Made by a program: the position numbers and the translations under genes. The notes below the pieces were generated by a model. The model made no database searches. It was not told the origin of the DNA and worked only from the letters and a program-made list of their open reading frames with translations. Below, piece after piece: positions 1-64,000 of a DNA stretch of 64,000 nt (positions are counted from its first letter, which is position 1; each line of letters opens with the position of its first letter). Location: contig WPIO01000075.1 of assembly GCA_009760855.2 (NCBI GenBank), positions 363,501 to 427,500 on the forward strand, read 5' to 3'. The stretch comes from Cristatella mucedo (Eukaryota > Bryozoa > Phylactolaemata > Cristatellidae).

Positions 1-1663
1 TTGCTTTGATTCGTGTGGTTTGAGCCATATTTCATCGCCATAAAAGTTCGCTAAGGTCTTTATAATAATAAATCACTTGTCTTTCGATCTGTCCATCGGC
101 CTGCATTAACGCCTCTCGTCCTCTCTCCCTTCCTCTCATTCTTCTAGCTCGGAGTGGCTGTATCGATTACAGTGAGCACATCCGACGTGTGCTGGCAATC
201 TTTTTGAGTCGAACAGCTGCGTCGTTTCGCTTAAGCTCACTTTTCATTTATCCAAGGATTATAAACACCTTTATATGCAATAACTATTTAGGGGAAATTT
301 TTCAATTAAAAATAATAATGATAATAATAAAAATAAACATATTTATCATCCCTACAGAACGTGATCGCTTTCTAGGTACGAACAGTATGTCGTAAATAGA
401 GTATGACAATATGGCAGACCTTTTTGCTGCCCATTCGCGAAGGCCTCGGGATTCTGCTCGTCGTATGTCACATGCTCTCGAGGCGGACCTCTACGATGTG
501 ACTTTTGGCCGCAAAATATGTTTGATCCGAGAAATTTAATGTGTACATGCTGAACGACCGCAGGCCGAGTGCCGAAACGCAATCTCGCCTCCTCGAAGGG
601 TGAGCGTTCGGCGCTCCGCTCCGAGGGTTGACCTTTCCTAGAATCTAGCTCCCCCAGCACCTGGCACCTCTCTCCAAGCATCCGCTTTAGTATTCCACTT
701 ACAAGCTACTCGTACCGATTTCTGGTGCATTCGCACCGTGTCATGAGCTAGTCCGCAGTGGCAAAACTGGCGCCAGGCCGCCGTCCTTTGCCCCCGCTCC
801 GTTCCGCTATCCACTACTTACGACAGCGGCTGCGAGCAGGGAGAACGCCGGCCGGCGGCAGCAGGCGTTCCGCAGCCGCGTCGTTGGCTACCCGCGACTG
901 ACTGACCGCTGCGAATGATGCCGTTAGGCACGCGATTTCGAGGAAATCGCGTCTATGCGTCCGATAATCGATTAGTCACTCTTCATTAACCCTATCGCTG
1001 GTTCGGATCGTGATTCCGGCAGCGGCGGTAGCGCCGACCGGATGGCCGGAAGCGAAGAAATGAGTAGCACCTCCTCCGCTCTAATAGGCTGCACGAGCCC
1101 AGAGCTTAATGGCTAGCGGCCGAGCTTCGTCCTTGATGACCCGCGTAAGTTCTCCTTTCCGCCGACGAGTTCGTCCATCCAATCGGCTGCCAGAAGGCAC
1201 GGGACGGCCTCCGAGTGTCAGAATCGTTTGGTTGCGACGATGCGGCTTTTCGTTCGTGGGAGTCATTGTGTGTGCGAATCGATTGCCATCAGGTCCCCAT
1301 CAAAGACCAGGCCTCTCATGGTTGCGATCTATTTAATGACCCTCTTCTGACTGACTTGCCTCGCTAATGGAGGAAGTTTTGAGTACTGCACCGAAGTATT
1401 AAGGCGTCACGAAAAAAGCCCGCAGGACAGAAGCGCGCCGGACACAAGTTCGCAAACAGTTAGTATAAGGAATGCCGGTCTAAATGAGATATCCGTAATT
1501 AGAGTATTTGTATTACAGAAAATATGCACATAGTATAGCTCACGCCACATTATAGTTTATGCTATCTTATAAATATATTATGAAATAGTATAATAATATG
1601 GAAACAGTTAATGTAGCTAAATATTACTATTTTTTAATTGCTTCCAAATTATACATGTTGCGG
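1..1663. other. Intergenic, no gene recognised
   Basis: No coding signal was found on either strand. About 590-1,260 is GC-rich and 1,480-1,660 is AT-rich. The open frames here are short and resemble no family I know. The only recognisable element is a decayed LINE tip at 306-378. Confidence 0.6.
306..378 (-). mobile_element. Decayed 3' tip of L2-type LINE
   Basis: An AT-rich AAT-type tail is followed by a stretch that aligns loosely with the complement of the LINE 3' end seen at 44,061 and 51,875, ending in the shared word ctttctagg. The similarity stops soon after, so only the terminal 70 bases or so survive. Confidence 0.4.
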
Positions 1664-2060
1664 GCTAACCCACTAAGTTTCGTGCCATTACTCTTGCGCG
1701 TCGTTCTCGCGCTACGGCTTCAAATGGCCCGGGTCAGCCAGCCCACTTATACAGTCCAAATATTCGCGAAAGTGCGATCTTTATTACTGTGCGGAGTTTA
1801 ACCCGCCAAATCTCATGCGATTTCGCTCGCTTCGGCGTTCTCAGGCTATATGCCTTCTATGGCCCGTCGCAAATAGCGGCCCTATTAATACGACACAGCT
1901 GCAATTTCCACCAAATCCTTTGCACAAGGAGAGTTTTGATTTCAAATTATAGAGATCCGTATTCCAGGTTAACCCACCAAATTTCGCAAGATTGCGTTTG
2001 CAAGTTGTCATGCTAAGGCATCCAATGGCCCGAGACAGCCAGCCTTCCGACGTAATCGAA
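1664..2060. repeat. Imperfect tandem repeat, about three units
   Basis: Three blocks start with a similar phrase (taacccactaagttt, taacccgccaaatctc, taacccaccaaatttcgc) near 1,666, 1,800 and 1,971. Each later has a phrase like atggcccgggtcagccagcc (about 1,724; 1,859 in part; 2,022). Spacing is 134 and 171 bases, so the array is old or has suffered indels. No coding function is evident. Confidence 0.4.
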
Positions 2061-2240
2061 TCGCACTACAGCTCTCAATTGGACAGAGCCCGCTCAATGT
2101 AATATGATTAGGGGGTAAACACAACACAAACTTTTTTATATATTGTGGAATCAAAACCAGAGTTTTACAACAATGATTTTAGAAATGGCAGCTATATTGC
2201 AGTTTGATATTTAGGGAGACTGGGTGGTCCGGGCAAAGTA

Positions 2241-5200
2241 TTAAAAATAATAATAACACGTTTCATATTGCTCCCTCAGATAACTTAATCTTTTTCTAAG
2301 CACTTTAAATTTGCTGCAAATGAAGCAAAATCGACTGGTTAGTGGCTCCAAGCTCAATGACAACAATCATTAGGACTTAGGGGTGACATGCACGGGGTCA
2401 GCATGTAAATATAATTAGTGGCACCATGCACAGTGTCAGCAGGCGTAAGCACGTAAAAGACGAATCACACGAACCCACTAAATGCTGTGATAAATAGGGG
2501 TGTTTGTAGTTTCTTTTTTTAAATGTGGTCAAGTCGTAGGGTATACAGGCGCAAGTAAAAAATGAGCTGCATAATTTGGAAGCATTCGAACTAAAGGCAT
2601 GGTCTCCGAAGGATTTGAGGTATCTACGAGATACTGGTAAACAGACACCAAAAAATGAGTGGTACGATGCTTAGCCCGGTGGGGGAATATATCTGATAGG
2701 CAGGCTGGAGCCACAGAATGAAAGGACCTAAAAGTGAGTGGCGGAACCTTGAAGTCAATGCGTTGCTTGACTGGGAGCCAGTACCTGCGAGAAGTGGTAC
2801 GATATGGCAACTGCGACGCTCACGACAGAGAAGCCAAGCTGTAGAGTTTCGCACCTGCTGTAAGCGCCTGATTGCACACGCTGGTAGACCAGCAAGCAGT
2901 AAGTCACAGAAATCGAGACGGGATGTGACAAATGCATACTCCAATTTAGATGTAGTATCCCAGTCTAAAAAAGGCCAAATTTGAGTAACGTTACGTAGCT
3001 GAAAGTAGGCAGACTTGACTGTGGAGCTGATACGGTCGTCTAATGAAAGGTCACTTTGGAACAGGATACCTAGATTTCGTGCAGATTCAACAGGACATAT
3101 GGTAGCAGAGCCGATTGTTAGTGCTACACTTTCTAATTTTAGAATCACGCTTAGTTTTCCCATAACTAGTAAGCTGGATTTATCATCATTCAATTTTAGA
3201 AAGTTTGCTGCTATCCATGTGCGGTTGTCATCAATGCATGCATGAATACATGCAGTGAGGAAGTTGAGAGAATGCGACGTGCAGGAGGGCTGGGAGGGAT
3301 CAAAACAAGGTACAACTGAGTGTCATCTGTATAGAAACGAAAGCCTAGATTTTGCCGTGCAATCGCGTCAGCTAAAGGGAAAGTATAAACCGTGAAACGG
3401 GATCCAGCACGAAGCCCTCAGGTAATCCATACTTTAGAGGTTCCTCGGATGATCTTTGTCCATTCGCATCAATACTCTGGAGTCTTCCACTGAGATAGGA
3501 CCTGAACCATTGCAATGCAGTGCCAGTGATGCTCAGGCGAGATGAGAGGTGCTCAAGAAGGACTTTGTGATTTATAGTATCAAAAGCTGCCGAAAGATTG
3601 AGCGAAACAAGCAGAGATATTCTACCCATGTCTGCATTTCTAAGTAGGTCGTTGTACACCCAACTGCTGACTCTGTAGAGCGATTAGCTCTAAAACCAGA
3701 CTGAACGTACTAGCAAGGTTTGAAGTTTCAATAAATGAGCTCAGCTGGTCTGCCACGACTCGTTCCAGTGTCTTTGGTAGGAAAGGTAGAAGGAAGACTA
3801 GATAGTAGTTGCTCAAGTTCTCTTGGTCCACTGTTGCTTTCTTGAGTAGTGGCCTGACTATAGCCTTTTTGAGAGGCGCTGGCTTATTTCCTCAGGATGA
3901 TGACACATTGATGATTTTAGTTAGGTATGGCAGCAGCAGATCTATGCATCGTAGGAGCAGGACAGTTGGAAAATGATCTAGATGACTAAAGAGTCTTCTT
4001 GGATTTGGTTAGGAACTTCAGGACGAGGTCACTATCATAGAATTGAGGGACTGAATTCCAACGGGATTGCTGCCACCCTAGGGATGAAGTATCTGATTTT
4101 GCCAGTCTTGGTGACCAAAAAGCTGACCATGCGATCAGCAAGTCCATCACGTGGATCACTAAGTAATGAGCTAACCTGGCAGTGGTTAAGGAGATGGTTG
4201 ATAGTCGAGCTGAGCATTTTTGGATTGTGCATCTGTGATAAAACAAATTTTTTTTTATTGAATCTAGACTTGACCTTGGCTTGGATCAATTGGTACGATC
4301 TACAAAAGTCCTTATATGCCTGTCGATGGAAGTCAGTCTTGATCTTGTGCATGCGTTTTCAAGCTTGAGCTTAGTAGACCTAGTCAGTTTAATGTCTGCA
4401 GTAAAACCAAGACCGGGGCGAGGGCGCACAGCGCGCTTAGTCAGAGCTGCTAACTCGCAGAGCATATCAGCTAGTCTCGTGTGGTAACAGCCTACCTATG
4501 GTGAAATATCGGATGGGGGATTGAGCAGCAGAGCCGAAGCAGATATTCCTGCACGGACAGCATCGATGTCAGGGGACTGAAGGTTTTTCGATTCACGAGT
4601 GATTTTAAATGAGGTGGAGGGCACACATTTTAGGCTTAACGAAATCTTCATTGTGGTCAGATTAGCAGAACTAGGTAATAATTGGTGATGATAGCGTGCA
4701 GCTGTAGAAGAAATTTTGAACGAGTGTGTGGCCCTTGATTTGATTAGGGTCATGCACATGATCCACAAGAGAAGTGAGTCAGTCAGTGCACAAAATTCGG
4801 TGCTGTAGGCGTCAGATGAGTTTTCAAAATGGATGTTGAAATAGCCAATAACGAGGAAAGATTGATTCCGTGTGCACAGAATTGAAATGAGACCAAAGAA
4901 ATTTGAGATAAAGGAGGACTTGGTACTTGGGGCCATACACTACTGCCACCATCGGTAGCTTGTTGTCTGGTGAAATCAAAGCAATAGATTCGAAAGACTG
5001 CTTCGAATGAACTGCAAATGGCTTGAAATTAAAGGACGGGCGTGTAATAAGGCCGACTCCACATCCAGTTTTGATTGGTCAAGTGGTATGAAAGAAGGAG
5101 GAGCCTGTCGATGTCTCGTCGTTAATAGCCGGGCTGTTTACCAATTTTAGCCAACTTTCGGTCAAGGTGAGCAGGTCAAGGCTTTTTTTCAGAAACAATG

Positions 5201-5260
5201 TCGCTTATAAAGAGGGGTTTATTGCACGTTGAGTGAGGATTACAAAGACAAGCGTTAAGC
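2241..5260 (-). mobile_element. L2/CR1-type LINE copy A, degenerate, nearly full length
   Basis: This is a non-LTR retrotransposon relic read on the - strand. From its 5' side (5,260) come an apurinic-endonuclease region (frames 4,496-4,936, with GYFNIHFEN in place of the usual GDFN motif and ATHSFKIS further on), then reverse transcriptase (3,372-3,659, with LSAAFDTINHKVLL and WFRSYL), a YTDD-type catalytic box near 3,330, and the C-terminal region with SARNLGILFQSDLSLDDRIS (2,624-3,193). It ends in an AAT-type tail at about 2,241. Many frameshifts and stops make it inactive. The SAAFD, WFRSYL and WLPVKQRIDFK motifs place it in the L2/CR1 group. The 5' end meets an LTR at 5,261. Confidence 0.85.
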
Positions 5261-5623
5261 TGTACCGTAGCAGTCATAGTGTGGGCGTAGCATCGCCACC
5301 ATGTTGCCCCGCCCTAGCCTGAAAGGGCAGGAGTGCATAACGTCTCTGCGGCGGGAGCCCACCACTGATTGGGTGGAGGCTTGACTGGATGGCCACCCAG
5401 TGATGCGATCTTTTCCCGCCACTCTCTTGTTCAGCTCCCGGAGTCGCGAGTGGACGTGTCGTCCGTCTCCGGCTCGCGGACGTGTACGGCTCGTGAAGAG
5501 CCTTAAGAATTTGATCGATTATATCTTTTAGAGAGGTCGGTGATTCCTTTCGCTATCGGTGCTTGCTGCGCCTCGTACGCGCTCGTCAACCTTCCCGGCG
5601 CTAAGCTAGACACGACCCCTACA
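5261..5623 (+). mobile_element. Probable LTR of a Ty3/gypsy-like retrotransposon
   Basis: The stretch starts tgta and ends taca, the TG...CA inverted ends of an LTR. It is directly followed by aat and then by a primer-site-like sequence. It begins exactly where the endonuclease region of LINE copy A stops, which fits insertion of an LTR element into the LINE. No second LTR was found by eye in the window, so the 3' part of the element is lost or lies elsewhere. Confidence 0.55.
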
Positions 5624-5626
5624 AAT

Positions 5627-5645
5627 TGGTGAACCTGACGATTGA
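5627..5645 (+). other. Primer-binding-site-like sequence, tRNA-Trp type
   Basis: The sequence starts tggtgaacctgacg. The complement of the 3' end of animal tRNA-Trp starts TGGTGACCCCGACG, so the match is close with a few differences. Position, four bases after the LTR end, is that expected of a minus-strand primer site. CsRn1/mag-like gypsy elements are known to use tRNA-Trp. Confidence 0.5.
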
Positions 5646-6300
5646 CCCGATCAAGCAACCTTACTCTACTACAAACTCGGCGACAAGCCAACAACCACCA
5701 ACTGGTACGTTGCACCCTTCACTACTACACCGCCACTCGGCGGTCGTCGGCAACGCTCCCCTCCACTTGTGTGCTGTCGGCTACGTCTCAACGCCGCCAC
5801 TACGTGCTGTTTCGGAGACTCCTGCCTCAACGTGGGCGCTGCACGGCTACTACGCCGCCGCCTACGGCAGCCGACCACTGGGCCAAGTACCAGGCTCGAA
5901 CTCACCTGACATTTTCGTTCTCGCCCGTTCGCTGCGTTCGTCGCGCCGCTTGGCGTACCTCGCGACTGGGGGGAGCCTTTGTGGGCGTGTCATCGCCGTC
6001 ACGTGGTTCCGCCCCCCCCCCAGCCGACGTTCCGTTCGCCGAACAGGAACGCTCCTTGCCGGCACGTGACGCGTTCCTCGCCGCGTAATTCACTTACTGC
6101 CTGTGCGTCGGCCTGCACGCACACTATCCACTCTCTTCTCTCTCTTAACACCTCGTGCTCCGGAGCAGCACGCACGACGGCTGCTAGATCGTATAATACA
6201 GCCGTCGTCGACAACGACTCGCTTTGGGGGCTTCGCTCTCCGTCGGGCCGCCGTCGCGCGCCCACGAGCCCCTACGACAGCAGGCCCAATTAACATTAAG
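5646..6300 (+). other. GC-rich internal or leader part of the LTR element
   Basis: Open frames of about 148 codons run here in two + frames (to 6,069 and 6,088). Neither shows a zinc knuckle, protease or polymerase motif, so a gag gene cannot be claimed. It may be leader sequence or a decayed gag start. The boundary near 6,300 is arbitrary. Confidence 0.3.
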
Positions 6301-6420
6301 CTCGGGAGATTCGCAGAAATACTTTAGGGAGAACGTGCTGAGTGGTTCTAGACAATGCCAGGACTTCCAAACAAGCTGGTTCTCAGCTCGAGGCCCCCCT
6401 CCCGCGCCGGCTCCGGGGTG
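6301..6420. repeat. Dispersed repeat, copy 1
   Basis: The part around 6,330-6,395 (ggagaacgtgctgagtggtt, then tctagacaa and ctcagctcg) matches 35,968-36,032 with scattered changes. I do not recognise the family. Confidence 0.45.
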
Positions 6421-7044
6421 CTTTTCTTTTGTTAATGTATAATTCACGAATCTTAGCAACAGCAATAACATCTAGGAATGCATTTAAATGACGATAACGA
6501 AAGAGTAATAATAGGCAAGAACGATTGTAACTCATAAGCCGGTTACGGGCAGCCGGTGTATCTAACACTGCTGCCGGCGATGTGGACTTAGCCCGAAGCG
6601 ATAAGCGTTCAGATGTTCATAGGCACGTAATTTCTCACGACCTACGGTTAAACAACAGATACACTTTAAACGGGTCTTAGCTGTATGGATTTTGGCATGC
6701 AATTTTAACAAAAACTTCGCTTTTCGGAAGATAATTCTGCAGCAGACAATAAACGCTTGTAGCGCTTGGTGTCAGGATCCGATAATGAGGAACGATTGCA
6801 CGGATTAGTTCATTCAGTCCGATGTATACATGACGGCGGAATGGCGGTCCATTACTGGCGATCCACGTTCGACAAATGTCTAGCGGTCCAAGTTCGACCA
6901 ATAGTTCTACCAAAGTCTGTGGCACCGAGCTAGTCCTTTCGGTATGTTTATAGGGACAGATAAACTTCACACAGCAGAGCTGCGGCGCCGAAAAACTCGT
7001 GCGTCGCATCGAATCAACCTTCGGTACCGAATCGCCCCCCCCCC

Positions 7045-7087
<43 letters not shown>

Positions 7088-7534
7088 ACCGACGAGTTGT
7101 TAGAGTTTTCGTCTGATCGAGTAGACGCCACGGCGATTTGTCGCGATGACTTTATTGAGGCCAGTGAAGAGAGCTGCTTAGCAGCGTGCCCGTCCCCTTT
7201 TTTGGTAGTAATTGGTGGGTAAGAAACTCGGTCAAGCCACAGCTCAGGTGGTTGCCAGTTCTTCACTAGCTTAGGCGGTTCCGAAGCCATTCGAATCGGC
7301 CGTCTATTACACAGCTACTTATAAAGCTCGAATTATATTCCGATGCAATTGCAAGTAATCACCTAATCTCCATTTTTTTCATTGCTCGTGGAACAGTTCC
7401 AGTAAGATTTCGCTAATCAGATTTTGGATTATAAGGACAAGAATAGTTCACCCCCGAAAATTTAAATGTGAATCCAAGCGACCCTAGTCCACTGAAAGTG
7501 CTCTCCCATCGGCGACCAACTGCATTCTAAGTAG
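6421..7534. other. Intergenic, no gene recognised
   Basis: No convincing frame or known element was seen. It contains a C-run and CCG microsatellite at 7,035-7,088; the arginine-rich frames across that microsatellite are artefacts. Confidence 0.6.
7035..7088. repeat. Poly-C followed by (CCG)n microsatellite
   Basis: Twelve C residues run into about fourteen CCG units. It is a simple repeat. Confidence 0.95.
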
Positions 7535-7655
7535 AAAGGGTAATGGTCATACGATGTTCGCCCTGATGGACCAAGTTGTGGGATCGAACCCTAGAGGGTA
7601 CACATAAAGCATCTGGATAGAGATCAACTTCTATTACTGCTCTACACAAATAAAT
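7535..7655 (+). mobile_element. SINE-B copy, diverged
   Basis: It has the body of the SINE-B family: a box-B-like gggatcgaaccc, then cacataaagcatctggatagagatcaa and a ctctacacaaat end, matching the copies at 19,966 and 23,571. The tRNA-like head is poorly kept. Confidence 0.6.
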
Positions 7656-7689
7656 TATGTGAGCATGTCATATAATTCTGCTTGTATGG

Positions 7690-7835
7690 TTTGATCTCTC
7701 GGTAGCTTTCGAAACTGTTAACCGTAGTATCCTACACCAACAGAGAGAAAACGATCGGTCTCACCGATAAGGCTCTAGTGTGGCTTGTTTGAATAGAACT
7801 TGTCCAATCGGCCCGTTTTGTGACGGTCAAGTTTC
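7690..7835 (+). mobile_element. Fragment of LINE reverse transcriptase
   Basis: With frame breaks, the + strand reads like the L2/CR1 fingers/palm region (a degraded form of LDLSAAFDTVDHSIL, then KALVWLV). The orientation and divergence differ from the main LINE family, so it may be an older family. Confidence 0.5.
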
Positions 7836-7997
7836 ATGCCGACCAGTGACCAGTTGATTTACCTAATGGTCAGTTCTCACTTTACGGTTATTCGTGAATA
7901 CTGAGGCGGCGACTTGCCAAATCAGCCAGATAAAAACTTCCTGGAGATATATATCATTCGTGGTTCTTGCCTCAAAATGAACCGGAATTTGTTGCGA

Positions 7998-8353
7998 ATC
8001 TCTTTCTAGGCGCTTTACATTTGCTACACATGAAGCACGATCAATGGTTAGTGGTGCATGTTCAATAAATAGCAAGAATAACATGGTTAGGGGTGATTTT
8101 CACAGGGTCACCCTGCAAGTGTTGTTAGTGGTAGCAGGCACGGTGTCGGCAAGCATCAGCACATAAAGGATGAATCACAGGGACCCACTAAAGGATGTAA
8201 CAAATAGGTGAATTTTTTAATGTGGTCAAGTCAGGAGATGTCGTGACGCAAGTCGAGAGTGAGTTCCAGGCTTTGGGAGCATACAAACTAAAGACATGGT
8301 CTCCAAAGGATTTTAGGTTTGTCGAGATATAGGTAAGCAGTTAGAATCTGAAA
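7998..8353 (-). mobile_element. L2-type LINE copy B, 3' fragment
   Basis: It starts with ctctttctaggcgctttaca and continues through the family's 3' untranslated stretch (ggttaggggtga, cagggtca, gggacccactaaa, atgtggtcaagtcagg) into the last codons. The (ATT)n tail is missing. Confidence 0.8.
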
Positions 8354-8459
8354 AGCGGTTTTTGCGAAGCTTTGCCTGGTAGCAGTTTCTTAGAGCTGCG
8401 TTGTGCTCTAGGCTTTTTGCCGCACGACGGTTTTTGCACATCATGGCTGCTACTGTTAG

Positions 8460-8670
8460 ATGCCTGTACCCCCCCCCCCCCCGCCCGTCGCTACTGTCAG
8501 CATACCTGAGTGTATTTACGCTGCATCTATAACTCGAAGGTTGCCCGCTATTCCAAAGCTGAGGACTTCATCGGCATTTATCGCTCGTCGGCTGCACGGA
8601 CCGGCTCCGTTAGGAGCGCTGCAGTTGCTGCTGCCTGGCTCTGTCCGGATGTGGAAGCAACTACACCCCG
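8460..8670. repeat. Dispersed repeat, copy 1 of a pair
   Basis: After a C-run (8,468-8,481), the stretch cgctactgtcagcatacctg ... gagcgctgcagttg ... ccggatgtgg matches 22,080-22,245 at about the same spacing. The family is unknown. Confidence 0.5.
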
Positions 8671-9549
8671 CAAGTTACTGTTAGGGTCGATGGTGTGGAA
8701 TACTTGCTAAAGAATCTTACCAGTCATCTTGTCCCATTGCTGGTATTGGTGAAAGTTTAGCCTGAACGATTGAACTCTTTATTCGCATTATTGAGCCACG
8801 AACTGAAAAATACATAAAAAAGGAACAAGGAAAGTAGCTCCTTACTCTACCGAACTACAGGAAAATCTCTTTAAATTTTCAGAAAATCTTTTTAAGTCAT
8901 ATGCTTTTTCCGAATCAAGATTAGAACGTTATTGAACAGCACTGTTCTGTTTCGTGCGAATTATGAATGCGTGCTAATGCCAAGAACTTCCCGACGAATT
9001 ACTGGTGGAAGAGAATGTTATGGCAGCATTTGGACGTACTTGTCTCGTCATTCACGGATGCCCTGAAGTCAAATGTAAGTCTAAGTCTGGAGCAAAACTG
9101 GAAAGATCTTGCGAAATCGTCACACCTAACCAGCAGCCTGCTAAAGTTAATCCTTGACCTGTTTCGACGACAGAGCGTACACTGACGCTAGTTTGTATTT
9201 CTGTGTACGTGGACGATTCTAGATCGCTGGGCACGCCGGCATTCGGCCGGTGCAGGCAGACTGGTAGTGTCTAGCACAAATCCTGGGCCGAATAGCCAGT
9301 GGATGTGGCCTAGAGGCAGGCTGGTGCCCAGCTGAGGTCTGGCGGCTGTGGCTTGGACACGGGCCGGCTTTGTTCTCTCCCGCTAACCCACGGGGATGAG
9401 CCGTGACCGGGAGGTGGTGAAGGGAAGTGGGAACGCCGGCCTAGGCGAGAACGGCTGCGTTTGAGGAGCGCTGCAGGGGCGCCTTCGGGAATATGCATCT
9501 TTGACAGCCAGCTTCTGTGTTCTACCTGCTTCCGCGTACATGCTGTTGG
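8671..9549. other. Intergenic, no gene recognised
   Basis: No splice-flanked or conserved frame was seen. 8,740-8,950 is AT-rich and 9,220-9,500 is GC-rich. Confidence 0.55.
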
Positions 9550-9637
9550 GAGAGCATTAATCTGCAGAGCCCACAACCTCGGCCAGACCTTGGTCGCGGC
9601 GAACACCTTAACCACTGAGTCAAACCAGCTCGTTGCC
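9550..9637 (-). mobile_element. SINE-B copy, tRNA-like head only
   Basis: The complement reads gctggtttgactcagtggtt, aaggtgttcgccgcgaccaa and ggtctggccgagg, the head of the family seen at 19,966. The LINE-like tail is absent on this strand. Confidence 0.65.
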
Positions 9638-9694
9638 AGTAGTTCTCTGAGGGCGCTTTATCAAGCGCATTATTATTATTATTATTATTATTAC
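9638..9694 (+). mobile_element. LINE 3' terminal fragment
   Basis: It reads agttctctgagggcgcttta, then tcaagcgc and about eight ATT units, which is the terminal sequence of the L2-type LINE. It directly abuts the reversed SINE-B head. Confidence 0.75.
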
Positions 9695-10659
9695 AGTCGT
9701 CCTTCACCACTTTGCGCTTCGACTTTCGCGGCTTTACTCTCTCTTTTTTTCAAATATTTTCATAAAAAGTTGATCGAGATTGTGAAAATAATACAGCCGG
9801 GGCTTGGTTGTCTTAGTCAATCACACACATCTGCATCCAAATTGAAATTATAATTACTTTACCTACTTGGTTGGTCTATATATTTGAGCACCTCCACAAA
9901 ACCTTCAACGTCAGGTGCAGCCTCATTGAGAGCAGTAACCTTGCTCTTCTCTGCCGTGCAGTACGCCTCTTCATCATCATCGAACAAATTGCACTATTTT
10001 CATAAGTTAGTGGTTGTGTGTAAAATCTGTAATTAAATGTACACTAATAGTAATAAGATATTTGTAACGTCTAATACGTCTTAGTATCCTTTACTTTGTC
10101 TAATATATTGGTAATACGGGCTTCAGGTACAGCAACACCTCAGCCCCTTCAGCTCAAGGCCATAAAGAGCCTTGGTACAGCAACAGCTCAGCGCAAGGCC
10201 ACCCAGTCTTGCTAAATTGTTAACACTTCTGAGACCTAGACGGTGTGGGTTTGGATGCTGCCACTCTCAGCCTTGCACATCAGCACAGATTCTATGGCTG
10301 AGTCAGCTGCCCGATCGTTTCGAGTGTTCGGCAAGGCCATAGCTTGGCTATCGGGTGATAGGCTGACTGCTGGGCCGTAGTAGTCGATGGCTGTATCTGA
10401 ATAATCCAGCCAAGCAGCGGATGGGTGGGGTGTAATGGTGACATGTGCCTTTATTAATGTTGAAACCGATTTAGAGGGTCGTGAGCATGTTTTCTATGCT
10501 CTAGTTACAAAAATATTCAATTTATTAATAGAGAATTGTAATTCTCGGAGATTCGCCTATCGTGGCAGAGTCTGGAACCGATTAACCACAATAAACGAGG
10601 AAAGACTGTATTATTATTAATGACGTCATTAAGTTCAGTCGTACCGCCTTCAGTAGCGT
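9695..10659. other. Intergenic, no gene recognised
   Basis: It is AT-rich to about 10,120. Short partial duplications of the phrase ggtacagcaaca occur near 10,128 and 10,174. No gene was seen. Confidence 0.55.
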
Positions 10660-10735
10660 CAAAAGGCTCGAGTTCCGACGCATATGTGTAGCACCTAAAT
10701 AGAGGTTAAGTTCTGTTAGGGCGCTATACAAACGA
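10660..10735 (+). mobile_element. SINE-B copy, 3' half
   Basis: It has ctcgagttccga, cgcatatgtgtagcacctaa, atagaggttaagttctg and ttagggcgctatacaaa, the box B and LINE-like tail of SINE-B. Confidence 0.6.
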
Positions 10736-11270
10736 GTAATTTTATTTCTCATTTTCCTCTACGTTCGCAGGCTCCCGCAAGCTCTCGAAGGCGAGCGTCA
10801 CGTGATGCCTCAGGTCGGCCAGATGTGCACCGCTGGCTGCTGCTGCATCTGCACAGCTGCTGATCCTTTGCCCAAGGCAGTGCTATACAAATGAATTATA
10901 TATTTTTTAGAATATGTCATGACGATAAGGTAGGTGACCCATGTAGCACAGGAGCAGGACGTAGCTGAAGCTCCACGTGGTGAAGTTGGGAAACTCGATG
11001 AACGGCTACGGGGGAGCCAGAGTCAGTAATTTTGTGCGTGAGCATGGAAATCGCTGCATAAAAACCCACAGGTTTCCGGTACCTTGCACTCGACAGACTA
11101 TTTGAGGAATTAAATTTTAATTCTTCCTGCAGTGGTTACAGCCATTGCTGAGCTACGACGGTTGTCAGACTATCGAGACCGAAACAGCGCTTACTGCTGA
11201 GGTTATAGACTGCTGCCCCGACGCTGGTGTTTAAGTTGCTTTATTTCACAGCGAGCCTACTACTGATGGT
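10736..11270. other. Intergenic, no gene recognised
   Basis: No gene or known repeat was seen. It ends at the left target duplication of the hAT element. Confidence 0.55.
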
Positions 11271-11563
11271 GTCTGCACCAGAGGCGTAACAATGGGGGTT
11301 GGCAGGGAGGCATATGTCGCCTGGCGCCCCATGGCCACGGGGCGACGAATGCAAAAAGGATTGTGCCTATTTTTTTAAACTTTTTCATGAGAGAATACAA
11401 ATCTCGATTTCAAGCAAGTCCTTGTTTCAATGGATTTTACCATTGCTGGCTGAGCTAGTCAAGCATGTTTAAAGACCTAGACCAAGCTGTGGCTGGACGC
11501 TCGGGCGGCACAGACGCGAAGACACGGAAACGCCGAGGGGGCTTCAAAAAAATTCAATCTGAC

Positions 11564-11719
11564 TTAACAGCCCTTTTATAGCGACATAAGAGCCTTTATG
11601 GCTATCACCGCCGCCTGCAGTGGCAATACAGGATCGCCCGCCGCAGGATTCGAACCCGTGACCTCGGGACCAAGGGAGTGAAAAGCAATCGCCTTACCTA
11701 GTCTGCCATCACGGCTCAC
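11564..11719 (-). mobile_element. SINE-A copy nested in the hAT element
   Basis: On the - strand there is a tRNA-like head with box B ggattcgaacccg on the + strand (cgggttcgaatcc read on the -), the body (gccactgcaggcggcggtg), then aggctcttatgtcgctataa. It matches the copies at 13,968 and 54,428. Insertion after the hAT dates the SINE as younger. Confidence 0.85.
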
Positions 11720-11962
11720 CAACCGTGTTTTAGGCTGGCGCTCGCAGCACAACGAGCACATGGCCGTTCCCCCCTCCATCCGCATTCCAGCTGCCTCCAG
11801 ATCCACTCTCCCCATTCTGCCTGCCACAGGCGGGGCCAGCCCGGCCTGCAACGCCACTTCAAGGGTGAGTCAGCGTGCCGTGGCTGAGACCGACACATTA
11901 TAAGACCGCTTAAGCTAGGCTTACTGAACTAGCTGTGCTAAGACAACGCAGCAGTCATGAAT

Positions 11963-13230
11963 AGCTACGTCTCAGGTGTCCAAAAAAGAATACTGTCCAG
12001 TAATGAGAAGGCGATTTTGGTAAACTGCGATAACCGTAGTTTAAACCTGGAGGCAGTTCATACTGCAAGTAAAGATTCCGTAGTCATTAACTTTTTTGGG
12101 AAAAACGAGAGCACATGCTTATTTTTTTAAGATCAGCTCTAAGATGGGAAGAACTGAAGAAAGTCTCAGCCATCATTGTCAAACGTGATTCTGCAACAAG
12201 GTTGAGTGCAAAAGTGGAGGCTGTGAAAGCTATCAATCATAGACTGAACAGCGTTGTTGGTCTTTCCGAGCAACTGTCTTAGGACATAAGTGGGAGGCTT
12301 CAAAGAAGAAGTGAATCTGGCAGTCTCCTACATTTTATTTTGAAAATTTTTACTCTATTGCCATTTTGGTATATCATTTTTAGGAATGTTGACCGCAATT
12401 AGAAAAGACTGCAGGATCCAAAGATGAACTTAAAAAATGCCTCTTGCGACCGACCTCCACTCTATTGGGATTGAGTTGTCAAGACTTCGAGAAGACCTCT
12501 TCCGGAACTCACTACTAGATGCCAAAAGGAGATGTGAATTGTGGGCAGTTGCAGTTAAAAGATGAATCCGTCGAAGGACACAGATGCCTTGAGAACTCTC
12601 TCAAGGTGTTGGTCTCACGGCAGAGGAGGAGATGTCGAGTATCGTGAAGGACAGCATGGACTATCTCTGACAAAAAATTACAATTAGATGTTTTCCGGCT
12701 CACAGATCTTGATGCTAAATTTTGTTTCTTGTTGGAAGTTTGGCGCAGCATGGGAAGTAACGGCAGCTATATTGACCTTCGCAAAGCATATTTACAGCTT
12801 CACGTCGACCCTACCCTGAAATACCAAGAAGCTTTTTAAGACACTTGACCGGACCAAACTCCACCAGCACTGTCTAGATCTTGATGGCTTCTGTTGCTCA
12901 GGCGTTGATGGAGTAGAGCTGTACAACAAAATATGTGACTAAAAATGCTTCTTTCCACACTTCACGACTAGGCACTAATGGCACCGCTGGAACACGTGTC
13001 TTTCATTGTCAGTTATGGAGAAGATGTGTTTCCTAACTTGAGAGTTGCCTTGCAAGTTCTTTTCACCATAGCTGCATCAGTTGCCAGCTGTGAACGTTCC
13101 TTCAGCAAGCTGAAGATGATCCTGTCTTAACTGAAATAATCAACTGGGTAAGATCGAATCTCCAATTTGACCTTGTTAAGCATAGAGAAAGACACACTGG
13201 AAGATATTGACTTTTAAACTGTAATAGACC
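11963..13230 (+). pseudogene. hAT transposase relic
   Basis: Broken frames on the + strand give GVQKRILSSNEKAILVNCDN followed by RSLNLEAVH (about 11,975-12,070), FFRSALRWEELKKVS (about 12,125-12,170) and, near the end, VFPNLRVALQVLFTIAASVA then SCERSFSKLKMILS (13,027-13,128) and LSIEKDTLEDIDF (about 13,178-13,216). These correspond in order to the RNase-H-like core and the C-terminal dimerisation region (ASxERxFSxLKxI) of ZMYM-like hAT transposases. Stops, including one right after KMILS, and frameshifts show that it is dead. The N-terminal zinc finger part was not found. Confidence 0.85.
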
Positions 13231-13463
13231 AGTTTGCTACGTTCAAGGTCAGAAAGACTCACATAACTTAAAGCTGTGATAGCTACTTTCTATCTTTACT
13301 AGCTTTAATAAGACTTGCTCGGCTCGATAGGCTTTCTAGCGTGTGTTTTTAGCATTTCTTTGCGGTGGTGCTATTTTGAAGCGCTTTTAGACAATGGGAG
13401 AGGGCGCCATTTCCAGTTTTCTCCCCAGGCGCCGAAAAGTCTCACTACGCCTCTGGTCTGCAC

Positions 13464-13967
13464 TACGGTTTTACGTGATAGTTGCTCATTCTCGTCTGGC
13501 GCCCGACCAAGAATCTTGTTTCTTCGATGAAGTGCAATGCAGTGAAACGGCTACGCCTCGTATAGCACTGCTTTTCACTGCCGCCCGTGGAGCCCCCTGC
13601 TCGTTTCCACGACCTCCCCTCGTCGCGTTTTTGTTTCCTTGGCAAAGCTCTTTTTTCTGCGAGACCACTCTTAGTCAGTCTTCGCTCTGTGCCAGCCGAA
13701 GAACAATGCTCTGGCAATTCTCAGCGTTGTGACAATGCTATATCTCACATGCCGCCGCTTTGCGACGACTGAGAGTACTGATTCACAAGCTCTGCGTTTT
13801 TGCTCTTATCTTTATGCACCTGCGTGTCGACTAACTTCTTGCAGAAAAGAGCAGGCATCGGTCGCTGAGTCGGTGTCGTAAAAGAAAATGCATCGGACTT
13901 CATGTTTCAATTCTCAGATAACTAGACGTTCAATGAAAATTTGAAGTCTGCCTGCGGGTGTACGTTG
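13464..13967. other. Intergenic, no gene recognised
   Basis: Frames of about 60-110 codons overlap on both strands without splice or family support. Nothing could be assigned. Confidence 0.5.
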
Positions 13968-14140
13968 GTGAGCCGTGATGGCACACTGGGTAAGGCGGTT
14001 GCTTTCACGACCTCGGCCTCGAGGTCGTGGGTTCGATTCCTGTGGTGGGTGATTCTTTATCGCCACTGCAAGCGGTGGTGATGGCCGTAAAGGCTCTTCT
14101 GTCGCTATACAAAAAGAGGCTGTTTAATCAGCTAGGATTT
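13968..14140 (+). mobile_element. SINE-A, tRNA-derived, well preserved
   Basis: There is a pol III box A region (tggcacactgggtaaggcgg) and a perfect box B (ggttcgattcc), followed by a body with gccactgcaagcggtggtga and the end ggctcttctgtcgctataca. It is close to the copy at 54,428, which makes it the reference for the family in this window. It does not form a full cloverleaf, so it is not a tRNA gene. Confidence 0.9.
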
Positions 14141-14299
14141 ATTACGCTCCTAGGAGGCGTCGAATACCGGACACTGTCTATCGAACCGCACATACAGTAT
14201 AACTAAAATAAAGTAGCCATGACTGGATCATGAGGCCCGCATGTACTATTTATGGGCCAATTACTTCGAAGGGAATACTACACCAAAGTGTGTTCAAGC

Positions 14300-14516
14300 A
14301 TTTGTGATATTCCATTTTGAGTTCTACCATTCATTACCCACAGGTCTTCCAACCTGTGCAATAAGGCACTTTCAGTTAGTGCAAACTTCCGCGGCTAGGT
14401 TTGTTTTGTCGCGAACATACAACCTGTCACATTGTGTCACTTCTTGCCGACCTGCACCGTCACTCATTTTTAGGTTCCTTAATTACCTCGCTTCAGTCAA
14501 AATATGCGAACAATAG
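14300..14516 (+). mobile_element. L2-type LINE copy D, internal fragment
   Basis: The + frame reads LPTGLPTCAIRHFQLVQTSA, then ARFVLSRTYNLSHCVTS, which matches LLAGLPACAIRRLQLVQNSA of the LINE C-terminal region in other copies. Both ends are lost. Confidence 0.8.
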
Positions 14517-15758
14517 TCGGCCCATGACATACGACGGTACGAATTTTGAAAACTCGGAGATACAAACGCGGCCATGGTAACGCAAAAAAACATCAAAATT
14601 CAAAATGTATCCAAAAAAACTTTTAAAATCAGCCGTCAGTTGATTTGAGAACGCTGCAACCCATCACGAGGGTTTAGAGGAAGAGGGACTTGATCATCCT
14701 CCGCCAAGATCGTCCAACTCCTCGTCACCCTCCTCCCAATAGTATTCAATGTACAGTACTACAACTACCAGCTTCTGTAGGCCAGAAAATAATCCACATT
14801 ATTGTATGTCATTGTAATTCAATTTACTTGTCTTTACTTATTTATTAGTGTTATGTATTTGTGAAAGAATTTAATTTGTTAATCTCTCTGTCTTTGTCAG
14901 ACCGTATCACAGTAGAAGTATCGTAGACGATTCTCGACCTAGGAAAAGTTAACTTACAAAAGGTTTTCCGGTCCCAATCTATTTCTAAGGTCAAGGGCTG
15001 AGTGTACCTCCCAATCAGGTGAGATGCATTACCGCCCACTCGTCTGGCTCGTCACTGAGCTGTGCCTCGAATCAACCTCGCATTGTTTGGAGCGCCGTCG
15101 ACCGTGTCCTAGTTCGTCAGCTCCCAATGACCGGAACTCACTACTACGACGTCACGACATTCACTAAATTGATTGAGTTTAAAAAATCTAAATCTGCACC
15201 TGCTTCTCAAAGCATTTGCTTAATGCATATGAACTGTCCTGTGTAGGCTTACGTTGGCTGACTTCTCCACACGAGCTCCGAAATGCATCTGCCGGTGCAA
15301 GTAACCTCTTGATGCAACGCCAATAAAATATGGCTGGTATTTACTATCGTCTTAGTGTGCAATAACATGTAACTAGAATTTTTTCTAAAGGTAGCTGTAC
15401 TGCCACACTTCTATGAATTCTGCTCTGTAGGGTTATGTCTTCCTGGCTCTCACTAATTCGGCTTGCAACGCAGCTCGTGCTAAATGGGAGAATCTGAAGT
15501 CCTGCAGCCGACAGGTCCCGGGCGGCGCCTGTCTGGTCCAGCGTCCAGCTGCTCGATATCAGCCAACCGCCTGAAACGTCACAGTCGCACTGGGACGACG
15601 TCTACGGTCTGCAGTCGCCAGCGCATATTTATACAGATACCTATATACCTATATTTATATATACATACATACCAACACATATACATCAACCTATAGATAC
15701 ATATGCTTGTATGTAGTATACATATATATAATATATGATATACCTTGGCGATTGGCAG
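14517..15758. other. Intergenic, no gene recognised
   Basis: Nothing conserved was seen up to the AT-rich run at 15,630-15,740. A short GC-rich stretch (15,484-15,620) is open in one frame but has no recognisable domain. Confidence 0.5.
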
Positions 15759-15845
15759 ACAGCGGTCGTTGTGGACGGCCTCAACCTGGACACCAAGGAC
15801 GACCGCCTGTCCAGCGCGCTCCGAGAATTCGGGAAGGTCACGGAC
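15759..15845 (+). CDS. Candidate exon with RRM-like sequence, partial
   Basis: Between an acceptor (gcgattggcag) and a good donor (gtgagg at 15,846) there is a phase-0 stretch of 29 codons. It reads TAVVVDGLNLDTKDDRLSSA and then LREFGKVTD. The pattern, a hydrophobic strand then an amphipathic helix then FGKV, is like the first half of an RNA-recognition motif. No partner exon for the RNP1 half was found nearby, and the flanks are TA-rich microsatellites, so this may be a chance frame or an isolated exon of a gene extending beyond what I could trace. The continuation without splicing is not RRM-like. Confidence 0.22.
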
Positions 15846-15913
15846 GTGAGGACCTCTAGCATCTTCAATATGTTGATTTTGGACCACCGAATTGTCACCA
15901 TGACTGTGGGCAG

Positions 15914-15937
15914 TATGTATATATATATATATATATG

Positions 15938-15998
<61 letters not shown>
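15914..15998. repeat. (TA)n/(TATG)n microsatellite
   Basis: It is a run of TA with interspersed TATG words, ending in acacacac. The tyrosine/isoleucine-rich frames across it are artefacts. Confidence 0.95.
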
Positions 15999-16002
<4 letters not shown>

Positions 16003-18164
16003 CCACCCAAGTACATACAGTTTGTATGCCCTTTGGAAAGATGTCCTAGATGGAAGTTCAGCCAAACCCCGGCAAGCGATGCAGTTCATCTTGAGAAGTC
16101 ATTCTAAGGGGATATTGAAAAGGGTCTCTCTCCTGGATATTACCGCATTTATGCTAGCGTAGTTGTGTTGGTACTTATTAAAGCTTCATGAAATTTCTAA
16201 AGGATATTTTTCCAGCAAGAGAATCACTTAAGTAGCTGAAGTTTCAGCGTACTGACCCAGTATAAGCCTCGCACGTGAATGCAAATCCAAACGCAAACGC
16301 AGCCGTACTGATTATTGCTACCCGAATACGCGCACGCGATGCATCGTAGCACTGGACAGGAATAAAGGATGGTGCTCTCCCGTTGACCGACCACTCTCCG
16401 GGGGAGTCCGATTACAACTGTCTGTGCTTTTAATGGTTTGTAGCTTGACCGCGTCCAGGTGAGTCGGATCTTTCGGGCACTTTGACGGAGTGGTAGGGCA
16501 GCTGCCGAAGTGCTTAAAGAGGCAGCAGCGAAACCTGCCATCGCTGTTCTCTCACCAATTTTTACAGGCCGAGCTGAAGCCAGTAATTCCTCTCGGTCCT
16601 ATAACCTGCCGATATGGGGCGGGGCCATTGAATCGCAGATCGAGGCTTACTGCTTGAGTTGCTGGGCACCCATTAAGCATCAGGGCCACGCCCACGACTC
16701 CAGATTCTCGTCCGTGGAACGAATCGCTGCCGTCAGGTCTCAAACTGATGCCGCTACCGGAAGCCTCGGAAGCCGCCATTCGTCGAAAGGTCGCTATCAG
16801 CTCACGATCGCTCGCGAAATTACTTTTCCGACCGATCAATAGCGGTAAACCCTGCCAGCGTCCTCGGGGAGTGCCGCGGGAAGCCAGCGAACTCGGCGCC
16901 GATCAGCCGCACGACGATTCTCTGCGCGCTCTCAGAGTTATTGCGTCAGAGCTGATGAAGAGCGTACTCGGCCAAGGCCGTCCGGGGAGAGGTCTCGCGG
17001 AAGCGCACAGAGCAGCCGCTCGCTCGTCACGTGATCGATGCGTCCCGCTTCGAACGACAATCGATCGCTGCAACGGGTCGCTCCTTTTTCTTTTTCTGTT
17101 GGCGAGAAGCGACGATCGTCCAATTTTTAGGAGCCGTTATGCATACCGATTAGCTCGAGAACTCTGTTGCGTTTCATGCAGCATGCTAGCTGCCGCCGTA
17201 CATCACACTCGGCAGGGACTGTAGCTGCGGGTTCGCGAGGAGGACGAGCCTGACTGAGAGTCGCCGGACTCGGCCGACGCAGCAGCGCGTCCAGGTGAGC
17301 CGCACGAGCCACCAGGGAAGCCACCAGGGGGCGCCGCTCTGATACACCTGGGCCTCCGAGACATCCGTAGAGCCACATCGGGCGCCTGCGAAACGGCGGC
17401 TCGCGCGCTGGATGCGGCCAGATTACGAATGCCGGAATGTTATTCGCAGTTTCGAAATCGGTGCGACCAGGAACCGGTTGTTTCATGATTCGCCGTTAGG
17501 TGGTTCGAATACAAAGTCAGGAAATGGGCAGTCGGTTTTTCTCTATGTGGTTGTATTTAATTGATGACACTGCCCGCGATCGCTGTACGAGTGGGCCGTG
17601 GCACTCGATGCGGTAAGCAGCCGGGCCGTGCTATTAGTGGTTGTTTTGCCAAGGGAGTCGGGGGACTCCGGTGGGCGAGAGGGGCGAGGAGAGTTGTACT
17701 TCGCCCTGCTCCGTGTGGAGGTGGAATAAACTGGTGGTGTTGCACGTCGGCTAGCGTTCTGTGCCATTCGCGACGATAATTCAGACTACACTCTAGAGCA
17801 TCCAAGCCACGCCGGAATCGCCCTCGAGGCGGCGTTGAGCAGGGCAGTTCTTCTGTACACTGGGCGTCGCAAGAGAGTTTCGTCACTCAATGGCTGGTGC
17901 CGCTACTCCTGGGTTGCTGCTGCTCCTGTCCAAGAGATTCGAATCGCATCTCTTGGTGGCGAAATATTGGCGCATTCTTCAATGCAGGCGACTCGAGGGC
18001 GCTTCGCGAACGCACGCTGAGAGTTCGTGGTGCCGAAGCACTCGACGCCTCGAGGGCTCGCTCCTTTCGGCCGCGTTTCCGCCACGGCATCGATTGGCCG
18101 CCACCCGATTCCACGCGGCGCCGGTCGGGCTCTGCTGCGATTCGGCCGACGAAAGCCAGCTCGG
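15999..18164. other. Intergenic, GC-rich after 16.5 kb
   Basis: Overlapping frames on both strands (for example 16,748-17,224 on + and 17,127-17,486 on -) show no domain or conserved motif. Two similar donor-like words, gcgtccaggtgag, lie at about 16,453 and 17,288; without a coding exon they remain unexplained. CpG is plentiful at 16,900-17,400, so a promoter island is possible. Confidence 0.4.
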
Positions 18165-18605
18165 AGTGGCTGGGAGGAGAAACAGAAGGAGAAGGATGCA
18201 GCTCTTAGAGGCTCGGAGGAGGAGGAGAGGGCGGAGGATGCAGCGGAGAAGGCAGCTCAGAGAGGCTGGGCGGATGAGGAGGAGGAGGAGAAGGAGGAGG
18301 AGGAAGAGGAGGAGGAGGACGAGGAGGACGAGGCAGCTCGGAGAGGTTTAAGAGGAGGAGGAGGAGGCAGCTCGGAGGATTTTATTCGGCCCCTGAGTCG
18401 CCGCTGCCGCTTCCTCCGAGCCTCTCCGATCGCTGCCTCCTCCTCCGAGCCTCTCCTCCTCCTTCTCCTCCCCATCCTCTGAGCCTCTCTGATCGCTGCC
18501 TCCTCCCCATCCTTCAAGCCTCTCCGAGCTGCCTTCTCATCCTCCTCCGAGCCTCTCCGGTCGCTGCCTCCTCCTCATCCTCCGAGCCTCTCTGATCGCT
18601 GCCGT
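18165..18605. repeat. Inverted purine/pyrimidine minisatellite arrays
   Basis: 18,165-18,380 is rich in GGA/GAG with the phrase ggcagctcggagagg repeated. 18,411-18,605 is the complementary type, with gagcctctccgatcgctgcc and variants about five times, separated by cctcctcctcc. The two arms are reverse complements of the same repeat vocabulary around a centre near 18,390. The acidic (+) and polyserine (-) frames across it are artefacts of the repeat. Confidence 0.85.
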
Positions 18606-18997
18606 TCGCTCACGCGAATCTTGCTTTCGGGTCGTCGCTGCGCATTTTTGAGCTGCATTCTCCGACCGCTGGCAGGCATCCGTAGGGAAACGAAAGGGAC
18701 GAGTTCGCTCGCGGCAGTTTGTGTCTCGCGAGTACGCCTGCTCGATCTGTCAGTACATATATATACATACGTCTCTCTGCGTGCGTGCGCGCTTTCGCTC
18801 TTCGAGCACGGAATCTGTCGATGAAAGCCACGAGTCTCATCAAAAGGCTTGCATGGGAAAACTCCATCGGTCTGCTGCCTCGACTCTAGGGGGAGGGGTG
18901 ACTTTCGCATGCCCGGGGTCCGAAATTGCTGACTCTTTCGATGCGATGTGGATGAGGGTACTGAAGCTGAGCGAGCGCTTCTGTAGTTCCGCCCACA

Positions 18998-19723
18998 ATA
19001 CTAATAACAATAATGAATTGTATATTGCGCCCTCAGAGAACTCAATCTCTTTCTACACACTTACGTGTGCTGCAAAGAAAGTACGAGCGAATGGTTCGTG
19101 GTAGCATGCTCAATGACAAAAAGCATAACAAGGTTAGAGGGTGACATGCACAGGGTCAGTTTGCAAATATGGTTAATGCACAGTGCCAGCACGCATACGC
19201 ACGTAAAGGTCGGATCACATGGAGCTAATAAAGGCTGCAATAAATAGATTCATTTTGAGTGTCTTTTAAATGCAGTAAACTCCGGGAATGTGATAACGCA
19301 ATTCGGAAATGAGTTCCAGGCTTCGGAATCTTACGATCTAAAGGCACGGTCTCTAAAGGATTTGAGATTCGGACGAGGTGTAGGTAAACGATTTGATTCC
19401 AAAAAGTGAGTGGTGCCATGCTTAGCCTGGTCATGCTGGTAGACCAGCAAGGGGTGAGTCACAGCTGTCAAGATGGGATGTCACAAATGCATGGACCAAC
19501 TTAGATGTGGTATCCTTGTCTAAATAGGCCAGAATTTTAGCAATGTTATATAGCTGAAAGTAGGCAGACTTGACTGTGGAGCTAATGTGGTCGTCTAATG
19601 AAAGGTTAGTTTGTAACATGGCACCTAGATTTCGTGCAGATTCAACGGGAGATAAGCTGGCAGAGCCGATTTTGAGCGTTAGCCTTTCTAATTCCTGAAC
19701 CACACTTGGTTAGCCCATAACAC
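18998..19723 (-). mobile_element. L2-type LINE copy E, 5' truncated
   Basis: It runs from the AAT-type tail (about 18,998) through the 3' untranslated stretch into the C-terminal frame at 19,431-19,703 (LTLKIGSASLSPVESARNLG; SAYFQLYNIAKI; VHAFVTSHLDSCDS). An internal deletion removes the WLPVKQRIDFK segment. The 5' truncation is typical of LINE insertion. Confidence 0.88.
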
Positions 19724-19965
19724 TGTATCTTTGTTTCGGGAAGTGAAGTCTGCTCGCTGCCGAATGGGCACCGAAAGGCGCTTCGAAAGGGCTAAAAAAA
19801 ATAACTTCCATGCAAAACATCCACTCTGCTCTTGCGGCTTTGTGGAGTTACAGACAGCGCTACGGGCATATATTGTATGACATACGCGTGCGATTCGTGC
19901 CGGCGGCCAACTGCTGGAACGACCCAGAAAAAGAGAAAGTAAGGAAAGGAGAGGGAAGGGAAGGG

Positions 19966-20098
19966 GCGCTGGTTTGGCCCAGTGGTTTAAGGTGCTCGCC
20001 ACGACCGAGGTCTGGCCGAGGTCGTCGGCTAGAGTTGGTGGCACACGTGAAGCGCTTGAATAGAGATGAAACTCTCTCGTAGGGGGCTATACAAATAA
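19966..20098 (+). mobile_element. SINE-B, tRNA-derived with LINE-like tail
   Basis: The head reads gctggtttggcccagtggtt then taaggtgctcgcc (box A) and a weak box B. The tail gaagcgcttgaatagagatg ... tagggggctatacaaat resembles the 3' end of the L2-type LINE in this window. Confidence 0.85.
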
Positions 20099-21356
20099 AA
20101 TTCTATTCAAGGGGAAGGATTACATTTAAAGAGGAGGGAAGGGCATGGAAGGTGGAAGAGGGGCAACAATAGCACTCACTAATTTAGCAATGGCGCCGCC
20201 GTGAAATTTCTGCTTTAATTTATGTCTGGAATAATGTGTATAGCTTTGCAGCTAGTAAATTTGTTCGTTACAAATGCACACCGACCCCAGGAGCTCAACT
20301 AACTACTCTATTTTAGGGCTTCTTGTTGTATGCTTCCTTGTCCGTTGATTATCGCCTAATCGGTTCCTTACCGTTGATATATCTACGGAACCGCGAATAA
20401 AGAATATCTGACTTAGCATGCCGCCGTTTCAGCCCGTACTCGTGACTTGAGCTAGCCGAACCATACCGAGACTTGATTGAACGGCGACGTCGTTGCGCGG
20501 CCGGGTTACCGCATTTCAAAAGGCAGACTCGTCGTGTCGGGCTCACGCTCTTGCATCGCGGTCGCAACCCCGGCGACTTTGCCCTGATCGTGACCCGGTG
20601 GATCTCGGCCCGAGTTGCTGGGTACATGCTAGCAGCGCTCAGATGGAGGTAGTATTCTAACCCGGAAAACTTAAGAACGGAGAGCAACTGACGGGGCGCC
20701 ACCTATGAACTGCACACACCAAAAGATTCCCCGCTCGTCCCTGAACTCTGACCCTAGGATGGACATATGACTTCGTGGAGGATGGCATTTCTTCAGAGTG
20801 CAGTCTGCATGGTGTCTCGAGCTCCGGCCGATGCGCAAGCAAACATATTCACTTTGGAGGCCGAGCTAAGATAACTGGTATAAGCAAGAGCGGCCATGAC
20901 TCTACCGGTCACTGGTACGATGGGTGCCTGGTCTCTTTATCAGGTCCAAATCTCGATGACAAGACTGCTACAATGGCGGCTCCAACTAAACCATTCAGAT
21001 TATTTTGGCCGATAATCAGTATTGGCGATTATGTGATTGTGCCATAACTAATGGCCAAGGTAGCATAAAAGCCTGTGCCATGAGATTGGTAGTCTGTCGT
21101 GACTGCGAACTCGAATTGGCATTTGAGCTGACTCAGCTCTAGACCAGCAGCCCTTGGCTTACGTCATAGCCACAGCTGATCGCTCTTTCCTCTGCTGCTG
21201 CTGTCAAATAGCTCGTCTGTAACAGCGCAGCGAGCTCGTCCCCCGGTTCTCTACCGGTGGACTGTGTGCTGCAGTGCGGTTAAAACACAAGCGGCCACAG
21301 CTGGGCGCCGAAAGCGACAGTTTATTGTGGGCCTCTTAGCTGTGGTTACGGCGAAA
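20099..21356. other. Intergenic, no gene recognised
   Basis: No conserved frame, splice-flanked exon or known element was seen. Confidence 0.55.
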
Positions 21357-21508
21357 GCGCTTTACGAGGCGCGCACCGGACCGACAGAGTTAACTGCGCG
21401 AACTCCCGAAGTCCGAGTATAACAAACTACCCAGCGCGTTTACGCGGCGCGCACCGGACCGACGGAGCTAATTGCACGAACTCCTGTAGCCGCGTATAAT
21501 AACCTATC
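21357..21508. repeat. Tandem duplication, 78-bp period
   Basis: Two units share gcgcgcaccggaccgac followed by similar gaactcc and gtataa words (tttacg at 21,361 and 21,439). They differ by scattered substitutions. Confidence 0.75.
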
Positions 21509-21763
21509 CTATGCGCTCGTCGCTAGCGATGGTCCCAACAACGAAGGCGGGCCGCTACAGCACCCCATACGATACGAGCACTGCGCAGTCTAAGTTTCAC
21601 TTAGCTGTTCGTCGCCGTAGGTACGTCTCTCGTGCTCTCGAAGCGTAGTCTCGCATCGACTACCAAGCTGCAGCCCCGAGGTCTGTCAGTCGTCCCAATA
21701 TATTCTCTCTCCTCTAAACTCCTGACCTCGTGCGTAGCTGCTATTTCTACTTCCGCACATTAG

Positions 21764-21995
21764 TCGGTGCACATCTTGACCGCATCGTCTGCACCAGGCT
21801 TCATTCTAACTTTAGCGAGTGGACAGGAGCCGGGCCTGTACTAGGTGTCCTAGTCGACCCGGCTAAGGCAAGTACATTAGGCGCTGCATCTCCTGACCGC
21901 ATCGCCTGCACAGAGCTTCGTCCTAACCTGAGCTAGGTGGATCGGGAGCTGGGTCTGTACTAGGCGCCCTAGTCGAACCCACTAAGGCATGGCCT
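21764..21995. repeat. Tandem duplication, 118-bp period
   Basis: Two units share ttgaccgcatcgtctgcac / ctgaccgcatcgcctgcac, then ctgtactaggtgtcctagtc / ctgtactaggcgccctagtc and a following ctaaggca. Together with the pair at 21,357 this is a locally duplicated zone. Confidence 0.75.
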
Positions 21996-22079
21996 ACCAT
22001 CGCGGCTAAGCTGAGAGCTGCCCCAGTGCACGGCTACGTTACGGGTACGGACTCGCTATGCCTTAGGGTATGAGCGCTC

Positions 22080-22245
22080 TTCGTCGTTGCCGTGTTCCTG
22101 CTACTGTCGGCATACCTGCATGCGTCGGTGCAGCACCGACAAGTAGCTGGCCTCGCTACAAGGTTCAGGCGACACCGGCATTCGTAGCCCCGTTGCGAGC
22201 GCTGCGTTTGCGGCCTCGTTCTGACCGGACGTGGTGTCGGCATGC
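22080..22245. repeat. Dispersed repeat, copy 2 of a pair
   Basis: It matches 8,490-8,660: ctactgtcggcatacctg, then gagcgctgcgtttg and ccggacgtgg at comparable spacing. Confidence 0.5.
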
Positions 22246-22807
22246 CGCATTCGTAACAGCGGTACTTGCACGGCTAATTTCTGACTAAGATTAGCATTAA
22301 GGTGAAAATAATATTAGCTGTATCGAAAATGACAAAACTGATGCACTTAAATTTGCTACTCGCCGGAAATCCGCGTGCGACCCGTCACCAGCCCGACTAC
22401 TTAAGTCGATCGACGCCAGTGCCGGTGCGGAAAAATCGCCGCTACCCAATAACCTTCGGCCTGTTAAAATTATAAGAACAACAATTGTTTATACACATTG
22501 ATGACGCAACGGCTCCAGTTTAGGCTCGGGCGAGAGACGCCGCTTTAGTGTAGCGTGCCCAAGTCGGCAGTGCCGCTCGCCGGCTCTCTCCGGAGGCGGA
22601 AGCGGCCTCATACCACCTTGACCTTAACAGAATGCCTGCGCGTTTATGGCGGCTAAAATGGCTCTAAGGAGATGTGACTGTTATTCCTCTCCATGGGCTA
22701 AGTCTGCACACTTAATTCTTCGGCTGTAAGAAATTCGTCAGAACTGAGCACGCGTTAATAACGCTTCGTTTTTAAGCGTAGACGTCCAAATCTGAAGCGC
22801 GTCGAAA

Positions 22808-25800
22808 ATGGTGGTTGAGGTTCGTGTGCAAATGCGGCTTGCGGTGCTAGCGTGCTGTTGCTTGACTGGCGTACTGTCGAACGCTTGGACGAATCTCCTT
22901 GTAATAATAGGACGTCCAAAAGCACTCGGTTCACACCCTCGTATTTCGATCGCTGAAACGAACGCACGACATGTTTCTCTCCGACCAAGGCAACCCGCCG
23001 CCTCCGGACTCAGCCAGGTGCGTTCGGTGTAGTCGCTAGGAAATAATGCGAGCTGTCTCATTTCCCGCCGAGTTACGCCACCCGATTGAGTTAAACATTG
23101 CTTAGCCATCTTTTGTTGAATTTGCGGTGCACCGTTGCACCGGCGCGGTATTAAATATTCCTTAATCCACATGTACTCGTGATTGCGTGGCTAGCGGTGT
23201 GCGCTCGCTGTGCGTTTTGGCGCGTCGCGCGCAATTATTCGCGTGCATTTTCGACGCTATTTGTGGGAATCCTTTCAGTTTCGCGGATTCCTTCGATCGT
23301 GCTGGTGCCGTACGCAGCTCGACAAGGCCGGTCGGTCAACTGGCCATGTCTCTTCCTAAAAGCCCTGTCGCCAATCGCCCGCACAGTGTATGAGCGGTGT
23401 GTCGTGGCGCTGTCCTATCCACGCTGTGGGTGCGATTTTTATTATAAAGCTGACCCACAATTTCAAATCGTGACTTCCTATACCTGCAATACTTGTTCTA
23501 GTCTGGAGGGTGGATAATATTTAAATAGTGTGCACAGTTGCACACGGACAGCCTTCCTTCATGCCGAGCTGGTTTGGTCCAGCGGATAAGGTGCTCGCCC
23601 CGACCAAGGTCTGGCTGAGTTGAAGTCGTGGGCTCGAGCCCCGAGGCATATGTGAAGCGCCTGAATAGAGATTAAGTTCTCTTGGGGCAAAATATAATAT
23701 ATGATATGTATATAATATATAATATAATATATATATAATATATGATTATATTTTTTATAGTATGCCGTTCACGGCGTGCTCTTTTGCTCCTATGTTTTTT
23801 GTGTGGATAAACCTCGTTTGTTTCGAGCGAGTGGAGAGTAGAATCCTGCCCTATTGCTCGGTGCTACCCACGTTCCTACCCTTTGTCCATTCAATTGCAA
23901 GCATGATCGGACTTTCTTTTTCTGTCGTCGTTCGTACCGCCGGCAAGGCAGCCGTAAGCGTGGGTTTAGCAGTTTTAAGGATATTTCATTGTGGATGGTG
24001 GTCCATGAGAAAGCCTCGACTCAGATCTTGCTCCTTGCTCCTTATACCTATAGTCACACCATGACTCCGGCTAGGGAGATGTCGGCATGTGCATACAGTT
24101 GGTCTTCTTTCGCGTCATCTCTCTCTCTCTCTCTTCGAAAGTCTATTTTTCTAATTTATTTTCTTCTCTATCTCAGTTTGTAGGGCCATTCCTCTTCTTT
24201 GTCCTGCCACAGACGCTCCCAGTCCTGCGGCAAACTCTCTGTGTTTATGCACACGTGAGCGTTTGCGTCTTGTGTCCAAGTCTTCGTTATTTCACCGAAC
24301 TGCTGGCGTGCATGCATGCCTTTTGACTAAAAAAATGCCTTCTGACTATAAAAAAAATGAACTGGAAAATGCACGCACTTTTATTTTGCTCAAGGCATTG
24401 GTTATGACTGATGACCTTCTATTGTGCTGCACTCACCGGCAGGCTCTGACCCCTTGGTAGCGTTTGCCAGTTGCACCGGAATGCCCTCGCACTGTCTACT
24501 CCGCTTTCACTGTAGCATAAAGCTAAGGCTGGCGTGCAAGGTTCGAGACGAGTACGGCATGGTGCTGGCCAAGCACGTGCCTGCGCGCTCCAAGGATGCC
24601 TCAGCCATCGGCCCTTACGCTCCGGCTCAGCACGGTAAGCTATGGCCACTGCTGAGTAGTCGGCACCTGTCTCTACTTCTTTCTCTGCCTGTATCCTTCG
24701 GCTGTTGCCTTCATGCGGTCTGCTAATGTTAGCGCAGTGTCTAGTCGAACTAGTCAAATCATCTTTGACTCGGAGCAACTAACCGAATTGCTTTGGTACA
24801 AGCGTTTTGACTTCCACATGTTATTCTATATGTCCTGCATCTAGCTCTGATAACCAGTCATACTATGTGGGATTACCGTCGGCTCTGATTCTGCCGGCCT
24901 CAATTGTATTGATGGTTCTGTTGTAATTGTCTTGCATTGTGCACTAATGAATAGTCAAAGACAAGCTGATTCAGAAGCCTCGGTGATATACCAGTAAAAG
25001 TACCTTAGTGGCGTTGATCTCGTTGGCAACAGGCCAAGGAAAATGGCCTGCTGCTGCAGAACTCTTGACTCTCGACCTAGGTCCTAAAGTGCGAGCATGG
25101 CGCTGGGCTAAGACTGCTAAGCTAAGTCTAATCGGTGTCAGTTGACTGCAGCCGAAACTATAGGTGGGCCGAAAGGCCAGAACTAGCTAGCCCGACAGGG
25201 GCATTAGGTTAATTCAGTGTTCTTGTTTTGCCTTTGTCGGCCATTCAGCTTGGTCGACCCTGAATAGTGTCTGAGCCATATCAGCAAACTTCCTCTCCTG
25301 AGCAATTTTGTGGCTGCTTTAAGAATTTTGCTGAAACCAAACACCCTGCTGCTGCAAACTGCCCGGCAAACCGTGGCTGTGTGTGCCCTTTCTCCGGCGA
25401 GCATGTCGTGCAGGGTATGAGGGCAAAGGACCAAAGTAAGCTGGCGATGGCCTCAGTGAAAGGGTGATGTGCCAGCACAGTGCTAGCAAGCAGCTTAAGT
25501 CACCGAGCAATGCATGGTTATGCTTAGGTATGTATGCTGATTCTTCCGATGGGCGTAAGAAAAGGGTGTAATCGATCTGCTTGCATTTGCAGGCTAGCAG
25601 CTGCCCATGTGCATGTCCAGTCTGCAACAGGCTCAGCTCATTTGTGCTGTGAGTAAAGAGCGTGTGCAGGAAATTCTTGGAAATGGCCGATCGGAAAGCG
25701 AGAGTAGTTGCATTGTAGTAGCTATAGTGATCTATAGGCAGAATATCAGACATTATGGTCCTTATGTCAGTGTTCTAAGGTGAGTTCGGTGCAGGAGGTG

Positions 25801-28800
25801 AATAAATATAAAGTCTGCTTGTCATCAGAGTTTTAGACTTGAGCGATGCCATTCTGATTGCACTGTTAGTCGTGGTTTGAAGTAGTATTCGCGTTCTGTC
25901 TAGTGAAAAAGAGTGTAGGGAACTATCTCCCTCTTACTTCCGATAAATTTGCAGGTCTTTTTCTTGTCCGAGGAAGTGGCCCAACTCTGGTCAGCCTCTC
26001 TTGTTGCTGCCTCTTGAGTCTAGTTTTGCCCCAGGGGTTCCCGAGAGGAAGCACCCTGACTAGGCCAGGAGTGTCTGTTGATGCAATAAACCTGAGTTGG
26101 TTTGAGCTCTTAGTTGAGAGTGCTAACATGTTTTTATTTTGAGCTGTGTAAGTTTTACTGCAGGCAGTCAAATTATGCTTTTTGAGGACTGCTGTTCTAA
26201 TCATTGTAATTGGGAGCTGTTGCCACCACTTTCCTTTTTCTTCGTAGTTTTGTCTTGGCGTGACAGAGGCTTGACTGTTTTGCATTGATGAATGCCTTGC
26301 TGCAGGATATCCTGAGCAGTTTGCTGCCGATTGCCCTGTCTCGGAATAGTCGACGGTGCACAATTGCTTCTTGATTTGGCTTTCCTATAGGGCCATTGTT
26401 AGTGTGCACGTCAGCAGCTGCTGGGGTTCACTCGCTTGCATTTTTTTTTACAATGGGACAATTTCTACATGTTCAATCCCACACGATTATAATTTACTTG
26501 GCCCGGACCATGAGACATCTTTTGTTGTAATCGCATGGACATGACAGAGTCTGTTGGAGATGTATTTATTGAAATGCTCTGTCAATGTTTATTTGCCTGG
26601 TCTTCCGCACGAGCATGCTTGCTATTTCTGGCCGACTGTCGATCCAAGCCCATCGATGGCTTGTATACCTGCAGGAGATGCTGGGACCGTGGCCCTGATT
26701 GGAGGCCCGCACGCCTATCCTTCGGCGCCGGGTAAGCAGAGCCGGATGCGAGCTGCACGCCGAGCCCCGCCTCTCGGAGGCATCCGTGGCCGACCGTGTG
26801 AGGTGTAGCCTTCATAGGGGAAACTCACTCGACTGCTTCTGCCATTGCAGGTGTCGCTCTGACTGCAGCCGATGGCACGTTGCTATCTCGAGCCGAATCG
26901 CTGGCCGCTGCGGCAGGAGGGGAGTCGGCCACGAGCCGTGCGATCGTGCTCGCCGGCGGCAACCAGGTGGCCATCGTGCCGCGCCGCGCGCCCACCATGC
27001 CCAAGCCACAGTGGCACCCACCATGGAAGCTGTTCCGCGTCATCAGTGGCCATACAGGCTGGGTGCGCTGCCTGGCCGTGGAGCCGGCCAATCAGTGGTT
27101 CGCAACGGGCTCGGCAGATCGCATCGTCAAGATCTGGGACCTCGGGACAGGCGCTCTGAAGCTGTCGCTCACCGGGCACATCAGCACCGTGCGCGGCGTG
27201 GCGGTCAGTGCGCGTCACCCGTTCCTGTTTTCGTGCGGCGAGGACAAGCAGGTCAAGTGCTGGGACTTGGAGCAGAACAAGGTCATTCGCCACTACCACG
27301 GCCACCTTAGCGCCGTTTACGCGATGGACGTCCATCCTACCATCGACCTGCTGGCCACGGCGAGCCGTGATGCCACGTGTCGCATCTGGGACATGCGCAC
27401 GAAAGCGTGCGTGCACACGCTGACTGGCCATACGAATACGGTCGCAGACGTCAAGTGTCAGGCCGTCGAGCCGCAGGTGAGAAGTCCCGGTAACCGGCCC
27501 CCGACCTGTCGGTAGGCTGCCTTTCAGTGCAGTGCTACTTGCAACATAATTGCTGTTCACCTATTCTACCCTAGAGAAAGTGGTTTGTGATGTGTGTTGG
27601 TTGGGCGGAGAGGTAGCAGCGTGAGAGACTTGGCCGACTTTTTTCTTTTGTCCCGTGAAGGCGTGCACGACGTTTACCAATTCATCCGGACCGTAGTTGG
27701 CCGCAGCTTCTCCTTGGGGGGGGGGGAGTGCACGGCCGGCTGCAGCTCCTCGGGAGGCCCAAGCCTGGTCAGGTCTGCCTCTGCAGGTGCTATCGGTCCT
27801 TTTCGGTGCCGTGATTTGCCGTCACTGCTAGCTGGTCCTCGTGGCCAAGATATACTACTAAACATAGCAAATGATGTGTGTACGCAGTGGCCAGTGCAGC
27901 ATAGCGTGCGTGTGTGTGGGTGGGTGCAGTACTTGACTGTCGTGTCTAATTATGTATGCATATTTAGCAGACATTGTGATCTGCATCACTGACTTTTCTG
28001 CTGTAGCTAATAACATGTGGTCACGATTCTACTGTACGTCTCTGGGATCTGGCTGCCGGCAAGTGTCGTGTTACCCTCACTAATCATAAGAAGAGTGTGC
28101 GCGCAGTCACCCTGCATCCCACTCAGTAAGTCGCATGCCAGCATTCAATCTTGCCTCATTTGTGCATCTGCTTTTTGTCAATGATTTTTCATGGTTGCAA
28201 CAATACTGCCCTTGCCATGTGAGGCCATGTAGTGCAGTATGGATGAGATTTAGTAGCAAGCCCTCCCACCGGAAAGCTGATGTTCATGTATTCCTTCATG
28301 TGTTCCTTTGATTGGATAAGACCAGTGGTAACAACATGCTTCAATCTTGCGAAGCCTTCGCTGCTTCCGAGACGACGAACGATGAAATGACAAGAGGACA
28401 CATCTTGGAAATGCCCCACTCACACTTGAGTTCGAGTAAAAGTTCTTGCGATTTTGGTCTCTGTAGTCTTATTCTTAAAATATGTTTTAAAATGTCAACT
28501 TTTTAGGTTTAGTCGGTTGATAGTAATAAAAAAAGGCATTTTTTCTGTGAGTACGGTGCTCTTCGGGCCCTGTTTGTTGGTAGCATTATGATGTAGATAT
28601 TGTTTCCATCGTTAAGCGACTACTCGTTAGTCTGCTAGACCATCATCCTTGCGGCCTGCAGGGCCCTGGGAAATAGGCCCATTTCCAAATGATGTAATTC
28701 CCCGTGACACAGCTGTTGCTGGGTTAACGGGTTTTCCTATACGTCTCAGCAGCAGTCCAATCCAGCCACCGATTCGGACAGTCGATTTACCTGCGAACAT

Positions 28801-30568
28801 TTGGGGAAGCAGTTGTGAGTGCTTCGCAAGAGCGAGATGCTGACTTGGGCTGCTGCTCCTCCTCCTCCTGCTCAGTCGCTCTCTGCATTTGTGGTGTGCT
28901 TTCGTTTGCTCGCTGTGGCCACAGTGCCGCTGGCTCGGTCGAGGCGGAAGTCGGTCGGTGCACCGAGTTGCATCGCACCCGGTTCTTTTTCTCAGATACA
29001 CTTTTGCATCTGCTTCGCCGGACAACATCAAGCAGTGGAAGTTTCCGGACGGAAATTTCATTCAGAACCTGCCCGGTCATAATGCAATCGTCAATGCGCT
29101 GGCTGTGAACCCTGAGGGAGTGCTGGTCTCCGGTGGTGAGCCTGCTACGCACGCTGTGGCGCCCCGCTCCGAGCCTCTCCCCAGCGAGTGCCTCGGACCG
29201 TGCCGCCGCGCTTGTTCGCGACGACCTTTCAAGCACCACTGCTTGCGATAGCCGGAGGGTGTTTGTATGAAGGTGTGCCGATTTCTTTGCTGCGTTTTCC
29301 CACGCCGTGTGTTTGCGCAGCACGCACTGTGCGGTTGCTCTGCATGCCACCCAGCTCTGGGCCGCGGCTTTGTGGCAGAGGAACCGAGCTGCGCTAGCCA
29401 AACTGTGTCGGCGCTACTGCACTGCTCGGCACTGGGTTTGCGATTGCAGCCGACAACGGGACGCTGTACTTATGGGACTGGCGGTCGGGCTACAATTTCC
29501 AGCGAGTGCAGTCAGCCGTGCAGCCGGGCTCACTGGACTCGGAGAACGGCATCTTTGCGATGACGTTCGACCAGAGCGGCACGCGACTGCTCACTGCGGA
29601 AGCCGACAAGACGATCAAAGTGTACAAGGAGGACGATAGCGCCGTAAGTGGCTCGTTGTGGCACGCCTTCCTGCCTGCACGATCGGTCTTGTGGTTCCTT
29701 GTATCGCCCGTGCTCAGCTGCTGCCAGGGACGCTGGTGGTGCGAGTGCTGCCAAGTGTGCAGTCCCTGCTGCTCAGTGGATCAACAAACGTCTTTCTGTC
29801 ATTTCTTTCACGTGGTTACTTCCCCCTGCACAGAGAGTGAATGAGCCCCAGAGAGCGTGCAGGGCAGGTGTGCGCCCACGCGTTTGCGCTGGAGGGATCG
29901 AGTGCCGGCATCCGAAACTGCGGTCCTCCTTTTATTGACCACTGCTAAGTGGCGACCATCGCCATGAGGGGTCTTCTGCCACCATATAAATGTGGCTGCT
30001 AAATCAGCTCTCAACTGATTACCATGCCCCGCCCTGCCCCCCCCGTATCAATTTTTCGTGTTTGCCATTCGCTTTCTCGGCTCCCTAGAAGGCGAGGGCC
30101 CCTTCATAGGTCGTTGCACGACCAAAAGCACAGTTTGCGCGAGATCAGCAGTGTGTCGTGGGAGCTGCCCGAGCCACATTGTCTTCTAAGGCACATCTCT
30201 GTCACTGCACACAGCCGCCCCTGAGCCACCTGCTGCAGCCCGACTTGTCGCGTACCTTGTCGTTTGCTTGCAAGGCGAGCCAAGGTCGGGTGACGCTGGT
30301 GATAGTCACCGTTTTGGGTCGTGGCGTATGCTGCCGCTTCCCCTTCTTTCTGCTGAGTCTCTTACTTTGCCGAGAGTGCCAGTGTCCTGAGTGAGTCTCC
30401 TTGTGTCCAGATCCTGCGTTCTCCTGAGCAGCTGCTTCTCTCCCTCTTCCAATTCTGATGCCCTACTCGTTTTTTGCCTTTTTGTGACTGCGCTCGTTTT
30501 TGTTTCAGACTGAGGAAACACACCCGCTCAACTGGAAGCCAGGTCTTCTGAAAGGGAAGAAGTTCTAG
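22808..30568 (+). CDS. PLRG1: PLRG1 / Prp46, WD40 spliceosome subunit, complete nine-exon gene
   Basis: PLRG1 is the WD40 protein of the Prp19-CDC5L (NTC) complex and acts in the nucleus in spliceosome activation. Exons: 22,808-22,819; 22,911-23,017; 24,516-24,634; 26,675-26,731; 26,851-27,476; 28,007-28,125; 28,996-29,135; 29,450-29,643; 30,509-30,568. All introns are GT-AG and phases agree, giving 477 residues (human about 514). Residues 7-20 read [14 protein letters not shown] and then RTHDMF, the conserved N-terminus. The linker to about 145 is short and alanine-rich. [20 protein letters not shown] (147-166) starts a seven-bladed WD40 propeller: KIWD 192-195, KCWD 234-237, RIWD 276-279, RLWD 318-321, then NIKQW 357-361, LYLWDW and TIKVY. 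It ends [17 protein letters not shown]. Exon 1 has only four codons; a donor after codon 2 (GTG then gttgag) is the alternative. Introns are 91 to 2,040 bases and hold one SINE-B and one SINE-A. No canonical AATAAA was seen just downstream. Confidence 0.97.
23571..23694 (+). mobile_element. SINE-B in PLRG1 intron 2
   Basis: The head gctggtttggtccagcggat then aaggtgctcgcc is followed by box B ggctcgagcccc and the tail gaagcgcctgaatagagatt then aagttctcttggggc, the clearest LINE-like tail in the family. It is followed by a TA-rich run (23,690-23,760). It is in the same orientation as the gene. Confidence 0.85.
29875..30010 (+). mobile_element. SINE-A, diverged, in PLRG1 intron 8
   Basis: The body ccactgctaagtggcgacca is followed by ggtcttctgccaccatataa and gctgctaaatcagct, which line up with the end of SINE-A at 13,968. 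The tRNA head is strongly diverged. Confidence 0.55.
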
Positions 30569-32508
30569 GCGACTGCGTGCACGCCGTTCGTTTCTCCTCG
30601 CTGATGCGAGTGCTGTGCGTGTACTGTCTGACTCAGGCATGGGCCTTCGTAGACACTCGCAGTGTTGCATGGGCACACCAGCATCCTGCTTCTTCAATAC
30701 AGAGTCAGTTATCACAAGACCTTGTCGAGACGGTAATTGCATACCGCTTGTTCATACACCTGTAGCTCCACAAATCATGGAGACTGAGTGGGTGTTATGT
30801 TGAAGAGTTTTCTATAGCATGTGGTAGTTAGCATACCCCCGAAGGACGGCTTGAACAAATGTACCACACTTAACAGCTGCAGAGATGTCGTTTTATAAGA
30901 TTGAAGATGTTTAACAGAATACGATGTGCAGAGCAAAGACAAGTGGCTCGCCTGGTCTACCCCCCCCCCGTGCTGTCTTGTGACTATCAGGTCCAGACGA
31001 TGAATGAGCATAGCCCTCCCTGCTCGCTAGCTCTCACTTTCGAACTGGTCGAGCTTATGAGCTAGATACATTTGAGTGTTCTTTTGATAACATTAGGGGA
31101 GGTGGGTAGGGAAGAAGCTTTGCAGGTTTTGAAGTTCAGATCAGCTGATTTAATTGTCCCATAATTATTGGGCTTAGTATTAAGTCATAGTTAATAAGTA
31201 TTAATCAATTAGTCATGAGTAATTAGTAATCAGCCTAGTCTAAAGAGTATTAGGACAGCTATAAAATACTGTTCAGTCCATTGTACCGAGGCCCCTAATT
31301 TTGCCACAGCCTAGAAGGCGCATCATCTGAAATACTTGCAAGTCTAAAATTCCTTCAAATAGGGGCTTTTGGTTTGCTTAGTCCATTGGATATAGTCGAA
31401 TGCAATACTATTAATTGTTAGTGTGATCCTTAACGTTGTGGCTTATTAGACACAGTATAATGGACTTACTTGAGCATCATTGTTTCTTCCAGTAGTACTT
31501 TGCTAGTCACGACTAAGGTGTTCAATAGCCAGTCCTCAACAAAGGTAAAAATGGGCCATTTTCCCAAGTCAACGATTGGTGTGATAAAGCAGCCACTAAT
31601 TAAGTTCCATTAAGTTATCGGCCGCCCACCGAAATTAAGAGAAAGACTGCTCGGCCTGCTGACTGCTCAGCACTCACTGACTGCCCAGCAGGTAGGCAGC
31701 AGGGAAGAGGAGTAAGTAGCTCTAACGATACCTCTCTCAGTCAAGCCAGCTCAGAGCTGTCAAAATGCATGTAAATTAGTATGCGAGATCTGAATGGATT
31801 GTAGTCAGTTTTACTCCAGCAATAGGTTGCACGGTATTCTCTTAAGTGTTGCCTGAGAAGGACATGGGCATATCTACAGCTCTGTGGAGTTACAAGAGGT
31901 TTAACAGAGGTCAGTCTGCTTGGATCGACAATCTCTTTGCATCGTTTAAAAGAATCCAGTATTTTGGCAAGGATTATTAGCTTAAAAAAGCTGCCCTAAA
32001 ATTGGTCTATACCCTAATTCGGTGGGCAGCCAAGGTCTCGAATAAAGTTCATTCAGTAGCAACAGCAAAATTCCAAGTGCTTTCAATCTTCAAATGGAAT
32101 CTCTAAGTGAATCAATTATGATGTATGCTAAATTATGATACGTGCAAGTAAATGCTGTTCGTCCAAATTTCTATCAGCCTCAGAATATTTTTGCAAAAGC
32201 GATGTGGTTTTGTATCACTAGACTACTACTGGCATTAGGGTGCAGCATACCATCACACCCGATATGCTCTTACGAATCTTGAGTTGTGACGTAATGCCAG
32301 GATATTGATCACTGAAGATACAAGTCATGTGTGTACTATCAAGAAAGATTTGATTCTCTTCATCATCAGCATATAACCACGGTGTTTCACGGGTGCAATG
32401 TTAGTTTAAATATATGAGACCACGACAAGCTACTCCACAAAGACTCGCCGACAAGCAGACCATCGTCAAGACCTACTGTCCTATCAGACGGTTACTTTGT
32501 GTTAATAG
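30569..32508. other. Intergenic, includes PLRG1 3' UTR
   Basis: The first few hundred bases should hold the PLRG1 3' UTR; an AATACA variant lies near 30,698 and there is no clear AATAAA. 31,140-32,500 is AT-rich and gene-free apart from a possible MITE at 31,619-32,031. Confidence 0.5.
31619..32031. mobile_element. Possible MITE with short terminal inverted repeats
   Basis: The left end ggccgcccaccgaaatta and the right end taattcggtgggcagcc are reverse complements with few differences, about 410 bases apart. The interior is non-coding. No target duplication is obvious, so the call is tentative. Confidence 0.3.
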
Positions 32509-35140
32509 ATTTAATAATAAAAGATTTGATATAGCGCCCTCTGAGAAGTCAATCTCTTTCTAGGCACTTAACATGAGCTACAAAGGAAACACGATCGAAT
32601 GGTTAGTGGTAGCATGCTCGATAACCAAGAAGAATAGCATGGTTAGGGATGACATGCACATGGTCAGCTTGCAAATACTGTTAGTGTTTCAGTATCAGCA
32701 CCCATAAGCAAATAAAAGACGAATCGCAGGAACCCACTAAATTTTGTGATAAGTAGGTGCGTTTTATTAATTTCTTTTTAAATGTGGTCAAGTCAGTGGA
32801 TGTCGTGAGTTGAAAGTGAGCTTCAGTCAGGCTCTGGGAGCATACGAACTCAAGGCACACTCTCCAAAGAATCTTAAGTTTGCACGAGTTATAGGTAAAC
32901 GATTTGATTCCGAAAAGTTTGTGGTACGATGCGTAGCCTGGTGGGGGGAGCAGATCTTATAGGTAGGCTGGAGCCGAAGAATGAAGGGACCTGAAAGTGA
33001 GTGGCAAAGCCTTGAAGTCAATACGCTGCTTGACTGGTAGCCAGTGCAGGTCGGCCAGAAGTGGTATGATGCGGCAACTGCGACGCTCACGTCAGACAAG
33101 CCTAGCTGCAAGTTTTGCACCAGCTGTATGCGCCTGATTGCACAGGCCGCTAGACCAGCGAGCAGTGAGCTGCAGAAGTCAAGACGTGATGTCACAAATG
33201 CATGGACCAATTTAGAGGTTGAATCCTTTTCTAAACTAGCCCAAATTTTAGCAATGATATGTAGCTGAAAGTAGGCAGACTTAACTGTGGAGCTGATGCG
33301 GTCGTCTAACGAAAGGTTACTTTGGAACACGACACCTAGATTTCGTGCAGATTCAACAGGAGATATGCAGGCAGAGCCGATTTTGAGCGTTAGCCTTTCC
33401 AATTTCTGAATCACACTTGGCTTGCCCATGAGAGCATAGACCATGAAAAGAACAGGACAAAGCACCGAGCCCTGAGGCACCCCATATTTCAGAGGTTTTT
33501 CGAATTATCTTTGTCCCTCCACATCAATGCTCTGGAGTCTCCCGTTGAGATAGGACTTGAACCAATGCAATACAGTGCCAGTAATGCTCAGACGAGATGA
33601 GAGGCGCTCAAGAAGGACTTGGGCGATCAATAGTATCAAAAGCTGCCGAAAGATCAAGCAAAATTAGCAAAGGTACTCTACCCATATCTGAGTTCTTGAT
33701 TAGATCGTTGTGCACCCAAAGAAATGCCAACTCTGTGTGGAGTGATAAGCTCTAAAACCAGACTGGAACTTACTGGCACGGCTGCAAGTTTCAATATATG
33801 ATGTCAGCTGGTCTGCCATTACTCGTTCTAGCGTATTTGGTAGGAGTAGTAGAAGGAAGACTGGGCGGAAGTTGCTCAAGTTCTCTTGTTCAGCATTCCA
33901 GGGGAAGGGATGGGCTCCCTGATCTTGTCTATCTTCTTGATAAAGAAGCTAGAGAAGCGATGAGCTAGATCATCATAGGAATCATTGGGTAAGGAGCAAA
34001 TCTGGGAGTGGTTGAGATGATTGATCGTTGACACCAGCATTTTTGGATTATCCATCTGTGATTCAACAATGGTTTTTATAAGCTAGACTTGGTCCTTGCT
34101 AGTATCGATTGGTTTGACCTACAAAGTCCTCGCATGCCTGTCGATGGACGGTCAGTCCGGATCTTTTGTATTCTTTTCTAAGCTTGGGATTAGTGGACCA
34201 AGCTAGTTCAATGTCTACGGTAAACCATGGGCCGTCTCGGCGAGGGCTCACAGTGCACTTAGTCAGAAGTGCAAACTCGTTGAGCATGTCAGCTAGTGTC
34301 GTGTTGTCGCAATGTGCCTATGATGACATGTCAGGAGGGGGATTGAGAAGCAGAGGCAAAGCAGATATTGCTTCTCGGACAGCATCGATGTCAGGGGACT
34401 GAAGGTATTTCGATTCACGAGTGATTTTAAATGAGGTGGAGGGCACACATTGAAGACTAAATGAGATCAACATGTGGTCAGATAAGCAGGATTTGGTAAT
34501 AATTGGTGATGACAAAGTGCAGTTGTATGAGAAAATTTGGTCGAGTGTGTGACCTTTGATGTGAGTAGGGCCATGCACATGAGCCACAAGAGACAATGAT
34601 TCGGTAAATGCATGAAATTCAGTGCTGAATTCGTCAGATAAGTTATCAAAGTAAATGTTGAAATCACCCATAATAAAGGGTGATAATTTGAACAGCAAGT
34701 TGAAACAAAACTAGAGAACTCCGAGGTGAAGAAAGAGTTATTACATAGTGGGCGATAGACTACTGCCACCGTAGGTAGCTTGTGCTGTGAATTTAAGACT
34801 ATAGATTCGAAAGGCTGCTTCGAGGCTACTGCAAACAGCTTGAAGTTGAAGTTCAAGCTAGTGATAATAGTGACGGTAGTTTTAATTTATCTAAGGTTGT
34901 GGAAGAAGGAGAAACAAGTCGGGGTAGCGTCTTTAATTGTCAGGCAGTTTACCAATTTTAGCCAAGTTTTAGTCAAAGCGAGCAGGTCTAGACCTTCTTT
35001 AGAAGTAAGGTCGCCTATTAATAGGTATTTATTGCAAATTGCGCAAAGATTTCAAAGACAAGCGTTAAGTTTTGCCGACGGTGGTATAGCAGGCCTAATG
35101 ACCACTGAGTTAGAGAGATCGCAATGACGCCTTTCGTTAA
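32509..35140 (-). mobile_element. L2-type LINE copy F, endonuclease plus RT, degenerate
   Basis: On the - strand, the best-kept apurinic-endonuclease part of the family lies at 34,318-34,698: MGDFNIYFDN, then GPTHIKGHTLDQIFS and CLSDHMLISFSLQC, which carry the GDFN, TH/GHTLD and SDH catalytic motifs. An upstream piece LDLLALTKTWLKLVNCLTIK lies at about 34,890-34,985. RT pieces follow, then MPQGSVLCPVLFMVY and the C-terminal frame at 32,827-33,480, and the 3' tail near 32,509. The YADD region is deleted where GSVLCPVLFMVY joins MGKPSVIQKL. Frameshifts make it inactive. Confidence 0.9.
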
Positions 35141-35164
35141 ACGACCATATCAGTTACTAAATCA

Positions 35165-35947
35165 AATCTGCCGACTTTCAGCTACATAACATTGCTAACA
35201 TTCGGGCTTGTTTAGGTAGGGATACTACATATAACTTAGTCCGTGCATTTGTGACATCCCGCCTTGACTTCTGGAACTCACTGCTTGCTGGCCTACCGGC
35301 ATGCGACCTCAGGTGTTTACAGCTGGTGCAAAACTCTGCAGCTAGGATTGTCTGTCATGAGTGTGGTAGTTGCCACATCACACCCCTTCTCGCCGACCTG
35401 CGCTGGCTACCAGTCAAGCAACACATCGACTTCAAGGTTTTGTCGCTCACTTTTAGGTCCCTCCATTCTTTCGCTCCAGCCTACCTATCAGATCTACTCC
35501 CCAACCAGGCCAAGCATCGCACCACCTGCTTTTTCTAATCTAACTGTTTACCTATACCTCGTGCAAACCTCAAATTCTTTGGGGACCATGCATTTAGTTC
35601 GAATGCTCCCAAAGCTTGGAACTCCCTCCCGACTTGCGTTTCGTCATCCCCTGACTTCACCACATTTAAAAAGAACTTTAAAACGCACCTATTTATGACA
35701 GCATTTAGTGGGTCCCTGTGATTCATCCTGTACATGCTTTTGCATTATGACACCGTGCATGCGGCCACTAATCCCACTTGCATGCTGACCCTGTGCATGT
35801 CACTCCTAATCATGTAATTCATGTTGTTTATCAAGCATGATACCACTCACCATTCGACCGTGTTTCCTTTCCAGCAAATAGAAAGCACCTAGAAAGAGAT
35901 TGTGTTCTCTGAGGGGGCTTTATCAAGTGCATTATTATTATTATTAT
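35165..35947 (+). mobile_element. L2-type LINE copy G, 5' truncated, complete 3' end
   Basis: The + strand reads ARIVCHECGSCHITPLLADL, RWLPVKQHIDFKVLSLTFR and HSFAPAYLSDLLPNQAKHR (35,251-35,538). A frameshift then leads to the last codons, the 3' untranslated stretch and an (ATT)n tail at 35,930-35,947. It lies head-to-head with copy F about 25 bases away. Confidence 0.9.
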
Positions 35948-35952
35948 TTTAT

Positions 35953-36045
35953 AACGCTTGAAGGAGAACGAGCTTAGCGGTTCTAGATAACACTAATAAT
36001 ACAAAACGAGCGGGTACTCAGCTCGCAGCTCCCACCAACTGAACG
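35953..36045. repeat. Dispersed repeat, copy 2 (pair with 6,301-6,420)
   Basis: ggagaacgagcttagcggtt then tctagataa and actcagctcg match the copy near 6,330. It starts immediately after the tail of LINE copy G. Confidence 0.45.
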
Positions 36046-36860
36046 GTGTCTATACGATTTGCACACTGGAAGATAATCTCTGCAATATTCAAATGCGTGG
36101 TTACATAGTGCAGACTACTTGCTCGGACTTCCCGATCTCAGCAAAAAGTCAAACTAGTAATCAGCTCCAGATTGTTTACCAGTCAATCGACTTTGACCTA
36201 CCATTCCGCACGAGTCTATATATATATGAGAAGCAAGAATAGTGCAAGCGGCCTCTACCCGAGTTTGATTTTAAAATTAAACAAGGTGCATATAGGCACC
36301 TAGCTTCGAATAGGCACGGCAATAATTTTTCACCGATCAGCCAAACGTTGCTAAGACTGACTGCCCGGTCAAGTTGTTCATGTTCATTTATTGCTCATGT
36401 TCATTTATATTATATCCCCGGCCTTATCGACGATAAAACTACACGCAGCGACAACTGCTGTTTTCAACAAAGCTCAATTAGCGTACAATCAGCGAATCAT
36501 GTCGACTGCTTGACCTCTGTCAACTTGCCTTAAAGACGTACCGGCAGTTGCCACTCGTTTTTAAGGTGACGCAGTTTCTTCTGCAGTCAAGACCAGCCGC
36601 TTCTCGCTGCCAGCAGGCTATGACTTACCAGACCATTAGCCTGGCCTCGACTTTTGGCCGAGAAACGTTTTTCGTCACGCTCGCTTATGCGAGAGCTCTG
36701 TCGCTTGTGACTAGGCAAAGTCTCCTTTGAGTGCCTAGATTATTTCGCATTGGACTTAACCGCTCCCTCGGAGTGCATTATCCTTAAATCTCGGCTAAAG
36801 CTATCAGCCGAGCGCACTACCGCCAACCCGCCACCTGTGTATACCACGGTGCACCGACCG
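36046..36860. other. Intergenic, no gene recognised
   Basis: Only a short direct duplication of gctcatgttcattta is seen near 36,375-36,410. No gene was found. Confidence 0.5.
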
Positions 36861-37125
36861 ATAATAATAACAATAATACAAATACATTTGTATAGAGCCC
36901 TCGGAGAACTTAATCTCTTTCTAGGCACTTTACATTGCTGTCAAGAAAGCACGATCAAACGGTTTGTGGTAAAATGCACAAACCATGTCAGCTAGCATAC
37001 CGTGGTTAAAAGTGACATGCACAGGGTCAACATGTAGATATGGTTAGTTGTAGCATGCTTAATGTCAGCACGCATAAGCACACAAAGGACGAATCGCAAG
37101 GACCCCTAAATGCTGTGACAAACCG
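36861..37125 (-). mobile_element. L2-type LINE 3' fragment
   Basis: An AAT tail is followed by gagaacttaatctctttcta and the 3' untranslated stretch up to a ccctaaatgctgtgacaaa word. It contains no coding sequence. Confidence 0.8.
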
Positions 37126-37426
37126 ATGTCTTCTGTAGGCCCTTTACTCCGTTCTACCCTTCATTGTCGACCACTCGACGACTCACGTAACTACCAACGC
37201 CGCTTTCACTTCGACTTTCGGAGGACTTACGGCTTCCGGCGACGGCACAATTAGCTCACGCGTGTGCACTTGCGGCAGCGCTCCCGTCACGCTTGTGAGA
37301 TGCACTGCAGGGTTACTCGCACCGATTGGAACCGATCAGGACCGCTAACGGCCATTAGGCATGTCCATGTTAATTACCTGGCGCTAAGACCGCAGCTCTT
37401 AACTGAACCTAGTCGACTTTCCGGTG

Positions 37427-37556
37427 AATAATAATAATAATAATAATACATTTGATAAAGCGCCCTCAGAAAACTCAATCTCTTTCTAGGCGCTCCACAT
37501 TAGCTGCCATAGAAGCACAGTCGATTGATTAGTTGTAGCATGCTTAATAAACAACG
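37427..37556 (-). mobile_element. L2-type LINE 3' tip
   Basis: (AAT)n is followed by acatttgataaagcgccctc and aactcaatctctttctaggc, then about 60 bases of the 3' untranslated stretch. Confidence 0.8.
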
Positions 37557-39239
37557 AAGGAGGTGTGGCTAAACGATTCGAGTCAGAACAGGAGGTTGTA
37601 CGATTCTTCGCCTGTTAAGTATGTGCGGGGCAGTCGCGAACAGCAGAAGATCGAGCCGACAATACGGCAGGCAGTATGTTGTATGCATATGGCAGGCAGT
37701 ATGCATACGCAGGAAGCCGCTAGATGGCTGACCGTCGTGGCCGATCCGGGCCCGGAGAATGCTCCGATCGTTGCCGAAGGGTCTCCTCACTCCTCGCTGC
37801 CAGTGTTTACTATAGTCGGCGCCCATTAAAGGCTGGGCGCTGCACTGAGTCAATTGCTCGCTCAACCACCTGCTGCAGGTGGGGCATACATTAGTGGCCT
37901 ATGCCGCTGCACTAATTGCAATATCAGAGGCAGCAGGCTCGCACAGCAACACCCGCCTGCTCCAAGCCTATGGCAAAGCGGGATAGCAGGCTTCGCTGGC
38001 TGCGAAACAGCGGTCCAGCTAGCGTTTGATTGGCGTCGATTTTCACAATTGGGACTGCGCCGTTTCGTTCCACTTGTCGCTCACGAAAAGCTCGAGCCGA
38101 CTGCAGCAGCAGCAGCGGTGGCTGCGGCGGCAGCACTGCTAGACAGTCAAAGCCCTACCCAGGATTCAGCGGGCTGCTCTCGCCATAGTGCGCTCCGGAC
38201 GCGGCTCGTTTTTATACGGGTTGACTTTTGGAGCGTTTCTTGTTGATCAGGAGAGGGTTTTCCGCGACACTGAGGTTGGTGCCGAAAGGTGCTCGCCGGG
38301 TCGGTACGGGCGAGCAACCGTCCCGACCTCGACAGTTCGTTTTATCCACGACGCTCAAACGGGTAGCCATAATGTTTGTCAGCGACACACTATAAACACG
38401 GGGCTGTGCAATGTAAGCATTGCTTGGCCTTGACCTAGATGATCTGCAGCGGATTTCGGCTATTCGTGGGATGCGCGGAGGAGGAAGCTAGTAGATCCTT
38501 CACGCCACGGCGCCACCACACCGAGCTGTCTCGTCTCTTTAGCAGTCCTTCCTGCCCTCATCTGCTCTCGTCTACCGACCATTTCGAGACCAGTCCGGTG
38601 ACCTTACGGTAATCAACACGGTTTCTGGATATTGAGCTTCCTCGGCCGCAAATGTGTGCTTCGTGCGCCCTGCACCGTATTGCTTTTGACAGCATTGCTT
38701 CTAGGCGTTCGCTCGGACCTAACTTGACGAAGCGCTCGCCTCCTCCGCTGCTTTCATACTAACGCCAACCATCTTCGGTACTTGAATTGCACTTGCTCTT
38801 GCCAGACGCGCAGCTTAGTCGAACAGACGGCCCGCAACGAAAGGGTTGACCTTATCGCTGACCTACGAGGTCCCTCCTCACCAGTAGCCTCCCTATAGCT
38901 ATATCGCCGAAGCTAAATAGTAGATGCACTAATTTAGGAAACACAGAACGCATTTCGAAAACCCATTCTAAGCTCGCTGCTCGGCAGAACCGCTCCTCTT
39001 CCTCTGGCGGTGGCTGTACGCCCACGAACTCCTGTAGTGGTTTAAACTGTTGTTATAGTTCAATGTTCGGTGTTTCTAAAGCAAGATCGGTCTCTTGCTA
39101 GAAGACTCATAACCGGTAGCCGAGTTCGTATTGTCTGCAGTTGAACCCATAAGCCCTGCAAAATTTCCCTGCCAAATCTGTAATCGTTGCAATGGAAGAT
39201 AGTAAGTGCAGAGCAGATCCGACGGCCCTGTCTCTGCAG
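37557..39239. other. Intergenic, no gene recognised
   Basis: The longest frame (37,854-38,246, +, 130 codons) is alanine-rich across gcagcagcagcagc and has no domain. Nothing else was found. Confidence 0.5.
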
Positions 39240-39365
39240 CGAAAGACGAACTTTCAGCGACCCTACCTGCCTGCCGGGCGCAATAAGGAGCTGCTCGTTG
39301 CAGGGCTCGAACCCGCGACCTGGTTTCCAACATGGAATCGCATTACTAGTGCGCCAAGATCATTT
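39240..39365 (-). mobile_element. SINE-A-like tRNA-derived element
   Basis: On the - strand, tggcgcactagtaatgcg resembles box A and gggttcgagccctgc is a box B. These are followed by ctccttattgcgcccggcag, which resembles the start of the SINE-A body. An unfolded acceptor stem argues against a true tRNA gene. Confidence 0.5.
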
Positions 39366-40387
39366 CCCAGAAGCAATTGATCTTCCAATTCAGGATGACT
39401 ACTACAGCAGTGCCTAGATGGCTTATTGCAATTTTATGGTATACAGGTGCAGCTTAAAATTGCTCACCAGCAGAAGGACCGAAGCAGAGGCTCGGGGCCA
39501 CGAAGTGGCCCGAGTGCAGTTCGAGGTCCATTGAGGTGAGCTGTCGTGAAAAATGGACTCACACAAAGACGTAGCAGCAGAGAAGCTTGAGCTTTCTATG
39601 TGCTGACATGTTAACATGAACAGCAGATTGTGCACACTGGACACAAGCTGGCTAACCTTTTATTTTCTCCTTCACGTATTTCATTGCCATATTAATATAA
39701 TTTTTCCTGTTGCTCCATTGGCTATATGTATCTTGGCCAGCTCCTGCGGTCAATGGCATAGCATGATACAATTCTGAACGATCAGACGATCGCGTCCAAG
39801 AGGTCGCGTCTGAGAACGAGCTTTTGACCGCTTTCCGAAATAAAAGTGCCGCATGCACTGCCATGCAGCAGTGCCGGCGAAGCGAGCTTGTATCGCCGGC
39901 TTTTTCGGTGATAGCAAGAGCTGCTTTACCAAAGCTTTACCAATGCTTTACCAATGCCTTTTGTGGAAACGGTGGTGCGTACTAGACTAGCAAGATTACG
40001 ACTGCCAAGTTATTAACCACGGTTCTTTAAGTATAACCTTTAAGTGCTAGATTAAGTGTCACAGTCCGTGGTTAGACGGCATGCAAGCCTAAACTAATCA
40101 ACGGGGAGCGCGTTGAGCTCTAGGCTTTCAGCTAGCCTCTAGCTGTGACCGAGGTTTTTCGCCTGCCTGCAGTTCAGCGCTTCACTCTGTACACCATTGT
40201 TTATACGGCAGTACGGCCGATACTGAACGCATGTAACCATCCCCTGCTGTCGAATGACTTTTGTTCTCTATTCATTCAGTCTTGCTATTTTAAAGCATGA
40301 GTCTTGCTACAGTGTTCCGCTTCGGTCGGCGCTCATGCGTGCATTTATTCTGCACACGCACACACACGCACACACACTCGTATATTA
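39366..40387. other. Intergenic, no gene recognised
   Basis: No gene was seen. A short ACAC-rich run lies at 40,355-40,378. Confidence 0.5.
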
Positions 40388-40530
40388 GCTAAGTTAACAG
40401 CCTAATATGTATAGCGACAAAAGAGCCTTAACGGCTATCACAGCCGCTTGCATATAGCAATAAAGGATCACCCACTGCAGAGTTTGAACCCATGACCTCG
40501 GTTGTGAAGAGTGATATAACCTTACCTCCT
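40388..40530 (-). mobile_element. SINE-A copy
   Basis: The + strand shows taacagcctaatatgtatag, cgacaaaagagccttaacgg and a reversed box B (gagtttgaaccca), the mirror of SINE-A at 13,968. Confidence 0.75.
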
Positions 40531-42315
40531 AGCGCCTACAAGTCGCTAGACGAGTTCCACGTGCTCAACGTATTCGCCAGTCACGATTCGGTAGGAAACT
40601 GCTTCGAGCGATTCTTTGCAGCGAAAGTACATTTGTGGAGAAGCCGCCGCCGAACTCCGTTCGTTGTAATACATAAATATGACCCGATTCCAAAGATAGC
40701 TTCCTAAAGGCAATGCTTCGCGACCGGTTGCACGACCATCACCATACAGCACCGTGTAGCACGGCCAGCTCACTTTTGCTGGCTCAGACTGAATACTCGT
40801 GACCCTCAACCTCTGTCTCATGCTACGCACATCTGTTTCCATAGGGCCGCCGAAATCTGAGTGAAGCGATCGAAATTCGTGGATACAAGGCGACGAGTTC
40901 AAACCCAATGCTTTCGGACGTACTCGCTCATCGATTAGGTCACATACTCCTCCCACATCCGTCCAGCCCGTCCACACGAAGGCGCGCCTGCTTAGCAGCT
41001 GAGATGTCCGCCCAAAGCAAGGTGTGAAATGTCTTCATCAAGCAGGTGCGCGAGTTAGGCCTTGCTCTATGCTGACGCACGCTCAGTGCCCCTACGCGAT
41101 TTGACTTCGAGCTCTGACCGAGTCGCTCACTCACCCACGCCCTCAGCCTTACCTGAGGCAGCCGCTACGCCTTCCCGGGTCTGGCGTTGGAGCTAGGCGG
41201 TTGCCCAAGGTTGTCTGTGGCACGATCGCCAATGCATTCGGCATCTCCTTTCAGCCACTGACAGCCTTTGTTTTCCGACGAGGGATTAAGCGACGTCAGC
41301 ACTTAATTGGTTTGGCCGGCTAAGTGTAATTCCGTGCGGCTGGTCTTTCGCCGCTGCTGAAGGTGACTATAGCGATTTGACGTCTTAACTACTCGAACCT
41401 TGCACGTAGGCCTGCGTAGACATGCCGCATTCCGTCTCTGGCTCCAGTTCAGCAGTCGGTAATTGGATGGCCATAGCTGATAAACCCTCTCGCGTGTGAC
41501 ACTGCCAAGTGGCAGCAGCGAAATCCTTACAACGGCCGCCGGGCAGAAGCCATTCAAAGCTACGCCGCGAATGTCGCTCGGCTGACATTGCCTGCCAACG
41601 CACGTCTCGCGGCAACAAATTGATCGCGAAACTTGGCTCTCGGTGCAGGCCACGTGGTGTTGGTACAGTCAACTCGCTGCTGGACTGTGAATTCATTGGT
41701 ATCCGTAGCGACTCGCTCGTTCTCGTACGTCGTATCCAAGATGACTGGCGACAGCGAGCTCGCCCCTGTCTTCTGTAAAGTTCTCGGTATTGGAAACCGC
41801 TCTTTGGCGTCGTCCCTGAAGGAAAGTCGTGCGAGCAGCAGCAGCGACACAGCGACACAGGCTGTTCGTCAAGAAACCGTAACCAGGGCGAACCGGACCG
41901 AACGATGGCGGACCGGAGGGGATCGGACGGAAACAGGGCGGACCAGGGATCGAGTCGGCTCGCTCTCTTCGCCTGGGCAGAGCGAGTGGCGGGCGGCGGC
42001 TCTCTGTAAGCACGTCCGATTGCACCCCGCTCGGCCCCACTCACACTGTCAAGGCCGAGGAGGACACAGGAGTTGCCGCAGGCGACGTGCTCGGGATGCC
42101 TCTCCTCTCGTTGCAAGTGATACGTGGGCAGAATGCAAGACCTCCGCCTTCGGCGGCAGTCGCGACACTCTGGTCTTGGCGGTGTGCCCACCACCGCACG
42201 CCGCCGACCTACCGGGCCAATTATTCGACCTTGGCCTTGCTGCCGCGGCTGACTGGCTCCAGAGCCGGACCGCTGCGATAGAGAAGCAGAATTGCCAACT
42301 GCTGCAGCCGAGAAT
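40531..42315. other. Intergenic, no gene recognised
   Basis: Long overlapping frames occur on both strands (up to 338 codons including the CA repeat), but none has a recognisable domain. 41,500-42,300 is GC-rich. Confidence 0.5.
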
Positions 42316-42323
42316 ACACACAC

Positions 42324-42410
<87 letters not shown>
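42316..42410. repeat. (CA)n microsatellite
   Basis: About 44 CA units with two CG interruptions are followed by tatata. Confidence 0.97.
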
Positions 42411-43036
42411 AAATAGTAATATTGTTCTACCACTGCCGAGAAGGTGAAGTAAGGAAGATTTAAAATGCGCTAGCCGCCATCTTAATCTAGAACTGAGACT
42501 GGGAACGCACTGATTGACGTGCCCTCACTAGTGAACTGACGAAGACGTCGTGCAACTGAACTCAATAAAAAGAATGCTTACAGGCGCGGCCTTTAGCATA
42601 GCGCTCGACCGAGGGGCTAGGTCGAGACGCTCGCGTAGCTAAAGATCCTTGCTTGCGGGAGCTGGCATTTAGGCGGCAGACGAGTGCGCCGCCTTCAAGC
42701 CTCTCTTCTTTACTAGGGCAATCGAATCGGACGCTATCGATAGGTCGAACCAGCGATACTTCGCAGCCGTTGTACGATCTACGTTATACCGGGCTAAGGT
42801 AGCTGAGCGGCGCCGGCGGCTCGTTAGCCGTCGTCGCTCGCTTGGCGCGTATGTTACTACCCAGCCCCGCATCGCCAGACCTTTGACGGAGCTTGGGACG
42901 AAGCACGAGTCGGCGTGGTTGTAGCGGTTTGGTCGACCAGAGAGCGCGACCCGTGTGAGCCGCTGCTTAGAGATGATGGCGCCGCCGCGGCGAGCTCGCC
43001 GCATCGAATCGTCATCGCCGCAACTGTTCGCACGCA

Positions 43037-43042
43037 TTTATT
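43037..43042 (-). promoter_or_regulatory. Polyadenylation signal for the secreted-peptide gene
   Basis: On the - strand the hexamer reads AATAAA, about 460 bases after the stop codon at 43,501. It is the first canonical hexamer that I see downstream in a GC-rich stretch. Confidence 0.45.
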
Positions 43043-43500
43043 TCCTCTGCTCAGCCGCTGCTTTCGGCTCGCCGAGCTGCGATGGCGAGCTCGGCGAAGC
43101 CGGCGTGCGGCCAAACGCTACTGGGGCGGGAGCGGTTACAGACGCACCCGGTCCGGCGCTCAGTCGGCCGCCGCTGACGCGCTTTCGGCGGCGGCGGAGG
43201 CTTGGGGCCGCGAGGCGGGGTCGAGGTCGGGTCCGCGCGGCGCTCGCGCTTCCGGTCGGACCGACCTCGAGAACGGCGGACGCAGCCGCCGGCCGGACGC
43301 CGCAAGCGAGCGCTTTGCAACTCAGCGCTCGTCGGCTGCGCGTCGGCGGCAGAAGGCGCAGGAAGCGCTTCGTCGTCGAAAGCAGTGAACTCGAAGCGTC
43401 GTCGCCGCTGGCCGGGAGGACGAGGAGGACGAGGACGAGGAGGAGACTCGAAATGCTGCTCCTCGATCGGCCGACTCGTCGTCGCCGTCGTCGCTTCGCT

Positions 43501-46500
43501 CTACGCGTCGCGCTCGACCTTGAAGAAGCTGGCCTCCGTCGTCGTCGTCATCGTCGCGGCGGAGGCGTCGTCCGCGACCTCCGAAGAAGACTGCTTCTCC
43601 GACAGGCACGCCTTGCGGAAGATCCTCTCGAGCCGCGCGAGGACGAGCGCCATTTCGTGGCCGCGGCAGCGCGGGTCGAGCCGCTGCGTCTTCACGCAGC
43701 CCAGTATGCTGCAGGCGCTCAGCTCCTCGAACGGCTCGTAGAGGCAGTGCGTCGAACGACAATGATGCTTCCGGCCTGCCAGCGAGGTGCACGAGCGCGC
43801 GCGTTCGTCAGCTGCCGCCGAGACCCTTCTCGAGGCGCTGCTGCTGCTGCTCTGGCGCTCGAGAAAAAGCAGGGTTACAGCGACGCGGCGGCCATGCAGC
43901 TGCGACGGTGCTGCCGAGCTTTTTGAAGCGATGGCTGACTCCCGACCTCGGTCGAGCCAGACGCTAACTGCGGGTAGCCGGTGCGCGACGTCGTCGATAA
44001 ACGGCAGAATGCGTACCACTGCTCGGAACTATCGCTCGGAGCTATCGCTCGGACTTGCGTAATAATAATAACAATAATAATGCACTTGATAAAGCGCCCT
44101 CAGATAACTCAATATCTTTCTAGGCGCTTTACATTTGCTGTAAAGTGAAATGCAATTGAATGGTGAGTAAAATCATGCTTGATAAACAAACAACATGAAT
44201 AACATGGTTAGGGGTGACATGCACAGGGTCAGCATGCAAATGTGGTTAGTGGCAGCATGCAGTGTTAGCACGCATAAGCACATCAAGGACGAATCACAAG
44301 GACCCACTAAATGCTGTCCTAAATAGGTGTTTTTAAGTTCCTTTTAAATGTGGTCAGGTCAGGGGACGTTCTGACGCAGGTCGGGAGGGAGTTCCAGGCT
44401 TTGGGAGCATACGAACTAAATGCACGGTCTCCAAAGGATTTAAGGTTTGTACGAGGTATTTGTTGACTGTTGGATTCCGAGAAGCGGGTGGTCCGATGCT
44501 TGGCCTGATGGGGGAATATATCTGAGAGATAGGCTGGAGCCATAGAATGAAGGGACCTAAAAGTGAGCGACAAAACCTTGAAGTCAATCCGTTGCTTGAC
44601 TGGTAGCCAGTGCAGGTCGGTGAGAAGTGGAGTAATGTGGCAACTGCGACGCTCATGACAGACAAGCCTAGCTGCAGAGTTTTGCACCAGCTGCAATCGC
44701 CTGATCGCACATGCATGTAGGCCAGTAAGCAGTGAGTTGCAGAAGTCTAGACAGGATGTCACAAATGCATGGACGAACTTAGCCGTGGTCTCCTTATCTA
44801 AACAAGCCCAAATTTTAGCAATGTTATGTAGCTGAAAGTAGGCAGAGTAGGCTGTGGAGCTGATATGGTCGTCTAACGAGAGGTCACTCTGGAACATGAC
44901 ACCTAGATTTCGAGCTGATTTAACAGGAGATATGCTGGCAGAGCCAATTTTGAGCTTCAGCCTTTCCAATTTCTGAATCAGACTGGGTTTGCCCATAACT
45001 AGTAAGTTAGTTTTATCATCGTTTAGTTTTAGAAAATTTGCTGCCATCCTTGTGCGGATGTCATCAATACATGCAGTAAGAGAGTGGAGAGAATTCGAGG
45101 TGCTCGAAGGCTGGGAGGGATCGAAGCAAAGGTACAACTGAGTGTCATCCGCATAGAAGTGAAAGCCTAGATTGTGCTCGGCAATCACATCCGTTCCGGT
45201 CGGCGCTGTAACACACGAAGACCAGCAACCGAACTCTAATGGCCACGTACTGCGACGGCACGAGGGAGGCTTTTCCGAGACAGCTCGTGCTATACGGTGG
45301 CGTCCGCTGCTGGCGCCTACAATAGTGCTGTGCTTGGCTGAAGTAGCCTTCTTCCGAAAACTCTTCGCCGTTGGACTCACTTCGGGTCTTGGCCGTGGCG
45401 GGAGGCACTCGCGCTTCACGAGCCAGGTCGTGGTTTTGCTTCACGAGCCAGGTCGTGGTTTTGCTTCACGAGCCAGGTCGTGGTTCGGCAGCGGGAAATC
45501 CCTTATCGCCCACAGCCCACGTTGGCGACGACCGCTAAGCCTCTTCCAACCCTACGTTAATGAGGCTGATAATGCAGCTAACCTTTACATGCATATTCTT
45601 TTTTTTACCATGCCGGCTTTCGGCTTGCATATACCGGGGGAGTATTAGGCTAGCAGACACGGAGGGGAGGGGCATATTGGGCTCGCTGTGAGAGATCGGA
45701 ACTTCGTTCTGCTGCTCTGAAGTCGCTCGCAAACCCTGATCTCGGAGCCCTTCGCCAATGAGTGTTGAAGCTCATCGAAGTGAGGCTCAGAGACGTTCAC
45801 GACGCGCGATGCTTGCACCAATTGCGAAGCCCATACACCAGACTGTCGGGAAAACGGTTGTCAAATAGTAGTAGTAATACTACTACTAATAATTTTATTA
45901 TTATTATTATGATTTTACTAAGCCATTTAACAATGGCCTAAGAGAATTGAGTTCATGCAAGCGCTTTACACTTTTCTGGACGAGACGCCTTAACGACATG
46001 CATGTCAGACATTGTGCACGCTTAGACGAGCGTGCAAAAACAGCTATACTCACCGGGACCACTGGCCAGGAATCCCTAGCCGGTCGTACGCACCGAGTCG
46101 CACACGAGCAAGCACACAAAAGCACACAGGAACAAGCGAGATTTGAGGGCCGGCAGGTGCAATGACAAAAGTGTCAGTTGGCGACAGCAGCGCCTAATCG
46201 CCCGAGCTCGGCGCTGCGGCGGCCGAGAAGGAGTGGCGACGGCCGGAGGCAGCTCGACCAGCCGCCGCCACTTGACGCCGCAACGCGACTAGGCCACTTA
46301 CGCGACGTGAAAGCCATGCGACAAGCCGTGCGCCGATCGCGAGCGCGGAACGCCGGAGGGAGGCGAACGCCATCGCTCACGGCCCCGCGGGCATCGCGCG
46401 CGCCCTCTGCAGGTCGCGGGCTCGTCCAGAGGGCGCTGCCTGTCCCACCGGGAATGAGCTAGCCGGACCGCGACGCGCGGCCCCGGTGCCCGTCTCGGTC

Positions 46501-46704
46501 CTTTCCTCGAGGCCCCGCCTTCGCGGCGGAAAGGCCGGTCGACGGGCGAGACGGGGTGGGGGGGGTGGCGCTCGGCGGTCGTGACGAAATCGCGGGAAGG
46601 TGCACCTGGCAGCTGAGCGGCTTACCTTTGTGGGTCGTGTAGCAGTCGCCCAGCGTCAGGCAGCAGACGGCCACGACGAAAATGCACAGCAGGAGGCGAG
46701 TCAT
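43501..46704 (-). CDS. Predicted secreted cysteine-rich protein, two exons, family unknown
   Basis: Exon 1 (46,704-46,626) encodes MTRLLLCIFVVAVCCLTLGD then CYTTHK, a typical signal peptide with likely cleavage near residue 19. It ends in phase 1 at a strong donor (gtaagc). Exon 2 (43,775-43,501) follows an acceptor (cacctcgctggcag), starts in the matching phase and ends at a TAG. The junction makes a glycine, and the product is 117 residues. Seven cysteines lie at 21, 32, 37, 48, 53, 63 and 83 (HHCRSTHCLYEPFEELSAC, then GC, RC, KAC). Residues 66-83 could form an amphipathic helix, and the tail (88-117) is Ser/Thr/Ala-rich and ends KVERDA. An acceptor (ttggttgcag) seven bases before the ATG suggests a 5' UTR intron. 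I do not recognise the family; cytokine-, hormone- or defence-like roles are guesses. Extra exons in the 2.85 kb intron cannot be excluded. Confidence 0.6.
44061..45260 (-). mobile_element. L2-type LINE copy I with intact partial ORF and 5' extension
   Basis: On the - strand one uninterrupted frame (45,419-44,319, 366 codons) includes FHFYADDTQLYLCFDPSQPS with the RT catalytic YADD box (about residues 89-92), MAANFLKLNDDKTNLLVMGK, SARNLGVMFQSDLSLDDHIS and HWLPVKQRIDFKVLSLTF. The 3' untranslated stretch and AAT tail reach 44,061. Upstream of the codons for DVIAEHN the sequence leaves the LINE and enters an extension of about 75 bases (to 45,260) shared with copy J. It sits in the intron of the secreted-peptide gene, on the same strand. 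Confidence 0.9.
45414..45486. repeat. 25-bp tandem repeat, three units
   Basis: Three units of cttcacgagccaggtcgtgg plus ttttg (the last ends tt only) are nearly identical, which indicates recent duplication. Confidence 0.92.
45870..46010 (-). mobile_element. Possible 3' end of a related LINE family
   Basis: A TAG/ATT-rich tail is followed by gagaattgagttcatgcaag and cgctttacacttttctg, loosely like the complement of the main LINE's 3' end. The following sequence does not match the main family. Confidence 0.3.
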
Positions 46705-46789
46705 GGACGCGCTGCAACCAACGCACGCGGAGCCGTGGATCGCGTAGAGGAAACCGGTATAATGCTGTTCGCTGTAACGCTAATGCTAG

Positions 46790-47530
46790 AACTTATTAGA
46801 AATAGTGGTGTTCTGATAATAATTACAGTAATTTTGAAGATATTCATTTTGATGGCAATGATGATAAAATTGTATAGCGCCCGCGCAACTCCTTTATATC
46901 GCCCGCGAAAATCCTTTAAGAGATAGCTGAATTTAACATTTCTTTTAAATGGCGCCATGGTCGCGTTTCGCTTAAACGTCAGCCGATAGTGAATTCTAGG
47001 CTTTGGTAAAACACAAAACTGAAGGCATTTTCTACAATTGATTGACGCTGTTTTGAGGCTCACCTAAATGACTTGAGTCTGAAGAGCTGGTGATAAGATG
47101 CGAAGTCTGATTAGGAAGTATTTCAGCTAGGTAGGCCGGCGAAAGAGAACGATGGTACCGAAAAGTGAGTGAGAAAACTTTAAAGTTGACTTCTGCTTGC
47201 CACGGAGCGAGTGTCAGGTCAGTGAAAAGTAGGGTACTATGTAGTAGTCCACTACAGTGTACTATGCAATATGTTAGTTACGACTTCCACGACAGCCTGG
47301 CTGCTGCGTCATGCTGTGAATGTAAGTTTTATTTCACAGCAGGAGAACCTGCAAGTGATGACTTACAGGAATCTAATGAGATGCCGTGAAAGCACGGACC
47401 GGCTTTGCTGCTACCTCCTCACCTTAGCAGGTCCGAGCTATTACGAGGTTAACTAGCTGGAAAGAGGCAACGCAAAACTGCGGAGCTGATGCGGTCATCT
47501 AGTGCACGGTCTCTTTAGAACGAGACTACT
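46790..47530 (-). mobile_element. L2-type LINE copy N, strongly diverged
   Basis: An AAT-like tail and tgtatagcgcccgcgcaact lie near 46,875. Further up are words of the C-terminal coding part in reverse (aggtaggccggcgaaagaga, aaaagtgagtgagaaaac, ggagctgatgcggtcatcta). It lies just upstream of exon 1 of the secreted-peptide gene. Confidence 0.6.
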
Positions 47531-47737
47531 GCATTGCGTGCACACGCTCAAGGAGACCACGCCCACCCTGCTGTTTTGAGCCATTCCATTATTTCCGCTC
47601 CACTCACCCTATCCGGAACCAACTCTCGGGCGAAGGCGGCGAGCAAGAACGTTCATGGATGCAGTCGGAATGGAGATGAAGGGCAGCATGGGAATGGAAT
47701 GTACGCATGCCGAAGTTCGCGCCCAGAATGCGAGACC

Positions 47738-47738
<1 letters not shown>

Positions 47739-47772
<34 letters not shown>
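47739..47772. repeat. (GA)n microsatellite
   Basis: About 16 GA units in a row. Confidence 0.97.
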
Positions 47773-47773
<1 letters not shown>

Positions 47774-48241
47774 CTGGTGCAAAACAGGTGTACCGAAGAC
47801 CAGTGTTCTTTCGTCACAATGCTCCGTTTTAATTATTTCCTCAGTGCCTTACCTGGACTAAAGCAACCGGCGCATGCGCGAGAGGAAATGTAGAGGCGCG
47901 CACGGACGATCGCGGAGCTTCCGGCCACACGCCGCCGCGCCTTCAATCGCTGACCGGGCTGGCCGTCGCCCGAGATTCCTTCACGCCCCGATATCATCGG
48001 CGGTCGGTGAAATCAACTAAGCGCGCGAGCAAATGCCAACGGCTGGCCGTCGTCTGTCCGTTGGCCAGACGCGACCACGCGCGGCAGTAGCTGCGCGTTT
48101 TTGAAGCCGACACCGCTCGTTCGCCGGGCGCCCACCGCTCGACCCGAAGCGTCCGATGACGGAAAGAGGTCGCGAAGAGTACCTTAGGCGCACGTCACCG
48201 CGTGCGATTAGAAGGCGCTCAACGCTGCCGCACTTTGCCTG

Positions 48242-48282
<41 letters not shown>
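48242..48282. repeat. (GGC)n trinucleotide repeat
   Basis: About 13 GGC/GCG units within the CpG-rich island. Confidence 0.95.
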
Positions 48283-48283
<1 letters not shown>

Positions 48284-49238
48284 AGTGGCCGCGGCAAACG
48301 CATCGCCGCTAGACAGGCGCTCAGGCGTCGGCATCCTGAGACGCCCGTGAGCGGCTCGAGCGCGGCGGCAGCATCCGCCTCTCGAGCGCTCGGCTCGCGA
48401 GGACGATACGACGCGCTAGCGGAGACACCTCTCGCGATGCGCCTTCAGCGGCGGGGAGCGGATGCCGCCGCCGCCGCAGCACGAGAATAGCTTTCGAACG
48501 TAGCACCGAGCCGGCTAGGCTTAATTAGCATTTTTCGGTCTAAAAAAAAAGGGGGGGGGGCTCTCTCTGTGCGGTCGCGACGCCCTCGTCAGCGCCGGCC
48601 CGCCGCCGCGCCCCCTCGCCTTTCCTCTCGCGGCGGCAGCGGCGGCTTGCGGTTTCTTTTGGCACCGGGCGCCGCCGCGCTCTTGGGTCAAGGCCATCTT
48701 TTTGCGGTGCGCCGCTTCCTGCAGCTACCGCCCGCTCGGCGGCTCGGGGCGTGTCGAACGGCTGCGCCTAACCGCGACGCCGCCAGCGCACGTACGCCTG
48801 CGCCGCCTGCGTCCTCGCCAGGCCTCGCAGGCCGTCCAGGCCGGCGGCGCCTCGGCCACGGTTTGTCTGGCGCGCGCCGACCGAGCCGACTTTCCGGCAA
48901 CGCATGCGCAGACGACGCGGCGCAGTCGGCGGATGCCAGAGGCGCGCGCCTCTTGACCGCCCGGATCGCGCGCCGGCCGAAAGCGAATCTCACCGGCGGT
49001 CGTGCGCGCGTGCGACGCGCATGCGATCCGACGGCGACCGGCCAGTCGCCGTGCCCACGTCGAGCTCTCCGCCTGAGCTGCGCCGACCGCAGCCAGCCGC
49101 CATCCGCCGCCGTCCCTCTCTGACCCGCTAGCTCGCGGCCCCGCTGCTCCGCTGAGCTCGCCACTCAGCGGTGTGCGGCGCTCGCCGTTGGATACGATAC
49201 GATCGACGTCACCGACGCGTTCACCGCACGGTGAGCGC

Positions 49239-49315
49239 AGCCACCTTTACCAATCGTCTGTCCAGCCACCCGCGCCGCGGCGCGGCTGGCTGGACAGACG
49301 ATTGGTAAAGTGGCT
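49239..49315. repeat. Near-perfect inverted repeat (38-bp arms)
   Basis: The left arm begins agccacctttaccaatcgtc. The right arm ends gacgattggtaaagtggct. The arms meet around gccgcggcgc near 49,277 with one mismatch and one extra base. As RNA or extruded DNA this would form a long stable hairpin. Confidence 0.9.
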
Positions 49316-49818
49316 CCGAAGCTTGGGAGGCTGCTTACCGTCGCTGGGGGACGGCGGCGGCAGCAGCGGCGGCGCCCGGGCGACGAGCTGTCTGCGTGCG
49401 CTGTGAAACGATTGCCGCGGCGACGACGCGCCCGCCGGCGACTGTGGAATCAGCGACGGCGGAGCCTTCGCGCCGCGCACGCGCGCGCGCGAACTCACGC
49501 GCTTCTTCAGTCACCCTCGATTGGCGGCGTTCGAAGGCGGCGCAGCTGCTGCCGCACCAGACCGCGAGCTGCGTCGGCCCGCCCCGCCCCGCTCGCGACG
49601 CGATTTCGCCTGCGGCCAATCCGCTCCGCTACAGCCCGACCGCGGGCGGTCGTCGCCCGGGACGCGACAATGGCATGCGCCGCGCACGGCGGACGGGGGG
49701 GGGGAGAGAGTTCGCGGACGCGGCGGGCGACTGCCGTCGGTGCCGATGCGGCCGCAGGTGCAGACTTTCGAGAGGGGGCGTGGAAGGACGCGCGTAATCC
49801 GCGTCGGAATGCGATCGT

Positions 49819-49975
49819 GCGCCGCCTTGCTCCGCTCTCTCTCTCGAGCTGCGCCGCCTTGCTCCGCTCGCTCTCCCGAGCTGCGCCACCTTGCTCCGCT
49901 CGTTCTCTCGTGCTGCGCTGCCTTGCTCCTCTCGCTCGCTCGTGCTGCGCTGCCTTGCTCCGCTCGCGTGAGCGC
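49819..49975. repeat. 32-bp minisatellite, five units
   Basis: Units start at 49,819, 49,851, 49,883, 49,915 and 49,947 with gcgccgccttgctccgctc or close variants, followed by tctctcgagct-like ends. The last unit is incomplete. Confidence 0.92.
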
Positions 49976-50760
49976 CGCGTTTGGCGCGGGCGCGGCGAGC
50001 GGCGACAGACGCGAGTGCCGGCCGCCGTCGGCGGTCGCTGGCGGCATGAGTCGCCGGGTGCGGCTGCGGCGGTGGCGGGGGGGGGGGGCCTTCTCCTGGC
50101 ATACCGAAGGCGGAGGCGGGCGAATGGCTGCGAGTCCAATCGTGCGGGGTCGCGAGGCCGCGAACCAAGCATAGCTGCAACGCTCGCTCGCTCCCGCCGC
50201 GGCGAGGCAGTGTCTCGTTCGCACGGGAGATCTCGGCCTGTCCGCGCGGCTTCCGCCCGCGCGCCGCCGCCACCTCCGCCATCCCTCTATTCCTGCCGCG
50301 AGCAACCGGGCCGCAGTGCTACGAACCGCCTCCGCTGCCGCCCGCCGGAAATTGGCGGCGAGGGCGGCGCGAATTTCTATCTCGCGACGCCGAGCGCTGA
50401 GTTTCGAGCGCGCCCGCGCACGCCCGCGCGAGGTTTCGCGGCGCTGCGAGCGAGCGCGCATGGCCCACTCTCGCTCGGAGCGGGCCGCCGACCTCGGCGG
50501 CCCGCTCCGAGCGGAGTTTTTGCTGAAAAGCCGCGCGCTATCGGGACCGGACGCTGGCCTGAGAGAACGGTCGTGTGCTTGAAAGGCGAGCAATTTGATT
50601 GGTACGTTCGAAGAAAAAACGTAGACTAATCCGCAACGAAGCTGGATATTTGCACTGCCGATATTGAGGATTTTTTCGGGTGGCATCAGGTGATTCCACC
50701 GCAACCTCTCCCCCTCCGAGCCAGGTCGGACCGTCGTCGCCGCCGCCATGGCCGCAGCAC

Positions 50761-51874
50761 AGAGAGTCCACTTCGCTCGCTTTCAAGGAAGGAAGGAAGG
50801 AAGGAAGGAAGGCTCCGGGCCCCAAACTTTCAAAGGCTACCTAGACTTGAGGCTTTAAACTATTAAGCCATTAAGCGCGCCAGTCAGCAGACCAACGGGG
50901 ACTAACTGCTCCGGCTTGTGAGTAATCCGTGAACACGCAGACCAATCGTGGCCCCTCCCACATCCTGGTTGGGAGATGCTTGCTCAAAGAAAAAGCACCC
51001 GTGGCTCTGAGCGCCGACGCCGACGCGTAAGCCTACTCTACTAAAAAGAGGCGTTTGCCCAGCGATACCGAGCCGATAGTAGTGGTGCAAGATTCGTCAC
51101 CGCGGTGCGTGATCGCCTAAAGGCGCGGCTGCCGAAGGTGAAGGCCGCGCTTTTTGGACCTGATGTGCTATTGCTGCGCTCCACGATCGCAGCGCAGCGG
51201 TGCGGAAAGTAGCACTTAATCGTATGTAGAACATTTCTAACATTAGTGTCCCCTGCCACGGCTGATGGAATTCAGGGACGCGAGTGAATGCCACCACGCC
51301 CACGTCACTACACGACCCTCAAGCTGGGAGGGCTTCGTTGGCTTTACCTGCCAAAAGGCTTAAGAATAATAATAATACAAATAAATAGCGCTCATTGCTT
51401 GGGGACTCGCCTCGCTGATTCATAGTGGAATTACTCGTCCATTACAGTAACTCCCAAAAGTTCCGGTCGCCATCTTGCAGAGTGATGGTAGGACGAACGG
51501 ACTTTCTCGCCTTAATTAGTAAGGATAACAATTTCATTGGGATACACTTGCCTAGTGCTCTTTGAGAATTTAAGCTCGAGTCATTTTAAATATTCTGGAA
51601 AGGAAGCGTGTCAATTGGTGAGCGATCGTTAAGGCAGAACGGGCACGCGTAAGCGCTCACGCGGCGAAAGTTCTCGCGGACAGAGCAAACGCTGCCGCAG
51701 ACCCGGCGGCAGCGCCCAGGGCAGTATTTGCACACGCCTCTGCAGCTTTCTTCTTACTGACCGTATCTTTCGAGATAAAGGTCAATGCGACTCCTCGACG
51801 TAATCCTGGCTACACGTCCCTGCCGGCCAGGAAGAGACGAGCAGCTGGGGCGACGTGCAGCTCCCGCCCGCCGG
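50761..51874. other. Intergenic, no gene recognised
   Basis: It contains a short (GGAA)n run at 50,789-50,812 and an AAT-rich scrap at 51,365-51,385. No gene was seen. Confidence 0.5.
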
Positions 51875-52671
51875 TAATAATAATATAATAATAATAATGC
51901 ACTTGATTAAGCGCCCTCAGAGAACTCAATCTCTTTCTAGGCGCTTTGCATTTGCTGCAAAGGGAAACGCTATTGAATACTGAGTAACATCATGCTTGAT
52001 AAACAACATGAATAACATGGTTAGGGGTGACATGCACAGTGTCAGCATGCAAATGTGGTTAGTGGTTGCATGCACAGTGTCAGCACGCATAAGCACAAGA
52101 AGGACGAATCGCAGGGACCCACTAACTGTTGTCTTAAATAGATGTTTTTAAGTTTATTTTTAAATGTGGTCAAGTCAGGTGATATCCTATTCCATGGGCC
52201 TTAATCACTTTTCCCAGAGGTTGTGTATAAATGTTTATGCAGCTGAAACTAGGCAGACTTGACTGTGGAGCTAATGTGGTGGTCAAACGAGAGGTCACTT
52301 TGGAACATGACACCTAGATTTCGAGCTGATTCAACAGGAGATATGCTGGCAGAGCCAATTTTGAGTGTCAGCCTTTCCAATTTCTGAATCAGACTGGGTT
52401 TGCCCATAACTAGTATGTTAGTTTTATCATCGTTTAGTTTTAGAAAATTTGCTGCCATTCATGTGCGGATGTCATCAATACATGCAGTAAGAGAGTGGAG
52501 AAAATTCGAGGTGCTCGAAGGCTGGGAGGGATCGAAGCAAAGGTACAACTGAGTGTCATCCGCATAGAAGTGAAAGCCTAGATTGTGCTCGGCAATCACA
52601 TCCGTTCCGGTCGGCGCTGTAACAGACGAAGACCAGCAACCGAACTCTAAAGGCCACGTACTGCGACGGCA
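51875..52671 (-). mobile_element. L2-type LINE copy J, internally deleted, same 5' extension as copy I
   Basis: The AAT tail and 3' untranslated stretch (51,875-52,180) are followed by a filler of about 50 unrelated bases (52,183-52,235). The frame MAANFLKLNDDKTNILVMGK ... SDLSFDHHISSTVKSA (52,458-52,249) comes next, then the codons for the YADD region. From about 52,595 to 52,671 it carries the extension of copy I (catccgttccggtcggcgct, then ggccacgtactgcgacggca). Most of the C-terminal RT region is deleted. Confidence 0.9.
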
Positions 52672-54146
52672 GGTAAAAGATTCCGTAGCTCGCTCGCTTT
52701 AGATGAGGGATCGCTTAGTTTCATCTTACCGGATGCTCCGTCTTCCGGAGCGCCTCCCGAGCTCGCTGCCCTGTGAGTTTGGCAGCTTCCGTTCGACCTG
52801 CGGAGTATCCTTACTTGAGACCTTTGGGGTATTCTTAAGAGCACCGTGCGTAATGGGATCGCGACGCACTAGCTTGATATCTCGCGAACCCCAATGTAGC
52901 TCGTTGGTTAGCGGTGCATTCTATTCGGGAAAAATGAACGCCAGCAAACAGCCGTGCGACGTCGCTTCTGCTGAATTTTGCCGCTTCACCTTAAGGTTGG
53001 AGTGTAGCTCCTTGACAGATGCCTGTACACCACCACCGCCTAGCCGAATGAGGAAAGAGCGAGACTCACAAAAAGGCTAAAAATTAAAGGAAAAGGCAAA
53101 TCATTAAATAATTAGATGGCGAAGCCTGGAATTCGTGCGAATTTTAGGAGCGAGTGCGAACGAGAAGTGCGACCAACCATGCTTTTCTTTGCACTATTGA
53201 ATCGAAGAGCAACGTAATACAGCCCGCCCGTGCTGCTGCTGCTTCTGCTCGCATCTCAAAAGTTTGTGTCTAATTTTAAGAGGACTAAAATCTCTCTGTA
53301 TCCCTTACCAATTTTTCTCCGCCTGTGACGAATAGATTTACTGGCGCTGTACATGACTGGCGTAGTATTTTTGACCTTGATCTTGGAATTCATTCCAACG
53401 TCTTTCAAAGAGTCTATTTCAAGGCCATCATATTAAGAAGTCGGTGCTGTGTGCAGCAGAGCTGTATATAACTTCCGGCCAGCATTCCTAAAGTAATTTA
53501 TCCGAAAGACACTAAATGAATTGTGGCTGACGTACTAAACTCTTTCGTCCTAGCTTCAAACCTAGCCAGTAACATTCACTCATCTTTCAGAGGTAATTAC
53601 TAGAGCTGGCCCTGCAGCAAGTATATAACGATTTTTACATGAGTGCAAACTTCGAAAGATGTTCTCTGCTAGTTCTGCTTGGTCTCTTTGAAGCTATATC
53701 TATCAGTGATAATTAAGTATTTTCTTTAGTACCTGCCGCCTTTTCTACGCGTCACAAACGCTGTGCTGCGACGGTTTAGGTCCTGTCTCTCTTAATAGAT
53801 TCCAGAAAATATGTCAGAGGCACAATATCATCAAGTGAGCCTATAATTTATGAGATGTCATAGGTATCCCTTTGAGGTGCAATACTTTTCAAATTTTGAC
53901 CGTCCCTCTTGCTGAAGTAATCTCCAAACATAGTACAGGCTTTCTTTTGCTTGCAGATCGTACGAAGCTGAACGTGTGCTTTAATTCTTTCCCGTCTCCG
54001 ACTATTTCCAACTCTTTCAAGTCATAGCCTCCTAAAACGTATGCGTTTCCGACCTTAGCCTATAGGAATCTCTTGTAGATGGCCACTAAGTTTATCAAAT
54101 TTGATGGCGATAACACGATCTTGCAAGTTATAGATAAACCAGTTGG
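52672..54146. other. Intergenic, no gene recognised
   Basis: A 125-codon frame (52,703-53,080, +) has no domain and no partner exon. 53,090-54,140 is AT-rich and without signal. Confidence 0.5.
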
Positions 54147-54292
54147 TTTGGTCGAGAGATTAAAGTCTTCGCCTAGACCAACGTCAAGCTGAGTGTATTT
54201 ATGACCGAGGTCATAATCTTTAGCCCTAAAGTATTTTGTATGTGAAGCGCCTTAATAGTTAACAGTTCTTTTCGGGCGCTATGCAAATTAAT
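54147..54292 (+). mobile_element. SINE-B copy, diverged
   Basis: ggtttggtcgagagattaaa, then tcttcgcctagaccaa, a weak box B, and the tail gtgaagcgccttaatagtta then tcgggcgctatgcaaat. Confidence 0.65.
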
Positions 54293-54427
54293 TACATAAT
54301 TATTCAACTCATTCTGGAAAGCCTACTGCTCCACATCCGGCTTGATTTGCACATCCCCAGTAGCCTCTGGGACGGAATCTCACCGTTCCATTTTCCAAAA
54401 TTACTTTTACTAGATGTGTGTATCAGA

Positions 54428-54598
54428 ACCATGATGGCACACTAGGTAAGGCGGTTGCCTTCACGACCTCGGTACCGAGGTCGTGGGTTCGATTCCTGCA
54501 GTGTGCGATTCTTTATCGCCACTGCAAGCGGTGGCGATAGCCGTAAAGGCTCTTCTGTCGCTATGCAAAAAGAGGCTGTTTAATCAGCTAGGATTTAT
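54428..54598 (+). mobile_element. SINE-A, tRNA-derived, well preserved
   Basis: tggcacactaggtaaggcgg (box A region), ggttcgattcc (box B), the body and the end ggctcttctgtcgctatgca match 13,968-14,140 over the whole length with few changes. Confidence 0.9.
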
Positions 54599-54834
54599 TT
54601 CATTTATTTATCCAAAGTCGTCTGCCAGTCTCTCACCGAAATAGCAATGCATAGATTTGGGCTCACTGAAATAAGGGAGAGCACAGCAGACACGCTGGTC
54701 TGTGACTTCGTGGCCTCCAGTCTGGACCCTCCGTCACTCTCTACTTGTAGGTCCGTGCTATCCGTGCAATAAGACTCGTACACTTTGCCCGCAACTCGGC
54801 AGCCAAGTTTATCGGCTGGAAGCGTCGAAATTGC

Positions 54835-55160
54835 CACATTTTAATACTGCTCACCAATCATTAGTTCCTGCCCATCAAGCAGCCGGTCGAGCTCAAGATT
54901 ATGTCACTAGGATTGGTGTCCCTTCATTCTTTTGCTCCGGCTCACCGATCTGAATTCGTTTAGTAGCGAGCCTTTCGTCGTACCCAACACTCTCTTGACT
55001 CTGGTCAATTGGCTGCGCGATTGGCTTTCAATCGCTCGGAGACCGTTCCTTTAGTTACTACGCTCTCCAAGCTTGGAACTCACTAACCGCCGACGCCATG
55101 TCATCGCCTGATTTGGCGACATATATAATGATGAAGCTAAAGGCCGTTAACCTTCTCTCG
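54835..55160 (+). mobile_element. L2-type LINE copy M, diverged
   Basis: In broken frames it resembles the C-terminal region: cccatcaagcagccggtcga, gtcccttcattcttttgctc then cggctcaccgatctg, and later agcttggaactcactaac then tgtcatcgcctgatttggcg. These correspond to PVKQ, SLHSFAPAYLSD and AWNSL...SPDL of better copies. The tail is missing. Confidence 0.65.
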
Positions 55161-55641
55161 CGGCCTCTGCACCTCCTACTTAAATGCCGACGCTGGCGAT
55201 CGCGTCTCCTGAGGCGATGTGCTGAGACGTGGCCGATGGAAAGCGCGGAACGCTTGTCAATAGCGCCTCAGCTTACTTGTCCACTTTTCTGCGATTATTA
55301 ATTGCACTAGCAGGCACGATTCTGTGCACGTTACCAACTGGGGATCCTACTAACCAATAGACCTGTCCTGAGAGGCTGCTTGCACACTTTTGCTTGCCTG
55401 ATCGAGCATTATAATATACATTATACTATGCATTATGCATTATACTGGGGCATTAATTAATTAATTAATTTGTCGTTATTGCTTCTCTTGTAGCGAAATG
55501 CGAAGCGCCGAAATTGTAGCGATTCGGCTTCTACGATTCTCAGCTTCTACGAAAAAGACTCACGCTCTTACATCGTGTCTATTTACTAATGTTCACGTGC
55601 CACGAATAAGTGAAGCGATAGCGGGATTCGAGCAGAAAGAA

Positions 55642-55739
55642 GGTCCGGGACTACCGGAAGTCCGTAACTACCGGAAGTCCGTAACTACCGGAAGTCTGGA
55701 ACTATCGGAAGTCCGGAACTATCGAAGTCCGGAACTATC
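55642..55739. repeat. 17-bp tandem repeat, about six units
   Basis: Units of ggaagtccggaactatc and variants start at 55,656, 55,673, 55,690 and 55,707. A 14-base partial unit precedes them and a 16-base one follows. Confidence 0.92.
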
Positions 55740-55867
55740 GGATCCATGTTGGTATGTTCGCGGACGAGCCGTCGGAGTGAAATGCGCAGGCTCGAATGTC
55801 CAGGCCGAGATATCTGAAAACTTCTTTAAACCAATCCGTACGCCGACGACGTAGTCAAGGCGCTCGG

Positions 55868-56030
55868 CTTCATAGCCCAGGGGTAAGACGCTAGCGCTTA
55901 ACTATCCGGGCCGCGAGTTCGACTCCCACAGCGATCAACCTTTTGTTGCCCACTGCAAGCGAGGCGATCGCCTCCAAGGCTGTCCCGCCTCTTGCGCAAG
56001 TGAGACTCCTCAATGGGCTAATCTCCAACT
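55868..56030 (+). mobile_element. SINE-A variant, tRNA-derived
   Basis: The head tagcccaggggtaagacgct is followed by box B gagttcgactccc, the body cccactgcaagcgaggcgat and cctccaaggctgtcccgcct. The head differs from SINE-A at 13,968 but the body is shared, so it is a subfamily with a different tRNA-like start. Confidence 0.65.
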
Positions 56031-57271
56031 GACCTTCACCTACAGCCGGCGGCTGTCGCCTACCAGCCGCAGGGGCCGCTAGCATTTACGAGTCCCACGT
56101 CCACTGAGCTGCTCATTCGCGAACCGGGTGGTGGGCGGCGGCCTGCCTCTGGGCGGGCGGCGAGACGTCGCCCATTCATTCTTCGGCACTGGCTGACAGC
56201 GACACTTAATCTGCTGACACGCTAGCTGTCACTAGGGCGGCTACAGTCTGGGAAAGAATGCCCCAGTGCGATTGCCCTTGTGGCTTCCCTTTCCCAGAAG
56301 TGCCCGCACCGACGCCGGTGCGTCCTTCACTTCGGCCATCGCTGGGAGTAATGCGAGCGCTGCCGGGCGTGTAGCCAAGCGCCGCTGAGCCCTTGGCGCT
56401 ACGTACGACAGCCCTCCACCCACCCGCGTGCCATCGCGGGACATCCGAGGATGGACATCCGAGGACGCCGGGGGCGCGGCGGCGTTGCGGAGTGATCGAA
56501 TCGGGCGCTCCGATGCGTGCACGTGCCGGGGCGAGCGCATCCTCTCGAGATCTTCTTTGTTCCTTACACAAACGTAATGCCTCAGCGACGCTTCCGTTTC
56601 TCTCGTCGTTTGATAGTTCAGCTCGTCGAGGTATGCGGTATTCGCCGCGCACGTCGGAGGAATGCCAAGGAATGCGACGCCACGTCTGCCTCTTACCAAT
56701 AAACAGATCGCCACTCAGACAGTCTTTATCGCCAGCCTGTCGGCATTGGAACTGTAGCGAGTGCGATGTACGCCGGTGGGTGCCCGGAGCGAGCGTGCCG
56801 CGTACATCGAAGTGCGCGTGGCCGGGCGATGATCGATGGTCAGCGCGCCTTCCCGGTTTAGTGCGGGAGCAGATTCCTCCGCTCGCCGGGTTCCTAACTG
56901 CGAGACAGTGACTACCCGACTTCCCGTGCGGCTCTCTGCGCGCTCGTCCGTAGCTGCAGCGCTCAGCCGATGCCACCGGCTTTCTTTCATGTCGTCACTT
57001 GGCTGTCGCCTTCACCGCTTGACCAGCTTCTCGCTCGCGACGGAGTGGTCACTTGCACTCTTCTGCGTCTCCCTCTCTTAATTATGCAGCATTGCCCTGC
57101 TCAACGCAATGTCCAGAATTAAAATCCGAAGCGATGCGGACTCTCGCCGCGCTGACGGCCATGGCGACCCAGCGGCGCTCGCCAGTCCGTTCCGGTTCGC
57201 CAGCTCCGGCTCTCGCCCGTCAAGCGGCTAAGAGCGCGGCGGGGCGATTCGATTCAGTAAAGCGGGTGACA
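56031..57271. other. Intergenic, GC-rich, no gene recognised
   Basis: The longest frame (56,976-56,206, -, 256 codons) lies opposite frames of 172 and 81 codons. None shows a domain, so composition explains them. A hidden exon cannot be excluded. Confidence 0.45.
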
Positions 57272-58300
57272 TGATCCCGCGAGCCTGGCGGGGAGCGACT
57301 CCGATAGGTAGTCTGGAGCCAGCGAACGGAACGACCTACGAGTCAAGGAAAAAACCTTGAATTCAATGCGCCGCTTGACTGGGAGCCAGTGTGCAGGTCT
57401 GCTAGAAGTGGTGTGTGACGTGGCAACTGCGACGCTCACGACAGACAAGCCTAGCTGCCGAGTTTTGCAGCAGCAGCAGCAGCAGCAGTAATCGCTTGAT
57501 TGCCTCGGCCGGTAAAACAGCGAGCGGTGAGTTGCAGAAGTCAAGACGGGAAGCTGCGAGTGCATGGATAAATTCGGATGTCTAGTTATATTATAACATG
57601 TCCCTGTCTAAGCAAGTCCAAATTTCAGCAGTGTCGTGTAGTTGAAAGTAGGCAGACTTTACCACGGAGCTAATGTGGTCGCCTAGTGCATGGTCGCTTT
57701 GGAACAGAACTCACAGGTTTTGTGCAGATGCAACAGAAGACATGCTGGCAGAAGCGAGTTCGAGCGTCCGAGCTCAATTTCTGAGTTACGCTTGGTTTTC
57801 CCATAACTAGTATGTTAATTTTATGGTCATTTAATTTGAGAATAGTTGTTGCCAACCGTGCGTGAATGTCAGGAATACATGCAGCAACGAGCTGAGAAAG
57901 TTTGTCGTGCTCGAAGGCTGTGAGGGATCAAAGCAAAGGTACAACTGAGCGTCATCCGCATAGAAGTGAAAGCCTAGATTGTGCTCTACTATCACATCGG
58001 CAAGAGGTAGAGTAGAAACTAGTAAGAGAAGCCGAACAAGCACAGAGCCCTGAGGTACCCCGTACTTTAGTGCTTCCGCGGACGACCTTTTTCCGTTCGC
58101 ATCAAAACTTTGAAGTCTACCACTGAGCTAGTGCTTGTGCCATTGTAGCGCAGTGCTACTGATGCAGAGACGAGATGAGAGGCGAGATGAGAAAGATCGA
58201 TGGACATTCGATCATCAAATCGATCGATATCATCAGATCGATATCAAACGCTGGCGATAGATCAAGCAAAACAAGCAGATATACTTTACTCAAATCTGCA
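57272..58300 (-). mobile_element. L2-type LINE copy K, degenerate
   Basis: The - strand reads LPLADVIVEHNLGFHFYADD then AQLYLCFDPSQPS (58,043-57,831), giving the RT catalytic YADD, followed by C-terminal pieces to about 57,272. A CAG microsatellite at 57,465-57,488 has expanded within the LVQNSAAR region. The 3' end is lost. Confidence 0.88.
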
Positions 58301-59186
58301 TTCTTGGGACTCCTCAGCAGCTAGCTTGATCTCTTGCATCTTGCATGCACGATCTTGATCTCTTGCATCTCATGGTTGATCTCTGCATGCCAACATCGCC
58401 TAAGTGAGCACATTACTCAAGTGTTGCAAACGGCATTGGACATGTTTTCGTACTATTCAAAGACCTGTTCACGGCTATTTCGAGTCAGCTAGAAAGCGTG
58501 CTCTTGTTTAGCAAACCCTTTGAGCACAAGGTGCGCAAGGAAAAGTATGAGAGCAAAGGCTGACGTATGATGTACGTGAACTGCTGCTTTCGCTGCTGAC
58601 CACAATTGTGTGAACTAATAAATTATATAGATTTGCAGTGTCACCTCCGAATAGCTGCGATCCTTCTTCTCTCTTAGCAAGTGTATACAGGTAGTAGTGA
58701 CTATTATTATATGTGGCATGCAGCACACTTCACCATGCACACCGCTACTAGCAAGTGCACGCATACTAGTACCGGCCTGCCTGTTATATGGCACAATGAA
58801 AGCACGGATAGGGTAGCACTTGTGCGATGGTGTTATATACAATTGCTCATATTCTTACACTGGATCGACATATACCTCACCAGGCCGCTTATAATTTTTA
58901 GATCCCAAAAGAAGACACTTGGCACTGCTTTTTTCTTATCTAGGAGCAAACGGACCCACATCAGTAAATAAATCGCGAATAGTCGTTAAGCGAAAGTACG
59001 AGCATGAAAGCCCACAGACGCTCACCGATTATGTCAAATATTTATTTAATTGTTTGAGTAGAGACAACGAGGCAAATTAGTTCAATAGCGAAGATCCGTA
59101 GCTAAAAATGATATCTTAGCCATTGTTCTTGAATTATACATCTGCCTTTGTCGTAGATTTCTTCCTCTTACCAAACTTAGGGAGAT

Positions 59187-59255
59187 AGGTATTTACTAGA
59201 TCAGTGCTCTGTCGTCAGTGACAGGTATTTACTAGATCAGTGCTCTGTCGTCAGT
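59187..59255. repeat. Direct duplication, 36-bp period
   Basis: aggtatttactagatcagtg plus ctctgtcgtcagt occurs twice, at 59,187 and 59,223, without differences. Confidence 0.95.
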
Positions 59256-59989
59256 TGTACGCCCAGAGCCATCTTGCCATCGGCGAATCAGTGTAAGCTG
59301 CGAATACCATGCCTTGGTGAAGGACACATAGATAACTTGATACAGTATGCGATATACAAAATCTTAGTTACCTGGCAGTCAAAGGCGTTAGCCTTGGCAT
59401 GTAGCACGTAGGGAGGAACAGCTTAGGACAAGAACCGTCGGGCAACAGCCGGCTGAGCTGCTGAGATCACGGCCTAGATATATCTAATTTAGCCGAAGCT
59501 TTCTTCCGCATCCACGGCGACACGCGGTAGAAGCCGCGTCCCTATTACAGTGTATGCAAGCCTAACGAGCACAGTGGGAATGCATGAATCACGCCAGCTT
59601 TGACCCAAAAGTGAGGAATGTCGTCGCAACTTCCTCACGTGGCCTACCACTCTGCTCACTCTGCCTTTGCCCTCATATCCTTGTCTGATTGTGATGCCGA
59701 CGGTTGCCGTATAGCCTTCCAAAAGCGTGCATCGTGGTATTTATTTTATCGATCTTCTCTGCAGCTTTTATTTCATCATGTCCTCGTACGCCCTTTCATT
59801 AGCTAGAACATCTGTAACATATATTTTTATAACAGCACAAGCTGCGTACACATTGTTCTATATCCCTGTACTCAGATGAAAAGCACGTGACAGCGTTTTA
59901 ACACTCACCCTCTTGCTTCCGAGCTTTTATGTTCTCGTTGTTCTTCTCTCCGCACATCTTAATTATTATACTCAATAATGATATTAATT

Positions 59990-59997
59990 ATATTATT

Positions 59998-60029
<32 letters not shown>

Positions 60030-60150
60030 TATAAATCATATTTATTAATATAATATAATTAATCAATATATAACATATTTGTAATATATATATATATATA
60101 TATATATATTATTATTAATATATTAATTATATTATTAATTATTATTCATT
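59990..60150. repeat. AT-rich (TA)n low-complexity run
   Basis: Two (TA) blocks of 12 or more units (about 59,999-60,024 and 60,087-60,109) lie within TTAATATAAT-type sequence. Confidence 0.9.
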
Positions 60151-60611
60151 ATCCTAATTATTTTTTTCGTTCTTTCTTTGGCAATCTGTCTTTTTCTAAG
60201 ATTTAATCTCATTTAGAATTGGCTTCCTCATAACAGCCAATTGCAGCGGTTGTCCATTACTAGTCAGTAGCCGCAGCTGAGTATTGCAGCCACTGTATCG
60301 TCTTCGGAATGTCCCCACGAAGATACATACATACATAAGCTGCAGAGGGCCTCCACGCTGGAATAATCTGCAGCGGCTGCTACTCGGAACTAGGCTGAGC
60401 CGCTTGGCCACTCCACAAGGACGGAAGAGGCCGAAAGTCAGTGTACGCCAACCGCCACAAACTGTAAATACCATGCTCCTTACTGCATACAGCTTCGAAT
60501 CGGGCAGTCTCTCTTTCTAGCGCTCCGTCTTTTCGCTACCGCTGAAAAACTATTTGAAGCCATTTTGCAACTGCCTTATGCCACTTCCCCGATTTTGCGC
60601 GTGTCTTTCTA

Positions 60612-60716
<105 letters not shown>

Positions 60717-60849
60717 TTTTTCCATCTTTACGAGTTGATGAATAGTATTTATCAATGTTAGTAAATTTTTGAAATATCTCTGTCATAAGAATATCCACTG
60801 GAAGCTTCACAATTGTACTCTTGGCATAGTGCCAAAAACCGTGCCCATA

Positions 60850-61110
60850 CCAGCTGATTTAACAGCCTCTTTTGTATAGTGACGGAAGAGCATTTTACGG
60901 CTAATATCGCCACCGCTTGCAGCGGCAATGAAGGATGAATGACTAGAATGAATGAAGAATGAAGGATGAATGAAGAATGAAGGATGAATGAATGAAGGAT
61001 GTATGACTAGAATGAATGACTAGAAATGAACAATGAAGGACCGCAGGATTCGAACCCGGAGCTGAGGTCAGGAAAAGCAACCGCCTTCCTAGTGTGCCAC
61101 CGCTGCTCAC
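60850..61110 (-). mobile_element. SINE-A interrupted by a microsatellite expansion
   Basis: The reversed SINE-A end (gctgatttaacagcctcttt then tgtatagtgacggaagagc) and its reversed head (ccgcaggattcgaacccgga, ccgccttcctagtgtgccac) are separated by about 110 bases of gaatgaaggatgaatgaa-type repeats at 60,927-61,037. Confidence 0.8.
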
Positions 61111-61698
61111 CATGGCAGCTGCTATGAACACCATGACCCAAGCAGGATGCCGCGTTAGCTGAGTATAGCCGTAGTTGCTTCGATAGGCGCATGTGGAGGC
61201 GGCGGCCGGGAACGTGGCGTCTCGTCGTTGGCAGCCGGAAGTCGGTTGCGGATGACTCTGGGCTCGCTTTGCCTGGCAGGAGCGGCGGGGGAGGGGTGCT
61301 GCAGGCCATGCAGCAGCCGGCAGCAGAGCCTCTCAGCTCTGCCACCGGCCTATTGCGTCCTTACGCTTCGTAAGGCGAGCGCGAATCTGAGGCCCCACTA
61401 GTGGCGTTCCAACGATCGTCCGCGATAGCTGCTACCGCTGCGAAACTGCCGCTCGGCGTCAAGCTAGACCGAAGCGACGTGGGAGCGACGTGGGAGCTTT
61501 CGCTGCGAGGCAGGCGAGCTTCTCCTGCAAGCAGTGACCGATGTCTGTCACTGAGGCATCGATATTGATGCCGATATGCTCAATCTAAGCAATATCACCG
61601 ATATCTATCATACGTCTGCTACAATTCTCTATCACTGAGGCGCACGATTATTATTCACTTCGGCGACTGCTGCCGGGGCTCAAGGCTCCCGCCCGTTC
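61111..61698. other. Intergenic, no gene recognised
   Basis: GC-rich to about 61,520, with no supported frame. Confidence 0.5.
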
Positions 61699-61908
61699 GC
61701 TCCGTCAGCTAAGAGCAGCGGTGGCAAGATGCTCTCGTCCGCTCCGTCAGCTAAGAGCAGCGGTGGCGAGGAGCTCTCGTCAGCTCCGTCAGCTAAGAGC
61801 AGCGGTGGCAAGGAGCTCTCGTCCGCTTCATCAGCTAAGAGCATCGGTGGCAAGGAGCTCTCGTCCACTCCATCAGCTAAGAGCAGCGGTGGCAAGGTGC
61901 TCTCGTCC
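61699..61908 (+). repeat. 42-bp tandem array, five units (open in frame)
   Basis: Units start at 61,699, 61,741, 61,783, 61,825 and 61,867. The period is a multiple of three. One + frame is open from about 61,640 to 62,079 and gives a 14-residue repeat of the type SSAPSAKSSGGKEL, Ser/Ala/Lys-rich, followed by about 57 non-repeated residues. The - strand is also open, giving a DESSLPPLLLADGA-type repeat. With no start, splice or family support, this may be a plain minisatellite. Confidence 0.9.
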
Positions 61909-62473
61909 ACTCCATCGTTCGCCGATCATTCCACGAAGCCTGCCGGTCTTGCTTTACCCCGACCACGCCACCGCCGGCTGTTGTCTTGCTATTCACACAC
62001 GGATTCAAGTAACTTTAATCATAAGCAGACGATTAGATATGCTGAATCAGTGCAGAAAGCAAAGGGTTCTCAGCATTGACCAACCATTTCGCTGAGCAAC
62101 GACGCGACAAAGACAGATACCGATACGGGCTGCGTGACGATGGTTTCGCACACTGAGCAATTGCCACCTGCAACAGTCAAAGCGACAGCTTGAGAAACGA
62201 GGCCGGATTATTGTCACGCGTCGCTAGGCATAAGAGCACGGTTTGCAGTTCGGTTGAATTAATGATACGGCTCTACTCTTTAGTACCTCTCTTAAATAGC
62301 TCATTTGTAACGTGTCAAGCCTACGAAGTGTGTGCGCATGGGCGGATTATAGCGCTGTACTTAACTTTAAGTAAAATGATGACAAATTGAGTTCCGAGCC
62401 CTGTAGAGGCAGCTGCAACACATTCCTGGCAGGTTCTAGGTGCAAGATGTGTAAACAAGACTGTGTAAACTGA
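61909..62473. other. Intergenic, no gene recognised
   Basis: Apart from the tail of the frame through the 42-bp array, nothing was recognised. Confidence 0.5.
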
Positions 62474-63048
62474 CAAATCGCACCACATCTCGCCGACTTG
62501 CATTTGTGCCGATGAAACAGCACATCAACTTTCCGTTTCTGTCAATCACTTTTAGGTCCCTTCATTCTTTAACTCCAGCCTACCTATCATAACTACTTAG
62601 CAACCAGACTAGGTATCCTTGTAAGCGTTTTTCTGACTCAAATAGTTTAGCTATACCTCGCACGAACCTCTAATCTAATAGAGAACCGCGCCTTTAGTTT
62701 GTTTGCCCCCAAAGTCTGGAACTCACTCCAGACTGCCGTCACCACATCTCCTGACTTCACGACATTTGAAAAGAAGCTTAAAACGCACCATTTTATTACA
62801 GCACTTAGTGGGTCAACGAGATTCGTTCTTTGTGTGCTTATGCGTGCTGACACTGTCCATGCTGCCACTAACCATATTTGCATGCTGACCTTGTGTATGT
62901 CACCTCTAAGCGCGTTACGCTTGTTGTCATTGAGCCTGCTCCGCTTACCATTCAATCATGCCTTCTTTTCAGCAAATGTAAAGTGCCTAGAAAGATTGAG
63001 TTCTCTGAGGGCGCTTTAAAAAAAGTATTTTTATTTTTATTATTATTA
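62474..63048 (+). mobile_element. L2-type LINE copy L, 5' truncated
   Basis: The + strand starts at cgcaccacatctcgccgact, passes through degraded coding words (cttttaggtcccttcattct; FAPKVWNSLQTAVTTSPDFT at 62,699) and the 3' untranslated stretch, to aaagtgcctagaaagattga, gttctctgagggcgcttta and a T/ATT tail at 63,048. Confidence 0.88.
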
Positions 63049-64000
63049 CTAAACGAATCCGATTGCCTTTTTTTAATTGCCTCATAATTAACCTCGGGGA
63101 TGCTCGCAGCAGTCCGATCCGATGAGATGCAACGAGTCAACTCGATACTGATCGTTCAGGATCGATCAGACTTGGCATCAAATTTCGACCATGCAAGACC
63201 GGTTCACTGTTGCTAGGTCATCAAGGTCAGTTAAGGCCATCAAATCAAACTTGAACGACACGAAGTCAGAAGGGTGACGGTAAAGGTCGGATTTTATGAT
63301 TTACATGTGCTTTAAAACTCCCGGTCAATGAGGATCTCAAAGTGAAGTATCAGTGAGCGAAAAAATGCAGTTATAACTATTATCGGTGGCTTGTCTCTCG
63401 TGCTAGGGTTCCAATTTATCAGCACCTGCCTGCGAAAAAAATCCACTTTGATGATGGAGATAGAAAGTACGGATTGCGCTTCCGGTCCAGCATGCTACAG
63501 CGGACGAATTAGAGTGGAAGGATGTATTCTGGCTGCTCGCATAATTTCTGCATGCCAAGTTTTCTTAAGCCAGCCTAGTTACGTCAGCTTTGATGCACAG
63601 TATTTCTGTTGCATTGCGAGCGTGAATACGTCACTCTCAAGCATATGACGGAATTTGAGCAGCTTGCGGTTTTAATTCGGAATGTTAACTTATAATTCAT
63701 GGCAGAAATACTGCTCAACGGAATGCCGCAATGACAAGAGTCTTAGAGAGCGTTGGCTCGAGCGGCATCCAACAGAGTAAGCTATCTTAATCGGATCCCT
63801 TCGTTCATATTGGGTTTACTAGCCGGCACTCAGCCTCTGCGGTTGACAGTGGTTGCTCTGTACATACAGCTTGCCTCGCTCCGATTGGCTTCGAATTAGC
63901 AGCAGCGACCTCGGTTCTGTCGCGTCGGTCGACTGCGGTCGGTCCTCTGACAATTACCTCTCGCTCGCCACCCAATGGCGCGTGAGCGTACCTAGTTTAA
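63049..64000. other. Intergenic, no gene recognised
   Basis: No supported gene or element was seen up to the window edge. Confidence 0.5.

Follow-up and report, generated by a model that had tools for sequence, protein, structure and literature searches.

Do two open stretches on the minus strand of this DNA, separated by a putative intron, belong to a single gene and, if so, what kind of protein might that gene encode? The original prediction, made for the 64,000-nucleotide stretch analysed here (referred to throughout, at its full length, as 'the window'), had joined them into a secreted, cysteine-rich protein; its coordinates, reading phases, 117-residue peptide and downstream AATAAA were all reproduced from the sequence (Table 1). 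Bringing together the findings set out below, we consider it very likely that the two exons make up one gene, here termed gene A, which is a member of a small family. It also seems probable that gene A is a real protein gene, in a family of at least three, whose product is a soluble, secreted three-disulfide peptide with short helices, diffusible and acting extracellularly.

Table 1. Features of gene A and its paralogues B and C; positions are those of the window unless a contig (C) or locus (L) is named, and a slash marks a predicted exon boundary.
Feature	Position	Strand	Details
Gene A, exon 1	46626..46704	-	79 nt; start codon, predicted signal peptide MTRLLLCIFVVAVCCLTLGDCYTTHK, first base of a split codon (phase 1)
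Gene A, splice donor region	46617..46625	-	GTAAGCCGC (AAAG/GTAAGC); matches the donor consensus used at 8/9
Gene A, intron	43776..46625	-	2,850 bp; between exons 1 and 2
Gene A, exon 2	43501..43775	-	275 nt; remainder of the split codon, six-cysteine domain, tail, stop TAG
Gene A, six-cysteine core	43606..43761	-	First to sixth Cys; C-x4-C-x10-C-x4-C-x9-C-x19-C
LINE reverse-transcriptase fragment	44319..45440	-	Same strand as gene A; partial RVT_1 match, E 0.0023
AATAAA polyadenylation signal	43037..43042	-	About 460 nt past the stop of gene A
Gene A, acceptor-like site	46712-46730	-	Just 5' of the start codon
Gene B	Contig C177, L004 6246-6306 and 8653-8825		Predicted signal peptide MIGALFLVAAVASTAVLQVQ, then G-CISDC...; phase-1 intron, 2,346 bp
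Gene B, acceptor-like site	L004 6191-6216		Strongest of the three; CTCTTCCCTTCTACAG
Gene C	C660 433843-433780 and 433649-433477 (L010)	-	MHAILVLAAASFALCAATENT, then D-CFNKC...; phase-1 intron, 130 bp
Gene C, acceptor-like site	C660 about 433849 (L010)	-	Just 5' of the start codon

Within exon 1 of gene A, the best 12-residue stretch is made up entirely of strong hydrophobics (12/12), and it is from hydrophobicity that a signal peptide is predicted here, as it is for genes B and C. The joined product carries cysteines at residues 7, 14, 15, 21, 32, 37, 48, 53, 63 and 83; beyond the last of these comes a tail of 34 residues, 29 longer than those of B and C, which contains simple repeats, and four additional residues, relative to B and C, stand ahead of the first core cysteine. 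The acceptor of exon 2 reads GGCAG/GC, with a weak pyrimidine stretch, and a single AATAAA begins (at 43042) in the first 1 kb past the stop codon. An acceptor-like CAG or TAG also lies shortly 5' of the start codon in all three genes, and could mark either an intron in the 5' UTR or a site of spliced-leader addition.

Both exons of gene A carry a marked compositional signature. By codon position, GC is 0.50/0.42/0.88 for exon 1 and 0.59/0.50/0.91 for exon 2, and a yardstick is provided by two PLRG1 exons in the same window (0.61/0.50/0.82 and 0.56/0.44/0.79); GC-rich third positions of this kind are thus a signature of true exons in this DNA. The third-position excess of exon 2 is attained by just 11 of the window's 8117 stop-free frames of 270 nt, and all 11 cluster at two places, either on exon 2 or on the frame antisense to it; the cysteine core, whose value is reached by 127 of the window's 18,502 171-nt frames, and exon 1, with 68 of 47,344 78-nt frames, are less exceptional. 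Since this is a GC-rich stretch, with the plus strand likewise open opposite exon 2, open frames by themselves mean little at this point, and the antisense frame mirrors the same codons; it is because of the paralogues that the minus strand is chosen. In a scan of 274 kb around gene A (the window and a further 21 stretches), exon 2 ranks fifth, exon 1 twenty-first and exon 2 of gene C twenty-eighth among the 30 coding-like segments listed, a list that mixes recognisable exons, simple-sequence stretches and the antisense of exon 2. Third-position G+C is highest in A, at 0.88-0.91 versus 0.82 and 0.76 in B and C. The PLRG1 exons, of a conserved WD40 splicing factor, lie at 26802-27512 and 29398-29841 on the plus strand of the window, the first of them with a phmmer match to PDB at E 5e-111.

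Gene A is not single; at least three paralogues, itself included, are present in the genome. With A, B and C as queries against the assembly (G000; 572,011,866 bases in 688 contigs), and only the best candidates scored, A retrieved B on another contig (E 4.3e-4 at 34% with the whole protein, E 1.3e-3 with the core), B retrieved both C (E 4.8e-4, 40%) and A (E 2.1e-3), and C retrieved B (E 2.4e-4, 42%); in neither direction did A and C retrieve each other. Gene C lies on the same contig and strand as A, 26 kb off and some 6 kb outside the right end of the window. In each of the three genes (3/3) a predicted signal-peptide exon, a phase-1 junction and then a single exon that holds six cysteines and the stop codon follow one another, the splicing itself being predicted; the two-exon model first put forward for A is thus supported by anatomy that was not used to derive it. 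Intron lengths are 2,850 bp in A, 2,346 bp in B and 130 bp in C, and the shortness of the last suggests that intron length is secondary.

No further member was found by a three-sequence HMM run on 5443 ORF segments (at least 35 aa) from 34 sequences, these being the window and 33 loci, including 274 kb of C660; the next score belonged to a segment of L009. Three candidates for a fourth member were rejected: one on C676 (L008; E 0.25), with internal stops and lying, as judged by eye, amid cytochrome b5 reductase-like exons; one on C486 (L009; E 1.3, HMM E 0.0018), with an internal stop; and one on C22 (L039; E 0.025), which has an internal stop and adjoins simple repeats. In a viral collection 28 stretches fitted a pattern, as did 12 in prokaryote genomes, and none of either set was confirmed as belonging to the family. 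Beyond gene C, at about 450-473 kb on the minus strand of C660 (L015 and L017), lie exons that resemble, by eye only, a Na+/H+ exchanger.

How readily might a signal-like exon be found by chance? A single set of criteria (including a phase-1 donor), applied to all three genes and fixed only after their exons were known, gave 44 candidate starts in 557,604 bases on both strands, or 0.079 per kb per strand, with A, B and C included in the count. Exactly one candidate was found 5' of each cysteine exon, in 5.9 kb scanned for A and 3.7 kb scanned for each of the other two.

The family shares a cysteine 'ladder'. Gaps between successive cysteines run 4/10/4/9/19 in A, while B and C both have 3/10/4/9/19, such that the pattern C-x3/4-C-x10-C-x4-C-x9-C-x19-C is held within the stop-bearing exon of all three genes. 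Between the cysteines there is little agreement, with 12/47 (AB), 7/47 (AC) and 12/47 (BC) non-cysteine residues matching; saying this, the observed identity (cysteines included) was attained in 0 (AB), 2 (AC) and 0 (BC) per 100,000 residue shuffles. Across 40 simulated 64-kb windows, a less strict six-cysteine pattern came up twice in total; the real window has it once, at gene A, and it also fits simple-repeat stretches at other loci. Identical residues are often written with different codons (AB 10/18, AC 5/13, BC 7/18), and identity by codon position is 0.42/0.53/0.38 for AB, 0.40/0.42/0.36 for AC and 0.49/0.55/0.53 for BC; without a clear drop at the third position, purifying selection on the protein is unsupported by this measure, although a third-position G/C bias may hide such a signal among the three genes.

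The ladder also bears on the original count of seven cysteines after residue 20 in gene A, which stands, and on the room for a dimer seen in that odd number, of which the family gives no sign: the family core has an even number of cysteines and hence needs no dimer, and the extra residue, Cys21, falls outside the pattern, aligns with no mature-part cysteine of B or C and is private to A. The -3,-1 rule puts the signal cut of gene A after Gly19 or Cys21, and Cys21 thus likely sits at the cleavage site.

The intron of gene A holds a reverse-transcriptase fragment of a LINE, which by its look we take to be CR1-like; the RVT_1 match scores 18.1 bits against a Pfam cut-off of 29.6, and is therefore below it. 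A short ATT-rich stretch (44061-44080) comes after the fragment. Elsewhere in the window are a near-perfect, loopless palindrome of 66 bp (49245-49310; 33-nt arms, 97%) and a second with 20-nt arms (50472-50513). At L004 2148-2335, on the contig of gene B, sits a short hAT-like element, its ends CAGYGGTTCTCAACCT, with a target duplication of 8 bp in which 7/8 positions match; it resembles the SPACE INVADERS elements, and no copy of its end was found within the window.

The assembly also includes a mitochondrial contig (C688; 21,008 bp, of which about 14.3 kb was read), in which, from cox1 as judged by eye, AGR as serine, AAA as lysine and ATA as methionine fit best. With genes named by eye from their translations and tRNAs called by ARAGORN, one strand carries the block nad1-nad6-cob-nad4L-nad4-nad5, trnH lying between nad4 and nad5 and trnF following nad5; elsewhere on the same strand runs cox3-K-A-N-atp6-cox1-nad3, and trnT is called on the opposite strand. 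An order like that of the nad1-nad5 block is found in chitons and many snails. The host is accordingly taken to be an invertebrate, probably a lophotrochozoan and perhaps a mollusc. The nad5 gene, placed here between trnF and trnH, has moved in vermetids, as far as the excerpt of one study goes (PMC3091637), and on this ground a vermetid snail was rejected as the source. At about 11632-15900 of the contig (L036 from 7433 into L034), a 2,115-bp stretch is present as two tandem copies with identical open frames, which may be either a real repeat or an artefact of assembly.

Searches of Pfam, NCBIfam and PDB sequences with A, B and C returned no convincing relative, with every returned line at E 0.09 or above; matches to Alpha-mann_mid (Pfam, E 0.14), ETFQO_UQ-bd (Pfam, E 0.09) and UBR4 (PDB sequences, E 0.13) are at chance level. 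This is consistent with the original reading of gene A as an unmatched, undescribed secreted factor, and no description of the family was found in 5.39 million open-licence papers searched by cysteine spacing and by peptide fragments. Very likely, then, this is a real gene in a small family that none of these libraries matches, new as a family whilst ordinary as a kind; that the peptide is lineage-restricted is, as far as these libraries reach, the most likely case. Single-sequence structure predictions were too poor for a fold search (mean pLDDT 48 for the 90 aa of exon 2, and 47 for the 61-aa core). Both of these poor models, which are of the same sequence, place a short helix at around residues 20-28 and a second, longer helix that starts at 41 and ends at 57-59 (numbered on the exon 2 fragment), reaching the sixth cysteine.

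From these observations we suggest how the product of gene A might operate. The signal peptide of exon 1 would direct it into the secretory pathway, with cleavage near residues 19-21; the six conserved cysteines would pair to give three disulfides, holding the short helices; and the folded peptide would then be released to act outside the cell, as a ligand or as a gland-secreted effector. With divergent surfaces set upon a fixed cysteine ladder, each paralogue may face a different, or changing, partner. A gene in which a signal exon meets a single cysteine exon at a phase-1 join, and in which the stretches between the cysteines change fast, has the build known from secreted peptides diversified by duplication. 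More tentatively, we would extend this proposal to an undescribed family of extracellular ligands or effectors that has a new three-disulfide helical fold, was born within its lineage and is diversifying through duplication.

A narrower form of the same explanation, which we judge somewhat unlikely, would make the peptide a glandular effector, produced in quantity as a component of venom, mucus or saliva and diversified by duplication. Three genes, rather than a large array, are fewer than such a use would suggest, there is no separate propeptide exon, and the cysteine spacing matched no framework described in the open-licence literature; set against this are the fast divergence amid conserved cysteines, the shortness of the secreted precursors (B and C being without an obvious pro-region), the presence of TATATAAAG about 90 nt 5' of the start codon in the signal exon of B, and the combination of phase-1 first intron and signal-like first exon, which is also seen in most of the conotoxin superfamilies covered by the excerpt of one study (PMC3862624).

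That the peptides serve in host defence, as antimicrobials, appears improbable to us, even though they are small, cysteine-rich, duplicated and predicted to be secreted. Invertebrate defensins are likewise small secreted peptides with six cysteines, and a motif given for butterfly defensins includes C-x3-C-x10-C-x4-C (PMC8427292, in excerpt), but the coincidence is partial: that motif continues C-x1-C, whereas the next gaps in A, B and C are 9 and 19, leaving them without the C-x-C ending and with a last gap of 19 residues that is helical in the two poor models. Nor is charge conserved, the net charge of the core being +3 in A, -2 in B and -3 in C; these are not uniformly cationic membrane peptides, which argues against a common membrane-lytic action, and Pfam gave no convincing match.

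Could the exons of gene A instead derive from different genes, or A be a decaying copy, with B and C the working ones? The low agreement of A with C, the weak acceptor, the simple-repeat tail and the LINE sequence within the intron would all fit, but both exons are open and exceed those of B and C in third-position G+C, the donor matches at 8/9, and a lone signal-exon candidate lies in the right phase; we therefore hold this to be very improbable. A degenerate thrombospondin type 1 repeat is barely credible: a two-sequence profile did match the F-spondin repeat (PDB 1szl) at E 0.33, across a shared C-x10-C-x4-C with similar flanking letters, but the match was lost once C joined the profile, the conserved tryptophan ladder is absent from A, B and C (the cores hold 0, 1 and 0 tryptophans, respectively), and Pfam gave no such match.

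On our preferred reading, of a secreted three-disulfide peptide family, the peptide may serve as a hormone-like ligand, a glandular product or a defensive peptide. What the locus provides is a split, orphan secreted-peptide gene that was recognisable from raw DNA and then backed by the anatomy of its paralogues, and, in a fixed cysteine ladder with near-free residues between, a compact test case for how families of secreted peptides originate and diverge. Should the fold prove to be new, a scaffold would be added to those described; should the peptide be a hormone or gland product, a new factor would be named for the animal group concerned.

Finally, it is useful to set the family beside known systems. 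Crustacean hyperglycaemic hormone and eclosion hormone are six-cysteine, helical, secreted hormones, with cysteine spacings that differ from those of A, B and C, and none of the three has a Pfam match to either. Searches of Pfam and PDB sequences, so far as they include conotoxins, gave no match to them, and the likeness is one of gene build: in conotoxin genes, as in A, B and C, a signal-like first exon and a phase-1 first intron precede a variable mature part, the first exon corresponding approximately to the signal sequence, with the phase-1 intron found in most superfamilies studied (PMC3862624). To the extent that the excerpt of that study covers them, 8/9 conotoxin superfamilies have three exons, one of which encodes a pro-region, whereas in A, B and C there is no pro-region exon and a single exon holds everything past the signal.
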